Shown: positions 1 to 64,000 of the stretch, one piece after another | How the letters are laid out: every line of letters begins with the position of its first letter | How positions within the stretch are numbered: the first letter of the stretch is position 1 | Virus record (IMG/VR): IMGVR_UViG_3300042455_001086 | Coordinates: 1-64,000 of that record | Length of the DNA: 64,000 nt | From: a virus | Strand: one strand, 5' to 3' | The notes under the pieces: model-generated | Database searches by the model: none | Seen by the model: only the letters and a program-made list of their open reading frames with translations | Told to the model about the DNA's origin: nothing | Program-made: the position numbers and the translations under genes

Positions 1-2
1 GT

Positions 3-2012
3 GCAAACTCTGGTGATAATTTATGGGTTAATAGTAAAACATTACCAGGATCATATACTATTACTGGTGATACAAGTATTGGTGGAAATTTAACTGTTAG
101 TGGTAATACATCATTACAAGGTTTAACTGCTACTACAACAAATATTAATGGAAACTTAACAGTTACTGGTAATACTTCTTTACAATCATTTACCGGAACT
201 TCTGGAATAATTAATGGAAATCTTACCGTTACTGGTAATACTTCTTTACAATCATTTACCGGAACTTCTGGAATAATTAATGGAAATCTTACCGTTACTG
301 GTAATACTTCATTACAAGGTTTAACTGCTACTACAACAAATATTAATGGAAACTTAACTGTAACTGGTAATACTAGAACACAAACATTAAGAGTAACATC
401 AGGTTCAACTGCTGGATATGTTTTAACAGCAATTGATACTAGTGGTAATACTGAATGGAGGGCTTTAGGGTCTACAACAAGTAGTGAATTAGATCCTGTA
501 ATCTCAATAACAGGAACAAGTGCTACTACCGTAAATATTGGTGATAGATATCTAATAAGTGGTGGTACGGGTAGTTGGTCAACAAGAAACAATCAAATCG
601 CAGAATATACGGGAACATCATCACCTAACTGGTCATACACAACAGCGGTAACAGATAATATTGTATTTGTAACAAATACTTTAACAACATATAGGTTTGA
701 TGGTAATAATTGGATACCTTGGCAAGGAACATCAATACTTCAAAACGGTAACTCTTTAGGTACCGCAATTAATATTGGAACTAACGATAATCAAAACCTA
801 ACCTTTAAAACTTCTGGACAGACAAGGATGTTAATTTCCGGAAGTACTGGGAGAGTTTATATAGGAACCGGAACAACAATGCCAATAGATGAAACATTGG
901 TTATTGATGGTGGCGGATCAACAAATCCTGGTGGTAGTAATGGTGGTGGTAGTATAAAATTTGCAGATTCAAGATATTTTGGTTATAGAAATGGTAATCC
1001 CATTTCAGGAATAACTGGAACAACACTTACTATCGCACAAACAGCAGCTTCCACATTTAGAATTAACCATGATTTTAGAAGTAACGAAAATATTACATTT
1101 GGACCTTCAAATAGGATTTTTATTACAGCACCTGAAATTGTTGCCAATGGAGATTTTTTTATCAACCAACATCCATCCAACACTAGTAACCCTTCTAGAC
1201 TAATCGGTAGAAATTTAAATGGGTTTAATATTGATAATAGTTTAGGAATACAGAATAACACTACAATAAATGGAATTATACTTCAAGGTCGTACATCTTG
1301 GAATGGCGGCACAGGAACTACGGCAACATCTACAATAAATTCAGTAAAAATTAGTCCAGAGGCTAATATGATTGTTGGTACAACAAATGGTAATCTATTA
1401 GTATTAGACCCAACCATAAACTACACAGGCGGATCTTTAAGTTTAAGAGGAATTTATTATAATCCAATAATTTCTGCAACAACAAGTGCATTTACTGAAA
1501 CAGCTATTGAAACAGTAAGAGGTAATGTGTTATTTAACACTCTAACAGGAAACACCGGTATTGGTACGTCAAACCCAACGAGAAAGTTAGATGTGGCTGG
1601 TGATTACAAATTTGTTCACAACCCAGTAACTGGATTAACATCATCTGTTAGTGGTTATGGTGATATTGTTACCTTTGGTTCAGGTAGTTTAACTGCAGGT
1701 AATTTATACTATTTAAATAGTTCTTCAGTATGGACTATTGCCGATGCCGACTCAGTATCAGGATCAACAGGACTTTTAGCAATAGCTTTAGGTACAACTG
1801 CAAGTGCTGGTATGTTAATTAGAGGTTATGTTAGATCTGCAACATATACAGAGGCAACTGGTGCGATTTTATATGTATCAACAACCGATGGAGCAATTAC
1901 TGCAACCGCACCAATAGGTGCTGGTGACGTAGTTAGAATTGTTGGTTATCAAATTGATTCGGGAAATAATGTTATTTATTTTAATCCATCAAATGATTGG
2001 AGGACTATATAA
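3..2012 (+). CDS. Tail fibre / receptor-binding protein, 5' truncated by window edge
   Basis: The frame is open from base 3 with no start codon, so the N-terminus lies outside the window. The first ~130 residues are Gly/Thr/Asn-rich 22-residue repeats built on a NGNLTVTGNTSLQ core, a typical beta-structured fibre shaft. Near residue 525 lies the motif GIGTSNPTRKLDVAG, the kind that precedes the C-terminal domain of many phage fibres (often before S74 chaperone domains, which I do not see here). The C-terminal ~120 residues form a separate Gly/Ala/Thr-rich domain. Role (inference): adsorption. The first ATG in frame, at 828, is internal and not the start. Confidence 0.75.
   Translation, partial: ANSGDNLWVNSKTLPGSYTITGDTSIGGNLTVSGNTSLQGLTATTTNINGNLTVTGNTSLQSFTGTSGIINGNLTVTGNTSLQSFTGTSGIINGNLTVTGNTSLQGLTATTTNINGNLTVTGNTRTQTLRVTSGSTAGYVLTAIDTSGNTEWRALGSTTSSELDPVISITGTSATTVNIGDRYLISGGTGSWSTRNNQIAEYTGTSSPNWSYTTAVTDNIVFVTNTLTTYRFDGNNWIPWQGTSILQNGNSLGTAINIGTNDNQNLTFKTSGQTRMLISGSTGRVYIGTGTTMPIDETLVIDGGGSTNPGGSNGGGSIKFADSRYFGYRNGNPISGITGTTLTIAQTAASTFRINHDFRSNENITFGPSNRIFITAPEIVANGDFFINQHPSNTSNPSRLIGRNLNGFNIDNSLGIQNNTTINGIILQGRTSWNGGTGTTATSTINSVKISPEANMIVGTTNGNLLVLDPTINYTGGSLSLRGIYYNPIISATTSAFTETAIETVRGNVLFNTLTGNTGIGTSNPTRKLDVAGDYKFVHNPVTGLTSSVSGYGDIVTFGSGSLTAGNLYYLNSSSVWTIADADSVSGSTGLLAIALGTTASAGMLIRGYVRSATYTEATGAILYVSTTDGAITATAPIGAGDVVRIVGYQIDSGNNVIYFNPSNDWRTI
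84..405 (+). repeat. 66-bp tandem repeats in tail-fibre shaft
   Basis: Units with a 66-bp (22-codon) period share the core for NGNLTVTGNTSLQ. Two variable halves alternate (SFTGTSGII and GLTATTTNI). The fragment starting at 181 recurs at 247, and the one at 117 recurs at 315, exactly three periods later. This makes fibre length easy to change by recombination. Confidence 0.8.
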
Positions 2013-2103
2013 TAATTTTAAAAATGATTTCTTTTGGATTAGCAAATACTTATAAGAAACAGATAAAAATTTAAATAGTGAATAAAAAATAAAAAAATAT
2101 AAA

Positions 2104-2721
2104 ATGGCAAATTTTTTAATAAAAAGTTGTGATGATTTAATTAATATTGTTGTTAATCCAGGAGAAAATACAATAACAATAGGTGATATATATTATGTCA
2201 ATTTTACTGGTGAAACAAACTCTGGTTGTTTTACGGTTATTTCAGAATCCACAGATTCAATAGAAGAAGGTATATCTTCTGTTGTAATGTATGATAGTTG
2301 TTTAGAATGTTATCAAGATAATAACTGGTCATATATTGTAAGTGCATGTACCGATAGTGAATTATTGGGACCCGTAAATGCTAATTTCTTTTATGAAAAT
2401 CCAATTGGTAAATATTATACGATTGAAGGTCCATTTTGGGAAGGACAATTGTGTTTTAATGTGATTGCGGTTGAGGATAATGATTTTGAAGCACCGTTTT
2501 TAGTGAGTGGATCTTTCACCGACTGTACTTGTACTGGTAATATACCAAGAAGTGCAAATACTGAAGTTTTAGTTTGTGAGATTTGTAATGATTTCACAAC
2601 TGGTGATATAACTCTAAATCAAATTACACCCCCACATCCGGTATGGACAGATGGATATGGAACATCAGTTACACAATTAAATATGATTACCCTTGGTGGT
2701 GTAGATGGGCTTAATAGTTAA
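2104..2721 (+). CDS. Cys-rich hypothetical protein, possibly fibre-associated
   Basis: 205 residues, acidic, with about a dozen cysteines including CxxC-like pairs, and no signal peptide. It follows the tail fibre by 91 bp on the same strand, with an A-rich leader and no Shine-Dalgarno site. The fold looks beta-rich and its composition resembles the repeated domains of the protein at 18525-19475. No family recognised. A virion-surface or fibre-accessory role is inferred from position only. Confidence 0.6.
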   Translation: MANFLIKSCDDLINIVVNPGENTITIGDIYYVNFTGETNSGCFTVISESTDSIEEGISSVVMYDSCLECYQDNNWSYIVSACTDSELLGPVNANFFYENPIGKYYTIEGPFWEGQLCFNVIAVEDNDFEAPFLVSGSFTDCTCTGNIPRSANTEVLVCEICNDFTTGDITLNQITPPHPVWTDGYGTSVTQLNMITLGGVDGLNS

Positions 2722-2726
2722 TAGTT

Positions 2727-3161
2727 ATGAATTTAAATAGAATAATAAAAAAAGTTTTAAAAGAACAAGAAGAAAGGTCAACAAGATATATGTTCTTTTC
2801 TAACCTTGAGCAAATGAAAAGACAATGTGAGTTACTTCTTGACCTTGACGAGAATGAGGTAGAATCTATTTTAGAAGACGGACACGATTGGGCTCAAGAT
2901 CATATTGCTGAAGCCAAAAATAATATGGATCAAGTATTTGATTTTTTAATGAATGAAACCGAAGGTGGTGAAGATGGTGATTATGATGAGGATATGATGA
3001 TGGAAGGTAAAAAGAAAAAGAATGTTGCAACTAATAAAAAATTATGGCAACAATCTTTAGCTTGGGCTAGGGCTAGATATGATGTTTGTCCAAGTGCGTA
3101 TTGTAATGGTGCTGCAGTAAAGAGGTACAATTCTAAAGGTGGTAAGTGGACAAAAAAATAA
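2727..3161 (+). CDS. Hypothetical protein with predicted capsid-targeting leader
   Basis: 144 residues. The N-terminus NRIIKKVLKE matches the leader shared by several proteins here: amphipathic helix, basic residues, then [I/L]-x-E. Residues ~95-144 are basic, with KKKK runs and two cysteines (VCPSAYC). The middle is acidic (GGEDGDYDED). It lies 5 bp after the preceding gene and is probably co-transcribed. If the leader is cleaved after Glu, the mature protein is packaged in the head; that is inference. Function unknown. Confidence 0.65.
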   Translation: MNLNRIIKKVLKEQEERSTRYMFFSNLEQMKRQCELLLDLDENEVESILEDGHDWAQDHIAEAKNNMDQVFDFLMNETEGGEDGDYDEDMMMEGKKKKNVATNKKLWQQSLAWARARYDVCPSAYCNGAAVKRYNSKGGKWTKK

Positions 3162-3198
3162 TTTTTAAAATTTAATTTTTAGATTCAATTCTTTTGTT

Positions 3199-3206
3199 TA
3201 TATTTG
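3199..3206 (+). promoter_or_regulatory. Bacteroidetes-type -7 box (TATATTTG)
   Basis: TATATTTG matches the TAnnTTTG consensus. It lies 27 bp before the ATG at 3234. Confidence 0.5.
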
Positions 3207-3233
3207 TAGAATAAATCAATAAAAATATAAACT

Positions 3234-3689
3234 ATGATGTCTAAAGTTGAGAGGTTTTTCAAAAGATTAAAATTAAAATTTTACATTTGGTCAAAAAAAG
3301 GTGGTGTAAATTTTGCAAACCAAGAAGAAGAAATATCTTCTTATGAAAAGACTTGTTTTCTTATATGTCTTAAAGCAATCAAACACAAAAATACAAAATT
3401 TATGATTGCCCCAATGTCGAATAAAAGATATTTGGAGAACAAAGAAATGGATATATTCATCACAATGAATGATGGTCGAGTTGATTTAACAAATCACATA
3501 TATCACTACGATGTAAAATTATCAAAAAGAGATTGGGAACGAATTACTTATGTCTTTGATACGGAAACAGAAAAAAGAAGATTAAATTATGAGGACACAA
3601 TAAATTCTCAAATTAAAAATTCTCTACACAATATTCTAGAAAGAGTTTCTAATCTCACTGATAATTCTACCAACCAAGGAATCAATTGA
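3234..3689 (+). CDS. Hypothetical protein
   Basis: 151 residues, mixed charge, no signal peptide or membrane segment. The first 25 residues are very basic (KVERFFKRLKLKFYIWSKK). It is preceded by a TATATTTG promoter box and overlaps the 3' end of the convergent gene at 3636-4556 by 54 bp. No family recognised. Confidence 0.55.
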   Translation: MMSKVERFFKRLKLKFYIWSKKGGVNFANQEEEISSYEKTCFLICLKAIKHKNTKFMIAPMSNKRYLENKEMDIFITMNDGRVDLTNHIYHYDVKLSKRDWERITYVFDTETEKRRLNYEDTINSQIKNSLHNILERVSNLTDNSTNQGIN

Positions 3690-4556
3690 TTCCTTTTTGG
3701 ATTTATATGATGTCATAACTGGTTTTTGTCCCTTACCACTTTGCGGATCTTTTTTCTCAGCTCTTCTTTTTTGTTGGCAAGCTGCTTTCTTTTGTGAATC
3801 GGACATTTTACCGGCAACACCAGCTGCTCTACATTTGGGATAAGATCCGGTGTCGGCATCTTTTCTACCACAAGGTGGATGTTTTCCATCAACTTTCCGA
3901 CAAATATCAACCCAAGGTCCCTTTGGTTGTGATGAACCCTTTGGTTTTTTCTTTTTTCCAAACCAAACCGCCAAATCTTCATTTATTGTGTGTGTGGGAT
4001 GTGTATCATCTTTTAATTTTTTAAAAAATTCTGAACCTTTATAATATGTTTTACTTTTTTTATTATTTTTTAGATTTGATTTTTTTGCATGGTGATTTGT
4101 GTGATGATCAACCACATAATCAAAAGGAGTTAGTGTTGATTTTGGCCATTTTTTTAAACCTAATGAAAATGGTCCATTAAATTCACCAGCAGTAACAGAT
4201 GAATTTGCTTCATTTATTGGGACAATTTTTTTATTTTTTCCTGGTGTTGCATTTATATTATTCCCATCGTCATCACTTGTAAAAACATCTGGGTGTTTTT
4301 TCATATAGTTTGTAACTTTTTTTGCTATCCCCTCAATTTTTTTTATTTTATTTTTAGGTGTATCCATTTTTCCATCATAACTGTCGTATTCTAACTCTGG
4401 TGAGTCATAGTTTGAAACTGGATTTATATAAGGACCATTTTGTGTGTCTTTAAATTTTCTAACTCCGGGAACCAAAGGTCCGATATAAGAACCTCTACTC
4501 CCACCAGATGATGTTGCCTCCCTTATTATTTCTTTTATCCTTATATCACTTATCAT
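3636..4556 (-). CDS. Basic, Cys-containing protein with predicted capsid-targeting leader
   Basis: 306 residues. The N-terminus DIRIKEIIREATSS fits the shared leader with an I-R-E|A cleavage pattern. The C-terminal half is strongly basic and has a compact cysteine segment (WVDICRK..PPCGRK..YPKCRAAG) followed by KKAACQQKRRAEKK. I have seen this type of domain in other phage and large-virus proteins (DUF5872-like; family assignment from memory). A DNA-binding internal head protein is a reasonable guess. The ends of this gene and the plus-strand gene overlap by 54 bp. Confidence 0.65.
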   Translation of the reverse strand: MISDIRIKEIIREATSSGGSRGSYIGPLVPGVRKFKDTQNGPYINPVSNYDSPELEYDSYDGKMDTPKNKIKKIEGIAKKVTNYMKKHPDVFTSDDDGNNINATPGKNKKIVPINEANSSVTAGEFNGPFSLGLKKWPKSTLTPFDYVVDHHTNHHAKKSNLKNNKKSKTYYKGSEFFKKLKDDTHPTHTINEDLAVWFGKKKKPKGSSQPKGPWVDICRKVDGKHPPCGRKDADTGSYPKCRAAGVAGKMSDSQKKAACQQKRRAEKKDPQSGKGQKPVMTSYKSKKESIDSLVGRIISEIRNSF

Positions 4557-4578
4557 TATTTTATAAATATCTTAAAAT

Positions 4579-4788
4579 ATGGAAAACACAAAAACAAACT
4601 TTGGTAATTTATTTGGGACGATTGAACTTCTAAATGAGGAACATTTGGATGCAATCCTTACAACAATGGAAAAAGAAGCTGCAACATATTATTTAATAGA
4701 GTCCATTAAAGCAGCATATAGTAGAGGAGCATACACAATAGGTGAAACTGAAGTAATTTCAAAAGCAATTAGAGTGGTTTCAAAATAG
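4579..4788 (+). CDS. Small hypothetical protein
   Basis: 69 residues, helical, acidic, no signal peptide. It is divergent from the gene at 3636-4556 with a 22-bp gap and ends 2 bp before the convergent secreted-protein gene. No family recognised. Confidence 0.5.
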   Translation: MENTKTNFGNLFGTIELLNEEHLDAILTTMEKEAATYYLIESIKAAYSRGAYTIGETEVISKAIRVVSK

Positions 4789-4790
4789 AA

Positions 4791-6092
4791 TTATCTAATA
4801 ATTTTTTTAGAAGTTCCATCTTCGTATATCTCAAATAGAACGCCTTTATATTCAAATCCTACTTCTTGTCCTAATGAATTAACATATTTAATCACTGTTT
4901 TAGTTTTGGTTTCATTATTCAAAACAATTGGTCCATATATTTTAAAATATCCATCAATATCATATTGGACTAACCTATAATAATGAATTGTAAATTGATC
5001 AATTTTATCCGAATGAGAATAATCCAAATGAGTATTTGAATTTCCAGCGGCCGGACTTATACCAATTGTTTTCCAGTCAATTCCATTTGTTGATCGTTCT
5101 ATGTCAAAATAAAATGAGTTATGTTCCGAAGCTGTTGCCCATTTTAAAACATTATGTGTAGGGTATGCAATACCTTCAAAATACAATAACTCAACTGGAA
5201 GACCAATTGGCACACTTAATGTTGCAATAAATCCACCCCAAGAACCGGTGTTTGAAACATCCGTTGTCCATCTTAATGTTAGTTCTCCGTTTGCGTTGGT
5301 TGCCGTAATATCTGCTGGTGTTGTCGTACCAGTAAGAGTCCCCACAAGTGTTGCTGAAGTGTTGGGACCATCATAAACATATAAATAATCATAATTTGTT
5401 TCCAAATCTAAACTAGTAAAAGAAAGCTTTAATTTTTTTGTCGCATCAGATGGTGTGAATGTCAATGTTCTATTTAAACCGTTTCCACCCGTACCACCAT
5501 AATTACCAGATGCTGGTCCTAGATTATCTGTTATTGTATATGTGTAATTCACATTTAGTGTTTGATTACAAGCGGCTAAAAAAGGAATTAGTGTATTTTC
5601 ACTAGCATCCGTTGATGTCAAACCCAAATCATCAACATATCTTTCAGCACTACCTGACGCTCGTTTATCAACAATTCGTATAAAAATATTTGTTAAACCC
5701 AATGCACCCAAATCAACCGAAGCAAGAGTATATGTTGTTGAAAATGATGTGACAGCTAACCGTTCAGTCCAGACTAAACCATCGGTTGAGGTTTCAACTG
5801 AAAATTTCGGAGTACCGGTTGATGTGGAACTTCTTCGGTAATAAAAACTAAAAACACCAGGATTTGCTATTTGTGGTAATCGCATAGCGTCATTTACGGC
5901 GTTAAATGTTAAATAACTCACACCAGTACGAGCCGTCGATGCTGTAGTACCATATAAAACAGATGTATTAACCCAAGTGCCTTGTTGGGTTGGTAGAGAC
6001 GATGAAAAACTTTCGTAGATAAGATATTGGTTACACTGATTAAAACCAAAAAAGGATAATGAAATTAAAAATAAAAATAATATTGTTTTCAT
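4791..6092 (-). CDS. Secreted CUB-like protein with Bacteroidetes T9SS-like C-terminus
   Basis: 433 residues. Residues 1-19 form a signal peptide (MKTILFLFLISLSFFGFNQ). A beta-rich domain follows, then a CUB-like stretch (residues ~175-290, LETNYDYLYVYDGPN). Next is the segment LPVELLYFEG...LKWATASE, common in Bacteroidetes exoproteins. The tail resembles a type IX sorting domain: NSLGQEVGFEYKGVLFEIY, ending KKIIR. It looks like a host exoprotein carried by the phage and is probably exported by the host. It lies downstream of the capsid gene and an endonuclease gene. Role unknown. Confidence 0.75.
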   Translation of the reverse strand: MKTILFLFLISLSFFGFNQCNQYLIYESFSSSLPTQQGTWVNTSVLYGTTASTARTGVSYLTFNAVNDAMRLPQIANPGVFSFYYRRSSTSTGTPKFSVETSTDGLVWTERLAVTSFSTTYTLASVDLGALGLTNIFIRIVDKRASGSAERYVDDLGLTSTDASENTLIPFLAACNQTLNVNYTYTITDNLGPASGNYGGTGGNGLNRTLTFTPSDATKKLKLSFTSLDLETNYDYLYVYDGPNTSATLVGTLTGTTTPADITATNANGELTLRWTTDVSNTGSWGGFIATLSVPIGLPVELLYFEGIAYPTHNVLKWATASEHNSFYFDIERSTNGIDWKTIGISPAAGNSNTHLDYSHSDKIDQFTIHYYRLVQYDIDGYFKIYGPIVLNNETKTKTVIKYVNSLGQEVGFEYKGVLFEIYEDGTSKKIIR

Positions 6093-6185
6093 AGTGATTT
6101 AGTTATATATATAAATATAAATAAGATTATTCATTATCAAAATTTTTTACTAAATAAATGAACAATATTTGGATTTGAATTAATA

Positions 6186-7886
6186 TTATATATTTAAATC
6201 CAAAACATATTTAAATAACCCACAATTCCATATTTTATCAAATCCAAGTTCTTCAGTTAATTGTGATTCAGATTTGGTGAAATCAAGGTTGGGATATTTT
6301 TTTTTCAAATTATTTTTACCCATAGAAAACTTATGAAATCTTTTGTATTTATTAATTTTTGAACTATAGTAATAGTAAGATGGTTTAACAACTGATGTAA
6401 GTTTAAATCCCAATTTTGTATATAAATTATTTTCTGAACTAATTGTCCATCTTCTATCAGCAAAACTAATAATTTGTTTTGGGTTATGTTCTTTTATAAA
6501 TTTTTTAAGGATTTTTGAAGCCAAACCATTGACAATAAATCCAGAATTTGTTGAATATCTGGACAATTCAAACTCACCGGTTTGTGTTTTGGTCATATTT
6601 CTTTTTCTATTAAAGGTCATGACACCAACCATTGTATCCCCATAAAATGCACCATAAAATATATCAGATTTATCATTTCCTTGTATATGGAAATCATTCA
6701 AAAAATTGGTTTTTTGTTCCTTAGTTATATTTTTTATTTTTACTTGTCTCGCCCCAATTTTTATCCCATCATTTTTATTTAGAATATGTTTGATTTTATT
6801 TTTGACAAGTTCTTTATTTTTAACCCATTCATCTTCATAAATGTGATATAGTTTATAACCCATAAGAAAACAATCAATTGTTTTATTTAAATGATATTTT
6901 GAGTCTTTACCCATCTTTTCGGTATTGTAATATAAACCATCATATTCAAAACAAATTTTTAAACTAGGAATTACCAAATCAATTTCTTTACCTTCCAATA
7001 TTTTTCTATTTTTACCCTTAACAACATCAAACCCCAAGGTCTCCAAAAATTCTTTAATTTCGGATTCACCTTTTGATGTCCAAGTTGGTTCCAATGTTTG
7101 ATTTAATATTTTTGTGGACTCACTTAATTTTTTTGAGGTTGTTTCAGATACGATTTTTGAATTTGGAAATTTCATTTTATACTCCTCAATATCCATATTG
7201 TGTTTGTTTTTCAAATGTGTGTTTGTTATTGATTTCATTTTTTCATTACAAATTTGACAAACAACAATATTTTCACTTTTATTTAACTCACTCTTCTTAA
7301 CAAGAGTTGGATGAAACTTATATTCCAATGGAAATTCATCAAGATATTCTTTAATTGTAATATTATGTGTTTTAATGATATGTTGCTCAAAACAACCGGT
7401 TTTGTTGTTTATATCAGTTGTTTCCCATTTACATAACGAACATTTTCTTATTTCTTTTTTTTCCTTCTTTATTATATCAAAATATTCTTCATACCATTTT
7501 TTACCATATTGTATTTCATATTTTTTTCTTTGGTAATTATTAATGGGTATATTAACATCACCATAGTTCTCAATTATATGTTTTGTTAATTTACCAGATA
7601 AATTGTTTGGATCATTTATAGTTATTTTTGTTTTTTTACAGACAGCAACAAATTCATATTCATCTGTTTCATATTTTTTTGTCTTTACAGATTCGATTTC
7701 TAAAGTTTGGAAATCTTTTACTTGACCTCTTTTTTTGTTAATTTTAATATTGTTATTTTTTAAAATTTGTGAAATTTTTTTATGTCCTACTTTAAATTTT
7801 TCTGCTAATTTATGAGTACTGGGAATTTGATTTTGATATAAAGAAATGATTTCCAAAATATCATCATTAGATAGGATTGTTTTCAT
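6186..7886 (-). CDS. Free-standing homing endonuclease, Vsr-like nuclease with C-terminal GNAT-like domain
   Basis: Begins with an HTH (KLAEKFKVGHKKISQIL). Two C2-H2-type zinc fingers follow (CSLCKWE...; CQICNEK...). The nuclease core contains GKEIDLVIPSLKICFEYDG, of the Vsr/EDxHD type. The C-terminal ~130 residues (FHIQGNDKSDIFYGAFYG; FADRRW) are the domain often found at the end of large-phage homing endonucleases. ATG at 7886 is preferred over one 36 bp upstream because the extra residues are hydrophobic and unlike the family. It sits directly after the capsid gene, a common landing place. Confidence 0.8.
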   Translation of the reverse strand: MKTILSNDDILEIISLYQNQIPSTHKLAEKFKVGHKKISQILKNNNIKINKKRGQVKDFQTLEIESVKTKKYETDEYEFVAVCKKTKITINDPNNLSGKLTKHIIENYGDVNIPINNYQRKKYEIQYGKKWYEEYFDIIKKEKKEIRKCSLCKWETTDINNKTGCFEQHIIKTHNITIKEYLDEFPLEYKFHPTLVKKSELNKSENIVVCQICNEKMKSITNTHLKNKHNMDIEEYKMKFPNSKIVSETTSKKLSESTKILNQTLEPTWTSKGESEIKEFLETLGFDVVKGKNRKILEGKEIDLVIPSLKICFEYDGLYYNTEKMGKDSKYHLNKTIDCFLMGYKLYHIYEDEWVKNKELVKNKIKHILNKNDGIKIGARQVKIKNITKEQKTNFLNDFHIQGNDKSDIFYGAFYGDTMVGVMTFNRKRNMTKTQTGEFELSRYSTNSGFIVNGLASKILKKFIKEHNPKQIISFADRRWTISSENNLYTKLGFKLTSVVKPSYYYYSSKINKYKRFHKFSMGKNNLKKKYPNLDFTKSESQLTEELGFDKIWNCGLFKYVLDLNI

Positions 7887-7940
7887 ATGTATAATTATAT
7901 AAAAAATAAATTTATAATCCATTCAATTTTACACCAAATA

Positions 7941-7970
7941 AAAAAGGTCAGATTTCTCTGACCTTTTCCT
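7941..7970 (-). terminator. Intrinsic terminator after capsid gene
   Basis: Perfect stem AAGGTCAGA/TCTGACCTT with a short loop and T-rich flank, 20 bp after the stop of the major capsid gene on the minus strand. Confidence 0.75.
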
Positions 7971-7989
7971 TATATTTTTAAGATTTTGA

Positions 7990-9828
7990 TTATCTCAATT
8001 CTCTTAAATCAAATGTACGAACACCATCAACAGTGATACGAGCGTAGAAACGGTTATTAACCATTTTCTTCGCGTATCTTGTCATAATCCCTTTAATTGG
8101 TGTGAAATTAAATGGGTTATACATTGTAGGTGTTAATTGAAGAGGCACATACGGTGCGTAGATGTAACCTGTGTCAAGTAAAGATGTACCTTTGTGACCC
8201 AACAAGATTGTGTTTGGTGGGAAGTAAGGATCTCTATACACTTGGTAACGACCAGCTAATGTTCCAACTCTTTCAATACCCATATTGTATTGATCTTGCT
8301 CTGGAGATGCGTTAGATACGTGGAAGTATTCTAAATCATCAAAGATTGCAGAAACCTCAGAAGATACAACAATCCAGTTTGCACCACCTCTTAAAGTAGA
8401 TTTGTGGATTTGTGCAGACAATTGGTTGATTGCAGTAATCAATGTTTGGTTCCAATCTTTTTGAGTGTAAGAAGTTGTTAAGTTCAATCTTCTCCATCCG
8501 TTGTAATCCCATCTCAAAGTCCAAGCAGCACCTTTTCTAAGGTCTCTTAGGATTTCTCTGTCGATTTCAGCAGCAACTTGCTCAGAAAGTAAAGCAGTAA
8601 GTTCAGCTTCAGCGTCGATGTTATGGAATGCAGCAACATCTTGTGCAAGTTCTGGAGACCATTGAGCTCTTAATTTTCTTTCGGTTACAGAAACTGTTAC
8701 TGACTCAAGATCAAAAGATACTTCACCGATTTCATCTTGGAATTCCAAGTTTTCGTAAGTTCTATATACAGCAGTGAACGCATTTGCACCAAAACCTTCT
8801 TCATTTAATGTTGTTCCAGTATATCCATCAAGTGTGTCAGCACCACAAGTAGCACATGCTGGACAAGAAAGATCTACTTCTAAGTAGATACAACCTTCAG
8901 CATCACAGATGTCATAGTAAGAACCACCATTTCCACTATCAGGGAATGAAGTTGTTTTTTTAGAACCGTAATTTACGATTCCTTTACCATATTGTTGAGT
9001 AACAACTCTAAATAAAAGTGGTTGACCAACAACGATTTGACAAGCTTCGTCCTCAACACTAATTTCTGCGTTAGCGAAGATTTTAAGGTCAGAAAGGAAA
9101 GTTTCAGTATCAACTTCGTTTCCGTCAGGTCCGATTAATTTACCAGCACCTTCACCTAAAGTTCTAAAATTACAAAGTTGTAAAAGAACTTTTCTTACAT
9201 TAACTTTATCAAGGTAAGATTGAACAGCACCTGAAGTAGTTAAACCACCATCAGCACTCCACTTAATAACATCAGTAGCTACAGTAACTGCAGACCATTT
9301 TCCTTTTGAATAGTCAAATAAACCAGCAGGATCTAAACTAGCTTCAGCACCTTCATAAAATAAGTCATAAAGATTCTTTTTGTATGAACCAGCAGCAGGT
9401 GGATAACCAGCACCAAGAGCTTCTGGAATTTCATAATTGTTTGGTGAACCAATTGGTGGATAATGTGCGTTCCCAGCTTCAAGAGGATTATATCCTTGGA
9501 TACGAGGTACGAAGTAGAACAATTTACCGATAGGTAAGTTCATTGCTTGTACTGATACGATGTCGTTAGCTAACAATTTAGAGAAAACTCTTCTTACGAT
9601 AGGGAAAACAACTGTTTCAAAAGCTCCGTTTGAACCTTCTGAAGTTGCTTCGTTAATCAAGTGAGAAGCTTGGTTTTCATATAACTGTGCTACGTTCTCT
9701 TTTAGGTGGCCTTTAAGACCTTCTAGGAACCCTAATTTGTCCCATTTGTTAATTGTATCTTCTTTAATAACTTTAAGGTGTTTCAACCCAATGTTACCAA
9801 CAAGACCTGATTCTAATAATGCTCCCAT
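7990..9828 (-). CDS. Major capsid protein (T4 gp23-like)
   Basis: 612 residues. It is recognised by the gp23-type N-terminus: a leader with NKWDKLGFLEG and LYENQASHLINE|ATSEG, then VVFPIVRRVFSKLLANDIV and VQAMNLPIGKLFYF. The predicted maturation site after Glu60 (I-N-E|A) corresponds to T4 gp23 L-T-E|A. It follows the scaffold gene, as in T4. It uses better codons and is richer in GC than its neighbours, as expected for a highly expressed gene. It forms the head shell after prohead proteolysis. Confidence 0.92.
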   Translation of the reverse strand: MGALLESGLVGNIGLKHLKVIKEDTINKWDKLGFLEGLKGHLKENVAQLYENQASHLINEATSEGSNGAFETVVFPIVRRVFSKLLANDIVSVQAMNLPIGKLFYFVPRIQGYNPLEAGNAHYPPIGSPNNYEIPEALGAGYPPAAGSYKKNLYDLFYEGAEASLDPAGLFDYSKGKWSAVTVATDVIKWSADGGLTTSGAVQSYLDKVNVRKVLLQLCNFRTLGEGAGKLIGPDGNEVDTETFLSDLKIFANAEISVEDEACQIVVGQPLLFRVVTQQYGKGIVNYGSKKTTSFPDSGNGGSYYDICDAEGCIYLEVDLSCPACATCGADTLDGYTGTTLNEEGFGANAFTAVYRTYENLEFQDEIGEVSFDLESVTVSVTERKLRAQWSPELAQDVAAFHNIDAEAELTALLSEQVAAEIDREILRDLRKGAAWTLRWDYNGWRRLNLTTSYTQKDWNQTLITAINQLSAQIHKSTLRGGANWIVVSSEVSAIFDDLEYFHVSNASPEQDQYNMGIERVGTLAGRYQVYRDPYFPPNTILLGHKGTSLLDTGYIYAPYVPLQLTPTMYNPFNFTPIKGIMTRYAKKMVNNRFYARITVDGVRTFDLRELR

Positions 9829-9910
9829 TTTTTTTATTTTTTTAGCTTTATTTTTATTGTTATGTATAAATAAATATACGGTTATTTAAAAAAGTTTATT
9901 TTTTTTTTAT

Positions 9911-11410
9911 TTATTTTATTTTTGTCATCAAATCTTTCATTCTCAAGAACTGAGGATTTTCATATGTTTTTGATTCAATCAAATTAACAGCAGATCCAGA
10001 AGCAGGTGCTTTAGATACTTTTCTTTCAATTGACTCATTTAATGAAACACCTTCAGTTAATGAAGTGTTAGAAATTTCATTTTTGATGATTCTATAAAGA
10101 TTTTTAGATTCTTTTAAACTTTCAACATCATCAAATCTTCTTAAAATATTGATTTTTTCTTGTTTAGTTGTTGAATGTTCTGTGAATAATCTTGTAGCGT
10201 AAGCCAAGTTAGAGTTAAATACTGCAACCTCATTTAATTTAGTTCTGAACAAATCAAGAGCTTTTTTGTATTCATCATTTTTACTTCTTAATTCTTCAAC
10301 TTCTTCTTTTAAATGTTTTGGAGCAGCCATTAAACCTCTTTTAACTTTTCTGTCAATTGATTTAACGAATCTTGAAGCTTCTTTAGCTTCAACCTTTTTT
10401 GGTTTTACTTTAAAATCACCATCAAGATTTTCACCATCTTTGTACTCAAACTTTGCTTTACCGGTGCCAACAGCTTTAGTACCTTTACCGAATGCCTCTT
10501 TTTTCTTTTCGTCAAATCCACCTTTAGTGTTTGAAGTGTAATCTACTTTTTTAACTTTACCAATTCTACCTTTTGGTTTGAAAGATTTAGATTCGTACAT
10601 TACTTCTTCTTCCATTTCTTCCTCTTCCAATTCGTCCATTTCAATTTCGTAAATTGTTTCTTCTTCAGCTTCAAAGTCGAAATCGTCCATATCATCTTCT
10701 TCTGAGTCAAGGTCGTCCATATCATCTTCTTCTGAGTCAAGGTCGTCCATATCATCTTCTTCTGAGTCAAAATCGAAATCATCCATTTCAAAAAGTTCTT
10801 CATCTTCGTCTTCTTCCGAATCAAAAATATCAGACATATCTTCTTCTTCTTCTTCTTCTTCAGCTTCAAAGTCGAAATCATCCATATCTTCCCACTCTTC
10901 ACTAAACATTTCTTCTAATTCTTTTTCCATGTTCTCTTTTTCTAATTGTTCATTTATTTTAATTATGTATTCTTCATCACCATCGTTAAGTGTTATAATG
11001 TTGTCATCTTTTGTAACAACAATACCATCACTATCTCCCATAGCTTTGAATACTTTTAATACCTCAGCATCAGATGCTCCGGTTAAATCCACTGTCTCAT
11101 CATCATCAGCAGGTATTTCTTCAACATCGTCCATACCTAATTCATCACCTTCAATGTCAGCCGAATCACCATCAATCATTTCCGGTTCTTCACCTTCCAT
11201 ATCTGGCTCTGCTACCATTTCTGGTTCCGTAGGTTCAACTACTGTTTCAGGGTTTTCAATCTCCTCTTGTTCCATAAGAGATTCTTTTACTAGAGAACTG
11301 ATTTCTTTCTTCATTGTAGATGAAAGTATTCCTTCTGCATTTTTGTTAATAGCTTGTTCAACATTTTTAATCTGTAACAAAGCTTCTTCAACCATTGATT
11401 TTTTACTCAT
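9911..11410 (-). CDS. Prohead core scaffold protein (gp22-like)
   Basis: 499 residues and extremely acidic. Residues ~165-275 are almost only D/E/F/M, with three exact repeats of EEDDMDDLDS. The C-terminal part contains FVKSIDRKVKRGL, then LAYATRLFTEHSTT and KINILRRFD, typical of scaffold proteins from large T4-like phages. It sits between the protease and the capsid gene, as gp22 does in T4. It probably builds the inner core of the prohead and is degraded by the protease. The N-terminal region ends in SLMEQ, near the shared leader pattern. Confidence 0.85.
   Translation of the reverse strand: MSKKSMVEEALLQIKNVEQAINKNAEGILSSTMKKEISSLVKESLMEQEEIENPETVVEPTEPEMVAEPDMEGEEPEMIDGDSADIEGDELGMDDVEEIPADDDETVDLTGASDAEVLKVFKAMGDSDGIVVTKDDNIITLNDGDEEYIIKINEQLEKENMEKELEEMFSEEWEDMDDFDFEAEEEEEEEDMSDIFDSEEDEDEELFEMDDFDFDSEEDDMDDLDSEEDDMDDLDSEEDDMDDFDFEAEEETIYEIEMDELEEEEMEEEVMYESKSFKPKGRIGKVKKVDYTSNTKGGFDEKKKEAFGKGTKAVGTGKAKFEYKDGENLDGDFKVKPKKVEAKEASRFVKSIDRKVKRGLMAAPKHLKEEVEELRSKNDEYKKALDLFRTKLNEVAVFNSNLAYATRLFTEHSTTKQEKINILRRFDDVESLKESKNLYRIIKNEISNTSLTEGVSLNESIERKVSKAPASGSAVNLIESKTYENPQFLRMKDLMTKIK
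10683..10772 (-). repeat. 30-bp tandem repeats in scaffold gene
   Basis: Three copies of a 30-bp unit start at 10683, 10713 and 10743 (the third with a divergent end). They encode an acidic 10-residue repeat. Confidence 0.85.
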
Positions 11411-11473
11411 TTGTTAAGTTGTTTTCATAATAAATATATTGACTTTGTAAAAAATCATTTTTTTGACAATAAA

Positions 11474-11505
11474 AAAAGGGAATAATGTAAATTATCCCCT
11501 TTTCT
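11474..11505 (-). terminator. Hairpin between the 71-aa gene and scaffold gene
   Basis: Stem GGGGATAAT/ATTATTCCC (one mismatch) with a poly-T tail on the minus strand, downstream of the gene at 11527. It would limit read-through into the scaffold gene. Confidence 0.6.
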
Positions 11506-11526
11506 AAAAAATTATAAAAGATTATT

Positions 11527-11742
11527 TTAATCTATAACTTCATCAATTTTACTTTCAGTTATTGATGTTATTCTCCAATCCATTGTGTAGTTTTCATACA
11601 CTTTTGTTACTTTGGCCTCAACATCTGTTGGTGTATAACCCAATACCAATTTTTCTTCTTTTACTTTTTTTACACGACCAGATTCACTATCCAAAAGATC
11701 TGATGCGATTTTTGCTACAAAATACTTTTCTCCTTGCTCCAT
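11527..11742 (-). CDS. DUF4494-like small protein
   Basis: 71 residues from the ATG at 11742. An upstream GTG would add ten hydrophobic residues that look like leader translation. The sequence KYFVAKIASD..GRVKKVKEEKLV..YTPTDVEAKV resembles DUF4494, a small family frequent in Bacteroidetes and their phages (recognised from memory). It lies between the prohead protease and the scaffold, so a head-assembly role is possible. Confidence 0.65.
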   Translation of the reverse strand: MEQGEKYFVAKIASDLLDSESGRVKKVKEEKLVLGYTPTDVEAKVTKVYENYTMDWRITSITESKIDEVID

Positions 11743-11777
11743 AATTATTTTTTTTTCAAATGATAGGAACACTTATT

Positions 11778-12506
11778 TTATTTATCAAGAAAAGATGAAA
11801 GTTTATCCATTAATTTTTTTGTCTTATCAAGACTTTCTTCTTCCATTCCGGAAATTCTCTGATTTCTAATTTTATTTTCTTCATCCAGATTCTCTTCAAA
11901 TTTGTGTCGATCACCCTTATCCAAAAATAAATAAGCACCAGGTGTTGATGGTGATGATACAAGGTCAAAACATATTAATTCAAAATCGTCTTGGACTTCA
12001 TTTTGTTCTCCAACTTTTTTTAAAGATCCCACACCACGAGAAGAAATACCCAAAGTAACCCCTTGTCTTAAATAATTGGCGGCCATATCCCCCTTTGTTG
12101 ATACAATTCCTCTTTCGTGAAAACCAGGTGAGGTAAGTAATTTTAATTTACCCAACAATACTGGTCCATCCCACCAAATATCAGTAATTATATGCGATAC
12201 TCTATCAAGGTCAATTAAAGAAGATTCTGGGTGATTAAGTTCGGAAAGTGATGTTCCCTTCTCAATCATTTTTTTATAATTGTCGGCTTCCCTTTTTAAT
12301 ATTTTTTCCGGATATACCCTTCCATTTCTATTTGGTGTGTTATATTTTTGTAAAACAGCGTAGAATTCAAATGGTTTTGAGTGGTCCAAAAATGATTTTG
12401 ACTCCATTATGAAATGGTTATTTTCACTCTTTGGGTTAATATAACCGGCGTCGTATTCGATAAGAATTAATTTTTTATTTAATTCGTTCTTTGTGTTTAT
12501 ATACAT
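11778..12506 (-). CDS. Prohead maturation protease (gp21-like)
   Basis: 242 residues from the ATG at 12506. A longer frame would overlap the GIY-YIG gene by 53 bp and adds nothing conserved. Features of the gp21/herpesvirus-type serine protease fold: YNTPNRNGRVYP, LNHPE (catalytic His92), TLGISSRGVGS (Ser155/156) and ICFDLVSSPS. The acidic C-terminal tail resembles those of related proteases. It cleaves head proteins after [I/L]-x-E in T4-like phages, and the capsid protein and the shared leaders here contain that pattern. Confidence 0.85.
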   Translation of the reverse strand: MYINTKNELNKKLILIEYDAGYINPKSENNHFIMESKSFLDHSKPFEFYAVLQKYNTPNRNGRVYPEKILKREADNYKKMIEKGTSLSELNHPESSLIDLDRVSHIITDIWWDGPVLLGKLKLLTSPGFHERGIVSTKGDMAANYLRQGVTLGISSRGVGSLKKVGEQNEVQDDFELICFDLVSSPSTPGAYLFLDKGDRHKFEENLDEENKIRNQRISGMEEESLDKTKKLMDKLSSFLDK

Positions 12507-12510
12507 TTTT

Positions 12511-12927
12511 TTATTTAAATTTCCATTTATATCCACCAGCACTCTTTCGTTGATTATTTGCACACATCCTAATTGAGTTTCGGTTTATAGATAAATATTC
12601 TGATACTTCTTTTAGTGATTTCCAACTTTTTATAAAATCAACATTTAAATCATATTGATTTACTTGTTTATATTTACCTTCAATACAATTTTTTGATTGT
12701 TTTTTACCAAACATAGGGTTTTTTACACCTTTTCTTTTTTCAGATAATGATTTTCTACCTTCTTTAATTAGTTTTTGAATCCAAATATTTTTATATGTTT
12801 TTTTATACTTACTTTTTCTTATGTGTTCAATAATCCTTTCTTTTGGTTTATCAGATTTACCAACATATCTAACATCATTATTAACCGGATCTTTCAATAC
12901 ATAAATATATGTTACGGATTCTGACAT
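12511..12927 (-). CDS. GIY-YIG homing endonuclease
   Basis: 138 residues. The GIY-YIG core is visible: TYIYVLKDP...DVRYVGKSDKPKERIIEH. A NUMOD-type DNA-binding tail follows (LKEVSEYLSINRNSIRMC...SAGGYKWKF). It is shorter than typical phage GIY-YIG enzymes (often 200+ residues), so the linker is reduced. It is inserted between the unknown gene at 12954 and the prohead protease and ends 5 bp before the preferred protease start. Confidence 0.8.
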   Translation of the reverse strand: MSESVTYIYVLKDPVNNDVRYVGKSDKPKERIIEHIRKSKYKKTYKNIWIQKLIKEGRKSLSEKRKGVKNPMFGKKQSKNCIEGKYKQVNQYDLNVDFIKSWKSLKEVSEYLSINRNSIRMCANNQRKSAGGYKWKFK

Positions 12928-12953
12928 TACTTAATATTACTTTCATATAAATA

Positions 12954-13421
12954 TCAAGTTTTTTCAGTTTTTAATACAGCAACCTTTGAATTTCCGTTTT
13001 TTGTTAAATAAAATTTAAAATATTCGTTATTTGAAAAGACATCAGAATATATATCTTTTGTTAATTTTTTTAGAGTTCGTTTTAATTTTAAAGATTTAAA
13101 ATCAATTTCTTGTGTTAAAAACAAATTTATCTCCAAGTTCATAAATGATTTCTTTTTTAATTGTAATCCAGATGTTCTTAAATCCAAATCAACAATAAAT
13201 TTGTCGTCAAACATTTTTTTATCAATGTGCTCATACACGGAATGTTTAACTGCTCGTGTTAAATTTAAAACAACACGAGTCCAATTTTCGGGGTCTTGTT
13301 TTGGTTCAACCCAAGTTTGAATGTTTAAATAGAGGGATTTAAATTCTTTCGAATCTACAGTTCCATAATGAACCTTGGATGTTCTAAAACCAGTTAGTTT
13401 TAATGTTTTTCCTTTTTTCAT
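12954..13421 (-). CDS. Hypothetical protein in head-gene block
   Basis: 155 residues, basic (Lys-rich), no signal peptide. The middle (NWTRVVLNLTRAVKHSVYEHI) looks like a mixed alpha/beta domain. It lies between the portal-side core protein and the protease, where T4 has gp67/gp68 and gp21, so a prohead role is possible. No family recognised. Confidence 0.6.
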   Translation of the reverse strand: MKKGKTLKLTGFRTSKVHYGTVDSKEFKSLYLNIQTWVEPKQDPENWTRVVLNLTRAVKHSVYEHIDKKMFDDKFIVDLDLRTSGLQLKKKSFMNLEINLFLTQEIDFKSLKLKRTLKKLTKDIYSDVFSNNEYFKFYLTKNGNSKVAVLKTEKT

Positions 13422-13464
13422 AAAAATTTTTCATAATTTTCGGTTTATTTTATTAAAATATATG

Positions 13465-13472
13465 TAATTTTG
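13465..13472 (+). promoter_or_regulatory. TAATTTTG -7 box for bS21
   Basis: Matches TAnnTTTG and lies 15 bp upstream of the ATG at 13488. It is the only signal that would make this lone plus-strand gene its own unit. Confidence 0.5.
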
Positions 13473-13487
13473 TGATATATATCAAAT

Positions 13488-13670
13488 ATGTTAATAGTAA
13501 ATGTTAAAAAGGGTGGGATTGAAAGGGCTCTAAAGGAATTAAAAGGTAAGGTAATTAAAACCAGACAAAGCTCACATCTAAACGAAAGAAAAGAATACAA
13601 AAAAAAATCTGTCATAAAAAGACAGATTTTAAATAAAGCAAAATTTAAACAAAAGTTTTTAAATTTATAA
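13488..13670 (+). CDS. rpsU: Ribosomal protein bS21 (phage-encoded)
   Basis: 60 residues. The start LIVNVKKGGIERALKELKGKV aligns with bacterial bS21 (LIIPVKDGENIDRALKRYKRK in Bacteroidetes; from memory), followed by the basic tail including YKKKSVIKRQ. Bacterial bS21 sits near the 16S anti-Shine-Dalgarno region, and phage copies are thought to bias host ribosomes toward phage mRNAs. It is the only plus-strand gene in this block, with its own promoter box. Its last 6 bp overlap the stop of the convergent gene. A minus-strand terminator lies inside its coding region. Confidence 0.85.
   Translation: MLIVNVKKGGIERALKELKGKVIKTRQSSHLNERKEYKKKSVIKRQILNKAKFKQKFLNL
13600..13632 (-). terminator. Antisense intrinsic terminator embedded in bS21 coding sequence
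   Basis: A perfect 10-bp stem (13604-13613 with 13621-13630, AAAATCTGTC/GACAGATTTT) with a 7-nt loop and a run of T on the minus strand. It would terminate the transcript of the 237-residue gene that ends at 13665. Confidence 0.7.
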
Positions 13671-14378
13671 TTCTTTTTCCAGTTCTTTTAATTTTAAATA
13701 ATTTAACTTATCAAAATTTTCAGTTTGAACTTTATTGATTGTTTGATCTATTTTACTCAACACCTCATTATCATTTTCCTTTTCTTTGAGTTCTGTTAAT
13801 TTCTCAACAATCGTTTCTTTTAATAAATCAAATTTTACTTGTAGTTTGTCGTCAGATTCTTTTAAAACATTTTTTACTTTTAGTTTTTCAGATTCACTTA
13901 ATGTTGATAAATAATCATTTATTGTTTTATTCCCAACCTCAACTAATTCTGATAATGATGTATTAATTTCCACCTCATCCTCTGATTTTTTTTGTAAATT
14001 TTCCAAAATTAAATTTTTACTTTTTAATTTGTTTTCTAACAGAGAAACATTAGATGAGAATAAATTATCTATATCTTCATAATTATTTTTACCTTTTATT
14101 TCATTAGTCCAAAGTTCAAGTTCTTTAATTTCGTTTATTGTAATTTTATTTACAGTATTTTCAAATACAATAATACATTCGTTAATAAAACTTTCTGCCA
14201 AATTTTTGTCTAGACCTTTATTTGATGAAAGTTCATCATAAAGAAAATATAATTTTTTGATGTTTTTATTTTTCAAAACAAGTTCTTCAAAAACAAACAT
14301 TTGGTCTTTAAATGTGTTATTTGTGAAACCTTCTGTTAGTATATTTTCTATTCTACTTTTTATTAAACCAAATTTCAT
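13665..14378 (-). CDS. Coiled-coil prohead-core-like protein with shared leader
   Basis: 237 residues, mostly helical and Lys/Glu/Asn-rich. The N-terminus GLIKSRIENILTE|GF fits the shared cleavable leader (L-T-E). It lies directly downstream of the portal, the position of the T4 core proteins gp67/gp68, so a structural core or internal head protein is likely (inference). No family match known to me. Confidence 0.65.
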   Translation of the reverse strand: MKFGLIKSRIENILTEGFTNNTFKDQMFVFEELVLKNKNIKKLYFLYDELSSNKGLDKNLAESFINECIIVFENTVNKITINEIKELELWTNEIKGKNNYEDIDNLFSSNVSLLENKLKSKNLILENLQKKSEDEVEINTSLSELVEVGNKTINDYLSTLSESEKLKVKNVLKESDDKLQVKFDLLKETIVEKLTELKEKENDNEVLSKIDQTINKVQTENFDKLNYLKLKELEKEL

Positions 14379-14399
14379 AACAATTTTTTTTTATAAATA

Positions 14400-17300
14400 T
14401 TACCCATTTAGTAATTTGTCCAATTCTTTTTCAATATCACCCAATGAATTACGACCTTTTGATAGATCAATATATTCATCTTCGACCAAATCATTACTCT
14501 CAAGTAAGATGTTAAAGTTTCTTTTTTCTACACTATCCATCATTGGTTCTCCTCCTCCTGGTGGTGGGGGTGGTGCTCCTTCTCCTCCTGGTGGTGGGGG
14601 TGGTGCTCCTCCTGCTGTTACAGTTTCACCCGATACTGTTTTATATAATTTATCAATATTATCAAACATACCAGTTTTAGTAATTACGGTTGCGGTATTT
14701 GCTAGCTCAGCGGCAACAGCTCTTTCTAATCTTATTTGTTGTATTTCAAGTTTAATTTCTTCGTCGGAGAACCCAAATATGTGTTTTTTAGCCCAAGTTG
14801 CAGAAGTTGGTTGTAATGTGTTTGCAATTTCTGTAACCATATCTTTATACAATAAAACTTTTTCTTTCCAAACTGAAACCATAAGTAAATCAGCTTGTTT
14901 TGAGGGATTAGTAAGTCCTAGAGTAAAGTTGTGTAGTTCGTCTTCAAAACCTAATAAAAATAAATGAATGATTGCAATTTTATTCAGTTCGGCAATCATA
15001 CTTTTTTGTATTTTATTTATGGTTCTAGCAAAACGAATATCAAGTAATGATAGATTATCACCATTTCCAACCGGTTCTTCAAAACCTAAAAATGCTTTTG
15101 GTATTCTTAACGCTGTTACAAGTTTCTTTTGGATATATTCAATATCGGCAATCTCCGATAAGTTTTGAGCACCAGGTAATGTTTCAATTGGCATAGTTGC
15201 CGCTGGATCTCTAACAGGAATAAAATAATCTTGATCTACGGCCATTTGATTAAATCTTAAATCAACATTACCAGTTTTAGAATCAACAACCTGATCCCTT
15301 TTAAATTTGTTTGCAACTCTTTGTACATAAGCCTCAACATCCTTATCATCCATATTTCCAACAAACACTTTAAACACCCTTCTTTCTGGTGCTCTTGATG
15401 TTCTATATATTAACATCGCATCTTCAGCCAAAACAAGTTGTTTCCAAATTCTACGAGCTTTTTCAAGCATTGATGTTCCGTATGGAAGTTTTCTATCATC
15501 ACCTAATAATCTGAAATGAGCCATTTCCCAAGTGTTAAACTCCATGTCTTTGTTTTTCCAAACAAACTTTAAATTTTTATTTTTGAATTGAACTTCAGGA
15601 CCCAAAACCGAATTCATAGTTCTGGCTTCCATTCCTCTTTCTAGTCTTTCAATTTCTATGTTTGGTAGTTGAAGACAGCCGACAACACCTTTTTCTGGGT
15701 CTAATTTTAAATAAACGAAATTATCGCCATATTTACAGTTGGACAAAAACACACCGGTTTCTCTTGAATGATTACCATTTACATCAAAACCACAGACTGG
15801 GAAATTATGTCTATCATGTTCTCCGTTCGGACCAACAGCTTCTAAACAATAAACATCAGATGTTTCATCTAACTTAATTACTGAAACAACTTTATGGTTA
15901 ATAACTTTTACTTTAGTTTTTCCTTCAAAAATTGACTTAGCTTTAATATATTTTTCATCTAAAATAATTTCTGGTTTAATATCAGATATAAAATCAAAAT
16001 AATTTTTATTTGTTTTTCTTAAAATAACTTTTTTTAATGTTGTTGGATTAATTGATTTTGTGATATTTTTATTTAATTTATAATTTTCTTTGAATAGTTT
16101 GATAAACTCATTATCTGATTTGAGAATTTTTGACAACTCATTTACTCCCACATATGTCTCACAATTTTTAATTAAATTAGAAATATACGATAAACAAGTA
16201 TCATTAATTTCAATTGTCATCCCCTTTTTTGTTTTTTCTATAAAATTATTATCTCTCCAATGATTTAACATTTTATTTGAACGAATTATATTGTGTTTGA
16301 CATGTAATTCACTATTATTATAATTTTCAAAATATCTATTATAGACACCAGTCATTTCTTTGGATAGTCTTTGTCTTCGTTTTTCTGAACGCAAATACCT
16401 ATCAATTCCATCCATTCTTTTTTTAACAACTTCTGGCGAACCTAATATTTTATTAAAATGTTCCACATGTAATTTAAAATGATCCGAATGTCTCATTCTA
16501 CTCAAATTTTTTGGGTGATTATTTAGTTTGTTAAAATCAATGTGATGTGTGTCAAATTGCTCACCAATTATTTTTTCATTTTCCAAATCTCTAACACATT
16601 CATGTGAAACCATTGTGTGGGTAAATTTATATTTTCCTGTACTTGGGTTAAATACCTTTTCATAACCGACAATTCGGTCTTTTTTCTTTTCACTTTTTTT
16701 AGTGTAAAACGGCATTAATGATTCACCTTTAGTTAATTTATCAGCTCGTTTAAATGACCCATCCCTAAGCATATATTCGTGATCTGGTGTCGTGTCAATA
16801 TATGTACCATCATCTAGTGTGACCCTATACAACTCACTATTTTTTCTAGTTAGGTCACACCATATAATTTTACTAGGAACAATTGCTTTAGTTCCATCTT
16901 GTATTGAGTAAGACCAAATCTCCTCACCATTCTTAATCCTATCACTCAATTCTTTTATTGATACTTCTGTACCATCTAATAATGGTATCATAGTATTCTC
17001 TCTAATTGGAGTGTTTCTTACCCACATTGGTAAATTGATTGATATGTCCAAAACATTATTAAACAAATCAGTTAAAATTGATTTGATTCTCTTTGATTCT
17101 GAATATATCTGTAGAACATAACCATCTTGATTTGGTGTTGTAGATTCCTCAGAATAAATGTCTAAAGCCGTTGATATTTCAGGAGTATTATGTGAAAATA
17201 TAGTATCAGTTGCAAAGTTTTTATATCCTGGAACTGTTAAATCATAAACAGGTATGACACCATTTTCTTCTATTGATACTATTTTATGATTAAATACTAA

Positions 17301-18422
17301 TGTGTTTCCCTTACTTTTTACTGTTGCGTATATTGATTTTTTAATCCCGTATGCTTCTAAAAATGTGGACCAATCTTTATACCCACTATTTACGATTTCT
17401 CTTTGTATTTTTCTATATGATACATTTAATTTTTTTGCAGTACCCTTTAATGTTTTTATTTCTCTGGCGGTTTCTATGATACTATCAAAAGGTATTTTAA
17501 AGTAAGCTGGGTTATTAATACCACTTCTCTTACCATCCCAACTATGTTCACCTGTTCTTTTTGCAACTTCAGACATTTTTTGTCTATACTCTGGGTTTGT
17601 CCACAATTTTTCGTTGTTTAATCTTGCGTGATAAGCTCTATGTTCGGAAATATTCATTATTTGTAAATTTTCCGGTTTGTTATTTTTACCGTTAAAATCT
17701 ATATGATGAACTTCTTCATCTTTGTTAATTTTTTTACCATAAAACCATTCTGCAATTAAATTATGTTCCGAAACCCATCCATTATGACCTTCTTCTGAAT
17801 TACAAGTATATACCCAATTATATTTTTCATTATTGTAAAATGATTTTCTATAAAAAGGCATCATTGAGTCCCCTTCTTTTAAGTTCATTACACGTTCAAA
17901 TGAACCATCTCTTTTCATTAGTTGATGTTCCCATGTTGTTACAATATATGAACCGTCGTCAAATGTAATTTTATATGTCATTTCATCTCTCGTATAATGA
18001 GCATTTCTAGCTAAAGCCGGAACAACTTTTTTTAAATTGTGGTCATATGCGTACGTAATAAATTCATAATCTCTACCTTTTTCGGCTAATTCTTTAATTG
18101 TTATAAAACCATCTGTGGTTGCGATTTTAGTATCTCCCGCAATACAATATTCCATTGATTCATAATCATAAAAAGCCGCAATTCTATTAGGTTCATAATA
18201 CACCGCTTGAGCATATAAATTATTCTCAATTTTTTGCCATTGATTACTTAAAAATAAACTTTGTTGGTATTCTAATTTTTCTTTTTCGTATTCTTGTTTA
18301 TCTGTTGTTTTTAATAAAACCGTTTTATCCAATTTAACTGTTGGTTGGTCTAGATTCAAAAGTGAGTTGGGGCCAAATGTTTTGGATAATTTCTGCCATA
18401 TTGTCAAGTTATTTTTTTCCAT
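14400..18422 (-). CDS. Portal protein (gp20-like) containing two inteins
   Basis: 1340 residues as encoded and about 596 after removal of two inteins (residues 93-412 and 472-895), close to T4 gp20 size. Extein signatures: NRIAAFYDYESMEY | TPEISTALDIYSEES, LPMWVRNT | CKYGDNFVYLKLDP, then ARRIWKQLVLAEDAMLIYR and APERRVFKVFVGNM, all typical of T4-like portals. The C-terminus has two Gly/Pro-rich repeats from a 30-bp duplication. The portal forms the dodecameric DNA channel at the head vertex. It follows the terminase and the 316-residue gene. Confidence 0.92.
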   Translation of the reverse strand: MEKNNLTIWQKLSKTFGPNSLLNLDQPTVKLDKTVLLKTTDKQEYEKEKLEYQQSLFLSNQWQKIENNLYAQAVYYEPNRIAAFYDYESMEYCIAGDTKIATTDGFITIKELAEKGRDYEFITYAYDHNLKKVVPALARNAHYTRDEMTYKITFDDGSYIVTTWEHQLMKRDGSFERVMNLKEGDSMMPFYRKSFYNNEKYNWVYTCNSEEGHNGWVSEHNLIAEWFYGKKINKDEEVHHIDFNGKNNKPENLQIMNISEHRAYHARLNNEKLWTNPEYRQKMSEVAKRTGEHSWDGKRSGINNPAYFKIPFDSIIETAREIKTLKGTAKKLNVSYRKIQREIVNSGYKDWSTFLEAYGIKKSIYATVKSKGNTLVFNHKIVSIEENGVIPVYDLTVPGYKNFATDTIFSHNTPEISTALDIYSEESTTPNQDGYVLQIYSESKRIKSILTDLFNNVLDISINLPMWVRNTPIRENTMIPLLDGTEVSIKELSDRIKNGEEIWSYSIQDGTKAIVPSKIIWCDLTRKNSELYRVTLDDGTYIDTTPDHEYMLRDGSFKRADKLTKGESLMPFYTKKSEKKKDRIVGYEKVFNPSTGKYKFTHTMVSHECVRDLENEKIIGEQFDTHHIDFNKLNNHPKNLSRMRHSDHFKLHVEHFNKILGSPEVVKKRMDGIDRYLRSEKRRQRLSKEMTGVYNRYFENYNNSELHVKHNIIRSNKMLNHWRDNNFIEKTKKGMTIEINDTCLSYISNLIKNCETYVGVNELSKILKSDNEFIKLFKENYKLNKNITKSINPTTLKKVILRKTNKNYFDFISDIKPEIILDEKYIKAKSIFEGKTKVKVINHKVVSVIKLDETSDVYCLEAVGPNGEHDRHNFPVCGFDVNGNHSRETGVFLSNCKYGDNFVYLKLDPEKGVVGCLQLPNIEIERLERGMEARTMNSVLGPEVQFKNKNLKFVWKNKDMEFNTWEMAHFRLLGDDRKLPYGTSMLEKARRIWKQLVLAEDAMLIYRTSRAPERRVFKVFVGNMDDKDVEAYVQRVANKFKRDQVVDSKTGNVDLRFNQMAVDQDYFIPVRDPAATMPIETLPGAQNLSEIADIEYIQKKLVTALRIPKAFLGFEEPVGNGDNLSLLDIRFARTINKIQKSMIAELNKIAIIHLFLLGFEDELHNFTLGLTNPSKQADLLMVSVWKEKVLLYKDMVTEIANTLQPTSATWAKKHIFGFSDEEIKLEIQQIRLERAVAAELANTATVITKTGMFDNIDKLYKTVSGETVTAGGAPPPPPGGEGAPPPPPGGGEPMMDSVEKRNFNILLESNDLVEDEYIDLSKGRNSLGDIEKELDKLLNG
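14551..14610 (-). repeat. 30-bp tandem duplication (Gly/Pro repeat) in portal C-terminus
   Basis: Two adjacent 30-bp copies (14551-14580 and 14581-14610) that differ at one base encode an Ala-Pro5-Gly2-type repeat. Confidence 0.85.
15738..17009 (-). other. Intein 2 in portal, HNH type, apparently starting with Pro
   Basis: Residues 472-895. The block A spacing (P-I-R-E-N-T-M-I) places Pro at position 1 where Cys or Ser is normal. Block B is TTPDHEYML and the HNH motif is HHIDFNKLNNHPKNL. The C-terminus is FLSN with +1 Cys, so the penultimate residue is Ser, not His. Splicing gives RNT|CKYGDNF, a natural portal sequence, which supports the junction assignment. Confidence 0.8.
17187..18146 (-). 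other. Intein 1 in portal, with HNH endonuclease
   Basis: Residues 93-412. Block A: C-I-A-G-D-T-K-I. Block B: VTTWEHQL. The endonuclease motif HHIDFNGKNNKPENLQIM is HNH type. Blocks F/G: VYDLTVPGYKNF...FSHN, then +1 Thr. Class 1 layout with Cys1 and terminal His-Asn. The extein junction EY|TPEIS restores a normal portal sequence. Confidence 0.9.
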
Positions 18423-18524
18423 AATTAAAATTTATTTATATTTTTTCAATTCTAAATGTTTAACACCAAATTAATTTATTATATAAATAGTTTAAAATTA
18501 TTTATGTGATATTATTGATTAAGC

Positions 18525-19475
18525 TTAAATTGTTGGGTAACATAAAGTTGTTACAAGGTTTTCTACTTCATAACCACCATCAAAAACCCAATTATCAAAC
18601 GTAGGACATAAAACATCAGCACTATTTGTATAAACAATATTATCTAAAGCTACTCCTTGTATTATTATTAGCCAATAAGTTTCATTCCAAAATATTTCAA
18701 TAAATACTGGAGCATCTGGATCGAAAGCATATTTATTTCTTCCATTAACTATTTCATCTGATTTTGGTACATCATATTCATAATCAACACCATTATAAGT
18801 AAAAGATACACGAATACATTCATCACAACTTATAGGTATTGGTGTTGGTGTAGGAGTAGGTGTTAGACCACATTCAGAAACTACAAATGATTCAAAAATA
18901 CTACCTTCTTGTATTGTGTATATCCCAAAAGGACAAAATGTATCGGATTCTAAATTTGCTTGGTAGAAGGGTCCTTCCCCATCTACATTTTCAACAACCC
19001 AATTTATATCGCCTTCAAAATCATTTCTCCAATATATTATATTGGTTTCTTCATTTACCTCGAATGAATAAACATTTTTACCATTATATGATTCAGGTTC
19101 TTTTATTACATTAACCGTAACAGGTTCTTCACCTATTAATTGATATGTAACTTGTATGCAGTCACAACTTATAGGTATTGGTGTCGGTGTAGGGGTAGGT
19201 GTTGGCGTTATATTACAAATATCCCAAACTAGTTTGAAGTTATCTTGTGTTATAATATCTTCATAAAATTGTGTTTCAATTCTACAAGTTTCTAAAGTTG
19301 GTATTGGTGTTGGTGTTGGGGTTGGAATTTCTTCACCATCAATAAATTCATCTAATTTTCTTTCTTTTTTAATATCTGGGATAAATTTTAATACGGAATA
19401 AATTGGTTCTCCATCAACAACCAATCTTGATCCACCAATCAATCTGCCAGATTTTTTTCGTCTTTCTAACCCCAT
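18525..19475 (-). CDS. Modular protein with TPTPTP linkers
   Basis: 316 residues. Three (TP)n linkers, each ending in TPIP, separate two or three cysteine-containing beta domains, two of which start ISCDxCI (repeats of about 100 residues). The N-terminus is basic (LERRKKSGRLIGG). There is no signal peptide. TP linkers between small domains are common in surface-exposed Bacteroidetes and phage proteins. It lies between terminase and portal, which is unusual; a head decoration or neck-fibre role is a guess. Confidence 0.6.
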   Translation of the reverse strand: MGLERRKKSGRLIGGSRLVVDGEPIYSVLKFIPDIKKERKLDEFIDGEEIPTPTPTPIPTLETCRIETQFYEDIITQDNFKLVWDICNITPTPTPTPTPIPISCDCIQVTYQLIGEEPVTVNVIKEPESYNGKNVYSFEVNEETNIIYWRNDFEGDINWVVENVDGEGPFYQANLESDTFCPFGIYTIQEGSIFESFVVSECGLTPTPTPTPIPISCDECIRVSFTYNGVDYEYDVPKSDEIVNGRNKYAFDPDAPVFIEIFWNETYWLIIIQGVALDNIVYTNSADVLCPTFDNWVFDGGYEVENLVTTLCYPTI

Positions 19476-19486
19476 ATAGATAAATA

Positions 19487-22400
19487 CTATCTTTTACCAA
19501 ATAACCAACCATATTCCATATAATCTCTTCTTGACGGTCCGGAATTATTTCTATTAAATCTATCGTTATTAACTCCCATATTTGGTATTACAGGATCAAA
19601 ATGAATTTGTTTTCCAATATTATCATTATTTGCAACAGTCCAAGATTCAATCATTATTTTTGTTTTTTCTGTAACTTTTTCAAGTTTTGAGAATGATGAC
19701 TCACCAACATATATTGCCATTGATATACCCATTATAAGATCATCGTGTTGTCCTTTTTGGTGATCTGGCCTTCCGTTTATATAGACAAACGTATTCATCT
19801 CATTATACAAACGAACACTTCTGATTTTAAATTTATGTCTTACATATTCCTCAAATGCCGCAATAATTTGAACTCTTTTGTTATTAAAATTTATTCCTGG
19901 TATTTTATCTGCCGATGTTTTATTAACAGCCCAAATATTCATAGAATCAACACCATCAATATAAAGGTTTTTATATCCAAGTTCTTGCATTTTTCTTACA
20001 GTTGTGATTCCCATACCACCGGTGATATCCACAACACAAAATGCGTTATACATTATCCCCCATTTATACGCAATTTCAGCTAAAGCATCAGGAGGGATCT
20101 TTCCAACATATTCTAATACTTGTTCTCTTTCATCAAAATCAATAATCTGGAGTGAGGAAAAGTCCTCACTATCACCACGAGAAACATCACAGTTGTGTGT
20201 GGTAATGTGGTGACACATAAAAGTATGTGTTTCACACTCAAAGTTATACACATTTCCAGTAAATTGATTCTTATCAATATCTTTAATCCTAAAGTAAATA
20301 TATTTATTATCCTTACTAAAATGACACCCACTTATAATCCTTTTATTATTAATACTAAAATCACTTAACTCAAATCTATTTAATTTGGGGTCAAGTTTAT
20401 CATTATTCAAAATTTTAATTAAATCCAAACTATCTTGATTTGATAATGATAAACTGTATGTTTCTTTATGTTTTATAGTTTTACCCTTTATTTGTGATTG
20501 TTTTTCATTTCGTAACTTACTTAACGATGAAACAACACCAAATGAAAACAATATGTCTTGGATTGACTCCAATAGTTCCAAATTTATACTAACAAATGTT
20601 ATTTTAGAATTTACTTTACCTTTTTTTTTGGTTTTCAACCAACAACCGTCACTAGCTAAATAACCTTTTATCAATTCAATTTTATATTCTTTAGGTATAA
20701 ATTTAACCCATTCTGATATTTTTTTACCATATGAATATTTACCAAAATTTTCTAATATAAAATGATATAGAAATTTTGAATTAAACACTAATTCATAACT
20801 ATTCTGATCTTTATCAAAAAATGACGGACTTCTGTCAAATAATCTTTTTATTATATTTTTTGTTTTATCCAAATAATACAAATCTTTAGAATCAAAACAG
20901 ATATTTATTGTAAAACTATGACCAACATCATACATACAACCATCACCTAACCACATACCTATAAACCACCAAAAATCTTTATCCTTTAATGGTGATTTAA
21001 TATTAAAATCGGTTCTAATATTTTCAGAAATAACCCATTTATCCTCTAATATATTTTCAATTTCTTTATTATAAATATTCGGAGTTTTAACCCAATCACC
21101 AACCTCAACTTCCTCAACCCTTGTGTATTTAAAATTAAAATCCCAATATCTTTCATTAAAATCTAATGAATTATGTTTTTTACTATAATTACGTTTTAAA
21201 ACTGGATTACTTATTAACAACGGATGTTCTTTTGTGAATGTCGTTTTTCTAAAAGTGTTGTCGACCTTAATTGTAAAAATATCCTCATCAACGACTGGGT
21301 ATATTTGTTTATTATAAATCTTAACATATTCACCATTTTCACTAACTAACTTATCATCTAATGTAACATCTTCAATATTTTTTAACCCACAATCAGTTAA
21401 TACTTTTTCACTAGGTGGCAAACAACCTAAAATGTATTTATGTCCCGGTACTGGTTCTTTCCAAATCCAAAGAGCATTACCCATCATTTTTGTTGGAGCT
21501 TCTTGTATTGTGTTTTGTTTTATGTAATCAAGTTGTTTTCCGTCAAATACATTATCTCCAGACCCTAAAAATTCACAATTTAACTCTTGGTTAATTTTTC
21601 TTTTATCGTATTTTAATTTTTTAACCATCTTCTCATACCAAGTAGAACATGGTTTATATCCTTGTGAAAAATATTCTCTTATTTTCTCATAATCCCTATT
21701 ATATGGATCCGAGTCCTCAAATGATATATTCCCAGAATGATCTCTTTCATCTTTATTAAGTAGATAATCAACCATATCATCAGTTGGAACTAAATATAAA
21801 TCTTTTGAATATCTTGGGTCTTTCCACCAAAACATTTCAGAAATTTTAAAATTGTTAATTCCTTTATTTGCCTGATTATATATTTCATAATAAATTGGAT
21901 CATAACCGTTTGGTGTTGAAACAACAATAACTTTACCACCGGTAGATAGGGACGCCATACAAGCTGCCCAGAAATCACCATCAGCTTCGATAAACGCCGC
22001 CTCATCAAATACAAGTATTGTTGGTGTATAACCCCTCAACGCATCTCGTGATGTTGCAACAGCTTTAACTTCACAACCATTTGTTAGTTTATAGTGTCTT
22101 TGTGAGTTTTTATCAGCTGAAAATCCGGTTCCAACCCAAGAAGGCCATTGTTCTACAAAGGCTCTAATTTTATTTGCCATCTCCATTGATGTATCAAGTT
22201 TGTTGGCAATAATCAATATTTTTTCTGGTCGTTCTTTTTTTGCAAAAACCAGTCTTTTTGATATCCAAGCAGCGGTTACTGTTGATACACCAGCCTGACG
22301 ATATTTTAAAGCTATATTTTCTTCAAAATCTTCATAATCTTTAAGTAGTGATATTTGATCTGGAAATAACTCTAATGGTACATATTTGGAAACGGTATTA

Positions 22401-22492
22401 TCATATGTTTGTAAATATGTTCTTAAAGCATATGGAGTGTCTTTCATACATCTCACATACTCCAACATCACCTGTTCTTTTGTTAAACCCAT
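19487..22492 (-). CDS. Large terminase subunit (gp17-like) with one intein
   Basis: 1001 residues, about 590 after splicing. ATPase domain: a deviant Walker A ALKYRQAGVSTVTAAW (Lys placed before RQ, as in some terminases), Walker B ILVFDEAAF, and motif III VVSTPNG. The nuclease domain begins HKYILG | CDVSRGDSEDFS, with the first catalytic Asp right after the intein, and continues VVDITGGMG and DHQKGQHDDLIMGISMA. It packages DNA through the portal. It lies upstream of the portal with one gene between. Confidence 0.92.
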   Translation of the reverse strand: MGLTKEQVMLEYVRCMKDTPYALRTYLQTYDNTVSKYVPLELFPDQISLLKDYEDFEENIALKYRQAGVSTVTAAWISKRLVFAKKERPEKILIIANKLDTSMEMANKIRAFVEQWPSWVGTGFSADKNSQRHYKLTNGCEVKAVATSRDALRGYTPTILVFDEAAFIEADGDFWAACMASLSTGGKVIVVSTPNGYDPIYYEIYNQANKGINNFKISEMFWWKDPRYSKDLYLVPTDDMVDYLLNKDERDHSGNISFEDSDPYNRDYEKIREYFSQGYKPCSTWYEKMVKKLKYDKRKINQELNCEFLGSGDNVFDGKQLDYIKQNTIQEAPTKMMGNALWIWKEPVPGHKYILGCLPPSEKVLTDCGLKNIEDVTLDDKLVSENGEYVKIYNKQIYPVVDEDIFTIKVDNTFRKTTFTKEHPLLISNPVLKRNYSKKHNSLDFNERYWDFNFKYTRVEEVEVGDWVKTPNIYNKEIENILEDKWVISENIRTDFNIKSPLKDKDFWWFIGMWLGDGCMYDVGHSFTINICFDSKDLYYLDKTKNIIKRLFDRSPSFFDKDQNSYELVFNSKFLYHFILENFGKYSYGKKISEWVKFIPKEYKIELIKGYLASDGCWLKTKKKGKVNSKITFVSINLELLESIQDILFSFGVVSSLSKLRNEKQSQIKGKTIKHKETYSLSLSNQDSLDLIKILNNDKLDPKLNRFELSDFSINNKRIISGCHFSKDNKYIYFRIKDIDKNQFTGNVYNFECETHTFMCHHITTHNCDVSRGDSEDFSSLQIIDFDEREQVLEYVGKIPPDALAEIAYKWGIMYNAFCVVDITGGMGITTVRKMQELGYKNLYIDGVDSMNIWAVNKTSADKIPGINFNNKRVQIIAAFEEYVRHKFKIRSVRLYNEMNTFVYINGRPDHQKGQHDDLIMGISMAIYVGESSFSKLEKVTEKTKIMIESWTVANNDNIGKQIHFDPVIPNMGVNNDRFNRNNSGPSRRDYMEYGWLFGKR
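20192..21424 (-). other. LAGLIDADG intein in terminase nuclease domain
   Basis: Residues 357-767 (411 aa), Cys1. Block B: TFTKEHPLL. Two dodecapeptides: FIGMWLGDGC and LIKGYLASDGC. C-terminal block: VYNFECETHTFMCHHITTHN, with +1 Cys. It is inserted one residue before the catalytic Asp of the DVSRGD motif, so unspliced protein cannot be an active packaging nuclease. Confidence 0.9.
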
Positions 22493-22514
22493 AAAGATAT
22501 TTTAATATAAATAT

Positions 22515-22547
22515 CAAAACCCCCAAATATAATAGATGGGGGTTTAA
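22515..22547 (-). terminator. Intrinsic terminator upstream of terminase
   Basis: Stem AAACCCCC/GGGGGTTT with a ~13-nt loop, after the small gene ending at 22571 and before the terminase start. Confidence 0.7.
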
Positions 22548-22570
22548 AAATATTCTAAAATAAATAATTA

Positions 22571-22678
22571 CTAAGCCGGTACCGCTGGTTGTCGTAAAGG
22601 TATTGTAACTGTAATTATTTTATTATTAGGTAATTTAACATCAAATTTAATGTAACTATTTTCAGGTGTTGTCTTCAT
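22571..22678 (-). CDS. Very small protein (35 aa)
   Basis: An ATG at 22678 gives a 35-residue protein of beta-like composition, ending PAVPA. It is the third of three consecutive minus-strand genes whose products all end in Pro-Ala and which have the same A/T-rich leader. Probably real because of spacing and leader; function unknown. Confidence 0.5.
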   Translation of the reverse strand: MKTTPENSYIKFDVKLPNNKIITVTIPLRQPAVPA

Positions 22679-22711
22679 TTTTTTAATTTTCTTTTATTGT
22701 TTATTTTCTAG

Positions 22712-22999
22712 TTATGCTGGTATTTGTAGTTTAAAAGCACATCCACCAGTTGGTTTTTGATCAATCACAACTTCAATATCTGAATATTCTAAAAGTCCAA
22801 GACTTCCAACTAATTCTTCATCCCTATTTGATGCTGTAATTATCACACCATATTGGTTTAATAACTGTTGTGCTGTTAATTTTTGTGAAATCTCACCATT
22901 ACCATCTATCCAATATGTTCCTACTTGAACTTGGAAACTTCCTTCAACAATTGTTGATCCTTTTGGAAGTAATATTTTTTCTGTAAAACTTTGTCCCAT
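22712..22999 (-). CDS. Small hypothetical protein
   Basis: 95 residues, predicted beta-rich (FQVQVGTYWIDGNGEI), ending QIPA. The leader TTAAAAAAATAAAAAT and C-terminal Pro-Ala are shared with its two neighbours, suggesting a small operon. No family recognised; a head-decoration or neck protein is possible. Confidence 0.55.
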   Translation of the reverse strand: MGQSFTEKILLPKGSTIVEGSFQVQVGTYWIDGNGEISQKLTAQQLLNQYGVIITASNRDEELVGSLGLLEYSDIEVVIDQKPTGGCAFKLQIPA

Positions 23000-23033
23000 A
23001 TTTTTATTTTTTTAATTTTTATTTATTTATTTA

Positions 23034-23318
23034 CTAAGCCGGTCCTCCTACATCAGTGCGAACACCAATATGGATTAAACCATTATTATCTTCGTAGAAT
23101 GAAAAAGGTTGGTTTGATAAGTTCCCAGAATTTAAAACTGATCCATCACCATAAAATAAATTGTTTTCAATTCCATAAAGATTAATAACACCACCGCTTT
23201 GATCCCCATTCAGTTGTAATGGAATCCAAATGTTTGTAAGAGATCCTTCTTTACCAGTAACCTCATTTCCGTCAACAAAAACTTCGGTTGCTATTAGTTT
23301 ATCAATTTTTAAAGGCAT
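23034..23318 (-). CDS. Small hypothetical protein
   Basis: 94 residues, beta-rich and Gly/Asn-rich (NIWIPLQLNGDQSGGV), ending GGPA. First gene of the three-gene set upstream of the terminase. No family recognised. Confidence 0.55.
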   Translation of the reverse strand: MPLKIDKLIATEVFVDGNEVTGKEGSLTNIWIPLQLNGDQSGGVINLYGIENNLFYGDGSVLNSGNLSNQPFSFYEDNNGLIHIGVRTDVGGPA

Positions 23319-23398
23319 ATTTTTTTGTTTTTTAAATTGTTTATTTACTAATAAATATTTACAATTTTATAAAATTTAATATTTTTTATTTTTTTATT

Positions 23399-23433
23399 AA
23401 AAATAAAAAACCCCACCGGTTGGTAGGGTTTTA
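23399..23433 (-). terminator. Intrinsic terminator
   Basis: Stem AAAACCCTACC/GGTGGGGTTTT (with wobble) followed by a T-rich run on the minus strand, 20 bp after the gene at 23452. Confidence 0.75.
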
Positions 23434-23451
23434 ATTATTCTTATATATTAC

Positions 23452-24726
23452 TTATAATCCCAATTGAGAAAGAATATCATCATCTTCTTCGTCCTCTTCT
23501 TCGTCTTCGTCATTTTCTTCTAACTCTCTTACAAGTTCATCAACCATTCTTTGTATTTTTTGTTTTCCAGATGGTTTTTCTTCTAAAATTTCCTTAAATA
23601 AGTCAAAAAATTCTTTAGCCGGCATAGCACTTATTTTACTAAAAAGATATAGTTGAATGTGTTTTTTATCTTCATCACTTAAAATGTCAATTGGATATGA
23701 TCTTTGTAATAATTCCCAAAATACTGGACCTAACTTTAAATCCCAAGCTTCAGCTGGAACTGTATCTTCAGCTGCCATAACCATTTCAGCTTGTCTTGGG
23801 TCATCTGGTAATCCTTGTGTCCCAAGTATTTCGTGAACACCTTTAATAAGTTCATGAACTAATGTCGGAAAATTAACTCCTCTTGCGATTACTGTTGGTG
23901 GATCTGTTGTATCGTCAATTTCTGATGTTCCAGCTTCACTACCTCCTTGTGCTGACATTGCGGCTAAAGTTTGTTCTGGATACAACCAGTATAAGTGGTC
24001 TATAATAGCAGTTGATAAACTATAATATTCAATTAAATCTGGGTGAATGTCATTTAATTTTTCTGAAACCAAATGATACATATATTGTCCCTTTTTTGCT
24101 GCACCACCAATAAGAGCGTTAATCATTCTTCTTTTTGCTCTCTCCATATCAAAATTATCCATAGCATCCAAAAAAGCCTCAACATCATTTTCGTGTTTTT
24201 GCGCATTTTTAAATGCTTGTGTCATGTCTTCTCGTGAAGGTTCTTCAGCTTGTCTTCTCATTCTTTCATTTGACTCACTTTGACCCATACCAACAAGTTT
24301 TGCGTCAAATTGTAATTGTCCCGAAGGAATACCCAATTCTTTTTTAACCAATTCAACGGCCATATTTTCAAGATCTTCTTTATGTTGAGATTCAATTCTT
24401 GAAGTTTGGTTGATTGCTTGTGAAACCAACATCAATAAACTCACCATAGGATTACGACTCGTAAGTTGAGAAGTTGTTCCGGTTGTTCTTTGTAGAATAG
24501 TTCTTAATTTACTAACAGTATCTTTAAACCTTTTTGAAGAAATAAGTTCAACAAAATCTCTATCCATTTTTGGCATTGCCGGATGTTTTGAATATGGAGT
24601 TTCCTTACCCAATATTTTTCTTTCAATACTTGGATCCATTCTTTCTGGACCGTCATAATCAATCGGAGCTTCTTTTAAAACTCTTTTTACAATGTTGTCA
24701 ATTTCTCTATTTGTAATATTTCTCAT
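23452..24726 (-). CDS. Virion-associated protein with predicted capsid-targeting leader
   Basis: 424 residues. The leader EIDNIVKRVLKE|APID fits the shared pattern (L-K-E|A). The body is helical, with a segment FPTLVHELIKGVHEI around residue 280 that superficially resembles an HExxxxxxE zinc motif; I do not call it a protease. The C-terminus is a run of D/E ending DDDILSQLGL. It lies in the block upstream of the terminase. Probably an internal or core structural protein. Confidence 0.65.
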   Translation of the reverse strand: MRNITNREIDNIVKRVLKEAPIDYDGPERMDPSIERKILGKETPYSKHPAMPKMDRDFVELISSKRFKDTVSKLRTILQRTTGTTSQLTSRNPMVSLLMLVSQAINQTSRIESQHKEDLENMAVELVKKELGIPSGQLQFDAKLVGMGQSESNERMRRQAEEPSREDMTQAFKNAQKHENDVEAFLDAMDNFDMERAKRRMINALIGGAAKKGQYMYHLVSEKLNDIHPDLIEYYSLSTAIIDHLYWLYPEQTLAAMSAQGGSEAGTSEIDDTTDPPTVIARGVNFPTLVHELIKGVHEILGTQGLPDDPRQAEMVMAAEDTVPAEAWDLKLGPVFWELLQRSYPIDILSDEDKKHIQLYLFSKISAMPAKEFFDLFKEILEEKPSGKQKIQRMVDELVRELEENDEDEEEDEEDDDILSQLGL

Positions 24727-24732
24727 TTTAAA

Positions 24733-25806
24733 TTATTTTAAATTAACTCCAAGTTTATCCCAAGTTAAGAAGTTCGGTAAAGATGATTTTCCTGCTTTTG
24801 GTGCCGGTTTATGTTTTGGTTCAAAAGGATTTTTCTTCCCTGGATTTTTTTCTTTTGTTCTTTCCTTTGTTCCCGGTTTCGTTGGTGCTATAGTTTGTTC
24901 ATTATATTCGCCTTTTCCTGCTTTTGGTGCCGGTTTATGTTTTGGTTCAAAAGGATTTTTCTTCCCTGGATTTTTTTCTTTTTTGTCTGTATCTGTATCC
25001 GGTTTTGTTCTTGTTTTTTCTTTTGTTTCTTCTGACATTTCTCCACCCATAGAGAACATTCTTCCAATTGGTTTTTTCATTTCTTTTCCTTCGTCTTGTG
25101 AAAACATACTATTTTTTTTAGGTTGTTTCAACATAAAAGACTCAGAATTTTTTCTCTCATTAACAGATTGAATTAATTTTCCTTTTGTCATCGCAGGATT
25201 GATATAATCACCTAACATCTCAACAATTCTGTTTTCCAAAAACTTCTCATAATTTTCTTTTGTTGTTTTCTTTTTAACAGTTTTTTCTGGATGTTTTTTC
25301 TCCGGCATATCTTTGTATTGTTTTTTTGATGTACTATCAGAAAATTCTTTAGCCATCTTACACCATTTTTCTTTTGTTTTTCCGGTTGAGTTATTACACT
25401 TAGCCCAGAATAACCCTTGTTGTGCTTTAGATTCAAATTTTTCATTCATTTCACCTTCAGTTGTTGGCATACCATCAGCAGTAGCATCCGGATCATTAAC
25501 AATGTCCATTGTTTCGTCTTCTGTCATTTCACCTTCAGCTTGAGTAACCACAAGTTTTCCACCTTCAAGACCAACCATTGTTTTTTTGGAAGGATCTGTT
25601 GGTGGTGGAATAGCTGCTGGTTTTCCACCTTGTAAATTAGTAATCGGTGTTGAATATTTAATCTCGGTACTTTGTTGTTTTGTCCATTGTTCGGAAACAA
25701 TGAATCTTTTAGCCAAAACTTCAATTTGTGATAAGTTCAAATTTTCAATCGTGTTTGCTTTAATACCGTTTTCCAATAACACTTTTATGTATTCTTTAGT
25801 TTTCAT
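24733..25806 (-). CDS. Lys/Pro-rich repetitive protein
   Basis: 357 residues from the ATG at 25806; an alternative start at 25824 overlaps the upstream gene further. The N-terminus (YIKVLLENGI...FIVSEQW) resembles the second leader class, which ends in ISEQ. The middle has a cysteine pair (FWAKCNNSTGKTKEKWCK) like those of short processed domains. The C-terminal third has two copies of EKNPGKKNPFEPKHKP. Very basic, so DNA binding inside the head is possible. Confidence 0.6.
   Translation of the reverse strand: MKTKEYIKVLLENGIKANTIENLNLSQIEVLAKRFIVSEQWTKQQSTEIKYSTPITNLQGGKPAAIPPPTDPSKKTMVGLEGGKLVVTQAEGEMTEDETMDIVNDPDATADGMPTTEGEMNEKFESKAQQGLFWAKCNNSTGKTKEKWCKMAKEFSDSTSKKQYKDMPEKKHPEKTVKKKTTKENYEKFLENRIVEMLGDYINPAMTKGKLIQSVNERKNSESFMLKQPKKNSMFSQDEGKEMKKPIGRMFSMGGEMSEETKEKTRTKPDTDTDKKEKNPGKKNPFEPKHKPAPKAGKGEYNEQTIAPTKPGTKERTKEKNPGKKNPFEPKHKPAPKAGKSSLPNFLTWDKLGVNLK
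24787..24982 (-). repeat. 70-bp direct repeat
   Basis: 24787-24856 and 24913-24982 are near-identical, 126 bp apart in frame, and encode the duplicated Lys/Pro-rich motif. Confidence 0.85.
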
Positions 25807-26203
25807 AAACCATTTTTTTTTCAAATTCTAAAATTATGTCTCTTTCGTACAATTTGTCTTTTACTTCCTGTTCTGTTTCACCAAATTTAAAAACCAATCT
25901 TTTAACAACAGAAAAATCAACATCATTACTTTCTTTTTCCCATCCCAAACATAAAACACCATCCATTGAATCCAAAACAGAAAAAACATCAGACTCTTGA
26001 ACCAAATCTAATGTTATATTCCCTTTATGTAATATCCCAACCTTTTTGATGTATTCAATGTCCGGTGGTGATGGGTAACCATTTGCTGGTCTTGTTTCCC
26101 AATTTTCACCCCAAACTTCAGTTGTGTCGGAAAAAATAAATTCATAAATATTCTCACCCTTATAATTAGGACCCAAACCATTTATGTAAATTAAATAATT
26201 CAT
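25796..26203 (-). CDS. Hypothetical protein
   Basis: 135 residues, acidic, mixed alpha/beta (TEVWGENWETRPANGYPSPP in the first half). It overlaps the upstream gene by 4 bp and the downstream gene by 11 bp, so it is translationally coupled in the head operon. No family recognised. Confidence 0.6.
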   Translation of the reverse strand: MNYLIYINGLGPNYKGENIYEFIFSDTTEVWGENWETRPANGYPSPPDIEYIKKVGILHKGNITLDLVQESDVFSVLDSMDGVLCLGWEKESNDVDFSVVKRLVFKFGETEQEVKDKLYERDIILEFEKKMVYEN

Positions 26204-27648
26204 AGTAATTTTCCAGTAGGTGAAACTCTATAATTTTTATTTTTATTTTGGAAAATCAAATTTCCAGTTTTTGATTTTCCTAATAAATTTGATGTTGGGT
26301 ATTGCTCAATAAACTTTAAAGAAGCTCTTTCTTGTGAAATACTCTCTGAAAGATTTTTGATTCTTTTTGAAGTAAGATTTATATTTTTTTCAATTTTTTT
26401 TCTATTTTCTTCTTCTTTTACTAAAATTTCGTTTTCGTCTATTTTGAAGTAGCTTGAAATTATTTTATCAACCTTTGACTCACCGAATGTTCCGTGTGCT
26501 AAATGTCTATGTCTTTTACCGGCAGCTCCGTGTTTTGGATAATCATCACCTTCTTCCATCATTTGGTCGGCAACATTTGCTGTATAAGCACCTTTAAACT
26601 TATTTGTAAAAGCATCTGAAAGATTTTCATAACCTTCTTCTAATTCTGGTTCTATTGCTGCCTCAGCATTACCTTCTGGTGGTACTGGTGCTCCTTCTAA
26701 TCCTGGTTCTGGCATTCCACCTTCTTCACCACCCATTTCTTCACCGGCCATTTCTTCTGGATCCATCCCTTCTTCTTCACCTTCAATTTCCTCACCTTCT
26801 AATCTGTCAATAATTTCATCAACATCTTCATCATCTAAAACATCCAATTCAAGGGACGATAAAATTGAGTTGATAATATATTTTGTATCATCAGAAGTCA
26901 TTTCTTCCTCTTCTGTGTATTTTCTAATTTTTTGTGTTAATCTACCTGTAAGTTTTTGAATTGACTTAAAAGAAACCTCTTCTTTTTTATCACCTTCAGT
27001 TTCACCTTCTGGTTCTTCCATATCCATATCTGGCTCTTCCATTGGAACTTCATCACCCGCAACCATATCTGGTTCTGCTGGTGCTGCCGTAGGGTCAACT
27101 GGAGCAGGAGCCGTAGTTGCAGTCGGATCAACTGGAGCAGGAGCTGGAACGGCAGTTGGGTCAACAGCTTGTTCACCCAATTCAGCTGTAGGAGCTGTCG
27201 CACCACTTACTGGTGTTGATACTTGAGCTGGCGTTGCCTCCTTTTTATCGGAACTTGGTGTTTTTAAAAAGTATTGTTTATCCTTTTTTTTTTCGTCTTG
27301 CTCAAACAAAGAAATACCTTTTTTATTACCGTGAAGAGTGTTTAACTCTTTGGTTATAATATTCAATCTTTTTAAAGCTTCAGAATATGATCTATAATAT
27401 TTTCTTTCCTGTATTGGTTCAATATAGTCAGTTTCATTTTCATTTATCGCAGATTTGATAATATACCCCAACTTCTCTCTTACAATAGCATAAACATTTC
27501 CATCAGCAAGTTTAACGGTGTATTCTGTGTTTCTATTCTCATTTACCGGATTTGGTATGTTTTCGTTATATGTGGCAATTTCCATAATTCTACGAATTTT
27601 GTCCATCCCTTGTAACTTTTCACTTCCGATAGGTCTTAATCCTCCCAT
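26200..27648 (-). CDS. Acidic Pro/Ala-rich structural-type protein
   Basis: 482 residues. The N-terminal ~130 residues are folded-looking (KLADGNVYAIVREKLGYIIK). A Pro/Ala/Thr linker with APAPVDPT repeats follows, then a long acidic stretch and a C-terminal coiled coil. It resembles the acidic scaffold in composition but lies upstream of the terminase. No family recognised; a virion core or neck protein is plausible. Confidence 0.6.
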   Translation of the reverse strand: MGGLRPIGSEKLQGMDKIRRIMEIATYNENIPNPVNENRNTEYTVKLADGNVYAIVREKLGYIIKSAINENETDYIEPIQERKYYRSYSEALKRLNIITKELNTLHGNKKGISLFEQDEKKKDKQYFLKTPSSDKKEATPAQVSTPVSGATAPTAELGEQAVDPTAVPAPAPVDPTATTAPAPVDPTAAPAEPDMVAGDEVPMEEPDMDMEEPEGETEGDKKEEVSFKSIQKLTGRLTQKIRKYTEEEEMTSDDTKYIINSILSSLELDVLDDEDVDEIIDRLEGEEIEGEEEGMDPEEMAGEEMGGEEGGMPEPGLEGAPVPPEGNAEAAIEPELEEGYENLSDAFTNKFKGAYTANVADQMMEEGDDYPKHGAAGKRHRHLAHGTFGESKVDKIISSYFKIDENEILVKEEENRKKIEKNINLTSKRIKNLSESISQERASLKFIEQYPTSNLLGKSKTGNLIFQNKNKNYRVSPTGKLL

Positions 27649-27724
27649 AATATAATTTTTTTAGTTAAATTATTTTTTCTTAATAAATATATCAATATTT
27701 AAGATTATTTTATTTTTTAATAAA

Positions 27725-28456
27725 TTATTGGTTCATAGATAATTTTTTATCTATAATATCACTTGTCAAATTATGTAATTTTTCAATATATCCGTTTCTC
27801 CTTAATATTTTGAATACCAAATTTTCAGTTGAGTATTCACCGTCTTTTTCTAGTCCGCAAGTTCTATACTTTTTTAATTTTTCTTTATATTTTTTTACTA
27901 GATTTTTAGCCGAATCAATATCTTCGTCTTTTAAGCTATCAATTAGTTCATCAATCATTTTCATCCATTGTTTAGATTTTTCTTTCAATAGACTTTTGTC
28001 AATTTCAACGGTCTCCTTTTTTGGTTTATTTGACCATTCGTCAAATAAGATAGAATAGACACCACTAGAAAAATGTGTCTCGGCTTCACTTTGAACATAT
28101 AGTTCAACTTCATAACCTTTAATTTTAATATCGTGTTTTTGATTAAATAACATTTTTTTCAAGTTGAATAATTTTTCATATAGTTCAACTTGGTTTTCTG
28201 GGTATTGTTGAAAGTTTGCAACAATGTGAAGATCAAAATCCGAATATTTTGACCAGTTGTAGTTTGATAGTGATCCGGTTAGAATAATATCTGTTATAAC
28301 AATATCAACATCTAAAAAATCGATAAATTCATATGCGATTTCTAATAATTTTTTTCTAATATCATTTTTAATTTTTGGTTCCTCCCCACTAATATCCCAG
28401 ACATTTGGATTTAGTTCTTTTTTTGGTTCAAAACTTTTAATTAAATCTTTTTCCAT
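27725..28456 (-). CDS. Nucleotidyltransferase-fold protein
   Basis: 243 residues. The motif DIILTGSLSNYNWSKYSDFD is the GS..[S]D.D signature of the minimal nucleotidyltransferase family, with a third acidic residue likely in EVELYV. The C-terminal half is helical. Similar proteins occur in T4-like marine phages next to structural genes. Substrate unknown: nucleotidyl transfer to RNA, protein or a small molecule are all possible. Confidence 0.7.
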   Translation of the reverse strand: MEKDLIKSFEPKKELNPNVWDISGEEPKIKNDIRKKLLEIAYEFIDFLDVDIVITDIILTGSLSNYNWSKYSDFDLHIVANFQQYPENQVELYEKLFNLKKMLFNQKHDIKIKGYEVELYVQSEAETHFSSGVYSILFDEWSNKPKKETVEIDKSLLKEKSKQWMKMIDELIDSLKDEDIDSAKNLVKKYKEKLKKYRTCGLEKDGEYSTENLVFKILRRNGYIEKLHNLTSDIIDKKLSMNQ

Positions 28457-28481
28457 TATATATAAATATACCAGAAATGAT

Positions 28482-28727
28482 TTAACTTAATTTCTTATAT
28501 TTAAAAGTTTTTGAAATATTGGTGTTAAAAAAAGAACCTTGCGATTTTGCAACTCTAAATGCTGTATATGTTTGTAGTGGAACTTCATCGTATTCGTATT
28601 TCATACCATTTTTAAATTCGGTAATCAATTTTTTTGTTTCCACATCATATTCAGTTCTAACAATATTAGATGACTCAATTTCGTTTATAATTTTTGTTCC
28701 TTTAATTTCTTCTCTTGTGATTGCCAT
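28482..28727 (-). CDS. KTSC-domain protein
   Basis: 81 residues. SNIVRTEYDVETKKLITEF, then KYEYDEVPLQTYTAFRVAKS and GSFFNTNISKTFKYKKL are the full KTSC pattern (named after Lys-tRNA synthetase C-terminal fusions). KTSC proteins are small and common in phages; the biochemical role is not established. 26 bp upstream of the nucleotidyltransferase gene. Confidence 0.75.
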   Translation of the reverse strand: MAITREEIKGTKIINEIESSNIVRTEYDVETKKLITEFKNGMKYEYDEVPLQTYTAFRVAKSQGSFFNTNISKTFKYKKLS

Positions 28728-28745
28728 ATTTTTTTTATTTTAATT

Positions 28746-30668
28746 TTACCAAATGGGACAATTAGTTTTTCTTTTTGGTATTACCGCTTTATTTCTAGTA
28801 ACAGCTCTTTTTAATCTTACAAAAGCAATATGTCTTGCGCTTTTTCTTTTGTTTGGTCCGTCACCGATATTTATATTTATATCCCAATTTATACTTGTCC
28901 AAGTAATCATAACACCCAATCCACCAGAAGTAGATACCACAAATTCTAATTCTTTCTCTTCTTTTGAAACCCCTTTTGGTGCTTCTATTGACATATTAAA
29001 TCCACAAGTTGCGTATCTAAATTCACTATATAAATTTTCATACTCTTCTGTCAATGCTACACCACCAATTTGTACGCCAGCCAATTTACTTGCATTTCTA
29101 ACAGCATTTCCGTCTCTTACACCATAAAATTGTCTTGGTGTTAAATTTGGGTTACGAGTACGAGCCTTCAAATATAATGGTGCGTTTGCATAAGCTGTTT
29201 TAAAATCCATTGGTGTACCATCTAAAAAAGTACTTTCTGTGTTATTCCAACCAGGACCTCTATTAGGATCTGATAAATCTAAAACCGTTATTTTTTCAAA
29301 AACATTTAATTCAGAATTATCGATAATTTCATTTAAATACTCTTTCATAGTCGCAATCCTATCAAGAGATAATGGTACATTATTGGTTTCCGAATATTCT
29401 CCTTTTTTATCTGAATATGCGGTTCTAACTTTACTTGTTGATGAATAAAAATTTAAATACAAACCTTTAGGTACTGCTTTATTTCCAGAATCGGCCATAA
29501 TTTTTTTGTATTCAGCAACAGCTTCATTTACTTTTTTCTGAAGTTCAGTTTTAGTCTCATCAGTTAATGTTACATCATCATCTTCAAAAAAGTTTCTGGA
29601 AATTTCATCTCTTTGTTCAACATTCATATTTTCTGGCGGCCAACTATATGTTGTTGTAATTAACTCAACACCAGTTTCATCATCCTTTTTCTTTTCTTCT
29701 TTATATTTTGATAAAACAGAAACATCAGCTGATTCAATAACAATATCTTTGGCTTTGATAATCATATCACTTAAAGTTGGGTTAATACCTCTAAAAAACC
29801 CATCCAAAAATGCTTTGTTTTGTAATTGTTTTCCAGCTTCAGTAGTCAATGTTGCAATAATACTTTCTTTATATGGTTCAACTTGTTTTTTTGAAAGTAC
29901 AACACGAGAATCACTTTCAGCCGAACTTCTTAAATCAACACCTTTTAAATATCCATTTATTTCATTTCCAGTCAATGACCCATAAGTTGGACTTTCGTAA
30001 TCTACTGAATATTGTACATCAGACCCAAAAGCACCCAATATGTGGTTCATTAGATTTATAATTTCATCACTTGTTTGTGTTGACATTATAACATTTTTAG
30101 AATTAAATGCCGTTAATTCTGTTAATAATCTATCCACTTGTTTTTTCATTTCAACATATAAACCCTGATTTACAATTGTAGATAGTTTAGTTTTTACTTT
30201 TGTAAGTAAATCTAATGCTTGTTTTTGTTTTATATTAGTTTGCTCTGTTGAAGAAGTTGTTTGGTTGTTTGAAAGTTTTTTTGTTTTATCAAAACCAGAA
30301 AGTGTTGATGCGTCTACAACTTTATTTAATGTTGTTTCAGGACTTTGTCCAATTCCAGATGTTAATTCATTACCAAGCCAATTTTTAAGAGATTGTCTGG
30401 TTTCTGATGAATCATTTTGTTCAAACCATTTTAACATCGCAAGATAAACTGGTGATTTTGAAAAATTATTTCCAGCATCTACTTCTTTTATATATTGAAT
30501 TATTTTTATAATATCGGCATTCTCAAATGTTTTAGAACCACCGTCAGTCCAATCTGTTACTTGTTCTTTTATTAACCAAGTATTTTTTTGTTCTGAAATA
30601 ACCTTACCCGGTTTATAGTCAAAATAGAATTTCATTCTATTTATTTCTTCTAAAATATTTTTTTTCAT
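28746..30668 (-). CDS. Large protein with ISEQ-type leader
   Basis: 640 residues. The N-terminus EINRMKFYFDYKPGKVISEQ belongs to the second leader class also seen at 40253-41812 and 61462-62868. A region near residue 400 (VPLSLDRIATMKEYLNEII) faintly resembles an OmpA-type peptidoglycan-binding helix; weak. The C-terminus is basic (RLKRAVTRNKAVIPKRKTN). It starts the minus-strand block that leads into the packaging genes. Likely a virion or ejected protein (inference). Confidence 0.65.
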   Translation of the reverse strand: MKKNILEEINRMKFYFDYKPGKVISEQKNTWLIKEQVTDWTDGGSKTFENADIIKIIQYIKEVDAGNNFSKSPVYLAMLKWFEQNDSSETRQSLKNWLGNELTSGIGQSPETTLNKVVDASTLSGFDKTKKLSNNQTTSSTEQTNIKQKQALDLLTKVKTKLSTIVNQGLYVEMKKQVDRLLTELTAFNSKNVIMSTQTSDEIINLMNHILGAFGSDVQYSVDYESPTYGSLTGNEINGYLKGVDLRSSAESDSRVVLSKKQVEPYKESIIATLTTEAGKQLQNKAFLDGFFRGINPTLSDMIIKAKDIVIESADVSVLSKYKEEKKKDDETGVELITTTYSWPPENMNVEQRDEISRNFFEDDDVTLTDETKTELQKKVNEAVAEYKKIMADSGNKAVPKGLYLNFYSSTSKVRTAYSDKKGEYSETNNVPLSLDRIATMKEYLNEIIDNSELNVFEKITVLDLSDPNRGPGWNNTESTFLDGTPMDFKTAYANAPLYLKARTRNPNLTPRQFYGVRDGNAVRNASKLAGVQIGGVALTEEYENLYSEFRYATCGFNMSIEAPKGVSKEEKELEFVVSTSGGLGVMITWTSINWDININIGDGPNKRKSARHIAFVRLKRAVTRNKAVIPKRKTNCPIW

Positions 30669-30720
30669 TTTTTTTAAATAAAATTTCTATTTGATAAATA
30701 TCATAATAAAAAAAAAGTGT

Positions 30721-30728
30721 TATATTTG
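30721..30728 (+). promoter_or_regulatory. TATATTTG -7 box
   Basis: TAnnTTTG match 24 bp before the ATG at 30753. It lies inside the longer reading frame and so excludes the upstream start at 30717. Confidence 0.6.
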
Positions 30729-30752
30729 TATTATAATTCTAAAATATATAAT

Positions 30753-31265
30753 ATGAAATCATTGACAAGTCTTTTTGTAATTTTTATTTCTGTCATTTGT
30801 TTTACCCAAACAAAAAATAGTAAATCAGATGAAATGTTTATCGCCAGAAATAAAAAAGAATACAACAAAACTAATTTTGATAGTTTGAATAATTGTTTAG
30901 TTGGTTTAATTAACGATTATAGAGTTAAAAATAAATTAAACAAATTGTCTGTTGATACTAATTTGATTCACTATTCCAAAAATTGGGCAAAAGTTTTGTG
31001 TGATAGAAATACACTTGTTCATTCAGATTTTAATGGAACAAACATAATTGGTGAAAACATTTATGGACTTTTTACTTACGGTACATTTATTTGTAGTGTT
31101 GAATATTTCAATAAACAGCCCCAAATAATTTTTGATTCTTGGAGGACATCAATTGTTGGTCACAATGAAAATATGTTAAATGTTAAAGCAACTAAAATTG
31201 GTTTGGTTATTTACACAGAATATAACACCAAATTTAAATTAAGAGCTGTGATGGTTGTTGAATAA
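30753..31265 (+). CDS. Secreted CAP/SCP-domain protein
   Basis: 170 residues. Signal peptide MKSLTSLFVIFISVICFTQ. The CAP fold is visible: LINDYRVKNKLNKL, YSKNWAKVLCD, VHSDFNGTNIIGENI (His and Glu of the CAP cavity), SWRTSIVGHNENMLN. It resembles YkwD-type bacterial proteins. Exported to the periplasm or outside; target unknown. A promoter box lies just upstream and a bidirectional terminator follows. Confidence 0.75.
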   Translation: MKSLTSLFVIFISVICFTQTKNSKSDEMFIARNKKEYNKTNFDSLNNCLVGLINDYRVKNKLNKLSVDTNLIHYSKNWAKVLCDRNTLVHSDFNGTNIIGENIYGLFTYGTFICSVEYFNKQPQIIFDSWRTSIVGHNENMLNVKATKIGLVIYTEYNTKFKLRAVMVVE

Positions 31266-31266
31266 A

Positions 31267-31300
31267 AAGACCCCCAAAAAATGGGGGTTTTTTTATTTTA
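31267..31300. terminator. Bidirectional terminator
   Basis: Stem ACCCCCA/TGGGGGT with T runs on both strands between the convergent CAP gene and UVR gene. Confidence 0.8.
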
Positions 31301-31661
31301 GGGAGTTAATTTTATCTCTCACTTCTATAGCCCTCTCAAAGTTTTGTGTTTTAATACAATCTTCAAGTTCTTTATTGAGCTCACTTATTTTTTCTTTGTT
31401 TTCTTCTAGATTTTTTATTCTATCTCTTAACTCCACAGCTTCCTCAAAATTTTGTTCCTCAACCGCCATATCCAATTTTTGTTTTAATAGTGTTATTTCA
31501 TCGGATTTGGTTAAATTACCTCTTTTATTTGTAATGTAGGTAAATGAAATTGACCCATCTGGTGAATGATAAGTTTTTTTATCCCAATCATTAGTATTCC
31601 CAAATAATGGATCCGAATTAAAAAATTCATTAAATAATCTTTCTAAATTTCTGTTAAACAT
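31293..31661 (-). CDS. McsA-like protein with two UVR motifs
   Basis: 122 residues. Two tandem UVR motifs: LKQKLDMAVEEQNFEEAVEL and LNKELEDCIKTQNFERAIEV, each followed by RDxI. UVR motifs occur in UvrB, UvrC, ClpC and the ClpC adaptor McsA. The N-terminal 55 residues lack the zinc cysteines of bacterial McsA. It is divergent from the ClpC-like gene, which itself carries a UVR motif, so a partnership is likely (inference). Confidence 0.7.
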   Translation of the reverse strand: MFNRNLERLFNEFFNSDPLFGNTNDWDKKTYHSPDGSISFTYITNKRGNLTKSDEITLLKQKLDMAVEEQNFEEAVELRDRIKNLEENKEKISELNKELEDCIKTQNFERAIEVRDKINSLK

Positions 31662-31822
31662 TTTTTTATATTTTAAAGGTTTATTTTGTAATTTTTTTTA
31701 ACCAATTTTGTTCCAAACAAAAAAGTATGACAAAATGTCAGTATAAAATTTTAGTATATGACAAAAAGACAAATATTGACAACAAATCTATTTATATCTA
31801 AAATTAGATAAAACTTTTAGAT

Positions 31823-32110
31823 ATGGCAATAGAATTTGTAGATGATGGAGACAAAAACAAAAGAAAAGGTGATGGTAGCACACCTATTTTAGACAATTTC
31901 AGCAAAGATTTAATTAAAGCTGCTGAACAAGGAAAATTGGATCCTGTTATTGGGAGGCAAAAAGAAGTGTTAAGAATTGCACAGATATTATCAAGGAGAA
32001 AAAAAAATAATCCAATTATAATTGGTGAACCCGGATGTGTATTAGGAGACACTTGGATTGAGGTTGAGAAAGTATCTAATGTTGATACTCACAATTTTAA
32101 AAAGTTGTGA
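31823..32110 (+). CDS. ClpC-like ATPase, N-terminal part fused to a 24-residue N-intein
   Basis: 95 residues. Residues 1-71 are the start of a Clp D1 AAA module ([27 protein letters not shown]), ending inside Walker A. Residues 72-95 begin [12 protein letters not shown] and end with a stop: a typical intein block A (C-x-x-G-D-T) but only 24 residues long, as in atypically split inteins such as AceL-TerL (25 residues, known family). There is no Clp N-domain. The rest of the ATPase is encoded 1.2 kb downstream. Trans-splicing is required for an active enzyme. Confidence 0.88.
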
Positions 32111-32153
32111 TATTTATTATTAGGTATTGGTATATCCCAACACCTGGATTATT

Positions 32154-33335
32154 ATGTTTATCAAGAAAAACGGTAAGAATTTAATTGAAATTAATACAGT
32201 CATTGAGTTTCAAAATTTTATATTAGATAAAAAATTTTATAAATATTTTATAAAATTTAGGGATTCAGACATCCAAAAAGTTAATGACTTAATTAATCAG
32301 ACTGAGTTTTTAAATTATAAAAAAATAAAACCAGTGTTAAGGTCGGTATTAAACTATCCTGAAAGTATCTATAATAAAGATTTTTTATTAAGTATGGGTT
32401 GGGAATTGGATATGATTGATATTTTTATATCCGAAAAACAAAGTAAAAATTCTAATATTTTAAAACAAAAGAAACAATCAAACCCAGAAAAATATAAAAG
32501 TAGTGAAACTACAAATATTGAATATTGGTTAAATAAGGGATATAACCTAAATGATGCTAAAATTAAATTGAGTGAGCGTCAATCAACTTTTAGTTTAAAA
32601 AAATGTATAGATAAATATGGTGAAGTTGTTGGGACTGAAAAATTCTTAAATAGACAAAAAAAATGGATAAACACATTAAAAAATAAAGAAAATTTTCAAG
32701 AAGTGCAGTTGAAAAAAAATGTATTTAAATATGATGTGAAAGAAACAAAATTGTTATTACAACACGCAAACTATAAAGAAAAAACAAAAGGAATTATTAT
32801 GGGTTGTTCTACCTATAATACAATTAATGAATTTATTGATTGTATCATTAAAAATGATGACATAAAAAAATATTCGGATTTGACACAGTATGTTAATAGT
32901 AAAGTCATTTGTAATATATTTAAAACAACACCAACAATCATAAAAAATTTATTTTATGAGAAAATAAATCTAAATCAAAATAGACAATATTATGGTATAT
33001 CTGTATATCATAATGGTATTAGATATAAAAGTGTTGGTGAATATAGAGTTGCGTTATTTTTGGAAGAAAATAAAATTAATTTCGACTACGAAAAAAATTA
33101 TCCAAACTCAAATTTAAAGTGTGATTTTTATCTAAAAGAGAAAGATACATACATTGAATTATATGGACTATTAAATAAGAAAAATTTAAACAAATTAGAT
33201 GATAATCAACAGATATATAAACAAAAAGTTGATTTTAAAAATCAATTTTGTATAGACAATAATATAAAATTGATTTATGATTTTGACTATAACTTATTAA
33301 TTAATAAAATACAAAATTATTATTATGAAAATTAA
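32154..33335 (+). CDS. Free-standing homing endonuclease between the halves of the split ClpC gene
   Basis: 393 residues from ATG 32154 (402 from 32127). The C-terminal nuclease core KSVGEYRVALFLEENKINFD...LKCDFYLKEKDTYIEL is Vsr/PD-(D/E)XK-like, the EDxHD group reported with fractured genes. The N-terminal part is helical with repeats typical of DNA-binding regions of phage endonucleases. Its last 11 bp overlap the start of the C-terminal ClpC gene. It likely cuts an intact clpC gene and spreads the split-intein cassette. Confidence 0.8.
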   Translation: MFIKKNGKNLIEINTVIEFQNFILDKKFYKYFIKFRDSDIQKVNDLINQTEFLNYKKIKPVLRSVLNYPESIYNKDFLLSMGWELDMIDIFISEKQSKNSNILKQKKQSNPEKYKSSETTNIEYWLNKGYNLNDAKIKLSERQSTFSLKKCIDKYGEVVGTEKFLNRQKKWINTLKNKENFQEVQLKKNVFKYDVKETKLLLQHANYKEKTKGIIMGCSTYNTINEFIDCIIKNDDIKKYSDLTQYVNSKVICNIFKTTPTIIKNLFYEKINLNQNRQYYGISVYHNGIRYKSVGEYRVALFLEENKINFDYEKNYPNSNLKCDFYLKEKDTYIELYGLLNKKNLNKLDDNQQIYKQKVDFKNQFCIDNNIKLIYDFDYNLLINKIQNYYYEN

Positions 33336-33723
33336 AATTAAAGATTTTTTCGAGTTAATTGAAAAAGAAGGGGGGACATATAAAATTAAAACTCCATCAG
33401 GATATAAATTAATTGGTAATTTATATGAAAAACAAAATAAACTTTGTTATGAAATAAAATTATCTAACGGTAATACTTTATCGGGTTCTGAAGATCATTT
33501 AGTTGAGGTTGATTCAACAACAACTAATGAAAATTCAGAATTGATAAATGAATCATTTTGGGTTAAATTAAAAAATATCAATTTGGGCGACTTTATTTTT
33601 TGTGAAGATAATAATTTATACGATGTTATTGAAAAAAATGAAATTGGTATTCATAATACATATGATCTTGAAGTTCTTGATAATGAGCGTAAATATATTT
33701 CAAACGGTATTGTGTCACACAAT
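33325..33723 (+). other. C-intein (133 aa) of split ClpC intein
   Basis: Covers blocks B, F and G. The last codon AAT (Asn) is at 33721-33723 and +1 TGT (Cys) follows. The partner N-intein is 32036-32107. Confidence 0.88.
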
Positions 33724-35574
33724 TGTGGTAAAACGGCCATTGTTGAAGGGTTAGCAATGATGATACATTCTGGTGAATGCCCAAAAAATTTAGCTGATAA
33801 AAGAATTGTATCATTAGATATTAACTCACTTGTTGCTGGAACAAAATATAGAGGACAATTTGAAGAAAGAATGAAGGTTATAATTGAAGAATTACAATCA
33901 AACCCAAATATTATAATCTTTATTGATGAAATTCATACAATGGTTGGTGCTGGTAATAGTTCTGGATCATTAGACGCTTCAAATATTCTTAAACCTTCAC
34001 TATCAAGGGGTGAAATTCAATGTATTGGTGCTACAACACTTGACGAATACAGAAAACATTTTGAAAAGGATGGTGCGTTAGAAAGAAGATTCCAAAAGAT
34101 AATTGTTGACCCTTCATCAAAAGAAGAGACATTTCAAATTTTAAAACAGAGTAAGGAAAAATATGAGGAACACCACAAAGTAAATTACACAGATGAATCA
34201 CTTTGGTTATGTGTTGAGTTAGCGGATAGATATATTACGGATCGTGAATTTCCAGATAAGGCTTTTGATATTTTAGATGAGATTGGTTCTCGTATGCAAA
34301 TTGATATTAAACTTCCGGAACATATAGAAAAATTAAAACAAGAAGCCGCAGATATTAAACTAGAAAAAGTTGATGTTATTAAAAAACAAAAATATGAATT
34401 AGCTGCCGAACTTCGTGATAGAGAAAAAAATATTTTATCTAAACTTGAGGAAGAAAAGAAAAAATTTGAGGACGAACTCAAAAATAGTAAAAGAGGTATT
34501 CCGGAGGACTTAATTTACGAAGTCGTTTCAAATATGACAAAAATTCCAGTTAGTAAGATTAATATAGACGAAAAAAATTCACTTGTTAATTTGGAAGACT
34601 CACTTAATGGTTCTGTTATTGGTCAAGAAGAAGCGGTTAAAAAGATTTCAAAAGCAATTAGACGAAATAGAGTAGGTATTAAGGATCCAAATAGACCAAT
34701 TGGTTCATTTATCTTCCTAGGATCTACTGGTGTGGGAAAAACATTTTTGGCGAAAAAGTTGGCAAAAGAAATTTTTGGGAGTAAAGATAGTTTAATTAGA
34801 GTAGATATGTCTGAATATCAAGAAAAACACACAATTTCACGACTAATCGGCTCACCTCCTGGTTATGTTAATTCAGACGAAGGTGGTCAATTAACAGAGC
34901 AAGTTAAAAATAAACCATATTCCGTGATATTATTTGATGAAATAGAAAAAGCACACAAAGACATTTTTTCAACACTTTTGCAAGTATTAGATGACGGACA
35001 TATTACTGATAGTCTTGGTAGAAAAATTAATTTTAAAAATTGTTTAATTATAATGACATCAAATATTGGTGTTAAAAAATTGCAAGATTTTGGTAGTGGT
35101 GTTGGTTTTAAAACATCAAATAATAGTGAAGCTGTTCAAGAAGAATATAAACGAGATGTTCTAAAGAAAGAACTAAGTAAGTTTTTTGCACCAGAATTTT
35201 TAAATAGAATTGATGATGTTGTTGTCTTTAATTCATTAAAAAAAGAACAAATCAATAAAATTGTTAAACTTGAAATTGATAAACTAATAAAACGGTTAGA
35301 TTCAATGAAGTATAAAATTTCGTATGAAAATTCAGTAATTGATTTAATTGCCAAAGTTGGGTTTGATGAACAATATGGTGCAAGACCAATAAAGAGAGCA
35401 ATCCAGGATAAAATTGAAGATTTAATTTCAGAAAAAATATTATTGAATGAAGTTATTGAAGAAAAGGAATATGTGTTATTTGTCAAAGGAGAAGGTGATG
35501 GCCAGACAATAGAAATTGAAGATAGATCAAAACCAGAACCGAAAAAAAGAGGTAGAAAGAAAAAGGAGGATTAA
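33325..35574 (+). CDS. C-intein fused to the remainder of the ClpC-like ATPase
   Basis: 749 residues. Residues 1-133 are the C-intein: block B SGSEDHLVEV, block F NTYDLEVLDNERKYI, ending SNGIVSHN, then +1 Cys. Residue 134 on (CGKTAIVEGLA) completes Walker A of D1. D1 Walker B IIFIDEIHTM; UVR motif KKQKYELAAELRDREKNIL; D2 Walker A GSTGVGKTFLAKKL, Walker B VILFDEIEKA, arginine-containing C-domain YGARPIKRAI. The spliced product is ~687 residues, like ClpC without its N-domain. The tail is basic (KKRGRKKKED). It unfolds proteins, probably with host ClpP or as a disaggregase (inference). Confidence 0.9.
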   Translation: MKIKIKDFFELIEKEGGTYKIKTPSGYKLIGNLYEKQNKLCYEIKLSNGNTLSGSEDHLVEVDSTTTNENSELINESFWVKLKNINLGDFIFCEDNNLYDVIEKNEIGIHNTYDLEVLDNERKYISNGIVSHNCGKTAIVEGLAMMIHSGECPKNLADKRIVSLDINSLVAGTKYRGQFEERMKVIIEELQSNPNIIIFIDEIHTMVGAGNSSGSLDASNILKPSLSRGEIQCIGATTLDEYRKHFEKDGALERRFQKIIVDPSSKEETFQILKQSKEKYEEHHKVNYTDESLWLCVELADRYITDREFPDKAFDILDEIGSRMQIDIKLPEHIEKLKQEAADIKLEKVDVIKKQKYELAAELRDREKNILSKLEEEKKKFEDELKNSKRGIPEDLIYEVVSNMTKIPVSKINIDEKNSLVNLEDSLNGSVIGQEEAVKKISKAIRRNRVGIKDPNRPIGSFIFLGSTGVGKTFLAKKLAKEIFGSKDSLIRVDMSEYQEKHTISRLIGSPPGYVNSDEGGQLTEQVKNKPYSVILFDEIEKAHKDIFSTLLQVLDDGHITDSLGRKINFKNCLIIMTSNIGVKKLQDFGSGVGFKTSNNSEAVQEEYKRDVLKKELSKFFAPEFLNRIDDVVVFNSLKKEQINKIVKLEIDKLIKRLDSMKYKISYENSVIDLIAKVGFDEQYGARPIKRAIQDKIEDLISEKILLNEVIEEKEYVLFVKGEGDGQTIEIEDRSKPEPKKRGRKKKED

Positions 35575-35592
35575 AAACCCTCCTTTTTTTTA
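35560..35592 (+). terminator. Terminator overlapping the clpC stop codon (copy 1)
   Basis: A 29-bp sequence with stem GGAGG/CCTCC and a T run; the stop codon of clpC lies in the loop. It is identical to the copy at 36582-36610. Confidence 0.8.
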
Positions 35593-35653
35593 TTAAAAAC
35601 CAACATAATCTAAATTATCAAATATTTATATAATATAAATTATATTATAGGAT

Positions 35654-36583
35654 ATGTTGGTTAATAAAGAACAATATTATAGTTATACTGAATTAAAAGA
35701 TTTAATTAAAAATCAAAACATAACAACAAAAGAATCATATATTTCTAATTATAAAAATCTTAAGATTTATGGTAAAAAGGCACCAATAAATCCAATAACA
35801 TTTTACGGTAAAAATATTTGTAAAAATTGGTCTGAATTTTTAGGAAAACCAATATATAAAAAAAATAAATATGGTGTGTACTACACATACGAAAAATGTA
35901 AAAAACAAATTAGACTTCTAAATATTAAAAGTAAAAATGATTATTATAATCAAATAAATAAAATTATGTCTGAAGAAACTGGGATACCATATAATCCGGT
36001 CTCAATATATAAATCAGAATGGGAAGGTTGGGGTATTTTTTTAGGAACTAACCGAATACAAGATAATCTTAAAAAATACAAACCATTTGATGAGGCTCGT
36101 GATTGGGCTCGTAGTTTAAATCTAAAAATGGGTAAAGAATGGACAAAATTAGAACTAACAAAATTACCAACCAACATACCAAAAAAACCAGAAAAAACAT
36201 ATAAAGATAAAGGATGGATTGATTATTACGATTGGCTGGGGATTGACAAAAGAACTAAAATTAGTTATGGTGAAAAGGTAATTTTTGATTTTCTAACTAA
36301 AAACAAAATAAAATTCCAGTACGACAAGTCTCTTTTAAATTGTAGAGATAAAAATAAACTTCGTTTTGATTTCTATCTCCCAGAAAAAAATATATGTATT
36401 GAATTTGATGGGATACAACATTTTAAACCTATTTCAATATTTGGTGGTGAAAGTGAGTTTGAAAAAGTTAAAATAAGAGATAGAATAAAAAATGATTTTT
36501 GTGAATTAAACAGTATAAAATTAATTAGAGTTAATTATTCACAATCAAATGACGAAATAATTAAAATATTGGGCTGTTTATAA
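35654..36583 (+). CDS. Free-standing homing endonuclease (Vsr-like)
   Basis: 309 residues. The N-terminal two thirds has repeated W.(E/G)..LG units (NWSEFLGKP, GWGIFLGTN, YYDWLGID), common in large-phage endonucleases. The nuclease core SYGEKVIFDFLTKNKIKF, then LRFDFYLPEKNICIEFDGIQH fits the EDxHD/Vsr type. It is flanked by two identical 29-bp terminator copies, marking it as a recent insertion. Confidence 0.8.
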   Translation: MLVNKEQYYSYTELKDLIKNQNITTKESYISNYKNLKIYGKKAPINPITFYGKNICKNWSEFLGKPIYKKNKYGVYYTYEKCKKQIRLLNIKSKNDYYNQINKIMSEETGIPYNPVSIYKSEWEGWGIFLGTNRIQDNLKKYKPFDEARDWARSLNLKMGKEWTKLELTKLPTNIPKKPEKTYKDKGWIDYYDWLGIDKRTKISYGEKVIFDFLTKNKIKFQYDKSLLNCRDKNKLRFDFYLPEKNICIEFDGIQHFKPISIFGGESEFEKVKIRDRIKNDFCELNSIKLIRVNYSQSNDEIIKILGCL

Positions 36584-36612
36584 AAAGGAGGATTAAAAAC
36601 CCTCCTTTTTTA
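36582..36612. terminator. Terminator (copy 2), shared by convergent genes
   Basis: 29 bp identical to 35560-35588, with a hairpin GGAGG/CCTCC. Serves the endonuclease gene and, on the other strand, the peptidase gene at 36613. Confidence 0.8.
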
Positions 36613-37398
36613 TTAATGTTTGGTATAACCTAGTTCTTCAATCATCAGCTTACCCACCTTAATTCCGTTGTATGTATCCTCAACAACAACATATTCATTT
36701 TTTGTGTGGTAGTTGTAATAACCAATTGATATGTTAAAACAAGATAAATCAAAATTTTTATTTAATGGATAAATGTCCGTATATGGATGACTATGATATT
36801 TTGTGTCACTTGGGAAATGTTCTGTAATCAAACGACCACCAACCTTAAAAAATTCAGAATTTCTATTAAACATAGGTTTGCTCATCAGATATTCGGAAAT
36901 CATATTATTCTCCGGGGCATCAAATTGAATCACATAACCAACATTCTTGAAAAATTCTGGGTCGGCGTTAAATGAACCTTTACAACCGGTTTCTTCAGCC
37001 ACAAAAAATGCTACCTTCAAGTTTGGCAATTCTTTTAGAAGTTCAAGACAAGCATAGACACCACACTTATCATCACCACCAATTCCGGTTGGGTTTCCTT
37101 TATCATTATACGCTTTAAGTGCCAGTTTTATTTCTTTCTGTGCGTTTGGTAATTGTTCCTCAACAACATTTATTGTGTCAATATTATGAACCGTATCCGT
37201 ATGTGCAACAACACAAGGAAAATAAGAAATATCTTCATCAGTTTGTTTTGTTGCATAAACATTATTAAACTGATCCACATAAAATGGTATATTGTTTTCG
37301 CTCAACCAATTACAAATGAATTCAACCATTAAACCTTCTTGATAAGTTTTTGTGGGAATTGATAATACTTCTTTTAATAATTCAAAATTTCTTTCCAT
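36613..37398 (-). CDS. M20/M42-family metallopeptidase
   Basis: 261 residues. The metal-ligand set is complete: CVVAHTDTV (His66, Asp68), GIGGDDKCG (Asp109 or Asp110), FVAEETGCKGS (Glu135/136), QFDAPE (Asp160), NYHTKNEYV (His231). Shorter than bacterial tripeptidases (~400 aa): the dimerisation lid domain is reduced. Cytoplasmic. A TATATTTG box ends 4 bp before the ATG. Possible use: recycling amino acids from Clp products (inference). Confidence 0.8.
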   Translation of the reverse strand: MERNFELLKEVLSIPTKTYQEGLMVEFICNWLSENNIPFYVDQFNNVYATKQTDEDISYFPCVVAHTDTVHNIDTINVVEEQLPNAQKEIKLALKAYNDKGNPTGIGGDDKCGVYACLELLKELPNLKVAFFVAEETGCKGSFNADPEFFKNVGYVIQFDAPENNMISEYLMSKPMFNRNSEFFKVGGRLITEHFPSDTKYHSHPYTDIYPLNKNFDLSCFNISIGYYNYHTKNEYVVVEDTYNGIKVGKLMIEELGYTKH

Positions 37399-37402
37399 AC
37401 CA

Positions 37403-37410
37403 CAAATATA
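37403..37410 (-). promoter_or_regulatory. TATATTTG -7 box, 4 bp from start codon
   Basis: TAnnTTTG on the minus strand, then 4 bp, then the ATG at 37398. Implies a leaderless or nearly leaderless mRNA. Confidence 0.65.
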
Positions 37411-37425
37411 GAAACATTATTTGAT

Positions 37426-38472
37426 TTATAAAAGTTTTCTTAATATTTTTCTAACACTTTCAAATAATTCCGGATGATAGAGGATTAAGTTCAAATCATC
37501 AAGATTATTAACAGACCTTTTTTCTTGTTGGTTATTTTTCCAAAGTTTAATAATTAGTCTATTTGTTTTTAAATCCAAGGTTTCAAAAATAACCTCAATA
37601 TTTTTTTCCGGAATTTTAATTAATTTGTTAAAACCACCAAGGCTAATTACTTTTTTATATAATTTATTATATTCGTCAAAATTAGTATTTTCACCCATCA
37701 AATCATCTTCAATTGTTTCTAATATATCATCTAAAGCCTTACCTATATTTTTTTGTGTTTCCTCATTATCGTAATCATCACACCAAGAATTATATTCAAG
37801 TTCAGACCAATCCCCAACATTATTATTACCATATTTTTCATATAATAACTTTAATAAACCTTTTAAATCTTCATCTTCAGCGTTTAACATTTTATACAAT
37901 CTTAAAAGAATTCTAACATCAGTTATAAATTTATAGGCAGGTATCAACTCAAAAATACCAAATTTATAAAATGGATTTTTAACATCATTCAATATTTCTT
38001 CTTTAACTGCCCTTCCGATACATTCAGAATGTGTCGTACCATAGTCATATATTAAATTATCAATATGGTTTGAAAACATCTTATCAAGAAATTTGGCAAC
38101 ATTCGATTCATTTTCCTCAATTTCTAAAGTTGGATTTACAAGTTTTACTATTCTTTTAAGTTTTTCAAGATTTATTGGATTGAAGTCTTTAATAATATAC
38201 CCTTCTTTCCAATCATCTTCGTATTTATATCTATCATAATCATCATTATAATACTGACCACCAACAAATCTAGCCCAGGTATATCTATCTGGATTATCAC
38301 GATCAATATCAAAAATCGCTAGAAAGTCATCGTCATCGTCAAATGTTATTGTAATTTTTGGCGTTTTACTACTATAATCAACATACGAAATTAGATCATC
38401 AGGATAATGCCATCTACTAATTTCTTCACCTTTAGCAATTTTTTTTAAAAATTCATAAGTTTCACTTGCCAT
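37426..38472 (-). CDS. Hypothetical protein
   Basis: 348 residues, very acidic N-terminal half (FDDDDDFLAIFDIDRDNPDR), helical C-terminal half, ending SVRKILRKLL. No signal peptide. It lies upstream of the peptidase gene and is divergent from the tmRNA. No family recognised. Confidence 0.6.
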   Translation of the reverse strand: MASETYEFLKKIAKGEEISRWHYPDDLISYVDYSSKTPKITITFDDDDDFLAIFDIDRDNPDRYTWARFVGGQYYNDDYDRYKYEDDWKEGYIIKDFNPINLEKLKRIVKLVNPTLEIEENESNVAKFLDKMFSNHIDNLIYDYGTTHSECIGRAVKEEILNDVKNPFYKFGIFELIPAYKFITDVRILLRLYKMLNAEDEDLKGLLKLLYEKYGNNNVGDWSELEYNSWCDDYDNEETQKNIGKALDDILETIEDDLMGENTNFDEYNKLYKKVISLGGFNKLIKIPEKNIEVIFETLDLKTNRLIIKLWKNNQQEKRSVNNLDDLNLILYHPELFESVRKILRKLL

Positions 38473-38488
38473 ATTAGATAAATATAAT

Positions 38489-38517
38489 TATATTTGTATT
38501 TATATATAGTTCTTTGA
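38489..38517 (+). promoter_or_regulatory. tmRNA promoter (TATATTTG) and boxA-like leader
   Basis: TATATTTG at 38489-38496, then AGTTCTTTGA at 38508-38517, 6 bp before the tmRNA 5' end. The second element resembles the rRNA antitermination boxA and recurs at other RNA genes here. Confidence 0.6.
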
Positions 38518-38523
38518 AAATAT

Positions 38524-38914
38524 GGGGGTGTTTTTGGATTTGACAGGTATTGGCTGAGGAATAAGGGCATGTAGGGACTAAGTTAATCTCTTTAAAAACT
38601 GACTTGGAAAACAACTGGCAATGTGCTAAACAAAATGGAAACTCTTGGATTAGTAAGAGGTTCTGAAGTTACTGTAGCTTAAGATAAGTTCGGAAACGGG
38701 GGGTCGGCAGACATATAACCTAGCAACAGAAGTCGTAGTTTGATAGAGCACACCGGATGGCTCTCTAAATCCGATTCGGGACCATTGGTTGTTGATTTAC
38801 GATGGTGAAGAACAAATCAACTATTTTGGGATATTAGAAAATATCAACCTAAACATGTAGTCCTTATCTGACAGGATATTATGGACCGGAGTTCGACTCT
38901 CCGCACCTCCACCA
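38524..38914 (+). ncRNA. ssrA: tmRNA (transfer-messenger RNA)
   Basis: 391 nt. The 5' GGGGGTG and 3' CACCTCC form a 7-bp acceptor stem with a G3.U70 pair (alanine identity), and CCA is encoded. The signature GGATTTGACAGG follows the 5' end. T-arm: CGGAG-TTCGACT-CTCCG. A frame ending ...GSEVTVA-stop (TAA at 38680-38682) is the most likely tag end; the usual LAA end is not seen, so the tag assignment is uncertain. It rescues stalled ribosomes and tags peptides for proteases such as ClpXP or ClpAP. The phage also encodes its own Clp ATPase. Confidence 0.92.
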
Positions 38915-38918
38915 ATTG

Positions 38919-38949
38919 TAAAACCTCATCATAAGATGGGGTTTTTTTT
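38919..38949 (+). terminator. tmRNA terminator
   Basis: Stem AAACCTCATC/GATGGGGTTT and a T run, right after the tmRNA. Confidence 0.75.
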
Positions 38950-38965
38950 ATTTAAAATAAAATTG

Positions 38966-38973
38966 TATATTTG
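38966..38973 (+). promoter_or_regulatory. TATATTTG -7 box, 4 bp from rhomboid start codon
   Basis: It lies within the longer reading frame and ends 4 bp before the ATG at 38978, which decides the start. Confidence 0.65.
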
Positions 38974-38977
38974 TAGA

Positions 38978-39703
38978 ATGAAAACAATAAAAACATATTT
39001 GACAAATTTACCAAGTGGTGTAAAAACTATTTTTGGAATCAATATTATTGTTTATATTATAAGTTGTATATCGTTATTTTTGTTTTCATTTGATATTAAC
39101 CAACATCTTGGATTTTACCCAACCGATTCTGGAAATTTTGTTATTTATCAGATTCTAACATTTATGTTCACACATTCATATGAACCGACACATATATTTA
39201 TCAATTTAATTTTATTTTTATTTTTTTCTGTTTCATTCGAAAAAAAATTCGGTACAGAAAACTACTACTGGATGTATGTTTTATCAAGTTTAACTTGTGT
39301 GTTGTTTTATAACACTTTGAAAAACCAAGAACTTGATTATTGTAAAAGACAATTAATAAGTAAAGATGTTAATATTTTTTCTGTAAAGTATAGTGATAGA
39401 TTTAAACATCCAAAAGAAGAAAGGGTTTTGATTGAACGGTATTACGATTCTAAATCGTATGGTATTGGTGCTTCGGGGGCTTTATTCGGATTTGTTGGTT
39501 CTTTTTTAGTTTTTAATCTAAGATTTACAAGAAAAATAAGAACAATACTACTATTATGTCTGGCATCATATATGGTCTATAGTAATTTAATTGTTCTCTA
39601 CCCATATGATTATACCTCATCTGGATCCTCAATTGGACATATAGGAGGGCTTATAACTGGATTGATATTTTCAATGTTTCTTAAAATAAAAAAGGAGGTT
39701 TAG
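38978..39703 (+). CDS. Rhomboid intramembrane serine protease
   Basis: 241 residues, six or more hydrophobic segments. Catalytic Ser166 in GIGASGALFG, catalytic His221 in IGHIGGLITG, and HIFIN (His72...Asn76) in the TM2 oxyanion region. An insertion of about 45 residues between the third and fourth segments is charged and probably periplasmic. Rhomboids cut substrates inside the membrane; I know of no usual phage role. ATG 38978 is chosen because the promoter box lies inside the longer frame. Confidence 0.88.
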   Translation: MKTIKTYLTNLPSGVKTIFGINIIVYIISCISLFLFSFDINQHLGFYPTDSGNFVIYQILTFMFTHSYEPTHIFINLILFLFFSVSFEKKFGTENYYWMYVLSSLTCVLFYNTLKNQELDYCKRQLISKDVNIFSVKYSDRFKHPKEERVLIERYYDSKSYGIGASGALFGFVGSFLVFNLRFTRKIRTILLLCLASYMVYSNLIVLYPYDYTSSGSSIGHIGGLITGLIFSMFLKIKKEV

Positions 39704-39717
39704 ACCTCCTTTTTTAA
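39688..39717 (+). terminator. Intrinsic terminator
   Basis: AAGGAGGT/ACCTCCTT stem with T6, directly after the rhomboid gene. Confidence 0.8.
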
Positions 39718-39733
39718 TATTTTAATTTTTTAA

Positions 39734-40192
39734 TTATCTAAGACCCTGGAATGGTTTTTTTTGTGAAGATTGTTGTGTTCTTCCATGTGCCGAACCTTGA
39801 GCTGAGAGTGTTTTAACTCTTTCTTCTGGGTTAAACTGTTGTAAATGTCTATTTATTTCACTTATAATTTTATTTTGTTTATCAGCAAAACCAAAAACAT
39901 TCATACCATAACTTACTTCTTCCATATCCGTTGAGATGTAAGATCCTATTGTGCTATATCCAAGTTTTTTTACGGCAGCCAAAGCTTCCATATAATCAGC
40001 TTTATTTTTGATCATATATACGGCGTTTAAAACACCTCTCTCATCAGTACCCAAACCAGCTATTCCTTTTTTAATCGCATTAACAGCATTTTGTCCGTTT
40101 CCTTCATTTAGAAGACTTGTATTATTTTCATTAATCACTCTTTTTACAATTCTCACCAAATCTGACTCAGTTAATTTTACTATTTTTTTCAT
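39734..40192 (-). CDS. Shared-leader protein with annexin-like repeat
   Basis: 152 residues. Leader TESDLVRIVKRVINE|NN is nearly identical to that at 53092-53598. Residues ~35-80 (IKKGIAGLGTDERGVLNAV and YSTIGSYISTDM) resemble one annexin repeat (KG.GTDE...). The C-terminal tail is Gln/Ser-rich. Predicted to be packaged in the head and released after cleavage; a membrane-binding role would fit an annexin-like repeat but is unproven. Confidence 0.65.
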   Translation of the reverse strand: MKKIVKLTESDLVRIVKRVINENNTSLLNEGNGQNAVNAIKKGIAGLGTDERGVLNAVYMIKNKADYMEALAAVKKLGYSTIGSYISTDMEEVSYGMNVFGFADKQNKIISEINRHLQQFNPEERVKTLSAQGSAHGRTQQSSQKKPFQGLR

Positions 40193-40252
40193 ATTTTAAT
40201 TTTAATTTGATTATTTACAATATAAATATATCGTGAATTGAAAAAGGAATAA

Positions 40253-41812
40253 TTATCCGTAAGTTTCCTCACTTCCTTCCTTATCAGTTGTTCCAACACC
40301 TTTAGTTATTGTTTTAGTCCCGGCTTTAGTTGCCCCTATAATTTTTTCAGCTTTCTCAATCCCAGTTTCAGCTTTTTTAATACCTTTTGCTAACTTTACA
40401 GTTTCTTTTCCGGTTTTTTTAGTTCCTTTTACAGAATGTGTAGCAACAACACCATTCATAATAACATCAAAAGTGTCACAATATGTTTTACCAGCTTGAC
40501 AAATCAAGGGTCTTACATTTTCTGTTGTTGCATTAGAACCAAGTTCAAATATTTTATCTTTAATCCAACTAACAGTTTTTTCATTTAACTTACTCATTAT
40601 ATCTTTACCCAGAACATTTTCAATGGATTGGAATATTGGTCCTAAATTTGTTTTTGCGTATGTTGTAAAATATGCTGTTCCCTTTTGTAGTAATGTTGTT
40701 GTTTTTGGTATTGTTTTGGTTACTACTTTTCCTGCTGTTCCTTTTATTGCATTTACAATCTCATCCAAAAAAGCTGTAATCTTATTTAAAGATCCCAATA
40801 ACATATTACCAAAATTCTTTAGAAAGGATAATTTTGTAATTAACCAATTTACACCTTTTTTAATACCATCAATAACCCACTTTGCACCACCGGCGATTTT
40901 ACCAATAATACTATTAAAAAATTGACTTAATTTTGGGAATTTTTGTGCCATTTTTCCAAAAAAACCAACTGCGGTTTTTTCAGCACCAAGAACTGCTTTA
41001 GTCCCTTGTAGTGGTTTTAAAGAGGTCTGTAATCCAATTCCAGACAATAATAATGAAAATGTGTCTAAAATTGCATCAAAAAAACTACCTTTACCTTTAT
41101 CCATTTGAACAAAATCCCAAGCTGTTAAAGCACCATAAATTAACATATTTGCCGCTTGCCCACCTGGTATAGCGGTTAAAATTAATGTTGCAACAGTTCC
41201 ACCAATACCATTTACAATATCCCTAAATCCTTCCATTATTTGTTCTAAAGATAAACTTCTTAAAGAATCAATTGCTTTATCAGCACCTTTTACTACCATA
41301 CCAACTGGTGTATATCCCACAACCTTTAGTAATACATTTCTATTGGCGCCGGCATAACCCATTTTCTCAAGATTGTTCCAGATATTACCGTATTCACTAT
41401 CAAAATCACTCATTTCCGCATTCAACCAAGACTTTAAATTTGGATATTGTTTCCAACTTGCGATATACTTGTTTAAAGCATCAAGAGTTTCTTTATTCTG
41501 AATTTTTTTGATTGCAGCTAAAGCTACACCCTCATTCGTTCCATCATTATCTTTTAGATCCTTATCACCATCCATATCGAAGGCTTTCATTAATTCACCA
41601 AAAACGGCATAAGCTGTTTTATTAGCACTTGCTTGGATTTTTTGTTTTGCTGCTTGGATTTGTTCTGGTGTTAATTGTTGAGGTTGTGTTTGTTCAAATA
41701 TAGTTTGCTCGGATATTTGAACTTCTTTTTGGTCTTCGATACTTTTATTAATATCAAAATTCATTAAGTAGTTAATTCTATTGACCTCTTCTATTAATAG
41801 GGATTTTTCCAT
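40253..41812 (-). CDS. Large ISEQ-leader protein with hydrophobic core, possible ejected effector
   Basis: 519 residues. Leader EEVNRINYLMNF...VQISEQ (class 2). Residues 79-90 (DMDGDKDLKDND) look like an EF-hand loop. Residues ~200-245 are hydrophobic (IGGTVATLILTAIPGGQAAN). Several amphipathic segments (KKGVNWLITKLSFLKNFG) follow, then two cysteines and a Lys/Gly/Thr-rich tail. The layout resembles membrane-active delivered proteins. No known family. Confidence 0.6.
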   Translation of the reverse strand: MEKSLLIEEVNRINYLMNFDINKSIEDQKEVQISEQTIFEQTQPQQLTPEQIQAAKQKIQASANKTAYAVFGELMKAFDMDGDKDLKDNDGTNEGVALAAIKKIQNKETLDALNKYIASWKQYPNLKSWLNAEMSDFDSEYGNIWNNLEKMGYAGANRNVLLKVVGYTPVGMVVKGADKAIDSLRSLSLEQIMEGFRDIVNGIGGTVATLILTAIPGGQAANMLIYGALTAWDFVQMDKGKGSFFDAILDTFSLLLSGIGLQTSLKPLQGTKAVLGAEKTAVGFFGKMAQKFPKLSQFFNSIIGKIAGGAKWVIDGIKKGVNWLITKLSFLKNFGNMLLGSLNKITAFLDEIVNAIKGTAGKVVTKTIPKTTTLLQKGTAYFTTYAKTNLGPIFQSIENVLGKDIMSKLNEKTVSWIKDKIFELGSNATTENVRPLICQAGKTYCDTFDVIMNGVVATHSVKGTKKTGKETVKLAKGIKKAETGIEKAEKIIGATKAGTKTITKGVGTTDKEGSEETYG

Positions 41813-41850
41813 ATATTATAATATATAAACTATAAATATATGATATATAT

Positions 41851-41876
41851 AAAAAAAGGATAACCAACCGTTATCC
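41851..41876 (-). terminator. Terminator of the large noncoding RNA
   Basis: Stem GGATAAC/GTTATCC, loop GGTTG, followed by T7 on the minus strand. Confidence 0.8.
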
Positions 41877-42765
41877 CCAATTTTTTTTTAATAAGATCTT
41901 ATATTTTTAAAAAAAGCCTGAGATTACAGCTTGGTTTGAGAACCTTTTGAAGGATTATTTTTTCCCTTCGTATCCACCATCTTTTGAATGGTATTTCTCA
42001 GTGACGGTTTTTTAGGTATACCACTCCTTTAGGTTTGAATTACTCTCATCTTACTTGACTCTTTCCGAGGATGCCTCCCCAGTTCGTCCTTGCGGGATTA
42101 AAGGTTTTTCGGATAATTACACATCGACTTGGGATCTTTGTGTGCAATGAACGGCTCATTACTATGTAGTCACCTTTCATCCAAACCTGACGGACACTTT
42201 TCCTTTCTGTAGTTAATAATAGAATCATTACTTTCCATAAAGTATTTGTGTTGTGGATTGTGAAAGTAGTGGTCCGTCAACCAAGCCAACCCATCTTTTG
42301 AACGGATCGATACTTAACTACTCTCTGAAATGTCCCCATTTCCATATTTTTAGACTACTTCAAAACAATTCCCTTGGTAAGGAATAATTAGGGTTGGTAA
42401 CAGCACCATCTGTACACGAACATACCTTTCGGTTTTAAGTATCCTATTATATTGGAACACGCAATAATAAAATTGGATAATTCTATTTTTTGCAATATTC
42501 CTACGAGTTATTCCTATTGGTGTTCCCACCTCAAACTGACAACCCACATTGCCAGTTCATCTAACCACTTTCCCTACAGCGTTGCCCTCGGTACTAAAGG
42601 TTAAACGGTATCCCGCTTGTGTACTCAAGTTCAGTTACCCAAACCGCAAACCATTTACACGAATGATTCACTTTATCCCACTTTCGTGGTTTATTTTATG
42701 GACTATACACGGCCCAATATCTTTATCAGTTTCATTTCTTACTCCTGAAAGGATAATCTAATTTT

Positions 42766-42775
42766 TCAAAGAACT
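42766..42775 (-). promoter_or_regulatory. boxA-like element of the large RNA
   Basis: AGTTCTTTGA on the minus strand, in the leader, same as at the tmRNA. Confidence 0.55.
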
Positions 42776-42802
42776 TTTTCGGACTTTTCCGAATTTGTTT
42801 TA

Positions 42803-42833
42803 CAAAGTTACGACATTTATTCTAATTTGTCAA
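42803..42833 (-). promoter_or_regulatory. Promoter of the large noncoding RNA
   Basis: TTGACA, 17-bp spacer, TAACTTTG on the minus strand; the best-conserved promoter of the TAnnTTTG type in the window. Confidence 0.75.
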
Positions 42834-42851
42834 GTGCTTTGTGATTATTTT

Positions 42852-43001
42852 TTAATATTTTTCGATATAAAGCTTACCGTTACCATATTTATTTACCATA
42901 ATTTTGGCAAACTCTAAATTAGGTGTATAAACTTTTTGACCTTTATCGTTGATATATCCGTAGATTTCAACTTCAACTAATTCATTTTGTGTTTCACTCA
43001 T
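42852..43001 (-). CDS. Small hypothetical protein (49 aa)
   Basis: 49 residues, acidic then basic (NELVEVEIYGYINDKGQKVY...YGNGKLYIEKY). The ATG has an A-rich leader. It starts upstream of, and ends close to, the noncoding-RNA promoter. Sequence looks coding; function unknown. Confidence 0.55.
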   Translation of the reverse strand: MSETQNELVEVEIYGYINDKGQKVYTPNLEFAKIMVNKYGNGKLYIEKY

Positions 43002-43061
43002 TTTGTTTGTTTTTTAAATACATTACAAACATATAATAAATATTTGGGTGAGTCAAGAAAA

Positions 43062-43796
43062 TTAAAACATTTTTCTAATTCTTTCTATTTCCTCATTCAG
43101 TTTTGACGATCTTTTTTGCAAACCATTATTTTCATTTAAAGAAAACACCTTACTTATCAATTCTCTATATTTTTCTTTTCTTTGTTCTTCAGGCATATTA
43201 AAAATATCCGAAAGTGAATTGATAATACTATTTTGTTTTGAGGTTCTGTCTATATGTTGTATTTCTTCTTCGTCATCTTTTGTTGGGAAACCGGGTATGT
43301 CGGAAATTGTTAAGTTTGATTCGTCAGGAATGGTTAAATCCTCAATACTTTTTGGTTCTGAACTTGCTCCACTTTTTCTTGATATATGTATGTGATTTTC
43401 GTGATTTGGAAACCCAAAAGTTAAAACGGCTTTATCATTACCTTTTTCGCTATTTTTTTTATAACCCATAGAAACTAAAGTGTCGACAAACTTTTGAATA
43501 GCATCATATATTCCTTTTTGTTTTGCATCTGAAACACCACCAGAAAATCCTTTACCATTAACAATAGCAATATCTACAGCATTTCCAGTTTCGTGTCTTG
43601 TACCCTTTTTGTGTCCAGTGATTGCAGTAGTAATTGTAACCTCCACACCAGCTTTTTTTGCTGCATCACTAACATCTTTTAAAAGTTCTGGATTTATTTT
43701 GTCTTTGGATGGTGTTGCACTACCAACAATATTATCACCAAACATAACATTTGACAATCCAGAAGACTTTACTGATTCACGAATTTTAAATTTCAT
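43062..43796 (-). CDS. M15-type peptidoglycan peptidase
   Basis: 244 residues from ATG 43796 (an upstream start overlaps the neighbouring gene by 50 bp). Zinc ligands of the M15/LAS fold: GTRHETGNAVD (His68, Asp75) and NHENHIHIS (His135 or His137). The short N-terminus MKFKIRE|SV also fits an I-x-E leader. The C-terminal 80 residues are acidic and then helical. It could act as a virion-borne or late cell-wall hydrolase; the leader favours a packaged enzyme. Confidence 0.75.
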   Translation of the reverse strand: MKFKIRESVKSSGLSNVMFGDNIVGSATPSKDKINPELLKDVSDAAKKAGVEVTITTAITGHKKGTRHETGNAVDIAIVNGKGFSGGVSDAKQKGIYDAIQKFVDTLVSMGYKKNSEKGNDKAVLTFGFPNHENHIHISRKSGASSEPKSIEDLTIPDESNLTISDIPGFPTKDDEEEIQHIDRTSKQNSIINSLSDIFNMPEEQRKEKYRELISKVFSLNENNGLQKRSSKLNEEIERIRKMF

Positions 43797-43797
43797 A

Positions 43798-44268
43798 TTA
43801 TATAAATATGAACCAATCTGGAATTTGTCTATTTTTCCATCTTGCAAAATCTTTTTTTGCTCTCATATAATAATTTCTATAAGATTTAATAACATCATTA
43901 CCAATTTTAAATTCATCACCCATTGCTAGTGGTGGTGTTGTAAAATTAATATCGTTAATATTTGGTTTATTGGTTAAACACCATTCAATTACATCCTGTG
44001 ATTTATGTCTTTTACCATATCGGTAGGTATATTCTTTACAGAGTTCCAAACCTAAATCACACAAATAAAGATAATTTGATAATGATTCTCTAACCCAAAT
44101 AGAACAAGGGTGATTTTTGTGGGATAATTTATATGGGGCTTCAGAACCTAAAACCCAATGAGAACCACATAATAATTGTGCTGATTCAACTATTAGCTTA
44201 CAAACATGCTTATCACAATGGTATTGAGCACATTTTTTTGTGTCAAAATCAAGGAAAAATATATTCAT
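43798..44268 (-). CDS. Conserved phage protein of unknown function (CAQYHCDKH motif)
   Basis: 156 residues. MNIFFLDFDTKKCAQYHCDK, then LLCGSHWVLG, NHPCSIWVRES and RYGKRHKS match a conserved phage/bacterial family I know only as hypothetical. Cys/His positions suggest metal binding. A TATCTTTG box ends 4 bp before the ATG. Confidence 0.7.
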   Translation of the reverse strand: MNIFFLDFDTKKCAQYHCDKHVCKLIVESAQLLCGSHWVLGSEAPYKLSHKNHPCSIWVRESLSNYLYLCDLGLELCKEYTYRYGKRHKSQDVIEWCLTNKPNINDINFTTPPLAMGDEFKIGNDVIKSYRNYYMRAKKDFARWKNRQIPDWFIFI

Positions 44269-44272
44269 ACCA

Positions 44273-44280
44273 CAAAGATA
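44273..44280 (-). promoter_or_regulatory. TATCTTTG -7 box, 4 bp from start codon
   Basis: Minus-strand TAnnTTTG, then TGGT, then the ATG at 44268; same spacing and even the same 4 bases as at 37403. Confidence 0.65.
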
Positions 44281-44308
44281 TAAAATAATATATTAACTAG
44301 AAAAAAAA

Positions 44309-44920
44309 TTATTGTGATAAATGATTCATTAAAACACCACCCAAAGATGTTGCATGCACTTGTAGATGATTTATCGATTCCATATCAAGTTTTGTTTTTC
44401 TTTTTGTAAAATCAATACCCAAAGTTCCGATAAATTTATCATCAATAGTTTTAATTGCAAATAAATAACCGGATTTACAACCAGTATCTTCGGCAATATA
44501 TTTTAATCCATAAGTTGCAATTGATTCATCTTTATAATCAGGAATTTCAATTACATCATTCCGATATAGTTGATTAATTGATTTTGAAAATAGATTTACC
44601 GGAATGTTATAAAAATTTGATTGCACTGAAGATATACCAAGACCTACAGTTTCATAAATAATTGAAAACTTTGCCATAGATTTTCCTGTTGGATAAAAAT
44701 TACCACCATTATGAAATTGTGTTACCCAAACTCTATCAGCATTAAATTCATCTTTTATATGTTCTATTCTTGAATTTATTAACTCGCTCACACGAAGTGT
44801 GTCTGTAACCATATCTGGTTTTTGTTTTCTTTTGTCCAAAAAATTTTTTAAAAAAATAACCGATAAAGGACCCAAAATACCGGTTATAAATGCAATTGTT
44901 ATTTCTACCCAATTCTCCAT
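44309..44920 (-). CDS. Membrane-anchored GAF-like domain protein
   Basis: 203 residues. An N-terminal transmembrane helix (ITIAFITGILGPLSVIFL) is followed by a basic stop-transfer segment. The cytoplasmic part resembles a GAF domain: INSRIEHIKDEFNADRVWVT, QFHNGG, and FAIKTIDDKFIGTLGIDF near the end. GAF domains sense small ligands. It lies next to holin-like and small membrane genes, so a lysis-timing sensor is a speculative option. Confidence 0.65.
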   Translation of the reverse strand: MENWVEITIAFITGILGPLSVIFLKNFLDKRKQKPDMVTDTLRVSELINSRIEHIKDEFNADRVWVTQFHNGGNFYPTGKSMAKFSIIYETVGLGISSVQSNFYNIPVNLFSKSINQLYRNDVIEIPDYKDESIATYGLKYIAEDTGCKSGYLFAIKTIDDKFIGTLGIDFTKRKTKLDMESINHLQVHATSLGGVLMNHLSQ

Positions 44921-44956
44921 TCACATAAATTTACTTAATAAATATATTGTAATATT

Positions 44957-44987
44957 AAAAAACCCCACCTAAAAAGATGGGGTTTAT
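44957..44987 (-). terminator. Intrinsic terminator
   Basis: AAACCCCATCTT/AGGTGGGGTTT hairpin with T run on the minus strand, downstream of the holin-like gene. Confidence 0.7.
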
Positions 44988-45002
44988 AAAATTTTGTTAA
45001 AA

Positions 45003-45170
45003 TTACTTCTTAACAACCACTGACCAAACAGCCCCAATTAGTGTTAAAATACCACCAATAGTTTGAGTTACGACCGCTTCACTAGCATAACCTTTCATTA
45101 TGACAATACCACCAACAAAGGTTAATATGTGTCTTGCAATCCCAAGGACTTGTTCTTGTGTAAGTTTCAT
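45003..45170 (-). CDS. Small holin-like membrane protein
   Basis: 55 residues: LTQEQVLGIARHILTFVGGI, then a second hydrophobic helix (IGGILTLIGAVWSVVVKK). Two helices, short loop and a basic tail match a widespread small phage family with R-H-(I/V)-L-T, often tagged as holin-like. It sits in a run of small membrane genes. Confidence 0.65.
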   Translation of the reverse strand: MKLTQEQVLGIARHILTFVGGIVIMKGYASEAVVTQTIGGILTLIGAVWSVVVKK

Positions 45171-45231
45171 AAAATTTTGTTTTTTATGGTTTATTTGTTA
45201 TAGATAAATATCTAAAAAACCATAAAAAGTT

Positions 45232-45438
45232 TTAATCTTTAATTTTGAACAAACGTCTGAACACTTCTTCCCACTGATTAATTGCTGGATTTATTGCAAT
45301 AAAAAAACCAATTAATCCGATCAAAAATGGAAAAACTCCACCGTCACCTTTAATAAAATACATAGCCATTTGAAGCCCAATCCCAACAACAATTACTGAT
45401 AATACAGTAGATAAAATAGTAAAAAAAACATCTCTCAT
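45232..45438 (-). CDS. Small membrane protein
   Basis: 68 residues with two or three hydrophobic helices (TILSTVLSVIVVGIGLQMAM; PFLIGLIGFFIAI) and a charged tail EEVFRRLFKIKD. Next to the holin-like gene; a lysis or membrane role is possible. Confidence 0.6.
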   Translation of the reverse strand: MRDVFFTILSTVLSVIVVGIGLQMAMYFIKGDGGVFPFLIGLIGFFIAINPAINQWEEVFRRLFKIKD

Positions 45439-45453
45439 AATATATAAATTTTA

Positions 45454-45570
45454 GATGCCAGGGTGGGATTCGAACCCACATTTAGCAACCTTATAACTTC
45501 TCGCGTCCAAATTGCTCTTGGACCATGGTGTCTTTAGGACTTGGCACCGTGCCGCATTACGCTCCTGACA
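45454..45570 (-). tRNA. tRNA-like gene, isotype unclear
   Basis: A 7-bp acceptor (TGTCAGG/CCTGGCA) and a perfect T-arm GTGGG-TTCGAAT-CCCAC are clear. The unit is ~115 nt, and I cannot place a D-arm or an anticodon loop with U33. Confidence 0.4.
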
Positions 45571-45760
45571 AACCAGGGTTGAGAAGACCTCAGTGTTGTA
45601 GTGGTTACTTGGTCCACTATTTCCGGCATTCCTTTCTCAAGGGAACAACACGACTCTTCAGCTTTCTACTCCCAGCACCGAGGAATTGTATCTAACTTAG
45701 CCCGTCTCACCGCTGTATGGGAACTGAAGTTCATCGTCTTTTTCTTACCGTAAAGATAAA
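45571..45760 (-). ncRNA. Structured spacer RNA, shares a 24-nt motif with the element at 47.9 kb
   Basis: Contains, on the minus strand, GTGTTGT...ACAACAC enclosing a GAGA-tetraloop hairpin and an AGTGG/CCACT hairpin (45593-45651). The same arrangement occurs at 47916-47990. No coding frame. Confidence 0.5.
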
Positions 45761-45789
45761 CAAAATAAATAATATAAACAATAATGGTG

Positions 45790-46200
45790 TCATAATTTAT
45801 CTGTATTTTCCAAAAGTTCTTTTGCAATCATAGATACTGTTTTATTATCAACAAGTCCTTTATAGTTTTTATTAAACTCACCCATAATCTGTCCGAGATT
45901 GGTCAATCCACTCATTATATATGTGGTAACCTTTTCACGGATTAGATTTTCACTCATCATTTGTGGTAAATATGGTTTAATATATTCCAATTCTTTTAAA
46001 GATTCCGGTGTATTAGTTTGTGTTAAAGATTTTTCCATTTTCTTTAATATACCTAATACCACATCATCAGATGCAATACCTGATCTTCCTTCTTCGTTTT
46101 GGATTTCACCCTTAACAACTCCAAGGAAGTTTTTCTTTTCCATTTCTTTGTTCTTAAATGCTGACATAAAATCGGCATTTATTTGTTCTTTTAATGTCAT
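45790..46200 (-). CDS. YqeY/GatB-like domain protein
   Basis: 136 residues. LKEQINADFMSAFKNKEMEK, ELEYIKPYLPQMMSENLIRE and GQIMGEFNKNYKGLVDNKTV match the YqeY family, whose fold is shared with the tail domain of GatB and is thought to contact tRNA. Full length for the family. Located inside the tRNA array, it may act on tRNA or aminoacyl-tRNA (inference). Confidence 0.75.
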   Translation of the reverse strand: MTLKEQINADFMSAFKNKEMEKKNFLGVVKGEIQNEEGRSGIASDDVVLGILKKMEKSLTQTNTPESLKELEYIKPYLPQMMSENLIREKVTTYIMSGLTNLGQIMGEFNKNYKGLVDNKTVSMIAKELLENTDKL

Positions 46201-46221
46201 AATTTTTTTAATTTAAAAAAA

Positions 46222-46289
46222 AGGTGGAGATTTGTAACCAACATATGATCACCCATATGTCTCGTTTCTTTTGTCTTAGGCACTCCACC
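46222..46289 (-). other. tRNA-like hairpin unit with 7-bp closing stem
   Basis: GGTGGAG/CTCCACC closes a 68-nt unit with an inner ACATAT/ATATGT arm. D-loop and T-loop signatures are absent. Confidence 0.3.
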
Positions 46290-46379
46290 ATTGCAAGTTC
46301 TTCTTTGCTTGCGCCCCCATTCACGGATTTCCGATTTCCCAATGGGTTTTACCGTCCTATCGGAGTCAGGTAACCGCTG

Positions 46380-46480
46380 AAGTCAGGACCGGATTTGAAC
46401 CGGTATGTCATATATCTGGGCACCCATACGTTGCCCCATTTTGACACTTGTCGTTGCGTCTACCATTCCGCCACCTGACT
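46380..46480 (-). tRNA. tRNA-Leu-like gene with unusual middle
   Basis: Acceptor AGTCAGG/CCTGACT, Leu-type D-arm GGCGGAATGGTAGACGC and T-arm ACCGG-TTCAAAT-CCGGT are perfect. The anticodon and variable regions do not form standard arms. The ends are nearly identical to those of the gene at 47332. Confidence 0.55.
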
Positions 46481-46589
46481 ATTTTATGATAGTATCATAA
46501 TTGTTATAGCTACACCCAGTACGATTACTGTAAGTAAAGCTACTGCCGCTCTAATAAATGTTTTGTCGTGTTCTTTCATAGTATATGTT

Positions 46590-46988
46590 TTATTCTGGTT
46601 TGTATGTTAAGATCAATGGTGTTCCATTCTCATCTAAAACATTGAAGAATCGTTTTTCTCTAGTGCCATCAAATTCACCAAACATTATTTTGTATACTTC
46701 ATCTTCGTATAGGAGAATGCTTATGTACATTGTTCGGGCTTCAGCTGGTTTCTTAAAGAATCCGAAATCAATGGGATTCACCATTATGTCGTAAACAAAT
46801 CCACTTGTATCAGCACCCAATTTATCAATTACCGTGTTGTATTTAATTATTGCCGCTCGCGGATTGGTGAATCTCATCTCATAGAGATCATATTCATTTT
46901 TCTTGAATCCGCTCATATTACGTAACTGAAACTGACCGATTACCGTACTGGTAACGAGCAAACTAAATGCTAAAATTAATTTTTTCAT
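46590..46988 (-). CDS. Secreted hypothetical protein
   Basis: 132 residues with signal peptide MKKLILAFSLLVTSTVIGQ, followed by a beta-rich domain. It starts 17 bp after a tRNA-like gene and is probably on the same transcript from the promoter at 47089. Codon use is more GC-rich than the surrounding unknown genes. No family recognised. Confidence 0.6.
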   Translation of the reverse strand: MKKLILAFSLLVTSTVIGQFQLRNMSGFKKNEYDLYEMRFTNPRAAIIKYNTVIDKLGADTSGFVYDIMVNPIDFGFFKKPAEARTMYISILLYEDEVYKIMFGEFDGTREKRFFNVLDENGTPLILTYKPE

Positions 46989-47004
46989 ATAACTTTTATT
47001 TTTG

Positions 47005-47079
47005 CCGTCAGGAGTGGATTCGAACCACTTACCGATTCAGATTTGAGTACTGTCCGCTCTGCCATTGAGCTACCTGACT
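47005..47079 (-). tRNA. tRNA, anticodon uncertain
   Basis: D-arm GCTCAATGGCAGAGC and T-arm AGTGG-TTCGAAT-CCACT are canonical; acceptor GTCAGG/CCTGAC. The anticodon stem is poorly paired around CTCAAAT. It starts directly after a TATCTTTG promoter. Confidence 0.6.
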
Positions 47080-47087
47080 ATTGTTTT

Positions 47088-47121
47088 ACAAAGATATGTA
47101 TTTTATTTCAATCTACCAAAT
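47088..47121 (-). promoter_or_regulatory. 34-bp promoter cassette, copy 1
   Basis: Minus strand: TTTG, 20 bp, TATCTTTG. The 34-bp block is identical at 48454-48487 and 48959-48992. Confidence 0.7.
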
Positions 47122-47135
47122 GTTTTTTTTAAAAA

Positions 47136-47168
47136 TAAAAGGGGGAATTAAGGTGTTACCCCCTTTTT
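47136..47168 (-). terminator. Intrinsic terminator in tRNA array
   Basis: AAGGGGG/CCCCCTT stem flanked by T runs on both strands, just before promoter cassette 1. Confidence 0.75.
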
Positions 47169-47331
47169 GTTTCTGTCGTTTGAAGTTTCGATTTTAGGTC
47201 TTGGAAACCCCATTCGGTAAAAAAAGAGACCGCAGTTTCTGGAAACTTACCTAACCCCAACATTTCTACCTTGTTACTTTAACGTCTCAACAATGGGACT
47301 CACTTGGGCGAGCATCAAAAAAGACGACCTG

Positions 47332-47417
47332 TAGTCAGGACCGGATTTGAACCGGTATTGTTGAATTACCCAGCTTCAACTGCTTAAGTATAGCGTCTAC
47401 CATTCCGCCACCTGACT
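47332..47417 (-). tRNA. tRNA-Leu-like gene, possibly UAA
   Basis: Acceptor AGTCAGG/CCTGACT, Leu-type D-arm and T-arm identical to those at 46380. CTTAAGC could be an anticodon loop (TAA) but its stem is not paired. A 6-bp arm GTTGAA/TTCAAC follows. Confidence 0.55.
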
Positions 47418-47424
47418 ATTTTTT

Positions 47425-47664
47425 TTACTTAGATAATTCAAATTGATAAACACAACTTTGAATTCCCAATTCATTCTTCACCAAATAATCGTGTCTTCCA
47501 GTTTCAATTATTGTGACAGATTCACCTGGTGTAAATCCGGTGTTTTCGGTGTAACAAAAATGAATCTTACACTTTTCACCGATCTTAAATCGTTGTTGGA
47601 TTGGTGTTGAATAACCCCAATTATCGTCAACCAATTTTAATAATTTCCAAAGTAACTTTTTCAT
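47425..47664 (-). CDS. Small hypothetical protein
   Basis: 79 residues from ATG 47664. The upstream start would be within the 3' end of the adjacent tRNA gene. Beta-rich, SH3-like feel (KIGEKCKIHFCYTENTGFTP). No family recognised. Embedded between two tRNA-like genes. Confidence 0.5.
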   Translation of the reverse strand: MKKLLWKLLKLVDDNWGYSTPIQQRFKIGEKCKIHFCYTENTGFTPGESVTIIETGRHDYLVKNELGIQSCVYQFELSK

Positions 47665-47680
47665 AATTTTAATTTTTTCG

Positions 47681-47799
47681 TAGTCAGTCAAGGAATCGAA
47701 CCTGTATTCAACCCAATCTCGATGTTGGCATTGTTATTCCCAGCGTCTACCAATCACAGTCAATCCAATTGACATATATGGCTATTCCGCCACCTGACT
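47681..47799 (-). tRNA. tRNA-Leu-like gene with D-loop insertion
   Basis: The Leu-type D-arm halves GGCGGAATAG and GGTAGACGC are separated by ~30 extra nt. Acceptor AGTCAG/CTGACT. The T-loop TTCGATT has only a 3-bp stem. 119 nt in total. Confidence 0.4.
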
Positions 47800-47809
47800 A
47801 AAAATAAGA

Positions 47810-48137
47810 TTGATTTAGTGGACATATATAATCCCGCCTTGAGCAATTCGTTTCCACTAAGCTTTGACTTTACGGGCTTAGCTTTAAATCAATCTATACG
47901 AGGTTGAGGTCCTCTATGTTGTAAGTTGCCTACCATAAATGGTATCCTTTATCGTCTACTCAAGCAATTCCTTTCTCAAGGGAACAACACAATAATGTTG
48001 ATAGTGTTGGTGTACCCGCCTATTTCCAATCTTAACTGCCTTTTTAAGTTTTATGGTGCACCGGCAGTGGGCCATATCTATCCTTAACCTACGTAGTTTG
48101 TCGACAACTTCCGTAGAGGCGATCACTATCAATTTTT
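47810..48137 (-). ncRNA. Structured RNA with boxA-like leader and 24-nt shared motif
   Basis: Begins after AGTTCTTTGA (48138-48147, minus). Contains GTGTTGT...ACAACAT enclosing the GAGA-tetraloop hairpin and a TACCAT/ATGGTA hairpin (47916-47990), matching the element at 45.6 kb with compensatory changes. The only frame here, on the minus strand, looks like RNA translation. Confidence 0.55.
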
Positions 48138-48156
48138 TCAAAGAACTTTCTTTTGG

Positions 48157-48227
48157 CGGGCTATGACGGTTACAATCCGTCGACTTACGGTAGACAGCCG
48201 TATATGATATCATTTCACCAATAGCCC
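48157..48227 (-). tRNA. tRNA-Asp(GTC), atypical
   Basis: Acceptor GGGCTAT/ATAGCCC, anticodon arm TACGG-CTGTCTA-CCGTA with GTC, G73 and an encoded CCA (48154-48156). The D-loop lacks GG and the T-loop is ATTGTAA, so tertiary contacts are unusual. Confidence 0.55.
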
Positions 48228-48288
48228 AAAATTAACACTTTAAAACCATAGAGGTACAACTTGTGTGTATGTGTTGTTCATTTCATTG

Positions 48289-48362
48289 TAGTCCGTATGA
48301 GAATCGAACTCATGTTGCCGGGATGAAAACCCGGATTCCTGTAACCACTAGAAGAACGGACC
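48289..48362 (-). tRNA. tRNA-Glu(TTC)
   Basis: Anticodon arm CCGGG-TTTTCAT-CCCGG, T-arm ATGAG-TTCGATT-CTCAT, acceptor GGTCCGT/ACGGACT. Confidence 0.88.
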
Positions 48363-48453
48363 GTTTAAGATGAGTCGTGGACTTGTGTACCACTTGTCCC
48401 CCTTTAAGTTTCTCACTAACCCCGGATGTAGGGAAACTCACCTTATTTGTCTT

Positions 48454-48487
48454 ACAAAGATATGTATTTTATTTCAATCTACCAAAT
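48454..48487 (-). promoter_or_regulatory. 34-bp promoter cassette, copy 2
   Basis: Identical to copy 1. Drives tRNA-Glu, tRNA-Asp and the structured RNA. Confidence 0.7.
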
Positions 48488-48620
48488 CTTTTTTTAATTT
48501 TTGTTGAGGATTAATCCTAAATTTTTTCTTTAAGGCCCTTAATAAATCAGTTTTTATGTTAGTTTTAACAAATTTAACCCTTCCTGATTCACAAGTCCCT
48601 GATAAAACTTCCTTCATCAT
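48474..48620 (-). CDS. Possible small protein (48 aa)
   Basis: Basic 48-residue frame (VKFVKTNIKTDLLRALKKKF) ending KKDLVD; its last codons overlap promoter cassette 2. A-rich leader. Plausible but unsupported by homology. Confidence 0.4.
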   Translation of the reverse strand: MMKEVLSGTCESGRVKFVKTNIKTDLLRALKKKFRINPQQKLKKDLVD

Positions 48621-48646
48621 TCATTGTTTTTAATTGTTTATTTTTT

Positions 48647-48727
48647 GAACTACCCATAGGACTCGAACCTACAACCTTCGGGCCGAAGTAGACCCGTGTG
48701 CAAACCAAATTTACACCATAAGTAGTT
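48647..48727 (-). tRNA. tRNA-like gene, isotype unclear
   Basis: Acceptor AACTACT/GGTAGTT, T-arm GTAGG-TTCGAGT-CCTAT, D-stem GTGT/GCAC with GG in its loop. The anticodon arm closes as CGGG/CCCG with a non-standard loop. Confidence 0.5.
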
Positions 48728-48825
48728 ACGCAAGAAGACAGACAGGAATTAGTGTCGACAAATTTCCTTAGGCTATATGACCCATCTTCTTGTTAGGTTC
48801 GGTTAATTACTCCGAACTTTGCTGA
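48728..48825 (-). other. Structured spacer
   Basis: An 8-bp long-range stem CAAGAAGA/TCTTCTTG encloses smaller helices. No coding frame. Confidence 0.3.
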
Positions 48826-48955
48826 TTAAAAAGGATTCGAACCAGCGGTTTCAGATTGACATTGAGTACCACAATACTTGTTACTCCGATTTCACGTTCT
48901 TGACTCAATACGCTTCTTATTCAATCTTCCATACTCCCGTCCACCTGACTATTGT
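48826..48955 (-). other. Degenerate tRNA-like RNA after promoter cassette 3
   Basis: Begins AGTCAGGTGGACGGG like the Leu-type tRNAs here and contains GGTTCGAATCC, but the acceptor 3' strand is missing and the arms do not pair. Confidence 0.3.
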
Positions 48956-48958
48956 TTA

Positions 48959-48992
48959 ACAAAGATATGTATTTTATTTCAATCTACCAAAT
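48959..48992 (-). promoter_or_regulatory. 34-bp promoter cassette, copy 3
   Basis: Identical to copies 1 and 2; overlaps the stop region of the HNH gene. Confidence 0.7.
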
Positions 48993-49776
48993 ATTTCTTA
49001 TCCCAATCTTCAATTTTTTTCAAAAGTTCATCAATTGTGATGTCTGATTTTTTATTTTTAGATATATTATCATTATGAATCATCAATCTACAATTTGCGG
49101 GATGAGATATGATTTTTGGATCAATATTATTTTTAAATCCTTCATTTACAGAATAAATATGATCCCTACTTATTCCACCTAAATTGTTACCCCTATTTTT
49201 AGGTTTATACCAACCATATTTCTCAATAAGAGAAAATTCAAATTCACTTGGGAAGTCGGACAAATTAAAATTAAATTTAGAGTCTTGTTTGTATTTGCAA
49301 TATTCCGTCATCAAATGTCTCTCATGTATCCTTCTACATTCAACGCAACAGAATTTATTGTTTCGTTTTTTAAAATTTAATGGTATATCACAATTACTAC
49401 ATTTACTTGGGTTTAATTTATAGTCGTTATACTCATCCAAAATACCTAATCTTTTAAAATTAGATTGGATTATATTTTGTTTACCTTCTTCGGACATATT
49501 ATATTTAAGTCCTTTTTTGTTTACCTGATTTATTACAGATTTACTACATTCTTTGGAACAATATAAATTAAGTCTATTTTCATAATCTATAAAATTTTCG
49601 CATTTTTTACATTTTTTAGGATTTTGTAAATATTTTTCCCTTGAGTTTTTTTTTAAACTTTCTCCTACTTTAGTGTAGTCTCTTAAATTTTTATTTACAT
49701 ATATATTTCTACAAGTTAAAGAACAATATGTATTTTTTTCTTTAATATCTTTACCACAATTTTTACAATTTTTCAT
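48979..49776 (-). CDS. HNH-type homing endonuclease with zinc ribbons
   Basis: 265 residues from ATG 49776. The upstream 38 codons are translation of the adjacent tRNA-Ala and are excluded. Four CxxC...C zinc ribbons (CKNCGKDI, CKKCENFI, CSNCDIPL and partners), then an HNH core SRDHIYSVNEGF...HPANCRLMIHNDNIS. Inserted between tRNA units. Confidence 0.82.
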   Translation of the reverse strand: MKNCKNCGKDIKEKNTYCSLTCRNIYVNKNLRDYTKVGESLKKNSREKYLQNPKKCKKCENFIDYENRLNLYCSKECSKSVINQVNKKGLKYNMSEEGKQNIIQSNFKRLGILDEYNDYKLNPSKCSNCDIPLNFKKRNNKFCCVECRRIHERHLMTEYCKYKQDSKFNFNLSDFPSEFEFSLIEKYGWYKPKNRGNNLGGISRDHIYSVNEGFKNNIDPKIISHPANCRLMIHNDNISKNKKSDITIDELLKKIEDWDKKYLVD

Positions 49777-49828
49777 ATAAGTATTTATATATAAATATCT
49801 GAATTTGTGGAAAAAGTGAATAACGAAG

Positions 49829-49905
49829 TGGAGGAGGTGGGACTCGAACCCACATAAAACCCTCTCGTTGCAAACGAGCCGCTCAGCCAATTGAGCTACA
49901 CCCCC
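49829..49905 (-). tRNA. tRNA-Ala(TGC)
   Basis: Anticodon loop TTTGCAA on CTCG/CGAG, T-arm GTGGG-TTCGAGT-CCCAC, D-arm GCTC...GAGC, and a G3.U70 pair. Confidence 0.88.
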
Positions 49906-50123
49906 AAATTTCCCCCTCCTGAGATTACAGAGGAGTAGTTAATTCGGTTTTTTCTGTTTCAAAAACCTGCGGGGCATCCCCCATAAAAAAGTCAGTTCTT
50001 ACTTGGGGGTGGGAGAACTTTCCGACCTTATTCCCAATGAGTACTCCGTCACGTAGTAGTACCAGCTCCGTTAAGTTTTTATGAAGAAAACTTAAAAACT
50101 TCGGGCATCTCTTTCCCATTTTG
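49906..50123 (-). other. Spacer with hairpin CTCCT/AGGAG, no clear gene
   Basis: A 64-codon frame exists but lacks coding character. The 13-mer CCTGAGATTACAG (plus strand, 49918) also occurs at the 3' end of the large RNA (41917). Confidence 0.3.
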
Positions 50124-50194
50124 AGCGGGTAGAGAGAATCGAACTCTCGTCTTCAGATTGGAAGTCTGAAGTAATACCATTATACGATACCCGC
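50124..50194 (-). tRNA. tRNA-Gly(TCC)
   Basis: Acceptor GCGGGTA/TACCCGC, anticodon arm CAGA-CTTCCAA-TCTG, T-arm GAGAG-TTCGATT-CTCTC. Confidence 0.88.
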
Positions 50195-50409
50195 AAGTTG
50201 TGACAACTTTGGGTTGGTTGTCACATTTACGTGAATGAGGGGATCAATCCTACTAACATCACGGGTATAAGTTCGTCACATCAAACTATTACCAAAAACA
50301 ACGTCAGTTTTTATCCGACAAAACTGATTAAACGACCTGATCTCTTGTTACCCCCCTTTTAAGTGCGTGAACTCCTTCTCAAGTTGAACTCTACTGTATA
50401 CACTCCCAG
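50195..50409 (-). other. Structured spacer
   Basis: A perfect 8-bp hairpin GTGACAAC/GTTGTCAC (50199-50223) and CAGTTTT/AAAACTG further along. No coding frame. Confidence 0.35.
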
Positions 50410-50483
50410 TACCGAAGACGGGACTCGAACCCATAACCTTGACGATATAAGCGTCCTGCTCTCACCAATTGAGCTACGTCGGC
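50410..50483 (-). tRNA. tRNA-Ile(TAT)
   Basis: D-arm GCTC...GAGC, anticodon arm GACG-CTTATAT-CGTC, T-arm ATGGG-TTCGAGT-CCCGT. Confidence 0.82.
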
Positions 50484-50488
50484 ATAGT

Positions 50489-51115
50489 TTATTTTTTTCT
50501 TCTGTAAACCTCACCTTTATAGTGTTTATCAACAAATCTTTTTACTTGTGAATGTGTTAAACCTAAAATATCAGATACTTTTTTTACCCACCCATACGTT
50601 GTCATATCAACACCTTTAATTAAATCTAACCTTTCACTAACAATATCTTCAGTCAATTTATTAAAACCACCGAATTTATCACCCATTTTTTTTGCATTAT
50701 TAATTCTAAATTCTAAAGGTACCGATTCCCAAGTTTTTTTTCTTTTTTCTTTGTTATCCCACGAGCCGGCAATACTTCCATATTTTAATCCGTGTAACCG
50801 TCTTTTTTCTTCTGTCCAATAATTTTTATTTACATGATCAAAAGAACCTAAACCACCCAAAGAAATGTTATATGTGTTTTTATTAGTTACAAAACTTTCA
50901 TTAACTATTTCACTTTCCATCTGAAACATTTGTGTTGGGTTGTCGAATATTGCTAAATATTTTTTATCAAAGTTATTAATCCCGTATTTTTTAATAGCAT
51001 CTTTTATGTTTTTTCCAGAACCCATATACCCATCGTTAATATTATCAGTTTTATGTACACCAACATAAATCTTACCATTAACTTTATTTCTTATTTCATA
51101 AACTATGTATTTCAT
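50489..51115 (-). CDS. GIY-YIG homing endonuclease
   Basis: 208 residues. Core YIVYEIRNKVNGKIYVGVHK with GSGKNIKDAIKKYGINNF, a typical large-phage GIY-YIG domain. A middle linker has NUMOD-like lysine-rich helices and the C-terminus an HTH-like SDILGLTHSQVKRFVDKHY. Inserted upstream of tRNA-Ile. Confidence 0.85.
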   Translation of the reverse strand: MKYIVYEIRNKVNGKIYVGVHKTDNINDGYMGSGKNIKDAIKKYGINNFDKKYLAIFDNPTQMFQMESEIVNESFVTNKNTYNISLGGLGSFDHVNKNYWTEEKRRLHGLKYGSIAGSWDNKEKRKKTWESVPLEFRINNAKKMGDKFGGFNKLTEDIVSERLDLIKGVDMTTYGWVKKVSDILGLTHSQVKRFVDKHYKGEVYRRKK

Positions 51116-51378
51116 TTTGAACCTCCGTTTATATATAAATATAACGATAGTTCAAAAAATGTCAGTCTTTCCTGACCGTCACCCCTAACCCACAGGTATG
51201 AACCCGTATTGTAGTAAAGCTTGGTTAGCTATAAAGTAAGGATGAACACGGGCCTAGCAAGCCATCTTTCAGGAAAGGCCCTTCCACCTATTCATCCTAT
51301 TATTAAAAGTTTCGTTAAAAAGGTTTAGAAAACATACTTTTTTACAAAACCAAGATATTTATATATACACTTTTTAAT
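51116..51378. other. Intergenic region with structured element
   Basis: Inverted repeat CTTTCCTGA/TCAGGAAAG (near 51169 and 51272) and a mini-helix CTAACC/GGTTAG with a T-arm-like hairpin (minus). No coding frame. Confidence 0.35.
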
Positions 51379-52062
51379 ATGAAAACACTATTCACAGAAG
51401 AAGAATATAAAAATTCAAAATCAACATCTAAATTACCTTGTGAATGTTTACTATGTAAAAAATCATTTCTTGTTGAAAAAAAACTAATAACTTATGAATT
51501 AAAAAATAATCGTAATCGTCATATCTATTGTTCTACCGAATGTTATTATAATGCTCAAAAAGTATTACCAATAATTTTTAAATGTAAAAATTGTAATTGT
51601 GAGTTTGACAGAAAAGAATCCTCAAATAAAAAAGATTCTTCTGGTAACTATTTTTGTTCTCAATCGTGTTCGACCACATTTAATAATAAAAACAAAACAC
51701 ACGGAAATCGACGCTCTAAACTTGAAATTTGGTTGGAGGACCAATTAAAAGTTATTTATCCCAACCTTCCAATCGACTTTAATAAAAAAGAAGTTATCGG
51801 TTCTGAATTAGACATTTATTTCCCAACACTTAATTTTGCAGTAGAATTAAATGGTATTTTTCATTATGAACCTATCTATGGTATAGATAAGTTAAATAAA
51901 ATCCAAGAAAACGACCAATCTAAAACTAAACTTTGTCACGATTTAAAAATAGACCTCTGTATTATTGATGTTTCGGAACAAAAATATGTCAAACCCTCAA
52001 CATCAAAAAAATACCTTGATATTATCACCAATATTGTCAATGAACGTTTGTTAATCTCTTAG
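51379..52062 (+). CDS. Homing endonuclease, EDxHD/Vsr type with zinc ribbons
   Basis: 227 residues. Two zinc ribbons (CECLLCKKSF...CSTEC; CKNCNCEF...CSQSC), then the nuclease core RRSKLEIWLEDQL, GSELDIYFPTLNFAVELNGI, FHYEPIYG. Only plus-strand gene in this part of the tRNA array. Confidence 0.82.
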   Translation: MKTLFTEEEYKNSKSTSKLPCECLLCKKSFLVEKKLITYELKNNRNRHIYCSTECYYNAQKVLPIIFKCKNCNCEFDRKESSNKKDSSGNYFCSQSCSTTFNNKNKTHGNRRSKLEIWLEDQLKVIYPNLPIDFNKKEVIGSELDIYFPTLNFAVELNGIFHYEPIYGIDKLNKIQENDQSKTKLCHDLKIDLCIIDVSEQKYVKPSTSKKYLDIITNIVNERLLIS

Positions 52063-52119
52063 CCGGCTTTACCCGTTTCCAACAATCACCTCGTGGCGGT
52101 GGATTAACTCCGATTGTTT

Positions 52120-52189
52120 AGCGTGTTGTGGACTCGAACCACCCCGTAGACGTTATGAGCGTCCCATGCAACCAATTACACCTTCACGC
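52120..52189 (-). tRNA. tRNA-Met or Ile2 (CAT)
   Basis: Anticodon arm GACG-CTCATAA-CGTC, T-arm GGTGG-TTCGAGT-CCAC. Acceptor has 5 good pairs. CAT alone does not tell Met from lysidine-modified Ile. Confidence 0.8.
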
Positions 52190-52195
52190 GATATG

Positions 52196-52302
52196 TAGTC
52201 AAAGAAGGATTCGAACCTATCACGAGATAAGTGTGAAATTCACCTTATCCCAAGGACTTTTGAGTATTGTGTCCCAGCGTCTACCAATTCCGCCACTTGA
52301 CT
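52196..52302 (-). tRNA. tRNA-Leu(CAA)-like with enlarged anticodon loop
   Basis: Acceptor AGTCAAG/TTTGACT, D-arm GGCGGAATTGGTAGACGC. The anticodon stem GGGAC/GTCCT encloses a 13-nt loop ending CTCAAAA, 6 nt too long. Very long variable arm. T-stem only 3 bp. Confidence 0.55.
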
Positions 52303-52525
52303 GTTTTTTGTAGTTTAGTAGTTAGATTAAACTCTCGTTTCACTATCTTAATCTAACAGGTTGATACACTTAACGAGTTTCCCGTTTCTTACAACCACAA
52401 TATTTCTAATTTCAATGAACTTCCTTCCTTTTTCTGGAGGTGGGGTTACCATCCCTAACTTCCCCACCTCCGTTGTTTGTTTTACAAAGATATGAAGAAT
52501 TTTTTAATCTACCAAATCTTTTTTG

Positions 52526-52817
52526 TACTTGGAGCGGGAATCGAACCCGCACGGGCAAATGCCCACAGGATTTTCTTACCACTATAGTTTTCACTACCAA
52601 CCAAATTGTTGTTTGTGGTCTGGACTATACCTTAACCTTATCTTTTTAGACTTAGGTTCTCCGTGTCTAGTCTCTACACCTTACTCATTTCTGAGTCTTG
52701 GCTCGGTATTCCCATTTTAAAAGGTTCACCGAATTTACGGAGTTCTACTCAGAGGGTTTCCACTCTGGCACTCAAATTATATAAGTCCGGCGTGTCTACC
52801 TATTCCACCACCCAAGC
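52526..52817 (-). tRNA. tRNA-Leu(TAA) interrupted by a group I intron
   Basis: Exons 52783-52817 and 52526-52574. The spliced anticodon loop CTTAAAA (TAA) is on GGA/TCC. Acceptor GCTTGGG/TCCAAGT, T-arm GCGGG-TTCGATT-CCCGC. The intron follows U34, the same site as in cyanobacterial tRNA-Leu(UAA). Confidence 0.85.
52575..52782 (-). other. Group I intron (208 nt) in tRNA-Leu(TAA)
   Basis: Conserved core elements are visible on the minus strand: AGAGACTAGACACGG (R) and AAGGTATAGTCC (S). The terminal G is at 52575. No ORF inside. Confidence 0.85.
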
Positions 52818-52832
52818 ATTTTACCAATATGT

Positions 52833-52842
52833 CAAAGAACCT
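52833..52842 (-). promoter_or_regulatory. boxA-like leader of tRNA-Leu
   Basis: GGTTCTTTGACATATTGG on the minus strand just before the tRNA-Leu 5' end; nearly identical before tRNA-Gln at 58.1 kb. Confidence 0.5.
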
Positions 52843-52901
52843 TTGTCTTTTGTTTTACAAATATAAAAACTTTTTTTCAATTACACAATACCCTTAAACG
52901 A

Positions 52902-52932
52902 AAAAACCCCTCTTTTTTGGAGAGGGGTTCAT
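52902..52932 (-). terminator. Intrinsic terminator
   Basis: AACCCCTCT/AGAGGGGTT stem with a poly-T side on the minus strand, upstream of the tRNA-Leu unit. Confidence 0.75.
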
Positions 52933-53091
52933 TTTAATTTTGTATGTATAAAATATTACACCCTCTTCTTAAAAGTTGCCTCAGCTAAATCGCCCCCTAT
53001 CAATAATATGTGTAAATTTTTCATTTGCGGTTTTATTTGTTTTGTTATAAATATATGATACTTTTTAAAAGTGTCAAGTTATTTAATTATT

Positions 53092-53598
53092 TTAATCTTC
53101 AATACTATCAAGTAATTCCACAACAGCATCTACTGATTTTTCTAACGCCTTTAAATTTCTTATTGTTACATCATCTTCTACCAAATCTTCTAAATCCCTA
53201 ACTTTATCATAAGCAGATTCCAAGTCATTTAATATTTCATTAAGATCTATATCGTAATCTTCAAAATCACTTTTATGAAGTTTAACATCTTTTTCTTTAT
53301 AAGATTTAACTAATTGTTTAATAGTGCTTAATGTTTTTTTCATTTTAATAAAATCATCCATCAACCCTTCAGCAACTTTATATTGACTATGTTCAAAAGA
53401 ATCGCCTTTTATCATTGTTTTTAATTTACCAAATGCGATCATCATTCTACCAATACCATTGAATAATCCCATAGTAATGTTGTTTGCGGTTTTTCTGACT
53501 TTCAAATCTTTTTTTACACTTTCATAACCACCTTCGTTGATTACTCTTTTAACAATTCTTGTTAAATCTGATTCTGTTAATCTTATTACTTTTTTCAT
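53092..53598 (-). CDS. Shared-leader protein, helical
   Basis: 168 residues. Leader RLTESDLTRIVKRVINE|GG, almost the same as at 39734 and 59307. The mature part is all-helical with alternating acidic and basic stretches and no cysteine. Predicted to be targeted to the prohead and trimmed after Glu (inference). Confidence 0.65.
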   Translation of the reverse strand: MKKVIRLTESDLTRIVKRVINEGGYESVKKDLKVRKTANNITMGLFNGIGRMMIAFGKLKTMIKGDSFEHSQYKVAEGLMDDFIKMKKTLSTIKQLVKSYKEKDVKLHKSDFEDYDIDLNEILNDLESAYDKVRDLEDLVEDDVTIRNLKALEKSVDAVVELLDSIED

Positions 53599-53610
53599 AA
53601 TGTTATTTAA

Positions 53611-53697
53611 TTATTTTATTATTAAGTTTCCCCAAATGTTAATCATTTTTTTAATTTCATCTTCAGTATAAATATCAAATACTGGTAAATTTTTCAT
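53611..53697 (-). CDS. Possible micro-protein (28 aa)
   Basis: Frame KNLPVFDIYTEDEIKKMINI directly upstream of the shared-leader gene; A-rich leader. Weak support. Confidence 0.35.
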   Translation of the reverse strand: MKNLPVFDIYTEDEIKKMINIWGNLIIK

Positions 53698-53767
53698 TTC
53701 TTTTTATTTATAATAAATATTCAACTTTTCAATTATTAATGTATTTATTGGTTAAATACATAATATT

Positions 53768-54277
53768 GTGAAACGAACAATAAGACTAACCGAATCTGAA
53801 TTAATTAATGTAATTCAACGAGTAATTGAAGAATCAAAAGGTGGAAATTTGATGGAAGATGTCAGACTTTTATTTGTCACAATGAATCTTTTTATTCCTT
53901 TAATTGAAAAAGATGGAAAAAAATCATTAGATTACAATGGTGAGATTAAATTTTCTATACCAAAAACTAAAATGGAACAAGACCCTAAAAAAACTGGTTC
54001 GTGGTGGGACGGAAAAAAAGTTAAAAACCTAAGTATTGACATCGCTGGTGATGAGAAATATATGATATTAAAAGAACTTACAAACGACACTAATCAAATT
54101 TCTGGTGTTGGTCCTAGGGTTAGTGAAATTGTTAGACCAAACTCAAATGGTTCATCTGCTCTTTTTGGTTTAATAGGTAAACAAATTGATGGTACAAAAA
54201 ACAAACGTACACAAGTTAATTTTAATGATGGTCTAGTATATGGTGTCGTTAATTTTATAGCAAAACCAACCCAGTAA
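53768..54277 (+). CDS. Shared-leader protein
   Basis: 169 residues with a GTG start. Leader RLTESELINVIQRVIEE|SK. The mature part is mixed alpha/beta (VNFNDGLVYGVVNFIAKPTQ at the C-terminus). The GTG is chosen because it gives the complete leader. Divergent from the other shared-leader gene at 53092. Function unknown; probably a packaged protein. Confidence 0.65.
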   Translation: MKRTIRLTESELINVIQRVIEESKGGNLMEDVRLLFVTMNLFIPLIEKDGKKSLDYNGEIKFSIPKTKMEQDPKKTGSWWDGKKVKNLSIDIAGDEKYMILKELTNDTNQISGVGPRVSEIVRPNSNGSSALFGLIGKQIDGTKNKRTQVNFNDGLVYGVVNFIAKPTQ

Positions 54278-54700
54278 CTAGGATGGTTTTATTATTTCAA
54301 AATTTGTCATAACATTTATTTCCGTTAATGAAGAATAAAAAACATAACGTGTAACGGATTCGTTTTTAATATCGGTGTTTACAATCAACCCATAATCAAA
54401 TCCCTCCTCCAAGATTTCAATTTGAAATTGTGTTTGGTTTAATTTAATTATATTGATAGGTAAAACTGAAACAAGTTTGCCGTTTCTGTAAAATGAGGAT
54501 GTTTTTTCATCAAAATCAATAAGATATTGAGTGTTTACAACATCATTTGACACCAAAGAAGAATTCTCTAATAAAACTTTAAGATTTTTTGACTCAGAAT
54601 ATGAGTAAAAGGTGTTTGATTCCTGAATTTTTATTATCAATTTTTGTGAGAATGAAAATGTCGAAATAAGTAAACCAACTAAAAGAATTAAATTTTTCAT
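54278..54700 (-). CDS. Secreted hypothetical protein
   Basis: 140 residues with signal peptide NLILLVGLLISTFSFSQ, then a beta-rich domain. Promoter box TATCTTTG lies 30 bp upstream (54730-54737). Ends immediately next to the convergent gene. No family recognised. Confidence 0.6.
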   Translation of the reverse strand: MKNLILLVGLLISTFSFSQKLIIKIQESNTFYSYSESKNLKVLLENSSLVSNDVVNTQYLIDFDEKTSSFYRNGKLVSVLPINIIKLNQTQFQIEILEEGFDYGLIVNTDIKNESVTRYVFYSSLTEINVMTNFEIIKPS

Positions 54701-54728
54701 AAATTTTGTTTTTATATTAGTTATATCA

Positions 54729-54762
54729 ACAAAGATATGTACTTTATTTTAATCTGCCAAAT
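54729..54762 (-). promoter_or_regulatory. Promoter cassette, variant copy
   Basis: Differs from the 34-bp cassette at three positions; keeps TATCTTTG. Confidence 0.55.
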
Positions 54763-54782
54763 TTTTTTCAAACTTTTTTTTG

Positions 54783-54856
54783 TACCCCCAGCAGGACTCG
54801 AACCTGCAAAAATATGAGCCTAAATCATACTCGTATGCCAATTCCGACATAGGGGC
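54783..54856 (-). tRNA. tRNA-Leu(TAG)
   Basis: Anticodon arm TATGA-TTTAGGC-TCATA, T-arm GCAGG-TTCGAGT-CCTGC, acceptor GCCCCTA/TGGGGGT. The variable region is short (5 nt), unlike normal class II Leu tRNAs. Confidence 0.8.
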
Positions 54857-54868
54857 GTTTTTTTTTTG

Positions 54869-54953
54869 AGTAAGTGGCCAGATTCGAACTGACGTAAGAC
54901 TTTCGTCTATCGGTTTTGCAGACCGACGGTTTCAACCGCTCACCCACACTTAC
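54869..54953 (-). tRNA. tRNA-Cys(GCA) with long variable arm
   Basis: Acceptor GTAAGTG/CACTTAC, anticodon arm TCGGT-CTGCAAA-ACCGA, variable arm AGAC-GAAA-GTCT, discriminator U73. GCA plus U73 are Cys identity elements, but the body is class II and Ser-like. Confidence 0.82.
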
Positions 54954-54956
54954 ATA

Positions 54957-55412
54957 TTAACGGCAGTGGTGATCTGCCGCTCTTGTTGCAATTTGATTAT
55001 GGGGTTTTATATTTGTTTTATACCCCAATGACATTGCCCATCCTGTTGCCGGTTGAACCAACTTTGAACTAAAATGTTTATCATCACTATTATAATCCAA
55101 ATCTATTTCAACTTTAACACTAACTTTTTGTGTTAGCCATTCAGCAACTTCAATTGAATAATCGGCCTCATTCCATAATCGTGTCCATTTGTCTTTTACT
55201 TTTTTCACTTTTTGTTTGTGGTAAATATAGTGGACACCTCTATTACCATACCTATATGCTATTGCAGTTACATAAACAGTACTTCTTCTATGATTTTGAG
55301 AATCAGTTCCTATGTGAACCTCAGCCCAGGGACAATCTTTAAGAATGTCTATTGTATGTTTTACAATGTCTGACACAGGTTCACCAGTGACTTTTCTGAA
55401 TACTCTGTTCAT
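54957..55412 (-). CDS. YkuK-family RNase H-like protein
   Basis: 151 residues. VHIGTDSQNHRRSTVYVTAI is the YkuK/DUF458 core, an RNase H-fold predicted nuclease (Asp in GTDSQ). Further matches: ADYSIEVAEWL and the basic C-terminal helix. Sits in the tRNA array and ends 3 bp from tRNA-Cys. Substrate unknown; RNA processing is possible. Confidence 0.78.
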   Translation of the reverse strand: MNRVFRKVTGEPVSDIVKHTIDILKDCPWAEVHIGTDSQNHRRSTVYVTAIAYRYGNRGVHYIYHKQKVKKVKDKWTRLWNEADYSIEVAEWLTQKVSVKVEIDLDYNSDDKHFSSKLVQPATGWAMSLGYKTNIKPHNQIATRAADHHCR

Positions 55413-55434
55413 TTTAGTTAATTTTAATTGTTTG

Positions 55435-55509
55435 TGGAACCCAACCGATTCGAACGGTTACCTTCTGATCTTCAGTCAGACGTGACACACCTGCTTACAC
55501 CAGGGTTCC
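55435..55509 (-). tRNA. tRNA-Phe(GAA)
   Basis: Anticodon arm TCTGA-CTGAAGA-TCAGA, acceptor GGAACCC/GGGTTCC, T-arm AACCG-TTCGAAT-CGGTT. Confidence 0.9.
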
Positions 55510-55515
55510 TTTTAG

Positions 55516-55587
55516 CGCAAAACTTCCGAGTCGAACAGAAATTTGATGGTTTGGAATCATCCGTGTTAGCCATTACACTAGTCTTGC
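55516..55587 (-). tRNA. tRNA-Trp(CCA)
   Basis: Anticodon loop TTCCAAA, acceptor GCAAGAC/GTTTTGC, T-arm TTCTG-TTCGACT-CGGAA, G73. Confidence 0.85.
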
Positions 55588-55625
55588 AGTAGTGCCCGAC
55601 CTAGCTCGGGACCGACATCGGATTG

Positions 55626-55699
55626 TACCCCCACCAAGATTCAAACTTGGATAAAACATCTTAGAAGGATGTTGCATTATTCAATTATGCTATGGAGGC
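55626..55699 (-). tRNA. tRNA-Arg(TCT), copy 1
   Basis: Anticodon arm ACATC-CTTCTAA-GATGT, T-arm CCAAG-TTTGAAT-CTTGG, acceptor GCCTCCA/TGGGGGT. Confidence 0.88.
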
Positions 55700-55881
55700 A
55701 AATAAAAGATGATAAATGACTTTATCAGGAATCTGGGATTCGTATTTCTACGACGCTTCACACACCATTAGAGAGTTGGGTTATTACATCAATACAATTA
55801 AGATTGAATACCTATCCTTAGTGTGTACCCTTGCGACACGTCTCTCCACGTCTGTCATTCTACGCTTTGTATCATCTTTTG
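55700..55881 (-). other. Spacer between tRNAs, no clear gene
   Basis: Weak hairpins only, for example ACGTC..GACGT near 55845. No coding frame of note. Confidence 0.25.
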
Positions 55882-55954
55882 TATCCTCGGAGAGATTCGA
55901 ACTCCCATCTTATGGTCCGTAGCCATAGGTTCTTCTCCGTTGAACTACGAGGAT
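55882..55954 (-). tRNA. tRNA-Arg(ACG)
   Basis: Anticodon arm TATGG-CTACGGA-CCATA, acceptor ATCCTCG/CGAGGAT. ACG needs TadA editing to read all CGN. Confidence 0.88.
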
Positions 55955-55960
55955 ATGTTG

Positions 55961-56034
55961 TGTGTATGATGGGTCACGATCCCATGGCCTCCACTTTCAC
56001 AGAGTGGTACTCTACCAACTGAGCTACATACACC
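55961..56034 (-). tRNA. tRNA-His(GTG)
   Basis: Anticodon arm CCACT-CTGTGAA-AGTGG, D-arm GCTC...GAG, acceptor GTGTATG/CATACAC with a G at -1 as expected for His. Confidence 0.88.
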
Positions 56035-56040
56035 ATGTTG

Positions 56041-56108
56041 TCCCGTATGTTGGACTTGAACCAACCTCAAGTCGGATATGAGCCAACTTTGATCCCTGAT
56101 CATACGGG
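56041..56108 (-). tRNA. tRNA-Met or Ile2 (CAT), compact
   Basis: Anticodon arm GTTGG-CTCATAT-CCGAC, T-arm GTTGG-TTCAAGT-CCAAC, acceptor CCCGTAT/ATACGGG. The D-arm is shortened. Confidence 0.78.
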
Positions 56109-56113
56109 TTGTT

Positions 56114-56199
56114 GCGGAAGACATTGGAATCGAACCAAATACCCGAAGGTACATCTCGCTTAGCAGGCGGACCCTATCGCCATCAAGGTTTATCTTCCG
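56114..56199 (-). tRNA. tRNA-Ser(GCT)
   Basis: Anticodon loop CTGCTAA on CGC/GCG, variable arm TACC-TTCG-GGTA, acceptor CGGAAGA/TCTTCCG. Confidence 0.85.
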
Positions 56200-56202
56200 T
56201 AG

Positions 56203-56281
56203 TCGGCACAGTAGGAATCGAACCTACATGGGACCTATTAACCTTTCAACCGCGTATCAGGCGGAGGGTATATGTACCGTG
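56203..56281 (-). tRNA. tRNA, possibly Ile(GAT), abnormal D region
   Basis: Acceptor CGGTACA/TGTGCCG, T-arm GTAGG-TTCGATT-CCTAC, arm CCGC-CTGATAC-GCGG with GAT. Only 9 nt lie between acceptor and this arm, so the D-arm is missing or the fold differs. Confidence 0.5.
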
Positions 56282-56447
56282 GTACGTATTTAGGGGTATT
56301 TCTTAACCACCCCCCTCAGCTCGTCAGCATCTCGGTGGTCGATACTTTAGTCGTGACGAACCCATCTGTCACTTCTTACTAGATTCTTGTGGCTTACTTA
56401 CCTAGGTTTAATCCGTTACCACTACAGGGAGCCCAACATTGTATCTT
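56282..56447 (-). other. Spacer, structured but unassigned
   Basis: GC-richer than average, with runs such as ACCACC/GGTGGT. No gene recognised. Confidence 0.25.
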
Positions 56448-56523
56448 TGGCGGACAAGGTAGGGTACGATCCTACACCTTTCATATTAACAGTATGACGC
56501 TCTCCCAATTGAGCTACTTGTCC
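56448..56523 (-). tRNA. tRNA-Asn(GTT)
   Basis: Anticodon arm TCATA-CTGTTAA-TATGA, acceptor GGACAAG/CTTGTCC, G73 and an encoded CCA. Confidence 0.88.
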
Positions 56524-56527
56524 AGTG

Positions 56528-56608
56528 TGGAAGTGGTAGGGTTCGAACCTACACGCCTTTCGGACTTGATTTACAGTCAAGCGAGCCAGCCAATTGCTCA
56601 ACACTTCC
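56528..56608 (-). tRNA. tRNA-Tyr(GTA)
   Basis: Anticodon arm CTTGA-CTGTAAA-TCAAG, variable arm TCC-GAAA-GGC, acceptor GGAAGTG/CACTTCC. Confidence 0.9.
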
Positions 56609-56614
56609 TTATTG

Positions 56615-56688
56615 TACACCCTACAGGGATCGAACCTGTGACCTGTTGTATGTAAAACAACCGCTACTACCATCTGAGCTAAGAGTGT
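56615..56688 (-). tRNA. tRNA-Val(TAC)
   Basis: Anticodon arm GTTGT-TTTACAT-ACAAC, acceptor ACACTCT/AGGGTGT, T-arm ACAGG-TTCGATC-CCTGT. Confidence 0.88.
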
Positions 56689-56842
56689 GTAAAGATAATA
56701 CTTTTTTTTAATTATTCAGACATTTTCTGAATTTTTTTAAGAATCCCTTCGTTGGTACTCGTCGTTTCTATAGTCGTCACTTTCCCCGTTTTTGTTTTTT
56801 AAGTGTACTTCCCTACTGGGACTTGAAGTCAACACTTGTTTG
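56689..56842 (-). other. Spacer, no gene seen
   Basis: One hairpin TTCAGA/TCTGAA near 56717; otherwise nothing recognised. Confidence 0.25.
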
Positions 56843-56916
56843 TGTCCCCGGTGAGACTCGAACTCACACTCTTTCCATTAAAAGTGGAAAGCTTTAACCA
56901 GTTAAGCTACGAGGAC
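56843..56916 (-). tRNA. tRNA-Lys(TTT)
   Basis: Anticodon arm TTCCA-CTTTTAA-TGGAA, acceptor GTCCTCG/CGGGGAC, T-arm GTGAG-TTCGAGT-CTCAC. Confidence 0.9.
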
Positions 56917-56956
56917 TTCTGTTTGTCATACTTGTCACTTTCCATAACACTTATTT

Positions 56957-57733
56957 TTATTTGTTTATTATTTCATTTAATTGGTTAATTAAGTAATTAA
57001 CATCACCAAAAATTATTTTATATTTTTTTGATACAACTTCCATTTTTTCTTTATCTAACACCAAACAATGTGGGTTTTTAGGATCCAAAAATAAATCATA
57101 TTTAGGGAGATAAAAGTCTGGATAATATAATTTATTTTTACCATTACTATTCACCCACTTTAATGGTTTAGGTCTAACCCAATCTACATTTTTTTCATCA
57201 AGGTACATCGCAACCTCTAACTCCCAAGTAGATTCTAAAGTCACATTTTTGTATTTTATAGTTTTTCTACTACCATTTCTGTATTTTCTACTTGTTGACG
57301 CTTCAATTCTACAATGTTCGGAACAAGTAACTTTATTACTATAATTTCTTTGTGTGAATAATTTATTACAAATTTTACAGTTAGTGTATTTTATTTTACA
57401 AGTTCCAAATTTTATAGTTTTAGATAATGATAATAAAATTTTATCTCTTGTTTCTTGTGATAAAGTCCTACCTACCAATGTTTTTGATATTTTATCTTTT
57501 GTTTCTTCATTACGCCTCCCTCTTTTTATGTTATTATATGTTGCCGCACAAGAATTACCACAAAATTTGTTTCTTTTTTTGTAGAAATCTAAATCACAAT
57601 CACATTGTAAACATTTATTTGGGTTTTTATAATATTCATCTCTTATAAGTTTTTTATTATTCTTAATAACTTCTACCGCAATTTTTTGTGCTTTTAATGC
57701 GTTTTCATAATGTCCAACATATAGTTCTTTCAT
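56957..57733 (-). CDS. Homing endonuclease, Vsr-like with zinc ribbons and NUMOD3
   Basis: 258 residues. Zinc ribbon CLQCDCDLDFYKKRNKFCGN, NUMOD3-like KISKTLVGRTLSQETRDKIL, second ribbon CKICNKLFTQRN, then nuclease core ESTWELEVAMYLDEKNVDWV and YYPDFYLPKYDLFLDPKNP. Inserted between tRNA-Lys and tRNA-Pro units. Confidence 0.82.
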   Translation of the reverse strand: MKELYVGHYENALKAQKIAVEVIKNNKKLIRDEYYKNPNKCLQCDCDLDFYKKRNKFCGNSCAATYNNIKRGRRNEETKDKISKTLVGRTLSQETRDKILLSLSKTIKFGTCKIKYTNCKICNKLFTQRNYSNKVTCSEHCRIEASTSRKYRNGSRKTIKYKNVTLESTWELEVAMYLDEKNVDWVRPKPLKWVNSNGKNKLYYPDFYLPKYDLFLDPKNPHCLVLDKEKMEVVSKKYKIIFGDVNYLINQLNEIINK

Positions 57734-57801
57734 AATCTACTTTCTATATAAATATCTCAAAAGTCAAAAAAAGTTAGTCGAACCTATAAATTATTTATCG
57801 T

Positions 57802-57873
57802 TGCAAGTGCCGGATTCGAACCGTTCTTGAATGTCCCAAACATCCCGTGCTCACCTGTTTACACCACACTCGC
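57802..57873 (-). tRNA. tRNA-Pro(TGG)
   Basis: Anticodon arm GGATG-TTTGGGA-CATTC, acceptor GCGAGTG/CACTTGC. Confidence 0.83.
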
Positions 57874-57943
57874 AATAAAAATCAATACCCTGACTCCTTT
57901 CGAGTTTTGGAGGACTCGTATCATTCATTCTGTATTGATTTAG

Positions 57944-58029
57944 AGGAAGCCTGAGGTGTCGATCCCCATACCGGTCAAGGTACCGCCCGTTTTCAAGACG
58001 GGGTTGCAGACCGCTGCAATTAGACTTCC
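57944..58029 (-). tRNA. tRNA-Ser(TGA)
   Basis: Anticodon arm CCGT-CTTGAAA-ACGG, class II variable arm, acceptor GGAAGTC/GGCTTCC. Confidence 0.83.
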
Positions 58030-58039
58030 AATTTATTGT

Positions 58040-58108
58040 TGTTCCCCAAGGACTCGAACCTCGATTCCACGGACCAAAACCGCGTGTCCTGCCATTAGAC
58101 GAGGGAAC
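58040..58108 (-). tRNA. tRNA-Gln(TTG)
   Basis: Anticodon arm CGCGG-TTTTGGT-CCGTG, acceptor GTTCCCT/GGGGAAC, T-loop TTCGAGT. Confidence 0.85.
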
Positions 58109-58125
58109 ATTATGAAGCCAATATG

Positions 58126-58137
58126 TCAAAGAACTTT
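58126..58137 (-). promoter_or_regulatory. boxA-like leader of tRNA-Gln
   Basis: AGTTCTTTGACATATTGG on the minus strand between tRNA-Thr and tRNA-Gln. Confidence 0.5.
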
Positions 58138-58147
58138 TTCTTTTTTG

Positions 58148-58220
58148 AGGTTTCTATCGGGTTCGAACCGATGACTCCGGGTTACAAAGCCGGGATATTA
58201 CCAAACTATACTAAGAAACC
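58148..58220 (-). tRNA. tRNA-Thr(TGT)
   Basis: Loop TTTGTAA on CCGG/CCGG, acceptor GGTTTCT/AGAAACC, T-arm ATCGG-TTCGAAC-CCGAT. Confidence 0.83.
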
Positions 58221-58229
58221 AATATAAAA

Positions 58230-58262
58230 CAAAAAACCCAAGGTTTGTCGCCTTGGGTCTTA
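58230..58262. terminator. Intrinsic terminator
   Basis: AACCCAAGG/CCTTGGGT stem with a T run on the minus strand. Confidence 0.7.
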
Positions 58263-58493
58263 TATTTCTTTATTATGTTTGTTAATCGTTATTAACTCAT
58301 AAATGAAAATGCCCTCGACGGTTTAAGCGTGTTATAACAGAACGACCACTGATTGCGCGGTTGCTTGCTAATGACCATATGTCTAAGATTTGTTTTCATT
58401 TTTGTTATAAATATATCGTTATTTCTAAAAGTTTTAATTTACTCTACAAAGATAGGTATTTTTTTCTAATAAACAAGTGTTTTTGGAAAAAAA
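58263..58493 (-). other. Intergenic region with a possible 35-codon frame
   Basis: An ATG at 58399 opens a 35-residue frame ending at 58292; sequence KTNLRHMVISKQPRNQWSF is basic but unlike the genes here. Low support; otherwise no feature seen. Confidence 0.25.
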
Positions 58494-58784
58494 TTAGTGC
58501 AATCTCAATATATGTTTAATTATTTTATTTATATCTTCTTCTGTTTGGTAACCTAATACGTCATTTGTTAGTTCCGTATCGTAACAAATTTCCCACTGAT
58601 CTTTTGTTCCTTTTAAAATTGCAACTTCCCAAGTATCATCATCTGCGTAAGACGAATATCTGTTACTATAAGGAATTTTACATCTAACAACAGAAAGTCC
58701 GTATCCACCAGGAAAGAAAATTAATCCGTGTAACCCATTACCAGATTTGTTTGGTATAAACTCTATATCATTAAATGTAATCAT
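58494..58784 (-). CDS. Hypothetical protein
   Basis: 96 residues. GLHGLIFFPGGYGLSVVRCK suggests a compact beta domain. No signal peptide. TACATTTG ends 4 bp before the ATG, the leaderless-type spacing. No family recognised. Confidence 0.6.
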   Translation of the reverse strand: MITFNDIEFIPNKSGNGLHGLIFFPGGYGLSVVRCKIPYSNRYSSYADDDTWEVAILKGTKDQWEICYDTELTNDVLGYQTEEDINKIIKHILRLH

Positions 58785-58788
58785 AGAA

Positions 58789-58796
58789 CAAATGTA
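58789..58796 (-). promoter_or_regulatory. TACATTTG -7 box, 4 bp from start codon
   Basis: Minus strand TAnnTTTG, then 4 bp, then the ATG at 58784. Confidence 0.6.
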
Positions 58797-58860
58797 AGTT
58801 TTTTTTTAAATAAAAAATCAATAATATTAAATTTTATTTTTTTAATTCAAACTAATATTA

Positions 58861-58868
58861 TATATTTG
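58861..58868 (+). promoter_or_regulatory. TATATTTG -7 box, 4 bp from start codon
   Basis: Ends 4 bp before the ATG at 58873. Confidence 0.65.
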
Positions 58869-58872
58869 TATA

Positions 58873-59292
58873 ATGAAGACAATAAAAGTATATAAAATTA
58901 AAATTGACAACCAAGAGTTGGCAAATGATATTATGGACGATTTTACTAATATTGTTATTGGTGACGATATTTTAAATGTGATTTTTAATTCAATTAGTGA
59001 AACTGAAGATTTTGTTTTTTGTTTTTTAACTGATGATAAACAAGAGATGATTTTTAATTTGTTTATTGATTATGGTGTTTTAAGATCACACTTTGATATA
59101 ACAAAAGATGTTTTATATCAAAAAGATACGGGCATTGTTGTTGAATGTCTAAGTGATATTAAATTGATTAAAAATTTTATTAGTGAGTTTTTGGATTCCG
59201 ATACGGTTTTGGATAAAATTATTGAACTTGGTATTGATTCGTTAAATGATATTGATTACCAAGTATTACAAAATGAGAATCCCCAAGTATAA
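58873..59292 (+). CDS. Hypothetical protein
   Basis: 139 residues, acidic, alpha/beta, no signal peptide. Divergent from the gene at 58494, each with its own box. No family recognised. Confidence 0.6.
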   Translation: MKTIKVYKIKIDNQELANDIMDDFTNIVIGDDILNVIFNSISETEDFVFCFLTDDKQEMIFNLFIDYGVLRSHFDITKDVLYQKDTGIVVECLSDIKLIKNFISEFLDSDTVLDKIIELGIDSLNDIDYQVLQNENPQV

Positions 59293-59306
59293 CCTGGGGA
59301 TTTTTT

Positions 59307-59729
59307 TTATTTATTTCTTTTTCTACTTTCTGACATTGTTCCAGGACTAAATGGTGATCCAGCACCTAATCTTCTTTTTGGGTCAGAATGACGAGGAACC
59401 CATTTAACATATTTGTCTTTGTTACCAACAATTTCCCATCTTCCTCTATAATTATCTTCTTCAGCTTGACGCATAAGGGATTCTTTTTTTCTATCCCAAT
59501 TATCATAAAACACATCTTCTTCTGGTATAGAGTCTAATTCAGATTTTAAATCATCACGCTTAGCATCTTTTTCTGATTCATCACCGTAACCAGTAAAACC
59601 TCTTTTAATTCCTTTTCCTAAATCACCAAAGAAACCTTCCTCTACTTCAACATCTTGTTGTTCTTTGATTATTCTCTCAACCAAATGAATTAGTTCTGAT
59701 TCGGTTAATCTAACTATTTTCTTTCCCAT
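59307..59729 (-). CDS. Shared-leader protein
   Basis: 140 residues. Leader RLTESELIHLVERIIKE|QQ. A glycine-rich segment (EGFFGDLGKGIKRGFTGYGD) follows, then a charged region and a basic C-terminus (SDPKRRLGAGSPFSPG). Predicted capsid-internal protein. Confidence 0.65.
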   Translation of the reverse strand: MGKKIVRLTESELIHLVERIIKEQQDVEVEEGFFGDLGKGIKRGFTGYGDESEKDAKRDDLKSELDSIPEEDVFYDNWDRKKESLMRQAEEDNYRGRWEIVGNKDKYVKWVPRHSDPKRRLGAGSPFSPGTMSESRKRNK

Positions 59730-59787
59730 ATTTTTATTTTTTATTTCTTATTTTAATAATAAATATATGGGAGACTAAAAAAAAACA

Positions 59788-59820
59788 AAAAAAGGAGATA
59801 AAAATCTCCTTTTAATTTTT
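59788..59820 (-). terminator. Intrinsic terminator
   Basis: AAGGAGAT/ATCTCCTT stem flanked by A and T runs, after the micro-protein gene at 59812. Confidence 0.65.
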
Positions 59821-59904
59821 TTGTTCTTCTAAGATTTTAAGATAGACTATATAATCTTCAGATGTTATAAACTCGTAATGTATCTGTTCAAAAATATCTT
59901 CCAT
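59812..59904 (-). CDS. Micro-protein (30 aa) coupled to upstream gene
   Basis: Start ATG overlaps the stop of the DUF2927 gene (TAATG). Acidic helix MEDIFEQIHYEFITSEDYIV. Coupling supports translation; function unknown. Confidence 0.45.
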   Translation of the reverse strand: MEDIFEQIHYEFITSEDYIVYLKILEEQKN

Positions 59905-60641
59905 TATTCGTTGTATAACATTTTAATAATTTCAACATCGATAGGTGCGTATTCAGTTGTAGTAGTCCAACCTTGGTAAAACATACTATTTGGATAATCG
60001 TAAGAATCTTGTTTGAAACCTAAAGCTTGAGTAAATTCTTCACGAAGTAAGTGTTTTTGACCGTCAATATCTGTACATCTAAAAATATCAACAAACATAT
60101 TTGCATCATAAATAACAGAACCAGAATTTGTAGTAAATAAACCCCAATTGTCCTCAACATAATTAGCAGCATATGGTTCTACATTTACATAATCTTGAGC
60201 TGAACCGAAAACAACAACAAAATTAGCCTCACTTCTTGAATTAACAAATTTGATGTTAATCGGATCAATATAAGAATTTAATTCATTTACAATACTTTTA
60301 AATTCGTCCATAAGGTAATCACGCTTTTGACCCATAACATATACCTTAACATCACTATTCCACTTTGAGATTTGGTCACCTGAACCATACTCTGAACCTC
60401 TACAAATAGTATTAAAGTAGTTGATTGCTTCTTTTGAATGTTCAACAGGCTCACTAGGTTCAGTAGGTTGATTATCACTTTCAGTTTGAGTTTGTGTTTT
60501 ATTACCACTACCATATTGAGTTGATAATGTATCAACCAAATCTGAAATATTGTTTAAATCAGATAATGACTTATTTTTTGAGTTTTCATACATAAAAAAT
60601 GCTACACCCAAAACTACGACTAAAGAGAAAACTGTTTTCAT
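59904..60641 (-). CDS. DUF2927-like secreted or anchored protein
   Basis: 245 residues. N-terminal signal/anchor VFSLVVVLGVAFFMYENS. The C-terminal half matches DUF2927: HLLREEFTQALGFKQDSYDY, then PNSMFYQG and a final PIDVEIIKMLYNE. The family looks like a zinc-peptidase relative with the motif E-E-x-x-Q-A-L-G, in which the usual HExxH is altered. Envelope-located; role unknown. Confidence 0.7.
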   Translation of the reverse strand: MKTVFSLVVVLGVAFFMYENSKNKSLSDLNNISDLVDTLSTQYGSGNKTQTQTESDNQPTEPSEPVEHSKEAINYFNTICRGSEYGSGDQISKWNSDVKVYVMGQKRDYLMDEFKSIVNELNSYIDPINIKFVNSRSEANFVVVFGSAQDYVNVEPYAANYVEDNWGLFTTNSGSVIYDANMFVDIFRCTDIDGQKHLLREEFTQALGFKQDSYDYPNSMFYQGWTTTTEYAPIDVEIIKMLYNE

Positions 60642-60763
60642 ATTTTTTATTGTTTTAATTGATTACAATACAAAGATATATGTTTTATTTGGATTTACAA
60701 AACATTTTTTGAAAAAAATATTAAATTCTTTTAAGATTTGATATGGTCATCACTAATATGAAC

Positions 60764-60996
60764 TCATTGTATAAATTCTTTATTACAGTTAATACAGTTT
60801 GATTTTTTTATTTTACCATAGTTATGTAGTTTAAAATCAATAGGTAAATTCTTCATTTTTTTTAAAGTTATACCTAATTTATTTGCAATTTTTTTTATAT
60901 ATGTATCACTTACAGAATAAATTCTTCCTATTTCTCGATAAGATTTACCATCAACAAAAATTAATCTTTCTAAATCTTCTTTATTATATTTTTTTG
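60764..60996 (-). pseudogene. Fragment of an HTH/zinc-ribbon endonuclease
   Basis: The frame SYREIGRIYSVSDTYIKKIA ... CINCNKEF is coding-like and resembles DNA-binding parts of phage endonucleases. It has no start codon of its own and runs into the tRNA-Arg gene, so it is probably a truncated remnant. Confidence 0.5.
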
Positions 60997-61069
60997 TATC
61001 CCTATCAGGGTTCGAACCTGAATAATTTCTTTAGAAGAGAAATATGTTATCCAGTTACATCATAGAGAC
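60997..61069 (-). tRNA. tRNA-Arg(TCT), copy 2
   Basis: Anticodon arm TTTCT-CTTCTAA-AGAAA, acceptor GTCTCTA/TAGGGAT, T-arm TCAGG-TTCGAAC-CCTGA. Confidence 0.88.
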
Positions 61070-61074
61070 ATATA

Positions 61075-61251
61075 TTAAATCTTTTTAACTTCGTATTTAT
61101 GTCCAGAATCCGAGTTGAGTTGAAATGTATCTTTCATTTTTTCCGCTTCTTTTTCTGTATCAAATTCCCATATTTCACCTTGACTATCTAATAAAATAAC
61201 CGGGACTCTTTTTTTATTTTCAGTTTTTACATGTTTAACAATTACATACAT
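61075..61251 (-). CDS. Small hypothetical protein (58 aa)
   Basis: Frame MYVIVKHVKTENKKRVPVIL...DTEKEAEKMKDTFQLN resembles a compact alpha/beta unit such as those reading instructions for residue-level edits in small phage proteins; no family recognised. Ends 5 bp before tRNA-Arg. Confidence 0.55.
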   Translation of the reverse strand: MYVIVKHVKTENKKRVPVILLDSQGEIWEFDTEKEAEKMKDTFQLNSDSGHKYEVKKI

Positions 61252-61357
61252 AGCTTATCTTTTTTATTCAATTATGAGTAATTGATTTTGTTTTGTCAAA
61301 TTAAATATTAAATTTTTAATCTTTTTTCCCTTAACCAAATCTAATATAAAACAAAAT

Positions 61358-61373
61358 AGGAACCGAAGTTCCT
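61358..61373 (-). terminator. Intrinsic terminator with UUCG tetraloop
   Basis: AGGAAC-TTCG-GTTCCT followed by ATTTTGTTTT on the minus strand. Confidence 0.8.
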
Positions 61374-61461
61374 ACTTTGCTAGATAATTAACACCTCCTT
61401 CTTTTGTTGGTTTATCCTTACCGGACAACTACATCCAGTAAGTGTTTTTGAGACATTATCC
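61374..61461 (-). ncRNA. Possible small structured 3' RNA with AGGAGGUG segment
   Basis: 9-bp stem CTTACTGGA/TCCGGTAAG (61417-61425 with 61434-61442), followed by AAGGAGGTG (61392-61400, minus) and then the UUCG terminator. Could be a processed 3' UTR RNA. Confidence 0.35.
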
Positions 61462-62868
61462 TTATCTCATTGTTTTTCTTTTTATTTCTTTCAAACTCAA
61501 TCTAATGTTTCTTGAAAGAGATTCCTCAAGTTGTGTTCCTGCTTGTTGTGATGCTTTATTTTCTTCGGCATTAGGGCTAAATCTATTTGTTGATGTATTT
61601 AATTCTCTTAACATTGTTTCATAATCTTTTCCACCAACACCAAGGAAACCTTTTAGATTTACTCTACCACATTTTCTAACCAATTTTTTTAATGTTGTTA
61701 AAGTATCAAAATATTCATTCTCACCACCTTTATAATTACTACTATAAGTTTGGTTCATTGAATCAGCACATTCAGCGTCATCATTAGATGCCATACAAGC
61801 ATGTAATACTGTTATTGCAGCTCTACACGAATCTTTATCAGCATATTGACTTTGGACATCTTTTATTGCTCTTTTAGCTTGTCTTCCAGATGCTGAGGTT
61901 TTTACAAATTCTTTATAATCTGAAACATTTATACCTTGTTTTCTAGCATCTTCTTTTTGTTTTGCATTCATCGGCCATATTTGTCTATCACCCTCAATCT
62001 CATTTGCATATTTTAATAAGACTTCATCACAATCACCACCTTGACAAAGTTTTTTAACTGAAGTTGGGTTTTTCGCCTCCTGTGTTCCCGGTAATGCAGC
62101 GTCTCTTGTATAACCCATTCTTTTTAACATACTCTCAACTTCATCTGGAATATCAAAACCTCTTTCTTCCCCACCTAAACTCACCCAAATAAAATATTTT
62201 CCTGGTTCTGTAAATTCTTGTTTTAAACCATCCAATGATGTTTTTTTAATATATTGTTTTTTATCATTTACACCCATACCAGTATTCAAATCAACAGGTT
62301 CATATAGTGTTCCGATTCCAGATTTTGGTCTAACTTTTGTATAACTAAAACCGGTTTCTTTAGCACCACTCGGACCAACAAGTTCATCAACTCTAATTGA
62401 TTGCTCAGCAGAAAGATTTTTAACATCAGACACAAAACTTTCACCTCTTTTTAATTCTGGACATACTAACTGATTTTCAGAATATGGTTTTTCTTTATTT
62501 CCAGTATCTTGTTTTACAAGTAAAAAAGCTCCTTTTGAATTTCTTTTGGCAAATACAAAAAATCTAAGATCATTTAACATAAATGATACATATTGGTCAC
62601 CGGCGTTGACATTATTAACACCAGAATTTCTTAATTTTTGAATATTCTCTGGTTTAATATTTCCGATTTTACTTATATTTTTAGCCCCTTTATTCGTTAA
62701 ACAACCAGCAGGTCCTGAAATCCAGGTTAGCCATTCTTCTGGTGTTTTAAAAGAAATAGCACTATCTTGTTCATTTAATATTTGTTCAGAAATAAGTGGT
62801 TTTACATCACCCATTTTTGTTTCAAGAAGTCCAAGCATTCTTTTAATTTCTAAATTAACATTTTTCAT
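61462..62868 (-). CDS. Large ISEQ-leader protein
   Basis: 468 residues. Leader EIKRMLGLLETKMGDVKPLISEQ-type (class 2). Contains several cysteines (SCRAAITVLHACMAS, LVRKCGRVNL) and Trp-rich patches. C-terminus basic (SLKEIKRKTMR). No known domain. Probably a virion or ejected protein of the same group as those at 28746 and 40253. Confidence 0.6.
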   Translation of the reverse strand: MKNVNLEIKRMLGLLETKMGDVKPLISEQILNEQDSAISFKTPEEWLTWISGPAGCLTNKGAKNISKIGNIKPENIQKLRNSGVNNVNAGDQYVSFMLNDLRFFVFAKRNSKGAFLLVKQDTGNKEKPYSENQLVCPELKRGESFVSDVKNLSAEQSIRVDELVGPSGAKETGFSYTKVRPKSGIGTLYEPVDLNTGMGVNDKKQYIKKTSLDGLKQEFTEPGKYFIWVSLGGEERGFDIPDEVESMLKRMGYTRDAALPGTQEAKNPTSVKKLCQGGDCDEVLLKYANEIEGDRQIWPMNAKQKEDARKQGINVSDYKEFVKTSASGRQAKRAIKDVQSQYADKDSCRAAITVLHACMASNDDAECADSMNQTYSSNYKGGENEYFDTLTTLKKLVRKCGRVNLKGFLGVGGKDYETMLRELNTSTNRFSPNAEENKASQQAGTQLEESLSRNIRLSLKEIKRKTMR

Positions 62869-62887
62869 TTTCTTATATATTTAAATT

Positions 62888-63754
62888 TTATAATTCACCA
62901 CAAATATCAGAAATATCGGATGTGGTTATTTTACTTTTTTTAATTTCACTTTGAACCAATTTATCAAGTTCATCATCATATTTACCTGTTTGTTCAAGAC
63001 CTAAACATCCTTGAAGTTTTTTAATCTGGCCACCAGAAATTCCATCTTTACATCCTTTATAAAACTCACCAGAACAAACAACATAAGATAGATCATCATC
63101 TTTTTCCGTTTCTGAACCCTTATTACCCCCACCTGGATCACGAAGACCTTCGTCCTCTTTGGTTTTATTTTCAATTTTTTTATAACCTGGAACATCTCCA
63201 TCAACTTCCATTGTTTTCTTTACAGCACCTGATAAACCATTCATTACAATTGTGTCAAAATTTTGATAAACCTCATCCATCAAAACTTCACCCAAGTCTT
63301 GAGTATAAAGTTTTTCATATTCTTTTTTAACTTTACAATAATCACCAATTGATCTTATTTTCTTTAATAATTTTGTTACAGTTTCATTATATGTTCCCCA
63401 ATCCATCCCCAATGTGTACCAATCACTCCAATTAAAAGACTTATTTAATTTTTTTGCAATATATTGATAATCATTTGGGTTGTTAAATGTTTTTAATTTA
63501 CTAGAAGTTGGTATATCACACCCTTTATTGATTTGACTAAAAGCATCTTTACTTTTTTGTCCGGTTAATGAATCCCAATTTTTATAAAGTGCCGCAGCAC
63601 CACCAGCCGCAAGACCAATACCAAGTAATGTCAAAAAAAACTCGTTTAGTGGTTCTTTATCCTCCTTTAGATACAATTGGTTTGTTGCTTTTTTGTGCAT
63701 TTCAAGGATTCTCTGTTTCTCATATTGATCCAAAAAATATAAAGGTTTTTTCAT
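62888..63754 (-). CDS. Membrane-associated protein with peptidoglycan-binding-like C-terminus
   Basis: 288 residues. N-terminus (YEKQRILEMHKKATNQLYLK) resembles the leader class 2. One hydrophobic helix near residues 37-58 (FFLTLLGIGLAAGGAAALY). The C-terminal ~50 residues (GQIKKLQGCLGLEQTGKYDD) look like the peptidoglycan-binding domain 1 repeat (I..LQ..L....TG.YD). It may act at the cell wall during entry or lysis. Overlaps the upstream gene by 4 bp. Confidence 0.62.
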   Translation of the reverse strand: MKKPLYFLDQYEKQRILEMHKKATNQLYLKEDKEPLNEFFLTLLGIGLAAGGAAALYKNWDSLTGQKSKDAFSQINKGCDIPTSSKLKTFNNPNDYQYIAKKLNKSFNWSDWYTLGMDWGTYNETVTKLLKKIRSIGDYCKVKKEYEKLYTQDLGEVLMDEVYQNFDTIVMNGLSGAVKKTMEVDGDVPGYKKIENKTKEDEGLRDPGGGNKGSETEKDDDLSYVVCSGEFYKGCKDGISGGQIKKLQGCLGLEQTGKYDDELDKLVQSEIKKSKITTSDISDICGEL

Positions 63755-63999
63755 AATAATGTATTTGCTTTTCCTCTTGTTAATTTATTTAAAGATTTCC
63801 AGGTTACTTTATAGTCAATTTGATTTGCAACACTCCTTGTAAGTCCGGTTTCCCACTTTGTTACAGTCGGATAACCATTGCCACCACCAGAAGTCGCCGT
63901 TGATCCACCACCTTCTTCTTGTTCATCAATTTCACCTTCGCTTTTATCACTAAAAGTAAATTTTTGCATAATTGAAATTAAATCTTCAAGATTATCCAT
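63751..63999 (-). CDS. Small protein with acidic N-terminus
   Basis: 82 residues: LEDLISIMQKFTFSDK then a Gly/Ser-rich linker (GGGSTATSGGGNGYP) and a basic C-terminal segment. Start ATG at 63997-63999, so the gene is complete though at the window edge. Stop overlaps the next gene start by 4 bp (coupled). Function unknown. Confidence 0.55.
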   Translation of the reverse strand: MDNLEDLISIMQKFTFSDKSEGEIDEQEEGGGSTATSGGGNGYPTVTKWETGLTRSVANQIDYKVTWKSLNKLTRGKANTLL

Positions 64000-64000
64000 A

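What the first reader, a model, noticed from the sequence alone, without database searches (positions are those of the whole stretch)
31823..35574. Fractured ClpC gene joined by an atypically split intein with a free-standing endonuclease gene inside
The ClpC-like ATPase is cut inside its D1 Walker A motif (GEPG | CGKT). The first gene ends with a 24-residue N-intein (C-V-L-G-D-T...), a separate Vsr-like endonuclease gene follows, and the second gene starts with a 133-residue C-intein ending SHN plus +1 Cys. Split inteins with free-standing EDxHD endonucleases are known from metagenomes, and 25-residue N-inteins are known from phage terminases. I know of no report with a Clp unfoldase. Assembly of the ATPase would depend on trans-splicing at its own nucleotide-binding loop, so activity is off until both halves meet.
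Basis: partly seen in the sequence, partly recalled or inferred. Interest (0 to 1): 0.95.

Follow-up and report, generated by a model that had tools for sequence, protein, structure and literature searches.

The report
Phage ClpC gene broken by split intein
In a large T4-like phage, the gene for a protein-unfolding machine (ClpC) is cut in two at its ATP-binding loop by a mobile element whose two ends stay on the two protein halves and should splice them together, and in some relatives the same protein is cut into three pieces at both of its ATP-binding loops.

Summary
A 71-residue N-extein with a 24-residue N-intein (31823-32110), a free-standing nuclease gene (32154-33335) and a 133-residue C-intein with a 616-residue C-extein (33325-35574) share one strand. 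The joined exteins give a gap-free 687-residue ClpC, about 90% identical to uninterrupted phage relatives. The stop codon is not an error: identical DNA occurs in three further contigs, and 17 more sequence variants carry the same split at the same codon. Seven have lost the nuclease and are still split. The C-intein is predicted to fold like VidaL, an atypically split intein. Patchy distribution, and inteins far more alike than their exteins, show transfer between clpC genes. Best reading: a mobile fractured-gene element (split intein plus homing nuclease) parked in a P-loop. Trans-splicing and homing are inferred, not shown; I found no sign that splicing regulates ClpC. Beyond the first report: a second family of split inteins interrupts the D2 Walker A, and two contigs encode ClpC as three proteins. 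Related split inteins sit in Walker A of SbcC/gp46-like and PhoH-like ATPases. The kind is known; Clp unfoldases as hosts appear unreported in the papers I could search.

The parts
31789..31795 (+). TATTTAT box upstream of clpC gene A (likely phage promoter)
   Evidence: Related box ATATTTAT lies in sense within 80 nt upstream of 24 of 58 genes (1.6 expected; reverse complement 1 of 58); position
31823..32035 (+). N-extein: ClpC D1 up to GEPG of Walker A (71 aa, no Clp_N domain)
   Evidence: 62-87% identical to the same part of relatives; no Clp_N anywhere in the record
32036..32107 (+). N-intein, 24 aa ([24 protein letters not shown]), block A
   Evidence: conserved in 18 variants, pN/pS 0.30
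32108..32110 (+). Conserved stop codon of gene A
   Evidence: 24 codons after GEPG in 16 of 18 variants, 26 in L097, 18 in L127; identical DNA in three other contigs
32110..32117 (+). ATATTTAT promoter-like box of the nuclease gene, overlapping the stop
   Evidence: Invariant in the 9 nuclease-bearing copies aligned, absent from the 7 copies without nuclease; directional enrichment in the window
32122..32145 (+). Hairpin upstream of the nuclease start (stem 9, loop TATATC)
   Evidence: 84% of cells paired vs 71% shuffled (0/500 as high), 4 pairs with changes on both sides
32154..33335 (+). Free-standing putative homing endonuclease, 393 aa; EDxHD/Vsr-like domain about residues 285-383
   Evidence: Foldseek to I-Bth0305I (3r3p) prob 0.95, 1vsr 0.60; C-terminal 82 aa 39% identical to ORF 35654-36583, which matches a phrog homing endonuclease
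33325..33723 (+). C-intein, 133 aa, start codon overlapping the nuclease stop, ends SHN
   Evidence: TIGR01443 above cut-off; profile hit VidaL E 1.1e-10; model pLDDT 94.9, VidaL TM 0.83
33724..35571 (+). C-extein: rest of D1 from +1 Cys (CGKT), middle segment, D2 and tail, 616 aa
   Evidence: Best PDB relatives are ClpC chains (6em8, E 5e-195); 91% identical to intact L002/L003

Best explanation
This is a mobile element of the fractured-gene type: an atypically split intein with a free-standing homing nuclease, inserted between GEPG and the next residue of the D1 Walker A of a phage ClpC. The two clpC pieces are translated separately. The 24-residue N-intein and 133-residue C-intein associate, fold as one HINT domain and trans-splice (Cys1; His58 and His132-Asn133 of the C-intein; +1 Cys), leaving a 687-residue ClpC with an intact GEPGCGKT loop. 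The nuclease gene has its own promoter-like box and hairpin, and its product should cut intein-free clpC alleles so that repair copies the element in. Shown here: anatomy, conservation, selection on both halves, predicted fold, patchy distribution and transfer between clpC genes, nuclease decay and loss. Inferred: trans-splicing, DNA cutting and homing. The element then follows the usual cycle of homing parasites (invade, lose the nuclease, persist), except that the gene usually stays broken.
For: Splicing residues are present and invariant: Cys1 in all N-inteins, His58, His132, Asn133 and +1 Cys in the D1 C-inteins (+1 Thr in L127). HINT fold: VidaL, itself an atypically split intein, is the best match by profile (E 1.1e-10) and by structure (TM 0.83, rmsd 1.7). 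Joined exteins match intact ClpC without gaps. Purifying selection on every piece. Mobility: on a tree of 91 D1 exteins the intein needs 10 changes, at least 6 forced by well-supported branches; C-inteins of L098/L099 have dS 0.04 against 0.78 for their exteins; L126 and L091 inteins are 99-100% identical with flanks at 87-92%, and L126 has the nuclease that L091 lacks. Nearest intein-free relatives of the window have Ala at +1, intein-bearing ones Cys, as expected if flanks are co-converted. Nuclease decay: intact in 8 variants, frameshifted in L085, remnants in L095 and L127, gone in 7. A D2 copy, L142, has N- and C-parts fused in one 173-residue intein: the halves are parts of one domain.
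Against: No splicing, cutting or homing has been measured. The nuclease domain matches known homing nucleases only weakly and its active site is not canonical EDxHD. The tree is of quick type with some long branches, and the intein-free relatives were picked by similarity to the window, so the count of gains is rough.
Confidence: 0.9

Rival explanations
1. The split is kept because trans-splicing controls ClpC: the unfoldase is off until both halves accumulate, and the nuclease gene's own promoter sets the timing or ratio.
For: Seven variants lost the nuclease but stayed split, two of them (L091, L118) with stop and ATG in frame and close together. A promoter-like box inside the locus could give different levels of the two pieces.
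Against: 77 relatives in the tree do without any intein at this site, so the control is dispensable. Nuclease-less copies also lose the internal box. Walker A is a usual niche of this element: relatives sit in ClpC D2, SbcC/gp46 and PhoH. At D2 one copy is fused (L142). Staying split is also expected if re-fusion is simply rare.
Confidence: 0.08
2. The halves do not splice; they associate non-covalently into a working ClpC, or the gene is dying.
For: A reductase gene split in two by a homing nuclease gene, working as two peptides, is mentioned in PMC10448857.
Against: The break lies inside the P-loop. Splicing residues are invariant and all pieces are under purifying selection. +1 is Cys (Thr in L127) in intein-bearing copies although Ala is tolerated in intein-free ones.
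Confidence: 0.04
3. Sequencing or assembly error hides a contiguous intein.
Against: Three further contigs with the same DNA, 17 other variants with the same split, and a 393-residue ORF under constraint between the halves.
Confidence: 0.01

Closest known systems
Fractured genes: split inteins with free-standing nuclease genes (Dassa et al. 2009, cited in PMC6892783 and PMC10448857; not readable here)
   Same: Gene cut at a conserved motif, two genes each carrying an intein half, nuclease ORF between them (details of the 2009 paper from memory)
   Different: Host gene is a Clp unfoldase; the N-intein is 24 aa rather than about 100; some relatives have two such breaks in one protein
Atypically split inteins: VidaL (PDB 6vgv), PolB16 OarG with 15-aa N-intein (PMC10189870), AceL-TerL (from memory)
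   Same: Very short N-intein, long C-intein; VidaL is the closest solved structure
   Different: 22% identity to VidaL in the structural alignment; other host proteins
Split PolB intein with HNH nuclease of jumbo phage MIJ3 (PMC6892783)
   Same: Jumbo phage gene in two pieces with a nuclease ORF between
   Different: DNA polymerase host, HNH nuclease, block A to N4 all on the N-part
ClpP inteins of green-algal chloroplasts (PMC5784728)
   Same: Intein in the Clp system
   Different: In the peptidase ClpP, not the ATPase
EDxHD homing endonuclease I-Bth0305I and Vsr
   Same: Likely fold of the nuclease domain
   Different: No significant sequence match; no conserved histidine after E335

Membership tests
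Intein (HINT splicing domain) | Block A with Cys1 and block B histidine | tested here: met
   CVLGDT in gene A; H58 invariant in 12 aligned D1 C-inteins
Intein (HINT splicing domain) | Block F/G with His-Asn and +1 Cys/Ser/Thr | tested here: met
   YDLEVLDNERKYISNGIVSHN|C; TIGR01443 20.5 bits over cut-off 15.6
Intein (HINT splicing domain) | HINT fold | tested here: met
   pLDDT 94.9, top PDB matches are inteins
Intein (HINT splicing domain) | Splicing activity | not testable with these tools
   Needs expression
Atypically split intein | N-intein far shorter than about 100 aa, separate start and stop codons | tested here: met
   24 aa in 16 of 18 variants (18 in L127, 26 in L097); stop and ATG out of frame in 13 of 18
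Fractured gene | Nuclease ORF between the two gene halves | tested here: met
   Window and 7 other variants intact, others decayed or lost
EDxHD homing endonuclease | Vsr-like nuclease fold | tested here: inconclusive
   3r3p prob 0.95 but E 0.16; 1vsr prob 0.60; whole-model pTM 0.34, nuclease domain itself well predicted
EDxHD homing endonuclease | Catalytic E, D, H, D residues | tested here: inconclusive
   E296, D324, E335 invariant in 8 sequences, no conserved His after E335; the exact motif positions could not be read from the primary paper
EDxHD homing endonuclease | Cuts the intein-free site | not testable with these tools
   Needs enzyme assay
ClpC | Two AAA+ modules closest to ClpC | tested here: met
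   ClpC chains are the best PDB relatives; weak UVR match in the middle (14.9 bits, below cut-off)
ClpC | ClpP-docking loop (VGF) | tested here: met
   GSGVGFKTS in D2; role inferred from known ClpC
ClpC | N-terminal Clp_N domain | tested here: not met
   Absent from gene A and from the record; present in relatives L127 and L142. So: a ClpC-type ATPase without the N domain

The most novel reading that the evidence does not exclude
Clp unfoldases of large phages are a hot spot for ultrashort-N split inteins at both Walker A motifs. In two contigs (L125/L134 and L099/L133) one ClpC must be built from three polypeptides by two different, mutually orthogonal trans-splicing reactions, the middle piece carrying a C-intein at one end and an N-intein at the other: a naturally three-part, doubly trans-spliced protein.
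Probability: 0.75. Interest if true: 0.75.

Novelty: new member of a known kind. Interest (0 to 1): 0.62.

Why it matters
It adds an AAA+ protein unfoldase to the hosts of split inteins and gives a series (empty site, split with nuclease, decayed nuclease, split without nuclease, one fused copy) in which the life cycle of split inteins can be read. The three-piece ClpC offers a natural pair of split inteins that must already work side by side in one protein, which protein engineers otherwise build by hand. N-inteins of 18-26 residues are short enough for chemical synthesis.

Tried and rejected
Assembly error or hidden contiguous intein: rejected. Readthrough or frameshift joining the halves: rejected by out-of-frame stop-to-ATG distances in 13 of 18 variants. 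Bacterial carriers: one scan of genome contigs gave only a short chance match in L132. Rfam: nothing credible for the hairpin. Pfam, NCBIfam: no family for the nuclease. PDB sequence search with the nuclease profile: nothing useful. Named phages: no ClpC with this intein; best-named hits are TerL inteins at 26-31%. Dassa et al. 2009 is not held. Papers combining split intein with ClpC, ClpA, ClpB or huge phage: none relevant, with the limit that only open-licence papers were searched.

Full report
WHAT IS THERE. The window is the start of a 257-kb virus record with T4-like capsid, portal and terminase genes; its capsid is nearest to uncultured huge phages and to Flavobacterium phages. At 31823-35574, on the + strand, three ORFs follow each other. 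Gene A ends ...[10 protein letters not shown], then [24 protein letters not shown] and a stop. The nuclease ORF runs 32154-33335. Gene C starts at 33325, overlapping the nuclease stop, with 133 residues ending SHN and then CGKTAIVEG.... Leaving out the intein halves gives 687 residues that align without a gap to uninterrupted phage ClpC (613-619 of 687 identical to L002/L003). The closest solved proteins of the C-extein are ClpC chains. There is no Clp_N domain and no ClpP gene in the record, though the record may be incomplete.

IT IS NOT AN ERROR. Three other contigs, named after different IMG datasets, hold the same 11-12 kb at 99.96-100% identity. Searches of viral contigs with the C-extein, the C-intein and the nuclease gave mostly uninterrupted ClpC genes and 17 further distinct sequence variants of the split intein at the same codon. 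The N-intein is 24 residues in all but L097 (26) and L127 (18). In 13 of 18 variants the stop and the ATG of gene C are out of frame.

THE INTEIN. Cys1, the block B histidine and His-Asn are invariant, and +1 is Cys (Thr in L127). A profile of 16 C-inteins finds VidaL first (E 1.1e-10). The model of the C-intein (pLDDT 94.9) matches VidaL with TM 0.83 and rmsd 1.7. VidaL is an atypically split intein (from memory), and N-inteins down to 15 residues are known (PMC10189870). Both halves and both exteins evolve under similar purifying selection.

THE NUCLEASE. The 393-residue protein is 44-61% identical among copies, with looser constraint than the intein (pN/pS 0.39-0.64). Its C-terminal domain resembles I-Bth0305I and Vsr in fold, at low significance. 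It keeps E296, D324 and E335 but has no conserved histidine after E335, so I call it EDxHD/Vsr-like, not a proven member. Directly before it lies ATATTTAT, a box found in sense within 80 nt upstream of 24 of 58 genes in the window (1.6 expected), then a hairpin with four pairs that change on both sides. Box and hairpin are seen in all nine nuclease-bearing copies aligned; the seven copies without nuclease lack the box. The nuclease gene thus seems to be expressed as a unit of its own (inference).

LIFE CYCLE. Of 18 variants, 8 have an intact nuclease ORF, L085 is frameshifted, L095 and L127 keep remnants, and 7 have none. L098 keeps a scar that still reads like the end of the nuclease (NKIHLIYDVNLNKLIEKIKL, from the DNA; compare NKINLIYDVNLDKLIEKIKL of L062). 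All 18 are still split. L126 (with nuclease) and L091 (without) have N- and C-inteins 100% and 99% identical, with flanking extein at 87-92%. C-inteins of L098 and L099 have dS 0.04, their exteins 0.78. On a tree of 91 exteins the intein needs 10 changes, at least 6 forced by well-supported branches. This is transfer between clpC genes, as homing predicts. The window's closest intein-free relatives have Ala at the +1 codon, while 47 other matches read GEPGCGKT without intein, so the spliced loop is a normal ClpC loop.

MORE THAN ONE SITE. In L099 and L125 the D2 Walker A is also broken: GVGK|C...-stop, a nuclease ORF, then ...SHN|T. A search with this second C-intein gave 24 loci, nearly all at the same D2 codon of ClpC; L142 has a contiguous 173-residue version in a 1019-residue ORF, and L153/L154 carry this family at the equivalent codon of D1 (GVGK|T). 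The two families are related (hhalign probability 98) but far apart. L125/L134 thus encodes ClpC by five ORFs in a row: 97-aa N-piece, nuclease, 503-aa middle piece with C-intein at one end and N-intein at the other, second nuclease, 417-aa C-piece. In L099 the first nuclease is gone, leaving four ORFs. Related split inteins with free nucleases interrupt the Walker A of an SbcC/gp46-like protein (L131) and of a PhoH-like ATPase in the 462-kb phage LR756500.1 (L248; PhoH by my reading of the sequence). The common target is the P-loop.

HOW IT PROBABLY WORKS. See Best explanation. Splicing and homing are inferred from anatomy and evolution. The idea that splicing is a switch for ClpC is possible but unsupported: most relatives do without it, and the same elements sit in other P-loops.

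WHAT IS NEW. Fractured genes and atypically split inteins are known kinds. I found no report of either in a Clp ATPase in the open-licence library; inteins in ClpP are known (PMC5784728). Two breaks in one protein, with two intein families, also looks new, but the limits of the library mean this is not proof of absence.

Noticed in passing
window, both strands; e.g. 32110-32117: ATATTTAT lies within 80 nt upstream, in sense, of 24 of 58 genes (1.6 expected; the reverse complement once): a likely phage promoter box, unlike the T4 late TATAAATA read in the same sense.
   Followed up: partly
window 32122-32145: Hairpin with compensatory changes before the nuclease start in nine relatives; no credible Rfam match. 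Could control nuclease translation or stabilise its mRNA.
   Followed up: partly
window 14400-18422 (-): T4-like portal protein (gp20) ORF of 1340 aa with Intein_splicing matches in two stretches and an HNH domain: intein or inteins in a portal protein.
   Followed up: no
window 19487-22492 (-): Large terminase with a LAGLIDADG domain, so probably a further intein-bearing gene in the window; another intein match at record position 205797-206819.
   Followed up: no
window 31293-31661 (-): Small protein with two UVR motifs, McsA-like, divergent from clpC: possible ClpC adaptor.
   Followed up: no
window 35654-36583 (+): Second free-standing homing-nuclease gene directly after clpC, sharing the nuclease domain with the intein's nuclease (39% over 82 aa), with an AT-rich inverted repeat before its start.
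   Followed up: partly
L153 5001-5354, L154 5001-5360: D2-type intein family sitting at the equivalent codon of D1 (GVGK|T): a jump between the two Walker A motifs.
   Followed up: partly
L131 3327-7220; L248 587-3849: Same kind of split intein and nuclease in Walker A of SbcC/gp46-like and PhoH-like ATPases.
   Followed up: partly

What the first reader, a model, noticed from the sequence alone, without database searches (positions are those of the whole stretch)
41850..42833. Stand-alone noncoding gene of ~0.94 kb
The stretch has no good reading frame but has a strong promoter (TTGACA-17-TAACTTTG), a leader hairpin, a boxA-like element, several long-range helices, and an intrinsic terminator 930 bp later. 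Large phage RNAs of this size near tRNAs include GOLLD and ROOL; this may be one of those or a new class. A gene kept at this length must matter to the phage.
Basis: partly seen in the sequence, partly recalled or inferred. Interest (0 to 1): 0.9.

Follow-up and report, generated by a model that had tools for sequence, protein, structure and literature searches.

The report
Phage GOLLD RNA with rRNA-type leader
This stretch is a gene for GOLLD, a known giant phage RNA whose relatives assemble into hollow RNA cages, and in this group of Bacteroidota-type phages it starts with the same short signal (boxA) that bacteria use to transcribe ribosomal RNA, as do many of the phages' tRNA and tmRNA genes.

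Summary
The gene lies on the minus strand. Window 41915-42325 matches the whole Rfam GOLLD model (RF02032) at 321.6 bits against a cut-off of 150. Around it are a Bacteroidota-type promoter (42833-42803), a leader, a 5' domain (42715-42327) and an intrinsic terminator (41878-41856). About 170 full-length relatives were found. In 80 non-redundant ones, 57 column pairs covary beyond a tree-based null; 55 are canonical, and they span both domains. Covariation fits two published inter-subunit contacts of the 14-mer GOLLD nanocage.

The new part is the leader. The 'boxA-like element' GTTCTTTGA is letter-identical to boxA of Bacteroidota rRNA operons, read here in 16S leaders and 16S-23S spacers. 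It precedes GOLLD in 76 of 85 non-redundant relatives (0.2 expected), at variable distance. It also sits before tRNAs and tmRNA in the same phages. In this 257-kb genome, 5 of 7 occurrences lie in stable-RNA transcripts. The best reading is that these phages borrow the host's rRNA antitermination machinery to make their stable RNAs, GOLLD included. Nus binding, cage formation and the cage's purpose are untested here.

The parts
42803..42833 (-). Promoter TTGACA-17-TAACTTTG; the -7 element fits the Bacteroidota TAnnTTTG consensus
   Evidence: Sequence. TAnnTTTG lies within 100 nt upstream of boxA in 66 of 74 relatives against 4.6 in shuffles.
42778..42793 (-). Small leader hairpin TTCGGA-AAAG-TCCGAA, in the place of the rrn boxB
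   Evidence: A hairpin of at least 6 bp lies in the 40 nt before boxA in 24 of 74 relatives against 1.4 in shuffles; stem sequence varies between relatives.
42764..42774 (-). boxA, GTTCTTTGAAA (core 9-mer 42774-42766), identical to the boxA of Bacteroidota rRNA operons
   Evidence: 76 of 85 non-redundant relatives against 0.2 in shuffles; rrn leaders and spacers.
42327..42715 (-). GOLLD 5' domain
   Evidence: Alignable in 80 relatives; 21 of the 57 covarying pairs lie here.
41915..42325 (-). GOLLD 3' domain (Rfam RF02032, whole model)
   Evidence: 321.6 bits, E 2.6e-91.
42192..42275 (-). Variable linker inside the 3' domain, closed by a covarying helix (42276:42191, 42275:42192); no tRNA in it here
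   Evidence: 67-91 nt in all 80 relatives; no tRNA called there.
42132..42202 (-). Covarying pair 42202:42132 (GC 45, CG 29, AT 5) between linker flank and a hairpin loop; probable L20-J13/15 kissing contact (bridge B7)
   Evidence: equating it with the named bridge is my inference from PMC12286853.
42086..42098 (-). Hairpin whose loop switches between CGCAA and TCGAA across relatives (palindromic GC to CG); probable symmetric kissing loop L21a (bridge B8)
   Evidence: comparison with PMC12286853.
41851..41878 (-). Intrinsic terminator GGGGATAACGGTTGGTTATCCTTTTTTT
   Evidence: terminator-like sites: 4 found, 0.5 expected in the region.
38509..38914 (+). Second member of the same expression pattern: promoter TATATTTG just upstream, boxA GTTCTTTGA (38509-38517), then tmRNA (38524-38914)
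58038..58220 (-). tRNA-Thr, boxA GTTCTTTGACATATTGG (core 58134-58126), tRNA-Gln
47996..48146 (-). boxA (48146-48138) just after tRNA-Asp, followed by a conserved ~135-nt noncoding RNA closed by TTGATAGTG/CACTATCAA
52600..52840 (-). boxA (52840-52832) followed by a tRNA-Leu-like 5' half interrupted by a group I intron

Best explanation
It is a stand-alone phage gene, about 0.95 kb on the minus strand, for a GOLLD RNA. Host RNA polymerase starts at a Bacteroidota-type promoter. As soon as boxA is in the nascent RNA, host NusB-S10 (NusE) and the other Nus factors bind and convert polymerase to the rRNA-type antitermination form. This keeps Rho off an untranslated 0.9-kb transcript and lets a very large RNA be made fast, in quantity and with help in folding. 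The RNA folds into a 5' and a 3' domain around a short floppy linker and assembles into the GOLLD RNA cage; transcription ends at the hairpin-T terminator. The same phages put boxA before many of their tRNAs and their tmRNA, so GOLLD belongs to a set of phage stable RNAs expressed the way the host expresses ribosomal RNA. Shown here: family membership, full-length structure by covariation, promoter and terminator sequences, boxA identity with rrn boxA and its conservation. Inferred: Nus recruitment, the cage (from cryo-EM of a relative), and its role. My best guess for the role (about 30%) is a late-infection RNA compartment tied to the translation machinery, holding or protecting tRNA or ribosome-related cargo.
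For: Whole-model Rfam match. 80 relatives, mean identity 0.71, 57 covarying pairs at E <= 0.05 under a tree-based null, 55 of them at least 80% canonical. boxA in 76/85 non-redundant leaders against 0.2 in shuffles, at 27-141 nt from the 5' domain, and kept in L011 and L084 where an upstream tRNA takes the place of the promoter. The relatives were collected by patterns inside the RNA body, so boxA was not selected for. Same 9-mer in 12 Bacteroidota 16S leaders and in 14 of 15 16S-23S spacers listed; Flavobacteriaceae use GTTCATTRA in the same place. In 120 non-redundant loci GTTCTTTRA lies 33 times within 120 nt upstream of a tRNA or tmRNA; the fixed 9-mer GTTCTTTGA does so 22 times against a mean of 0.05 for permuted 9-mers. 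5 of 7 occurrences in the own genome lie in stable-RNA transcripts and the other 2 are opposite coding frames. boxA is necessary and sufficient for rrn antitermination complex formation in E. coli, and the complex is proposed to chaperone RNA folding (PMC10250234). GOLLD forms a 14-mer cage, and ribosomes have been reported to bind it in pull-downs (PMC12286853).
Against: No transcript or Nus-binding data. The promoter is predicted, not mapped. Some relatives (such as L012, L107, L198, L220) have no boxA in the searched leader. GOLLDs of other types, including Acinetobacter phage Herod (L013), show no boxA, so the leader is not part of GOLLD as such. A GOLLD in a Lactobacillus brevis prophage was dispensable for phage production (cited in PMC7567579). 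The cage and its role rest on a distant relative.
Confidence: 0.8

Rival explanations
1. Ordinary GOLLD gene; the boxA motif is a leftover or fixed part of a Bacteroidota promoter cassette with no antitermination role.
For: In most relatives boxA follows the promoter at a near-fixed 26-28 nt, so the two could be inherited together.
Against: The promoter-boxA distance varies from 16 to 88 nt in others; boxA stays when the promoter is absent and a tRNA lies upstream (L011, L084); it also lies between tRNAs (58134) and next to tmRNA. The 9-mer is nearly invariant while its neighbours vary.
Confidence: 0.12
2. boxA is a decoy: an abundant phage RNA carrying boxA titrates host NusB-S10 away from rRNA operons and so switches off host ribosome synthesis.
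For: Exact match to host-group rrn boxA, several copies per phage; the most abundant ICP1 transcript is a noncoding RNA of about 800 nt (PMC7567579).
Against: A decoy need not sit 5' of each structured RNA; nothing here separates a decoy from an antiterminator, and both could hold.
Confidence: 0.08
3. The GTTCTTTGA element pairs with the GOLLD body as part of the RNA fold.
For: It is invariant in most relatives.
Against: Complements of boxA in the RNA body are rarer than in shuffled sequences, its distance to the body varies by more than 100 nt, and it occurs before tRNAs and tmRNA.
Confidence: 0.02
4. ROOL or a categorically new large RNA.
Against: Whole-model GOLLD match far above cut-off and no ROOL match.
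Confidence: 0.005

Closest known systems
GOLLD RNA (Rfam RF02032; Kretsch et al. 2025, PMC12286853)
   Same: Whole 3'-domain model, a separate 5' domain, length above 800 nt, phage location with tRNAs, variable linker in the 3' domain, a kissing-loop contact and a palindromic GC/CG loop switch that fit published inter-subunit bridges.
   Different: Linker 67-91 nt without tRNA; leader with an rrn-type boxA and Bacteroidota promoter; placed in large phages of Bacteroidota type.
rrn boxB-boxA-boxC antitermination leaders of rRNA operons
   Same: boxA letter-identical to Bacteroidota 16S leaders and 16S-23S spacers; lies just after the promoter and before a large structured untranslated RNA; a small hairpin often precedes it.
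   Different: Leads phage GOLLD, tRNA and tmRNA instead of rRNA; boxC not identified; no binding data.
boxA outside rRNA (suhB and other genes; Baniulyte et al. 2017, PMC5725501)
   Same: Shows that boxA regulation reaches beyond rRNA.
   Different: Those cases are mRNA 5' UTRs; that survey states that it did not consider noncoding RNAs.
ROOL RNA
   Same: Large phage RNA, also forms a cage.
   Different: Different family; no match here.

Membership tests
GOLLD RNA | Match to the RF02032 covariance model above gathering score | tested here: met
   321.6 bits against 150, model 1-416
GOLLD RNA | Large RNA with a structured 5' domain ahead of the conserved 3' domain | tested here: met
   5' domain 42715-42327 with 21 significantly covarying pairs over 80 relatives
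GOLLD RNA | Phage-borne, near tRNAs | tested here: met
   Virus record of 257,166 bp; 24 tRNA calls in the window; nearest 2.6-4.2 kb away
GOLLD RNA | Kissing contact between linker flank (J13/15) and loop L20, and palindromic L21a loop | tested here: met
   42202:42132 covaries; CGCAA/TCGAA loop switch; matching to the named elements is by inference
GOLLD RNA | Assembles into a 14-mer RNA cage | not testable with these tools
   Shown for env-38 GOLLD (PMC12286853)
GOLLD RNA | Accumulates during lysis | not testable with these tools
   No expression data
rrn-type boxA antitermination leader | boxA sequence of the host group | tested here: met
   GTTCTTTGA in 12 Bacteroidota 16S leaders and in spacers
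rrn-type boxA antitermination leader | Downstream of promoter, upstream of a structured untranslated RNA, conserved | tested here: met
   76/85 leaders, promoter in 66/74
rrn-type boxA antitermination leader | boxB-like hairpin before boxA | tested here: inconclusive
   Present in the window and in 24/74 relatives by a strict test, 1.4 expected
rrn-type boxA antitermination leader | NusB-S10 binding and resistance to Rho | not testable with these tools
   Needs biochemistry
ROOL RNA | Rfam match | tested here: not met
   No match in whole-window scan or permissive scan of the region

The most novel reading that the evidence does not exclude
Large phages of Bacteroidota run a stable-RNA regulon: GOLLD, tmRNA, tRNAs and further small noncoding RNAs are each led by a copy of the host's rRNA boxA, so that the rRNA antitermination and folding machinery makes them. 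GOLLD cage RNA would thus be made like a ribosomal RNA, and the boxA tag would be a handle to its function.
Probability: 0.7. Interest if true: 0.72.

Novelty: new variant of a known kind. Interest (0 to 1): 0.62.

Why it matters
How phages make large amounts of a giant untranslated RNA, and what GOLLD is for, are open. A conserved rRNA-type boxA in front of GOLLD gives a concrete answer to the first question, testable with single-base mutations, and links GOLLD to the same expression route as tRNAs, tmRNA and rRNA, which narrows the second. It also extends boxA-dependent control to phage noncoding RNAs, a class that the published boxA survey said it left out (PMC5725501). No held paper was found that treats GOLLD RNA together with boxA (its four hits are plant-biology papers).

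Tried and rejected
Other Rfam matches in the region (BTncRNA_FopS, SNORA27, snR68) are far below their cut-offs; FopS covers only the 3' tail with the terminator. Protein coding: no. Plus-strand promoters listed by the scan: not supported by the RNA or by relatives. The one hit of the 5'-domain pattern in bacterial genomes, Gramella jeungdoensis L364, is a chance match: no similarity by nhmmer; with at least 118 viral stretches for the same pattern this suggests a mostly virulent, not prophage, distribution. boxA pairing with the RNA body: rejected. boxA as a general GOLLD feature: rejected; Herod and the L003/L008/L009 types lack it. 16S in the Gramella assembly was not found, so rrn leaders were taken from other Flavobacteriaceae and Bacteroidota genomes. 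Host: only inferred as Bacteroidota from promoter, boxA and a distant terminase relative in Flavobacterium phages (27% identity).

Full report
What was checked. The region 41850-42833 holds, on the minus strand, a promoter TTGACA-17-TAACTTTG (42833-42803), a small hairpin (42793-42778), GTTCTTTGAAA (42774-42764), about 0.9 kb without a convincing reading frame, and a hairpin-T terminator (41878-41856). The RNA strand folds better than all 20 shuffles, z = -3.56. Rfam gives GOLLD (RF02032) over its whole model at 41915-42325(-), 321.6 bits against a gathering score of 150, E = 2.6e-91. The window is the first 64 kb of an IMG/VR virus record of 257,166 bp, which holds one GOLLD.

Relatives. Similarity search found unannotated full-length relatives in two huge phage genomes, LR745206 (635 kb, L011) and LR756502 (642 kb, L012), and a 3'-domain match in Acinetobacter phage Herod. 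A profile of four sequences then located 235 matches, of which 170 are full length and 80 are non-redundant. They are 785-919 nt from the first helix to the end, with mean pairwise identity 0.71. The same 5'-domain word had one hit among one genome per bacterial or archaeal species, and that hit is a chance match.

Structure. I tested covariation on the 80 sequences with a G-test corrected for average product, against nulls that replay each column's inferred changes at random on the tree (20 nulls). 57 pairs reach E <= 0.05; 55 of them are canonical in at least 80% of sequences and 48 belong to the RNAalifold consensus. This is a home-made version of the R-scape idea, not R-scape itself. Helices are supported throughout the 5' domain (from 42710-42705:42624-42619 to 42342-42337:42332-42327) and the 3' domain (from 42325-42317:42270-42262 to 41930-41928:41918-41916). 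Significant pairs outside the nested structure include a helix that closes the linker (42276:42191, 42275:42192) and 42202:42132 (GC 45, CG 29, AT 5). The latter lies between the linker flank and a hairpin loop, as does the L20-J13/15 kissing contact that cryo-EM showed to be between subunits. The hairpin 42098-42086 switches its loop between CGCAA and TCGAA, like the palindromic GC/CG switch of L21a that supports another inter-subunit contact (PMC12286853). I equate these elements by position and behaviour; I did not have the published alignment. The linker is 67-91 nt in all 80 and holds no tRNA here, unlike GOLLDs in L003 and L010, which do.

The leader. GTTCTTTRA occurs in the 170 nt before the 5' domain in 178 of 189 relatives, and in 76 of 85 after removing similar ones; shuffles give 0.2. 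At least two of the nine negatives (L201, L329) do carry it in the listing and were missed through a misplaced anchor, so 76 is a lower bound. Its distance to the 5' domain runs from 27 to 141 nt. A TAnnTTTG promoter element lies upstream in 66 of 74, against 4.6 in shuffles. Where the promoter is missing because a tRNA lies upstream (L011, L084), a hairpin and boxA are still there. The 9-mer is close to invariant and its flanks are not.

What the element is. Leaders of 16S rRNA genes from Bacteroidota genomes carry GTTCTTTGA (12 cases) or, in Flavobacteriaceae, GTTCATTRA, about 80-180 nt before the mature 16S; 14 of 15 listed 16S-23S spacers carry GTTCTTTGA. Some GOLLD leaders match the rrn leader beyond boxA: L011 GTTCTTTGAAATATTGAAATTACAG against rrn GTTCATTGAGATATTGAAATTGACAG. 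In E. coli boxA is necessary and sufficient to form the rRNA antitermination complex, with boxB and boxC beside it, and the complex is proposed to help rRNA fold (PMC10250234).

Not only GOLLD. In 120 non-redundant GOLLD-bearing loci, GTTCTTTRA lies 95 times in GOLLD leaders and 33 times within 120 nt upstream of a tRNA or tmRNA. For the single 9-mer GTTCTTTGA the counts are 87 and 22, while permuted 9-mers average 0 and 0.05. Further copies precede tmRNAs that ARAGORN missed, with the form GTTCTTTAAMATATGGGGGT. In the own genome the 9-mer occurs 7 times: before tmRNA (38509+), in the GOLLD leader, just after tRNA-Asp and before a conserved ~135-nt noncoding RNA (48146-), before a tRNA-Leu-like gene with a group I intron (52840-), between tRNA-Thr and tRNA-Gln (58134-), and twice opposite coding frames (59660+, 152579+).

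Mechanism. Shown: identity, structure, promoter and terminator sequences, boxA and its conservation. Following from established knowledge: boxA recruits NusB-S10 and yields a Rho-resistant polymerase; GOLLD of a marine relative forms a 14-mer cage with the linker inside. Inferred: that this happens for this RNA in a Bacteroidota host, and that the cage serves a translation-linked purpose late in infection. GOLLD was reported dispensable for phage production in one Lactobacillus prophage (cited in PMC7567579), so the benefit may be conditional.

Novelty. The RNA is a GOLLD, a known family. What I have not found described is that a whole clade of GOLLDs, together with tRNAs and tmRNA of the same phages, is led by the host group's rRNA boxA. 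The held library lacks most subscription papers, including the 2009 paper that described GOLLD, so this is not proof of absence. The published boxA survey restricted itself to protein genes (PMC5725501).

Noticed in passing
window 38524-38914 (+): Phage-encoded one-piece tmRNA with encoded CCA and its own terminator (RF00023, 110 bits), missed by ARAGORN; tmRNA genes with boxA leaders recur in relatives.
   Followed up: partly
window 47996-48131 (-): Conserved ~135-nt noncoding RNA closed by TTGATAGTG/CACTATCAA, directly after tRNA-Asp and boxA; relatives in L139, L347, L345, L356, L179; no Rfam match. Possible new small phage RNA.
   Followed up: partly
L051:3235-3430; also L360, L169, L066, L128, L096 (upstream of GOLLD): A separate ~150-nt RNA unit with its own promoter and boxA, core CAGTCTAGGTCCGTAGGGCTACTGTTG...GTGAGGAAAGTGACTACGGG, a few hundred nt upstream of GOLLD; no Rfam match above threshold. 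Possible new RNA class.
   Followed up: partly
window 52600-52808 (-): tRNA-Leu-like 5' half interrupted by a group I intron (RF00028, 53.7 bits), preceded by boxA; not reported by ARAGORN or the whole-window scan.
   Followed up: partly
window 47680-47795 (-): tRNA-Leu-like sequence with an insertion in the D-loop (GGCGGAAT / AGCCATATATGTCAATTGGATTGACTGTGATT / GGTAGACGC), not called as a tRNA.
   Followed up: no
window ~48990, ~48495, ~47122 (-): The same promoter TTTGGTAGATTGAAATAAAATACATATCTTTG repeated in front of three tRNA units.
   Followed up: no
window 14400-18422 (-) and 19487-22492 (-): Portal protein (1340 aa) with an HNH-endonuclease segment, and terminase large subunit (1001 aa) whose residues 340-800 align separately with crAss-like phage terminases: probably inteins or similar insertions in both packaging genes.
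   Followed up: no
window 48647-48726 (-): tRNA call with a four-base anticodon (actt), possible frameshift-suppressor tRNA or degenerate gene.
   Followed up: no
L003:8241-8309 and L010:322-390: GOLLD RNAs of another type carry a tRNA inside the 3'-domain linker.
   Followed up: no
window 43798-44268 (-): Pyrimidine-dimer DNA glycosylase (Pfam Pyr_excise) close to GOLLD.
   Followed up: no

What the first reader, a model, noticed from the sequence alone, without database searches (positions are those of the whole stretch)
52526..52817. Group I intron in phage tRNA-Leu(UAA)
A 208-nt intron interrupts the anticodon after U34, the same site as the cyanobacterial and plastid tRNA-Leu intron. R and S core sequences are recognisable. 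Such an intron in a phage tRNA of a Bacteroidetes-type host suggests transfer or an independent lineage.
Basis: partly seen in the sequence, partly recalled or inferred. Interest (0 to 1): 0.75.

Follow-up and report, generated by a model that had tools for sequence, protein, structure and literature searches.

The report
Self-splicing intron inside phage leucine tRNA
A large, probably Bacteroidota-infecting phage carries a leucine tRNA gene split in the anticodon by a small self-splicing (group I) RNA intron; the intron is an ordinary member of a known bacterial family, but its presence in phage tRNA genes, which turns out to be common, is almost undescribed.

Summary
Window 52526-52817 (minus strand) is a tRNA-Leu(UAA) gene: a 35-nt 5' exon, a 208-nt intron after U34, and a 49-nt 3' exon. 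The intron is a complete group I ribozyme by sequence and fold: P1-P9, P3/P7 pseudoknot, U·G at the 5' splice site, terminal G, Rfam 53.7 bits (cut-off 50). Over 49 homologues 92% of cells pair and 40 of 57 pairs show two-sided changes. A syntenic sister phage (L472) lacks exactly these 208 nt; an uninterrupted phage tRNA (L459) matches the joined exons at 83 of 84 nt. So boundaries are firm, and the intron is present or absent between close phages. The window's intron groups (100/98) with phage and Bacteroidota introns, and a single phage clade is rejected. Transfer between phages and bacteria is the best reading; direction is open. Splicing was not shown. An ordinary member of a known kind, in a setting that a 2014 review said was unknown and that is barely described.

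The parts
52783..52817 (-). 5' exon of tRNA-Leu(UAA): acceptor, D arm, anticodon 5' strand, ending C32 U33 U34
   Evidence: identical over 35 nt to the intronless phage tRNAs L459 and L469
52575..52782 (-). 208-nt group I intron; last base (52575) is the terminal G
   Evidence: Rfam 53.7 bits; covariation; exact empty site in L472/L445
52526..52574 (-). 3' exon of tRNA-Leu(UAA): A35 A36 A37 A38, anticodon 3' strand, variable arm, T arm, acceptor
52768..52787 (-). P1: exon bases 52783-52787 pair with the guide sequence GAGUGC (52768-52773); splice-site U52783 pairs with G52773
   Evidence: U·G in 49 of 49 homologues
52750..52767 (-). P2 hairpin
   Evidence: 7 of 7 pairs with two-sided changes
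52659..52742 (-). P3 (52737-52742 with 52659-52664), forming the pseudoknot with P7
   Evidence: 6 of 6 pairs with two-sided changes, 99.7% paired
52702..52733 (-). P4 (52728-52733 with 52702-52707) and short P5
   Evidence: P4 95.6% paired; P5 only 54% paired in this alignment
52679..52701 (-). P6 and P6a
   Evidence: 99% and 88% paired
52623..52672 (-). P7 (GACUA 52668-52672 with UAGUC 52623-52627), the guanosine-site helix; holds R and S
   Evidence: 100% paired; outermost pair varies A-U 33, U-A 14, C-G 2
52634..52658 (-). P8 and its distal helix
   Evidence: 7 of 8 pairs of the main block with two-sided changes
52578..52619 (-). P9 (52615-52619 with 52578-52582) and P9b with GAAA loop (52584-52597)
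   Evidence: 97-99% paired
52853..52865 (-). TAnnTTTG promoter-like box just upstream of the tRNA gene
   Evidence: consensus match only

Best explanation
This is a compact, endonuclease-free group I intron, of the type known from bacterial and plastid tRNA-Leu(UAA), inserted after U34 in a working phage tRNA-Leu(UAA) gene. After transcription the intron folds, binds guanosine at P7, cuts after U34 (U·G in P1) and joins the exons, giving a tRNA that reads UUA, the commonest leucine codon of this phage (inferred). The intron is mobile on an evolutionary scale. Relatives of it encode HNH homing endonucleases in both phages and bacteria, and this copy either lost its endonuclease or arrived without one (inferred). 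Its nearest kin lie in other phages and in Bacteroidota chromosomes, so it moved between phage and host tRNA genes; the direction is unknown. Shown: gene structure, fold, empty site, kinship. Inferred: splicing, homing, codon supply.
For: Exact tRNA exons and intron. Rfam above cut-off. Covariation through nearly all helices, with P7 100% paired. Sister phage contig L472 (304 kb) and L445 align to both flanks and break exactly at 52782/52574; L459 has an uninterrupted tRNA identical at 83 of 84 nt. 11-row clade at 100/98: the window, two phage tRNA-Leu introns, one phage tRNA-Met intron and seven Bacteroidota introns. The Chitinophagia members lie beside tRNA-Gly and ordinary chromosomal genes. 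One clade of all phage introns is rejected, p-AU 0.007. HNH ORFs of one recognisable type in phage and bacterial tRNA-Leu introns. TTA is 52% of leucine codons.
Against: No RNA data, so splicing is not demonstrated. No endonuclease in the intron and no relative of one tested HNH type elsewhere in the 257-kb record, so present mobility is unsupported for this copy. The tree rests on 207 columns with the bootstrap not fully settled; placing the window beside cyanobacteria is not rejected (p-AU 0.488), so the deep branching is open. The bacterial kin are mostly metagenome bins. The anticodon stem has a C28·U42 mismatch, though intact relatives share it.
Confidence: 0.9

Rival explanations
1. The tRNA gene with its intron was captured whole from a Bacteroidota host chromosome and then inherited in this phage lineage, without intron mobility between phages.
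For: Seven Bacteroidota introns share the 100/98 clade; window exons are up to 88% identical to some intron-bearing Bacteroidota tRNA-Leu genes (L247, L293).
Against: The closest exons are intronless phage tRNAs (L459 97.6%, L469, L472, L448), closer than any intron-bearing bacterial gene. The syntenic sister locus L472 is intronless at the same site, so the intron came or went within the phage lineage.
Confidence: 0.15
2. The intron is a decayed remnant and the tRNA gene is dead; the phage relies on host tRNA-Leu(UAA).
For: No splicing data; C28·U42 mismatch; the phage tRNA array does contain odd genes.
Against: All core helices and invariant positions are intact; exons are nearly identical to an intact tRNA; TTA is the main leucine codon.
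Confidence: 0.05
3. The intron is kept for a function: splicing gates tRNA-Leu maturation on guanosine supply, or the split anticodon shields the precursor from host anticodon nucleases.
For: The insertion splits the anticodon; same-site introns recur in many phages spread over the tree.
Against: Close phages do without it; recurrence is equally explained by a conserved target site and HNH homing. Nothing here tests a benefit.
Confidence: 0.07

Closest known systems
tRNA-Leu(UAA) group I introns of cyanobacteria and plastids (subgroup IC3)
   Same: Same site after U34; cyanobacterial members align over the full length with the same P1-P9 plan, GAAA-looped P9b and terminal G.
   Different: In a phage genome; P7 outer pair A-U rather than the cyanobacterial C-G; cyanobacterial introns form their own clade at 100/100. 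Plastid introns were not compared directly.
tRNA-Leu(UAA) introns in Bacteroidota chromosomes (L244, L301, L332, L261, L337, L266, L316)
   Same: In one 100/98 clade with the window.
   Different: In bacterial contigs; Chitinophagia copies have a longer 5' segment before the guide sequence.
Same-site introns in other phages: LR756501 (735 kb), Agrobacterium phage Atu_ph07, IMG/VR L217 and L106
   Same: Same gene and site; LR756501 75.7% identical over gene and intron; L217 about 83% over 196 columns.
   Different: Other phages; many relatives carry an HNH gene in the intron.
'Enigmatic' tRNA introns of Lak megaphages (PMC6784885)
   Same: Phage tRNA introns; here Lak-C1 and Lak-B tRNA-Leu(UAA) prove to hold group I introns.
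   Different: The main text names tRNA-Tyr and tRNA-Thr and does not call them group I; Lak tRNA-Leu seems to have two introns, one in the D loop.
Capsid-gene intron of Pelagibacter phage HTVC120P
   Same: 75.9% identical over the core, 151.5 bits to the tRNA-Leu intron model.
   Different: Sits in a protein gene.

Membership tests
Group I intron | Conserved core with P3/P7 pseudoknot, P4-P6 and P8 | tested here: met
   P3 99.7%, P7 100%, P4 95.6%, P6 99% paired, with two-sided changes.
Group I intron | U·G pair at the 5' splice site and G as last intron base | tested here: met
   49 of 49 homologues.
Group I intron | Rfam RF00028 score above gathering cut-off | tested here: met
   53.7 against 50 bits; missed by the fast whole-window scan.
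Group I intron | Guanosine-dependent self-splicing | not testable with these tools
   No RNA experiment or transcriptome.
Bacterial/plastid tRNA-Leu(UAA) intron family | Insertion after U34 of tRNA-Leu(UAA) | tested here: met
   empty sites in L472, L445, L459.
Bacterial/plastid tRNA-Leu(UAA) intron family | Common descent with cyanobacterial and other bacterial members | tested here: met
   End-to-end alignment with 17 bacterial rows; tree. Deep branching order unresolved.
Subgroup IC3 | Best match to the IC3 model among group I subtype models | not tested
   Subtype models were not at hand; IC3 is inferred from the alignment with cyanobacterial tRNA-Leu introns.
Mobile (homing) group I intron | Encoded homing endonuclease | tested here: not met
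   No room for one in 208 nt; one tested HNH type is absent from the record. Relatives do encode HNH.

The most novel reading that the evidence does not exclude
[quoted passage not shown] tRNA genes of huge phages are recurrent intron targets, with two introns in one tRNA-Leu gene in Lak phages.
Probability: 0.4. Interest if true: 0.75.

Novelty: new member of a known kind. Interest (0 to 1): 0.5.

Why it matters
A 2014 review (PMC3984707) stated that all phage group I introns known then lay in protein genes despite many phage tRNA genes. Here they prove common in phage tRNA-Leu(UAA), intermixed with bacterial ones on the tree, which gives a possible vehicle for the horizontal spread of an intron used as a textbook case of ancient inheritance. 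ARAGORN and the default Rfam scan missed the gene, so phage tRNA sets are probably under-counted and UUA-decoding tRNAs wrongly scored as absent.

Tried and rejected
L361 as an empty-site control: syntenic, but its tRNA-Leu(UAA) is a different gene (66% identity), so it shows replacement, not a clean empty site. A P7 with a bulge and a P9a helix were tried first and dropped for the contiguous GACUA/UAGUC. The Bacteroidota promoter pattern counted alone is not above chance (10 against 5.9); only the repeated 32-mer is. The free-standing GIY-YIG gene nearby was considered as the intron's endonuclease; no evidence links them. A search of the own genome with a model trained on the family found no second intron; the window's own score there is by construction. 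The tree test of the window with cyanobacteria is uninformative, because the long cyanobacterial branch can be moved. Literature searches found no description of phage tRNA-Leu group I introns; the library lacks most subscription papers, so this is not proof of absence. The paper on the 735-kb phage does not mention introns.

Full report
Observation. Read on the minus strand, window 52817-52526 is GCTTGGGTGGTGGAATAGGTAGACACGCCGGACTT, 208 nt, then AAAATCCTGTGGGCATTTGCCCGTGCGGGTTCGATTCCCGCTCCAAGTA. Joined, it is an 84-nt tRNA-Leu with anticodon UAA. The intron follows U34 and ends in G. ARAGORN lists 24 tRNA genes in the window and not this one. Rfam at default filters misses the intron over the whole window but finds Intron_gpI at 53.7 bits, above the cut-off of 50, in a narrower search and in the genome search. 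The record is an IMG/VR virus contig of 257,166 bases; this is its only match to RF00028 and to a family-specific model.

Fold. I aligned the intron with short exon flanks from 49 loci and tested a structure drawn from the window sequence with P1, P2, P3, P4, P5, P6/P6a, P7, P8, P9 and P9b. 92.0% of cells pair; sliding the partners by one to three columns gives 30-44%. 40 of 57 pairs have changes on both sides, 543 such cells against 162 in shuffles. The outer P7 pair is A-U 33, U-A 14, C-G 2 with no mismatch. The splice-site U·G is in all 49. Only P5 is weak. The structure was drawn from one of the sequences, which favours it over the slid versions in the share paired, less so in two-sided changes.

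Boundaries and presence or absence. Intronless relatives were sought with the joined exon sequence. L459 has an uninterrupted tRNA identical at 83 of 84 nt, with flanks that do not align to the window. L472, in a 304-kb contig, and L445 are syntenic: their DNA aligns to the window on both sides (about 80% identity) and the alignment breaks exactly at 52782 and 52574. The intron is thus an insertion present in one phage and absent from its sister. Gain or loss cannot be told apart.

Spread. Named phages include LR756501 (735 kb), LR756511 and Atu_ph07. The genome scan gave 108 bacterial loci from many phyla; in 395 sampled Bacteroidota genomes the pattern hit 8, of which two are visibly false. 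Longer introns in both phages and bacteria hold HNH endonuclease ORFs with the same CPNCHA-type motif.

Kinship. In the careful tree (133 rows, 207 columns) the window lies in an 11-row clade at 100/98 with phage introns L217, L106 and L189 and seven Bacteroidota introns; cyanobacteria form one clade at 100/100. One clade of all phage introns is rejected (p-AU 0.007); window with all Bacteroidota is borderline rejected (0.0455); window with cyanobacteria is not rejected (0.488), so the deep order is open. The three Chitinophagia members lie beside tRNA-Gly (GCC) and chromosomal genes such as a class III aminotransferase, a trypsin-PDZ protease and a D-Ala ligase.

The phage. Portal, terminase and major head protein are recognisable. 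The nearest isolate capsids are of Flavobacterium phages at about 41% identity; one uncultured 484-kb phage is slightly nearer. Four near-identical TTTG-N20-TAnnTTTG boxes lie in the tRNA region. A Bacteroidota host is likely, not proven. TTA makes up 52% of leucine codons in 15 long ORFs, so a working tRNA-Leu(UAA) would serve the phage's main leucine codon.

Mechanism. From established group I biochemistry: guanosine binds at P7, attacks after U34 held in P1, and the freed exon attacks after the terminal G. P10 could form between UUU before the guide and the AAA that opens the 3' exon (inference). Splicing was not tested.

Literature. A 2014 review says all phage group I introns then known were in protein genes despite many phage tRNA genes (PMC3984707). 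Lak phage tRNA introns were reported in 2019 as the first in phages, without calling them group I in the main text (PMC6784885). The tRNAscan-SE authors note that group I introns hide bacterial tRNA genes (PMC8450103). I found no paper on phage tRNA-Leu(UAA) group I introns; the library is incomplete.

By-product. In Lak-C1 and the Lak-B phages tRNA-Leu(UAA) appears to hold two group I introns, one after GGU of the D loop and one at the anticodon. Joined, the three exons of Lak-C1 read as a complete tRNA. This rests on sequence only and deserves its own study.

Verdict. A real, well-bounded group I intron in a phage tRNA-Leu(UAA); ordinary as a ribozyme, notable for where it lives and for how common that proves to be.

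Noticed in passing
L006 (Lak-C1, MK250029) about 879-1610; L007 (Lak-B1) same region: tRNA-Leu(UAA) apparently split twice: a group I intron after GGU of the D loop and a second one at the anticodon; the two-intron block is about 94-95% identical in nine Lak-B genomes.
   Followed up: partly
window 52196-52302 (-); L361 syntenic: tRNA-Leu(CAA)-like gene with six extra bases (ACAATA / ATAATA) before the anticodon loop; the stem pair closing the loop changes from C-G to G-C in the relative.
   Followed up: partly
window 48647-48726 (-): tRNA with an 8-nt anticodon loop, read by ARAGORN as a four-base anticodon ACTT.
   Followed up: no
window 14400-18422 (-): T4-type portal protein ORF of 1,340 aa holding an intein splicing domain and an HNH domain.
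   Followed up: no
window 19487-22492 (-): Terminase large subunit ORF of 1,001 aa interrupted by a LAGLIDADG-type insert, probably an intein.
   Followed up: no
window 41915-42325 (-) and 38524-38914 (+): GOLLD RNA (321.6 bits) and a phage-encoded tmRNA close to the tRNA array.
   Followed up: no
window 50489-51115 (-): Free-standing GIY-YIG endonuclease gene inside the tRNA array.
   Followed up: no
L361 3257-3337 (-): At the syntenic spot a close relative has an intronless tRNA-Leu(UAA) that is a different gene (66% identity) between conserved flanks: whole-tRNA replacement.
   Followed up: partly
L354 1147-1358 (Pelagibacter phage HTVC120P): Capsid-gene intron of the same family as the tRNA-Leu introns, 151.5 bits to the tRNA-Leu model: possible jump between tRNA and protein gene.
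   Followed up: no
L233 11600-11832 and 12876-13067 (-): Two group I introns of this family within 1.5 kb in one phage contig, one in a tRNA-Met-like gene.
   Followed up: no
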